A stretch of 6,025 bases of DNA from Christensenella sp. UBA5399 (GTDB lineage Bacteria > Bacillota > Clostridia > Christensenellales > Christensenellaceae), in contig DHOD01000117.1 of the NCBI GenBank assembly GCA_002407725.1, positions 2,825 to 8,849 on the forward strand, given 5' to 3'. Both the position numbers and the translations under genes were made by a program. Below, piece by piece: positions 1 through 6,025 of this stretch; the first letter of the stretch is position 1; each line of letters starts with the position of its first letter. The notes under the pieces are model-generated. The model was not told the origin of the DNA. It searched no databases and saw nothing but the letters and a program-made list of their open reading frames with translations.

Positions 1-926
1 ACGAGGTCTCCATGTTGGATGTATTTTTGTTCCACAGCCTGCTGAAGGCGGTGCCTGCGGGGGCGCGGTTGATTTTGGTGGGCGACGCCGACCAATTGCC
101 ACCGGTGGGGCCCGGCAATGTGATGCGCGACCTGGTTTCGTCCGACGCGGTTGCCAGGATGCGGCTGACATACCGCTTCCGCAACGAAGGTATGATTGCA
201 GACGCGGCGCACAGCATACTGAAAGGCAGGGTGCCGGAGGCGGACGGCAGGGAATTTGTGTTTGTGGAATGCGCGACAGACCGGCAGGCGATCGACACGG
301 TGGTTGCGGAATACAAGCAACGGTACAAAAGCGGCGAGGACGTGCAGGTGATCGCCCCCATCAAGCGGGGGGAGGTGGGTACGGTCAGCCTCAACTCCAT
401 TATCCGCGACGAGGTGAACCCCAAGAAGGAAGGCAAGGCGGAGCTGTTGTTTGGCGACCATCTGTTTCGCGTGGGGGACCGCGTGATGCAAATCAAAAAC
501 AATTATGCCAAGGAATGGACGAATTACGAGCAATTGAGCGCGGGCGAGGGCGTGTTCAACGGGGATATCGGCGTGATCCGGAACATCCGCGCGGGCAGCG
601 TGTATGTGCAGTTCGAGGATGGCAAAATGTGCGAGTACGGGGCGATGGAGCTGGCAGAACTGGATGGCGCGTTTGCGTACACCATACACAAATCGCAGGG
701 CAGCGAGTTTGATACGGTGATCATTCCCGTCATGTATGCGCCAAACCCCTTCTTTACACGGAACCTGCTGTATACCGGCGTAACGCGGGCAAAAAAGCAG
801 GTGGTGCTGGTGGGCAGCGCGTATACGCTGGAGTATATGGTTAAAAACGGTGGGCGCAGGCGCAAGGCGACTTCGCTTTCCCGTGAGCTCAGGTATTTAT
901 CGGGAGCGGCGCATGGGCATTCGTGA
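1..926 (+). CDS. recD2: RecD2-like ATP-dependent DNA helicase, C-terminal part (5' truncated)
   Basis: Superfamily 1B helicase of the RecD2/YrrC family, which unwinds DNA 5'-3' in repair and replication-stress roles without RecBC. The reading frame is open from the left edge, so the start lies outside the window. The first residues, DEVSM (nt 1-14), are motif II (Walker B). They are followed by motif III LILVGDADQLPPVG (nt 69-110) and motif IV around LTYRFRN (about nt 167-187). The RecD2 SH3-like beta-barrel insertion is in the middle, with GDRVMQIKNN and FNGDIGVI. Motif V is YTIHKSQGSEFDTV (about nt 678-719) and motif VI is LLYTGVTRAKK (about nt 765-797). About 307 residues are visible of a family length near 740, so the N-terminal domain and Walker A are missing from view. 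The tail is basic (GGRRRK). The stop TGA at 924-926 lies inside the next gene, suggesting one transcript. Family assignment is strong; the exact in vivo role is inferred from the family. Confidence 0.93.
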   Translation, partial: EVSMLDVFLFHSLLKAVPAGARLILVGDADQLPPVGPGNVMRDLVSSDAVARMRLTYRFRNEGMIADAAHSILKGRVPEADGREFVFVECATDRQAIDTVVAEYKQRYKSGEDVQVIAPIKRGEVGTVSLNSIIRDEVNPKKEGKAELLFGDHLFRVGDRVMQIKNNYAKEWTNYEQLSAGEGVFNGDIGVIRNIRAGSVYVQFEDGKMCEYGAMELAELDGAFAYTIHKSQGSEFDTVIIPVMYAPNPFFTRNLLYTGVTRAKKQVVLVGSAYTLEYMVKNGGRRRKATSLSRELRYLSGAAHGHS

Positions 927-1545
927 TTTTATGCAATTGATGTCGCAATCTGCGGCGGGCTGCGTGTTCTGCGGGAGGGAAATTCCCACGGATCATGTTT
1001 ACTGCGCCGGCTGCGGCGGCGAACTGGACGATTGCCGTCCGCCGGACGTGCGTGCGGGCGGGGTGCTGCATGTCTACAAATACCAGGGCCCTGTACGTGA
1101 GCTGCTGCGTAGGTATAAATATGACGACAGGCCCCGGAGCGCCTTTTTTATAGCGCAGGAAATGTATGAGTTTATGGAAAAAGAAGGGCTGGAAGCAGAC
1201 ATCGTAACATTTGTTCCGGTGCATAAAAACCGTAAAAAGGATCGCGGGTACGACCAAAGTGAAATGCTTGTGGCCAATTTGGCGACACTTTGCGGGGCGC
1301 GCTTTGCGGCATTGCTGGAGCGCACGCGCGACACGGCCCCGCAGTACCGGCTTTCGGCAGACGCGCGCAAAAAAAATGTGGGCGGCGCGTTTTCCATTGT
1401 TTCCGGCAGCGATTATGCGGGCGCGCGGATACTGCTGATAGATGATATTTATACGACGGGCTCTACAATGTCCGAATGCGCCAAGGCGCTTGCCGGCAAA
1501 GCCGAAGTCATCCCGTTTGTATTTGCAAAGGAATATATGGAATGA
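913..1545 (+). CDS. comF: ComF family protein (amidophosphoribosyltransferase-like)
   Basis: A 210-residue cytoplasmic protein of the ComFC/GntX family. An N-terminal four-cysteine zinc finger (C17-x2-C20, C31-x2-C34) precedes a type I phosphoribosyltransferase fold. Visible landmarks are VHVYKY-type residues near 52-57, FVPVHKNRKKDRGYDQSEML (100-119), QYRLSADARKKNVGGAF (144-160) and the PRPP-binding loop ILLIDDIYTTGST (173-185). Family members support DNA uptake in competent bacteria, but many carriers are not known to be transformable and the enzymatic reaction is unproven. The ATG at 913 is chosen because GGGAG (902-906) sits 6 nt upstream. An in-frame ATG at 850 would add 21 residues lying wholly within the helicase gene and has no family support. 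The gene overlaps the helicase by 14 nt, so translational coupling is likely. The recD2-comF pairing is common in Clostridia. No clear intrinsic terminator follows. Confidence 0.92.
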   Translation: MGIRDFMQLMSQSAAGCVFCGREIPTDHVYCAGCGGELDDCRPPDVRAGGVLHVYKYQGPVRELLRRYKYDDRPRSAFFIAQEMYEFMEKEGLEADIVTFVPVHKNRKKDRGYDQSEMLVANLATLCGARFAALLERTRDTAPQYRLSADARKKNVGGAFSIVSGSDYAGARILLIDDIYTTGSTMSECAKALAGKAEVIPFVFAKEYME

Positions 1546-1797
1546 TCCGTAAGACAGTTAAACAACTCTGCGTAGTTTCATCATAGGCTGGTTGCGCATA
1601 TTGAATTATTTGTCCCACCCGGCCACTTGCGATGTTCAGTCGGTGTTCCTGCGGTTCTAAAAACTTTCTTATCGGGGTGTTCCCCTGTACCAATTTGATT
1701 TGAATTACCTTTTGCTAGCGTGATGCAACTTTCATTAGGCGCACAGCGGCGGGAGAAACGCGGCCTTTAAAAGCGTACGCCGAGGGTACCCATCTAC

Positions 1798-1818
1798 TAA
1801 AAGCACGGATCGCTTTTA
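1798..1818. repeat. Inverted repeat, 7-bp arms
   Basis: TAAAAGC (1798-1804) and GCTTTTA (1812-1818) are perfect inverted arms around a 7-nt loop. A second AAAAGCG copy at 1769-1775 could compete for the CGCTTTT arm, so two alternative hairpins are possible. Function is unknown. Confidence 0.55.
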
Positions 1819-1822
1819 CCGT

Positions 1823-1862
1823 GACGGCGCATAATCTTCCACTTTTCTCTTCTTGCGCCGTC
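1823..1862. repeat. Inverted repeat, 9-bp GC-rich arms
   Basis: GACGGCGCA (1823-1831) and TGCGCCGTC (1854-1862) are perfectly complementary around a 22-nt pyrimidine-rich loop (purine-rich on the minus strand). No T-run follows on either strand, so this is not a standard terminator. It may be the stem of a structured RNA or part of a repeat element. Confidence 0.65.
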
Positions 1863-1916
1863 GCCGCGCCCACCGATGAAAAAGAAACCTGTCCGGCAGC
1901 AATTTTGGAGTGCAGA

Positions 1917-1937
1917 ACCTTTTTTTGTGAAAAAGGT
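1917..1937. repeat. Inverted repeat ACCTTTTT/AAAAAGGT
   Basis: Arms at 1917-1924 and 1930-1937 match perfectly around the loop TTGTG. On the plus strand the hairpin is followed, after a short gap, by CGCTTTTTT (1943-1951), so a weak terminator for comF is conceivable. The stem is AT-rich and the T-run is displaced, so I do not call it one. Confidence 0.55.
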
Positions 1938-1955
1938 GTTTGCGCTTTTTTGGCA

Positions 1956-1979
1956 CTACCTTTTAAAGAAAAAAGGTAG
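1956..1979. repeat. Inverted repeat CTACCTTTT/AAAAGGTAG
   Basis: Perfect 9-bp arms at 1956-1964 and 1971-1979 flank a 6-nt loop (AAAGAA). It shares the ACCTTTT/AAAAGGT core with the inverted repeat 19 nt upstream, and TACCTTTT also occurs alone at 1706-1713. The repeated core suggests a common origin or a repeat family. No clear T-run follows. Confidence 0.6.
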
Positions 1980-2060
1980 GTTTCCAAACATAGTACCCAA
2001 AACCACAAACGCTGTAAGACGATTCTGCATACTCGTATCCTATGATTCTGATGTGCCCTT

Positions 2061-2492
2061 TCATTCTCCACCCGAAGAAACCTCGCCGTTTTGCTGCTCG
2101 GGCTCTTCGGTGGGCGTGGGTTCAGGTGATTCTGTCGCTCCGCTCTGTGGTTCGGCCGTCTGCTGGACGATTGCGCCGTCCTCGCCTTCCACATATTTAA
2201 CCTCGTCGGGGTTGAGCCACCCCAGGCGGATGCGCGCCTGCTGCTCAATGTATTCGTCCGTCCCGATAAAATCAAGCTCGGCGTTTAAAAAGTCAATTTC
2301 CCGCTGCAACGCTTCCTCTTGTGCGAAGAGATCTTCCTGCCGCTGCATTTGGGTGGCTAGGGAGGATTGCTGGCTGACAAACGTGATGCTCGCATAGGCA
2401 AGAACACCCAAAATGATCAGCAGCTTCAGCTTACCAAAGCGGGGGCCTTTTTTACGCTTGTTCTTTTTTTCTTCGCCCGATTGCTTTGCCAA
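2061..2492 (-). CDS. divIC: DivIC/FtsB-like septum formation initiator
   Basis: A 143-residue bitopic membrane protein of the DivIC/FtsL/FtsB family, part of the FtsL-DivIC-DivIB subcomplex that activates septal wall synthesis. In order: a short, highly basic cytoplasmic N-terminus (KKNKRKK, residues 9-15), one transmembrane helix (about 24-40, LLIILGVLAYASITFV), a coiled coil (about 42-76, rich in Q, E and L), and the family motif DEYIEQQARIRLGWLNPDEVKY (79-100). The tail of about 40 residues is Pro/Glu/Gln-rich, probably disordered and extracellular, and longer than in many relatives. The start is a TTG at 2490-2492, preceded by GGAGG (2498-2502) at 5 nt. The longer frame from a GTG at 2540 has no Shine-Dalgarno site, and that GTG lies inside the spacer of the predicted promoter, so it cannot be in the message. 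The gene stands alone, convergent with comF and divergent from the DUF3048 gene. The symbol reflects family, not proven orthology. Confidence 0.85.
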   Translation of the reverse strand: MAKQSGEEKKNKRKKGPRFGKLKLLIILGVLAYASITFVSQQSSLATQMQRQEDLFAQEEALQREIDFLNAELDFIGTDEYIEQQARIRLGWLNPDEVKYVEGEDGAIVQQTAEPQSGATESPEPTPTEEPEQQNGEVSSGGE

Positions 2493-2497
2493 AGCAT

Positions 2498-2502
2498 CCT
2501 CC
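2498..2502 (-). promoter_or_regulatory. Shine-Dalgarno site deciding the divIC TTG start
   Basis: The minus-strand GGAGG ends 5 nt before the TTG at 2492. No comparable site precedes the GTG at 2540 or the TTG at 2504, so it decides the start. Confidence 0.7.
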
Positions 2503-2522
2503 AAGGTTGTTTTTCTAACCGA

Positions 2523-2551
2523 ATAGTACCATATATTCACAATTGTGACAA
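2523..2551 (-). promoter_or_regulatory. SigA-type promoter of the divIC-like gene
   Basis: On the minus strand, TTGTCA (2546-2551) and TACTAT (2523-2528) are separated by exactly 17 nt. A TG dinucleotide one base upstream of the -10 makes it an extended -10 promoter. Transcription would start near 2516, giving a leader of about 24 nt before the TTG start. Confidence 0.65.
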
Positions 2552-2589
2552 GACGGGTGGAACATTACGATTGTTTTGCTCGTCAAATA

Positions 2590-2618
2590 TTTACTTTTTA
2601 AACTGTGCGCGTTATAAT
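2590..2618 (+). promoter_or_regulatory. SigA-type promoter of the DUF3048 lipoprotein gene
   Basis: TTTACT (2590-2595) and a perfect TATAAT (2613-2618) are spaced by 17 nt. Transcription would start near 2625, some 26 nt before the chosen ATG. It stands back to back with the divIC promoter, the two -35 elements being about 38 nt apart, leaving room for a shared regulator. Confidence 0.7.
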
Positions 2619-2650
2619 GATCACTTGGATAGACAGAAAGGATGAAAGAA

Positions 2651-3805
2651 ATGAGAAAAATCACGATAATCGCCATTGTGATCGCATTGGCGGTGTGCCT
2701 TGGCGTTGGATGCAGCAAGACGGAAGAACCGGAAGCGACAGCCACGCCGGTAGCGCTAACCAACACGGGAGACGAAACCCCGACGGCCGAACCGGTGGTT
2801 GAACCGGAGGAAGAGGAAGAGCAGGGATATATTCCCGATGAATATTCGCCCACGACAGGGCTGGAGAACACCACAACGGAATACAAACCGGTGATTGTGC
2901 AGATAGAGAACGAACCGCCTGCGCGCCCCCAGCGGGGCATACAGTGGGCGGATATTGTCTACGAGACGCTGATAGAGGGTATTGACACCCGTTTTACCTG
3001 TATTTTTAACGACATCATTTACGAAGTGGATTCGCCGGAGGAGCTGGAGGTGGGGCCGGTGCGCTCGTCGCGCTACTACCACCAGTGGATACAGGGCGAA
3101 TGGGATGCCCTGTATGTGCATGTGGGCGGCGCAGAGACGCCCGATGTGGAAAGCTACATCTGGGGCCCCAGTGCGGACCATATCAAGCAGCGGATCAATG
3201 CGGCGGGCAAAAACCCGTCCAACGCCAATTTGATTTACAGGCGGCAGGGTACGGGCAAAGCGCTGGAGCATACGGCGTATACCGATCTGCATGCGGATTC
3301 CGAAATATACGATTATACACCGACCATGCGCCAGCCGTTTCAGTATTATCCGGAAGAGATGTACGACGACGCAAAGGACGTGGAGAAGGTGGAACTGGCA
3401 TTTTGGCGGTCACCTGGCTGGGTCGAGTACCGTTATGATGAAGCCAAGGATAAGTTTATCAGGTATATGAGCGGCGATGAATTTATTGCGGAAGAGACCG
3501 GCGAGGCGCTGGAAGTGCAAAATGTCATTGTGCAGTATTGCAGCGTATCCGATTTTGCCAACGAGGGCGGGCGCAAGCAGATCAATGTATTTGGCGAGGG
3601 CCCGGCGGAGTTTTATATCCGCGGAAAACACCTGAAAGGCACATGGAGCAGGGTGGACGACGCCAGTGCGCCTACAATCTACAAGCTGGAGAGCGGCGAG
3701 GAAGTGACGCTGGCCCCGGGCAACACGTGGATTGAAATCCACCCCAACAACAAGCAGGTGGTCACAACCTATACGGACGGTACGGTGGATGAAGTAAACG
3801 CATAA
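2651..3805 (+). CDS. DUF3048 domain lipoprotein (YerB-like)
   Basis: A 384-residue predicted lipoprotein facing the outside of the membrane. The signal peptide is MRK plus a hydrophobic stretch ending in LGVGC; C21 would be lipidated, although the lipobox has G rather than L at -3. A low-complexity acidic Pro/Thr/Glu linker (about 22-65, including EEEEE) leads into the N-terminal DUF3048 domain. Landmarks there are the segment from TGLENTTTEYKPVIVQIENE, RPQRGIQWADIVYETLIEG, and VGPVRSSRYYHQW (starting near nt 3052). The C-terminal DUF3048 part follows, with GPAEFYIRGKHLKGTWSR and an end rich in PGNTWIEIHPNN. Bacillus YerB belongs to this family; its biochemical role is unknown. The ATG at 2651 is preferred because AAAGG (2637-2641) lies 9 nt upstream, whereas the in-frame ATG at 2642 directly abuts that site. 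The gene is monocistronic: own promoter upstream, strong terminator downstream. Confidence 0.9.
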   Translation: MRKITIIAIVIALAVCLGVGCSKTEEPEATATPVALTNTGDETPTAEPVVEPEEEEEQGYIPDEYSPTTGLENTTTEYKPVIVQIENEPPARPQRGIQWADIVYETLIEGIDTRFTCIFNDIIYEVDSPEELEVGPVRSSRYYHQWIQGEWDALYVHVGGAETPDVESYIWGPSADHIKQRINAAGKNPSNANLIYRRQGTGKALEHTAYTDLHADSEIYDYTPTMRQPFQYYPEEMYDDAKDVEKVELAFWRSPGWVEYRYDEAKDKFIRYMSGDEFIAEETGEALEVQNVIVQYCSVSDFANEGGRKQINVFGEGPAEFYIRGKHLKGTWSRVDDASAPTIYKLESGEEVTLAPGNTWIEIHPNNKQVVTTYTDGTVDEVNA

Positions 3806-4497
3806 ACGATGCAAGCCAAAGCGGGCGCCAAAGGCGCCCGTTTTTTATAGTTCAGAATACCCGTCAGAATTGACGATGGCGTCCAGATTCCGGCCAGGGC
3901 GTCCAGATTCCGGCCAGCGGCGCACAACGCGCATGTTTCCGGCGGATAAGTCATATAATCCTGCACATCCGCGCCGGTGAACACCGCGTTTACGGGGATG
4001 CCGTCGATCTCGCGCAGGGCGCTGAATACGGTGCAGACGCCCGCAAGGATTGCGCCGTAGTATTTCAGGCAATCGTACGCGCGTGTCACTGTTTTGCCGG
4101 TGGAAATGGAGGACAGAAGCAGCAACACGTTCTTGCCGCGCACGGCTTCCTGCGCATAGCCGCGGAAGATCATCTGGTTATTGGCGTTCAACTCCGGCCG
4201 TACGATGGCGATATCCTGGTCGCTGTTCATGCCGGTAAAGCTGGACTTGGAAAGCGCCTCCGCCATCAGCGCACCGATGGTATCCGTGTTTTCCAGACAA
4301 AGGATCGCTTCTACCAGGGTGCTCTCATAAAATCCGGCCAGGATTTCCGCCGCACCCCTGGCTGCGAAGAGGTGTGTCCTGACCTTGGTGAGATCGATAT
4401 AATTGTTGATGTGTGAATGATTGGCCGCAAAATGCCCCTCTGCGACATCCATTGTAACCCCCGCATCGGCCCGCGAACGTATACTTTTAAATTGCAT
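3769..4497 (-). CDS. Orotate phosphoribosyltransferase-like protein, C-terminus frameshifted
   Basis: Cytoplasmic type I phosphoribosyltransferase of a Clostridia-type family usually named after orotate PRT. The true substrate is not established. It starts at ATG 4497 with GGAGG (4506-4510) 8 nt upstream. Family landmarks are VAEGHFAANHSHINNYIDLT (residues 18-37), CLENTDTIGALMAE (67-80), the PRPP-loop-like VLLLLSSISTGKTVTRA (124-140), YYGAILAGVCTVFSA (146-160), and a CALC cysteine pair (189-192) before GRNLDA. After residue 200 the frame is broken by a 20-bp tandem duplication. The present frame then reads 42 unrelated residues through the neighbour's terminator hairpin and ends at 3769, inside the DUF3048 gene. 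With one copy removed the protein ends IVNSDGYSEL at a TAA (3845-3847), giving 210 residues and the expected family ending (LDALVNxxGYSKL type). The catalytic core is intact, so the protein could still be partly functional. A sequencing or assembly error is possible. Confidence 0.83.
   Translation of the reverse strand: MQFKSIRSRADAGVTMDVAEGHFAANHSHINNYIDLTKVRTHLFAARGAAEILAGFYESTLVEAILCLENTDTIGALMAEALSKSSFTGMNSDQDIAIVRPELNANNQMIFRGYAQEAVRGKNVLLLLSSISTGKTVTRAYDCLKYYGAILAGVCTVFSALREIDGIPVNAVFTGADVQDYMTYPPETCALCAAGRNLDALAGIWTPSSILTGILNYKKRAPLAPALACIVYAFTSSTVPSV
3822..3846 (+). terminator. Intrinsic terminator of the DUF3048 gene
   Basis: Perfect 8-bp GC stem CGGGCGCC (3822-3829)/GGCGCCCG (3833-3840) with loop AAA, followed by six T (3841-3846), 16 nt after the stop codon. 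The T-run overlaps the stop codon that the convergent PRT gene would use without its duplication (3845-3847). On the minus strand no T-run follows the stem, so it acts mainly on the plus strand. Confidence 0.93.
3878..3917. repeat. Perfect 20-bp tandem duplication in the PRT gene
   Basis: The unit GGCGTCCAGATTCCGGCCAG occurs at 3878-3897 and again, base for base, at 3898-3917. The match extends no further on either side. Because 20 is not a multiple of three, the second copy shifts the minus-strand reading frame of the PRT gene at codon 201. Slipped-strand duplication is the simplest origin. Confidence 0.97.
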
Positions 4498-4523
4498 CGC
4501 ATTTACCTCCCAGGATTATGAAG

Positions 4524-4552
4524 TTTATAGTGTTTTTCCGGTGTGATATAAA
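4524..4552 (-). promoter_or_regulatory. Possible promoter of the PRT gene
   Basis: On the minus strand TTTATA (4547-4552) and TATAAA (4524-4529) are 17 nt apart, with a predicted start near 4517 just upstream of the GGAGG site. Each hexamer matches consensus only moderately, and the region is AT-rich, so chance matches are likely. Confidence 0.4.
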
Positions 4553-4573
4553 AGAGTGAAGCACACCTGGCCC

Positions 4574-4591
4574 GTATATATTTATATATAC
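4574..4591. repeat. AT-rich 18-bp palindrome, possible operator
   Basis: GTATATAT (4574-4581) and ATATATAC (4584-4591) are perfect inverted arms with a 2-nt centre. It lies 22 bp upstream of the possible PRT -35 element, a place fitting an activator or operator site. Alternating TA runs form such palindromes easily, so the regulatory role is only a suggestion. Confidence 0.4.
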
Positions 4592-4692
4592 CAAACTGTA
4601 AGAGAAATAAACCGTCCGGATTTTTTGATGCGTGTGGGCGTGCATGTATGGTTTGCGCGGGGGATGCGGGTGAAAAAAACAATGTGCTCATA

Positions 4693-4721
4693 TTGTGTTC
4701 GGGCATGTTTTTCAGTATAAT
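4693..4721 (+). promoter_or_regulatory. Putative SigA-type promoter of glnA
   Basis: TTGTGT (4693-4698) and a perfect TATAAT (4716-4721) are spaced by 17 nt. Transcription would begin near 4728 and leave an untranslated leader of about 250 nt, long enough for leader-based control. I saw no better promoter closer to the gene. Confidence 0.55.
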
Positions 4722-4780
4722 ATAGGTTGCTGATAGAAGAACCACGAACCGGTTTATAGTGATCAGGTATTGAACGATCC

Positions 4781-4796
4781 CCGCGCATATGCGCGG
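4781..4796. repeat. Perfect 16-bp palindrome in the glnA leader
   Basis: CCGCGCATATGCGCGG is its own reverse complement. As RNA it gives a 6-bp GC stem with an AUAU loop. Followed by AATTATAG rather than a T-run, so it is not a terminator. It shares the core GCATATGC with a second palindrome at 4844-4855. Confidence 0.6.
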
Positions 4797-4803
4797 AATT
4801 ATA

Positions 4804-4898
4804 GCAATTTGTCAAAAGGTTGGAAACAAACTTTTGGTATAAATTGCATATGCAAGCGGTTTCTCACTTGCCTGATTCAACCGGTATGAAGTTGAATC
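4804..4898 (+). promoter_or_regulatory. Structured glnA 5' leader with competing hairpins
   Basis: Hairpin A runs from GCAATTT (4804-4810) to AAATTGC (4841-4847), enclosing CAAAAG (4813-4818)/CTTTTG (4831-4836) and TTG/CAA around a GAAA tetraloop (4823-4826). TTGCATATGCAA (4844-4855) is a palindrome that reuses the 3' arm of A. GCAAG (4852-4856) can instead pair with CTTGC (4867-4871). A separate perfect 8-bp hairpin is GATTCAAC (4874-4881)/GTTGAATC (4891-4898) with a 9-nt loop. These pairings cannot all form together. The arrangement resembles a leader that switches between folds, but I recognise no known riboswitch class, T-box or ANTAR two-hairpin target (no hexaloops with A1 and G4). Confidence 0.45.
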
Positions 4899-4976
4899 GC
4901 TGTAAAACACAGGATGTTCTAGTTGGTGAATAGTATAAGTAGCAGGCATGCATGTGCCGGAATAAGGAGAGAGTGA

Positions 4977-6025
4977 ATGGCCAAATATTCTTTGGAAGAT
5001 ATCGAACGGATTATAGAACAGAAGGATATCAAATTTATACGCCTTCAGTTTACGGATGTTTTTGGTATATTGAAAAACATCACTGTCATGGCAAACCATG
5101 TGCAGCGCGTGCTGGAAAAGGGCTGTATGTTTGACGGATCGTCGATAGAAGGTTTTGCGCGGATAGAGGAATCGGACATGATGCTGGTGCCGGACATCGA
5201 TACGTTTGAGGTGTTTCCCTGGTCCAATCCGACAGGCAGGACGGCGCGGTTTATCTGCGATGTGTACACGACCGCCGGTGAGCCGTACGAGGCGTGTCCG
5301 CGGCATATACTGAGAAGGCAGCTGGAACGCGCAAAAAAACTGGGGTTTGATTTCAACATTGGGCCCGAGTGCGAGTTTTTCCTGTTTGAAAGGGATGCGG
5401 AGGGAGAGCCGACGCTCACCACAAGCGACGAGGGCGGGTATTTTGACCTGGCGCCGCTGGATACAGGCAGCGGGGCACGCCGGGATATTAGCCTGGCGCT
5501 GGAGGAGATGGGATACGAGATAGAGGCGTCCCATCACGAGTGTGCGCCGGGCCAGCACGAGATTGATTTTAAGTATGGCAACGCGCTTAAGATGGCGGAC
5601 GACGTTATGACATTTAAAATTGTGGTAAAGCGCATTGCAATGGCGCACAACCTGCATGCAACGTTTATGCCCAAGCCGTTGTACAATGTCGCGGGTAGCG
5701 GCATGCACGTCAACATGTCGCTGCGGGGAGAGAGCGGGAACGCTTTTATGGATGCGAATGACGAATACGGGCTTTCAAAAAATGCGTACGGGTTTATGGC
5801 GGGCGTAATCAACCATGCGCGCGGGCTTGCGCTGCTGACAAACCCGACAATCAACTCATATAAGAGGCTGGTGAGCGGGTTTGAGGCGCCGTGCCACATT
5901 GCGTGGTCTGCCAAAAACCGCAGCCCGCTGATCCGTGTGCCGCACGCAAAGGGCTCGGCAACACGAATCGAGCTTCGGAACCCCGACCCGACGGCAAACC
6001 CCTACCTGGCGTTTGCGGGCATACT
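4977..6025 (+). CDS. glnA: Glutamine synthetase, type I-alpha (3' truncated)
   Basis: Cytoplasmic dodecameric enzyme that makes glutamine from glutamate, ammonia and ATP. The frame is open from the ATG at 4977, with AAGGAG (4964-4969) 7 nt upstream, to the right edge: 349 codons of a family length near 444. The N-terminal beta-grasp domain contains MFDGSSIEGFARIEESDM (51-68). R62 matches the Arg important for glutamine feedback inhibition in the Bacillus enzyme. The catalytic domain shows GPECEFFLF (129-137, metal-binding E131 and E133), SHHECAPGQHEIDF (185-198, E188 and E195), the ATP/metal signature KPLYNVAGSGMH (233-244, H244), NPTINSYKRLV (289-299), the flap glutamate in GFEAP (E303), NRSPLIR (314-320) and RIELRNPDPTANPY (330-343). 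No insertion of the I-beta type is seen. The C-terminal tail, where GlnR interaction or adenylylation sites would lie, is outside the window. Expression may be controlled through the long structured leader. Confidence 0.97.
   Translation, partial: MAKYSLEDIERIIEQKDIKFIRLQFTDVFGILKNITVMANHVQRVLEKGCMFDGSSIEGFARIEESDMMLVPDIDTFEVFPWSNPTGRTARFICDVYTTAGEPYEACPRHILRRQLERAKKLGFDFNIGPECEFFLFERDAEGEPTLTTSDEGGYFDLAPLDTGSGARRDISLALEEMGYEIEASHHECAPGQHEIDFKYGNALKMADDVMTFKIVVKRIAMAHNLHATFMPKPLYNVAGSGMHVNMSLRGESGNAFMDANDEYGLSKNAYGFMAGVINHARGLALLTNPTINSYKRLVSGFEAPCHIAWSAKNRSPLIRVPHAKGSATRIELRNPDPTANPYLAFAGI

Follow-up and report, generated by a model that had tools for sequence, protein, structure and literature searches.

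Identical repeat units that abut one another tend to slip. In bacteria, variable segments that lie between repeats of less than 30 bp were ascribed to replication slippage as their likely origin (PMC2884548, in the portion of the article accessible to us). Slipped-strand phase-variable loci are treated in PMC12817950, the accessible portion of which reasons, with regard to the genome studied there, that a faulty assembly would be expected to collapse repeats, not to expand them. Here, we describe a perfect tandem duplication of 20 bp close to the end of a gene for a protein with a predicted phosphoribosyltransferase (PRT) fold. The window, i.e. the whole stretch of 6,025 nucleotides that was analysed (G000:C53:2825-8849), belongs to a draft genome of 161 contigs and 2.27 Mb that is 91.5% complete. 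In our estimate, it is roughly 70% probable that the duplication is slip-derived and probably recent, and that it shifts the frame of an accessory PRT-fold gene and probably inactivates it. Neither the duplication nor the PRT-like gene was described in the literature searched, as judged from titles and the beginnings of abstracts.

The tandem duplication

The repeat GGCGTCCAGATTCCGGCCAG consists of two head-to-tail copies at 3878-3897 and 3898-3917 with 20 of 20 bases identical, which bears out the description, in an earlier note on this DNA, of abutting identical 20-bp units near the gene end. In the direction of the gene, which lies on the reverse strand, the copy at 3898-3917 comes first, is read in the family frame and ends with GRNLDA (residue 200), and the exact second copy at 3878-3897 falls in the shifted frame, which starts with residue 201. 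The pair is the sole perfect tandem repeat in the window with a unit of 12-200 bp, at a chance expectation from base composition of ~9e-9 per window for perfect tandem repeats with units of 20-200. In 23 stretches of the same genome, covering 334,970 non-N letters of ~2.27 million, we counted four perfect tandem repeats with units of 10-150, namely this pair and three with units of 10, 10 and 12. The genomes of two relatives (20 stretches, 400,000 letters) yielded six, with units of 10-13.

The run of period-20 identity at 3878-3917 spans exactly 40 bases and neither edge shares another base, i.e. a 20-bp unit has no flanking microhomology. Tandem Repeats Finder gave a second, partly different reading, with 2.2 copies of a 21-bp unit and one indel at 3878-3922, since the initial GGCG of the unit recurs one base past the second copy. 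For a 21-bp unit minus one base, this GGCG amounts to 4 bp of microhomology. Two histories would fit the sequence: a recent replication slip may have duplicated the 20 bp at once with no microhomology involved, or it may have duplicated 21 bp in frame via GGCG, with one base lost in addition. An exact 20-bp unit speaks somewhat against slippage, as simple slippage usually leaves flanking microhomology.

The same feature, exactly 20 bp without microhomology, suits an unmerged k-1 overlap, so that the draft could have doubled the 20 bp falsely, e.g. through an unmerged 20-base overlap at k = 21. The 161-contig draft is rich in N-runs (68 over 23 stretches totalling 346,117 letters), and one such run, either a scaffold gap or withheld letters, lies directly at either edge of the window. 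A systematic error should recur, yet the 334,970 non-N letters contain no second exact 20-bp repeat. Furthermore, the identical two-copy protein of 242 amino acids is encoded, according to the database count, on two contigs, of which the longest has 133,886 bp, compared to 43,722 bp for the scaffold of the window; the neighbouring DUF3048 protein has the same contig count (2) and the same longest contig (133,886 bp). Because the identical protein was counted on two contigs, the longest of them other than the window scaffold, an error of one assembly is unlikely; if one of the two is the window scaffold, the other is separate from it, although it may share the same reads. The argument of PMC12817950 quoted above, made in its accessible portion for another genome, weighs in the same direction. 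The assembly error considered in the earlier note is weakened by these observations, and we regard it as unlikely.

The shifted frame and the relatives of the protein

In its present form, the PRT-like gene spans 3769-4497 on the reverse strand and encodes 242 amino acids. By eye, a ribosome-binding-site-like GGGAGG is present on the same strand at 4506-4511, 8 bases before the ATG. Residues 1-200 are family-like, and the gene body (residues 1-199) contains no stop and is identical to the relative P0002 at 149 of 199 positions. After residue 200, the protein departs from the family pattern: the shifted frame covers residues 201-242, encoded together with the stop at 3769-3897 on the reverse strand. 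This tail overlaps the terminator-like hairpin of the convergent DUF3048 gene and the 3' end of that gene (2642-3805, forward strand), to which the open reading frame extends antisense by 37 bases. The arithmetic of the earlier note, with 242 residues now, 42 of them shifted, and an end antisense to DUF3048, holds on recalculation.

On the reverse strand, 3845-3877 still encodes the family-type tail, IVNSDGYSEL plus stop, but lies outside the frame of the two-copy form. This out-of-frame tail shares 8 of 10 residues with the tails of the nearest relatives, P0002 and P0003, and the tail in the current frame matches at most 3 of 10 residues of any of 46 relative tails. With the duplication, the final ten residues of the family would be swapped for 42 unrelated ones. 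As 20 bp is not a multiple of three and the family-type tail lies in another frame, changing the number of units toggles the reading frame. These results support the earlier proposal that the duplication frameshifts an otherwise intact, family-conserved gene. A ribosomal frameshift rejoining the family tail was considered as well and rejected, since no slippery heptamer was evident in the unit by eye.

The relatives stem from a search of 5.8 billion proteins, which returned 47 matches including the query, i.e. 46 other proteins of 176-222 amino acids, with P0002 and P0003 the nearest at 72-73% identity to the window protein. Conservation of the family columns reaches into the tail, with an invariant A200 and at least 90% conservation at N203 and G206. 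Relatives sharing the long tail would have spoken for a genuine extended C-terminus; none of the 46 exceeds 222 amino acids, and all 40 loci that could be parsed out of 44 (L072-L075 did not fit the pattern used) end 18-19 residues past a CxxC motif, these relatives being from other species.

The structural consequences were assessed on AlphaFold2 models. The model of the intact relative P0002 has a mean pLDDT of 92.6, with strands at 200-203 and 206-209 and a mean pLDDT of 89 over the last ten residues. For the two-copy protein of the window, the mean pLDDT is 84.7; the 200-residue core is modelled with confidence and residues 205-242 are under 50. The C-terminal beta-hairpin is thus predicted to be lost from the two-copy protein, and loss of function is likely, the shifted tail probably inactivating the protein. 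Given the open reading frame and the confidently modelled core, partial function is possible. The same two features would be compatible with the 42 residues being a tolerated or even functional new C-terminus. This tail is, however, present in none of the 46 relatives found and its model confidence is low. It also crosses the terminator-like hairpin of the neighbour and runs antisense to DUF3048, and its sequence is therefore dictated by these two elements. We consider a tolerated or functional new C-terminus very improbable.

Two further comparisons concern the gene body. Outside the tail, the window protein deviates from the family at 4 of 48 conserved columns and P0002 and P0003 at 2 each (P0047, with an unrelated N-terminus, was omitted from this count). 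In 18 relative-rate comparisons, which are not independent of each other, the window protein exceeded its sister in unique changes in 14, fell below it in 3 and tied in 1; two of the 18 reached p < 0.05 uncorrected, both with P0016 as outgroup. From these counts, it is possible that constraint on the gene was already relaxed before the duplication.

Copy number and a possible switch

Exact abutting repeats are established to slip readily, and gain or loss of one 20-bp unit would alter the frame at a place where the family tail survives out of frame. Cells could, in principle, alternate between a one-copy form with the family tail (on) and a two-copy form with the shifted tail (off). The locus has, however, two units only, and a repeat tract kept at the same place in relatives, as in phase-variable loci, was not seen: a tandem repeat with a unit of at least 9 occurs at the corresponding place in 0 of the 40 parsed relative loci (of 44), the 9-bp tandem repeat of L065 lying elsewhere. 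The protein cluster holds one distinct sequence on two contigs, both two-copy, which is a tiny sample, and 17 of the 18 genomes from the bacterial family, not all of which are complete, lack the gene. In sum, we regard such a reversible slippage switch as highly unlikely. The more specific version, a live switch on a non-catalytic nucleotide sensor of PRT fold, in which slipping between one and two copies would attach or remove the conserved C-terminal hairpin and thereby turn the sensor on or off, is a long shot.

No one-copy form of the same species was found among the database proteins, where the next DUF3048 protein is 71% identical, nor in a pattern scan of viral_contigs. In G001, a genome of the same genus that is 72% complete, there was no PRT match. 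Its glnA (residues 104-349, C33:1-738) starts at the contig edge, and since the region upstream of this glnA is missing, the absence of the PRT gene from G001 is uninformative.

Genomic context and distribution

The PRT-like gene lies between the convergent DUF3048 gene, which is followed downstream by an intrinsic-terminator-like hairpin matching the consensus (3818-3844, forward strand), and the divergent glnA for a type I glutamate-ammonia ligase (4977-6025, forward strand, cut by the window end). DUF3048 and glnA are 1,171 bases apart in the window. In five of six genomes of genus g5 from the same bacterial family, DUF3048 is directly followed by glnA, with aligned ends 123-275 bases apart and no PRT match (E 1e-6) in between; in the sixth, G005, the two genes are apart. 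A profile search (E <=1e-20) over 396 genomes sampled from the order recovered the PRT-like family in 43 of them, including that of the window, and in 1 of the 18 genomes of the bacterial family of the window, several of which are incomplete. Judged by this distribution and by the adjacency of DUF3048 and glnA in genus g5, the PRT-like gene is accessory.

The gene neighbours of the family were surveyed with a crude greedy open reading frame call, which placed the PRT itself in a cluster for 21 of the 29 loci. No neighbour was shared by more than 5 of the 29 loci, and one cluster of five loci was an open reading frame antisense to the PRT. Five of the 29 loci share another recurring neighbour that lies upstream of the PRT, among them L014:1432-2712 (426 amino acids), L015:2540-3880, L020:46-840 and L022:647-1945; judged by its sequence, it may be an O-acetylhomoserine sulfhydrylase-type enzyme.

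An Rfam scan of the window returned nothing up to E 1. Between comF and a DivIC-like gene, about 500 bases (1546-2060) contain no recognised gene and no Rfam match. The leader of glnA (4776-4942) contains nested dispersed repeats, in which a ~60-bp unit with hairpin-like arms is split by a ~105-bp element. The ~60-bp unit occurs intact elsewhere in the genome and, by eye, the ~105-bp element ends in TA in most copies. These leader repeats have 31 matches in the genome at E <=0.001, including those of the window itself, and a further 9 copies of the inner element, nearly complete in length, were aligned (12 rows, two of them repeating a place). None were found in G001, and the leader repeats had no Rfam match. 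The arrangement resembles the insertion of a MITE into another repeat.

Identity of the PRT-fold family

At a threshold of 0.001, neither Pfam nor NCBIfam names the window protein. Alignment A2, comprising 41 of the 47 proteins (P0035, P0037, P0038, P0041, P0042 and P0047 were left out), contains members with weak matches to PRT models, 29 of 41 to PF00156 and 37 of 41 to pyrE_Therm (E <=0.1). Against the latter model (TIGR01367), P0002 reaches 18.1 bits, below the NCBIfam cut-off of 150.25, compared to 217.3 bits for the canonical pyrE of the same genome at G000:C81. The E-D pair in the PRPP motif of this pyrE aligns to L-S at residues 128 and 129 of the window protein, and D or E is found at either of these positions in 0 of the 47 family rows. 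As a result, the family was not filed as orotate PRT, an assignment that we tried and did not adopt in view of the missing acids and the low score of P0002. The predicted fold is that of a type I PRT, the closest folds being HP1257, adenine PRTs and PurR, and the family keeps a GHFxxNHSH-like motif and CxxC; a search of the sequences of solved structures with the A2 profile gave 0 matches at 0.001. With the PRPP-motif acids missing, the family could serve in ligand sensing instead of catalysis. Of the "conserved PRT" in the earlier note, the family-wide conservation of the gene stands, whereas the fold is a prediction, the acidic pair is missing throughout the family and the gene is rare in the bacterial family.

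Since this PRT-like gene is rare in the bacterial family and the genome carries a separate canonical pyrE, loss of the protein would be tolerable. Our preferred reading is a recent slip disrupting the end of an accessory gene. What the duplication highlights is the strong conservation of the last residues in this PRT-fold family, which is mildly interesting in itself, as it was recovered by profile from 43 of the 396 sampled genomes and lacks the acids of the PRPP motif in all 47 rows.

Comparison with known systems

With regard to the protein, the family shares the predicted type I PRT fold with the orotate PRT pyrE_Therm (TIGR01367) and differs from it in the PRPP motif, where non-acidic residues take the place of the E-D pair in all 47 rows. 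The genome's own pyrE has, like the PRT-like protein, GHF near the N-terminus (by eye) and CxxC near the C-terminus (aligned). The structures of HP1257 (4paw), an adenine PRT (6fsp) and B. subtilis PurR (7rmw) share 20, 12 and 15% identity, respectively, and such likeness of fold shows no function.

With regard to the mutation, the locus resembles the slipped-strand phase-variable loci of PMC12817950, as far as its accessible portion describes them, in that a change in copy number would shift the frame; it differs in having two units only and in showing no variation (one sequence on two contigs). Compared to the small variable segments of PMC2884548, in the portion accessible to us, the 20-bp unit differs in having no flanking microhomology and in being known from one form alone, but shares with them short exact direct repeats of less than 30 bp, for which gain and loss of copies are expected. 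As a mutation, such a short exact duplication, disrupting the end of an accessory gene, is ordinary and of a known kind.
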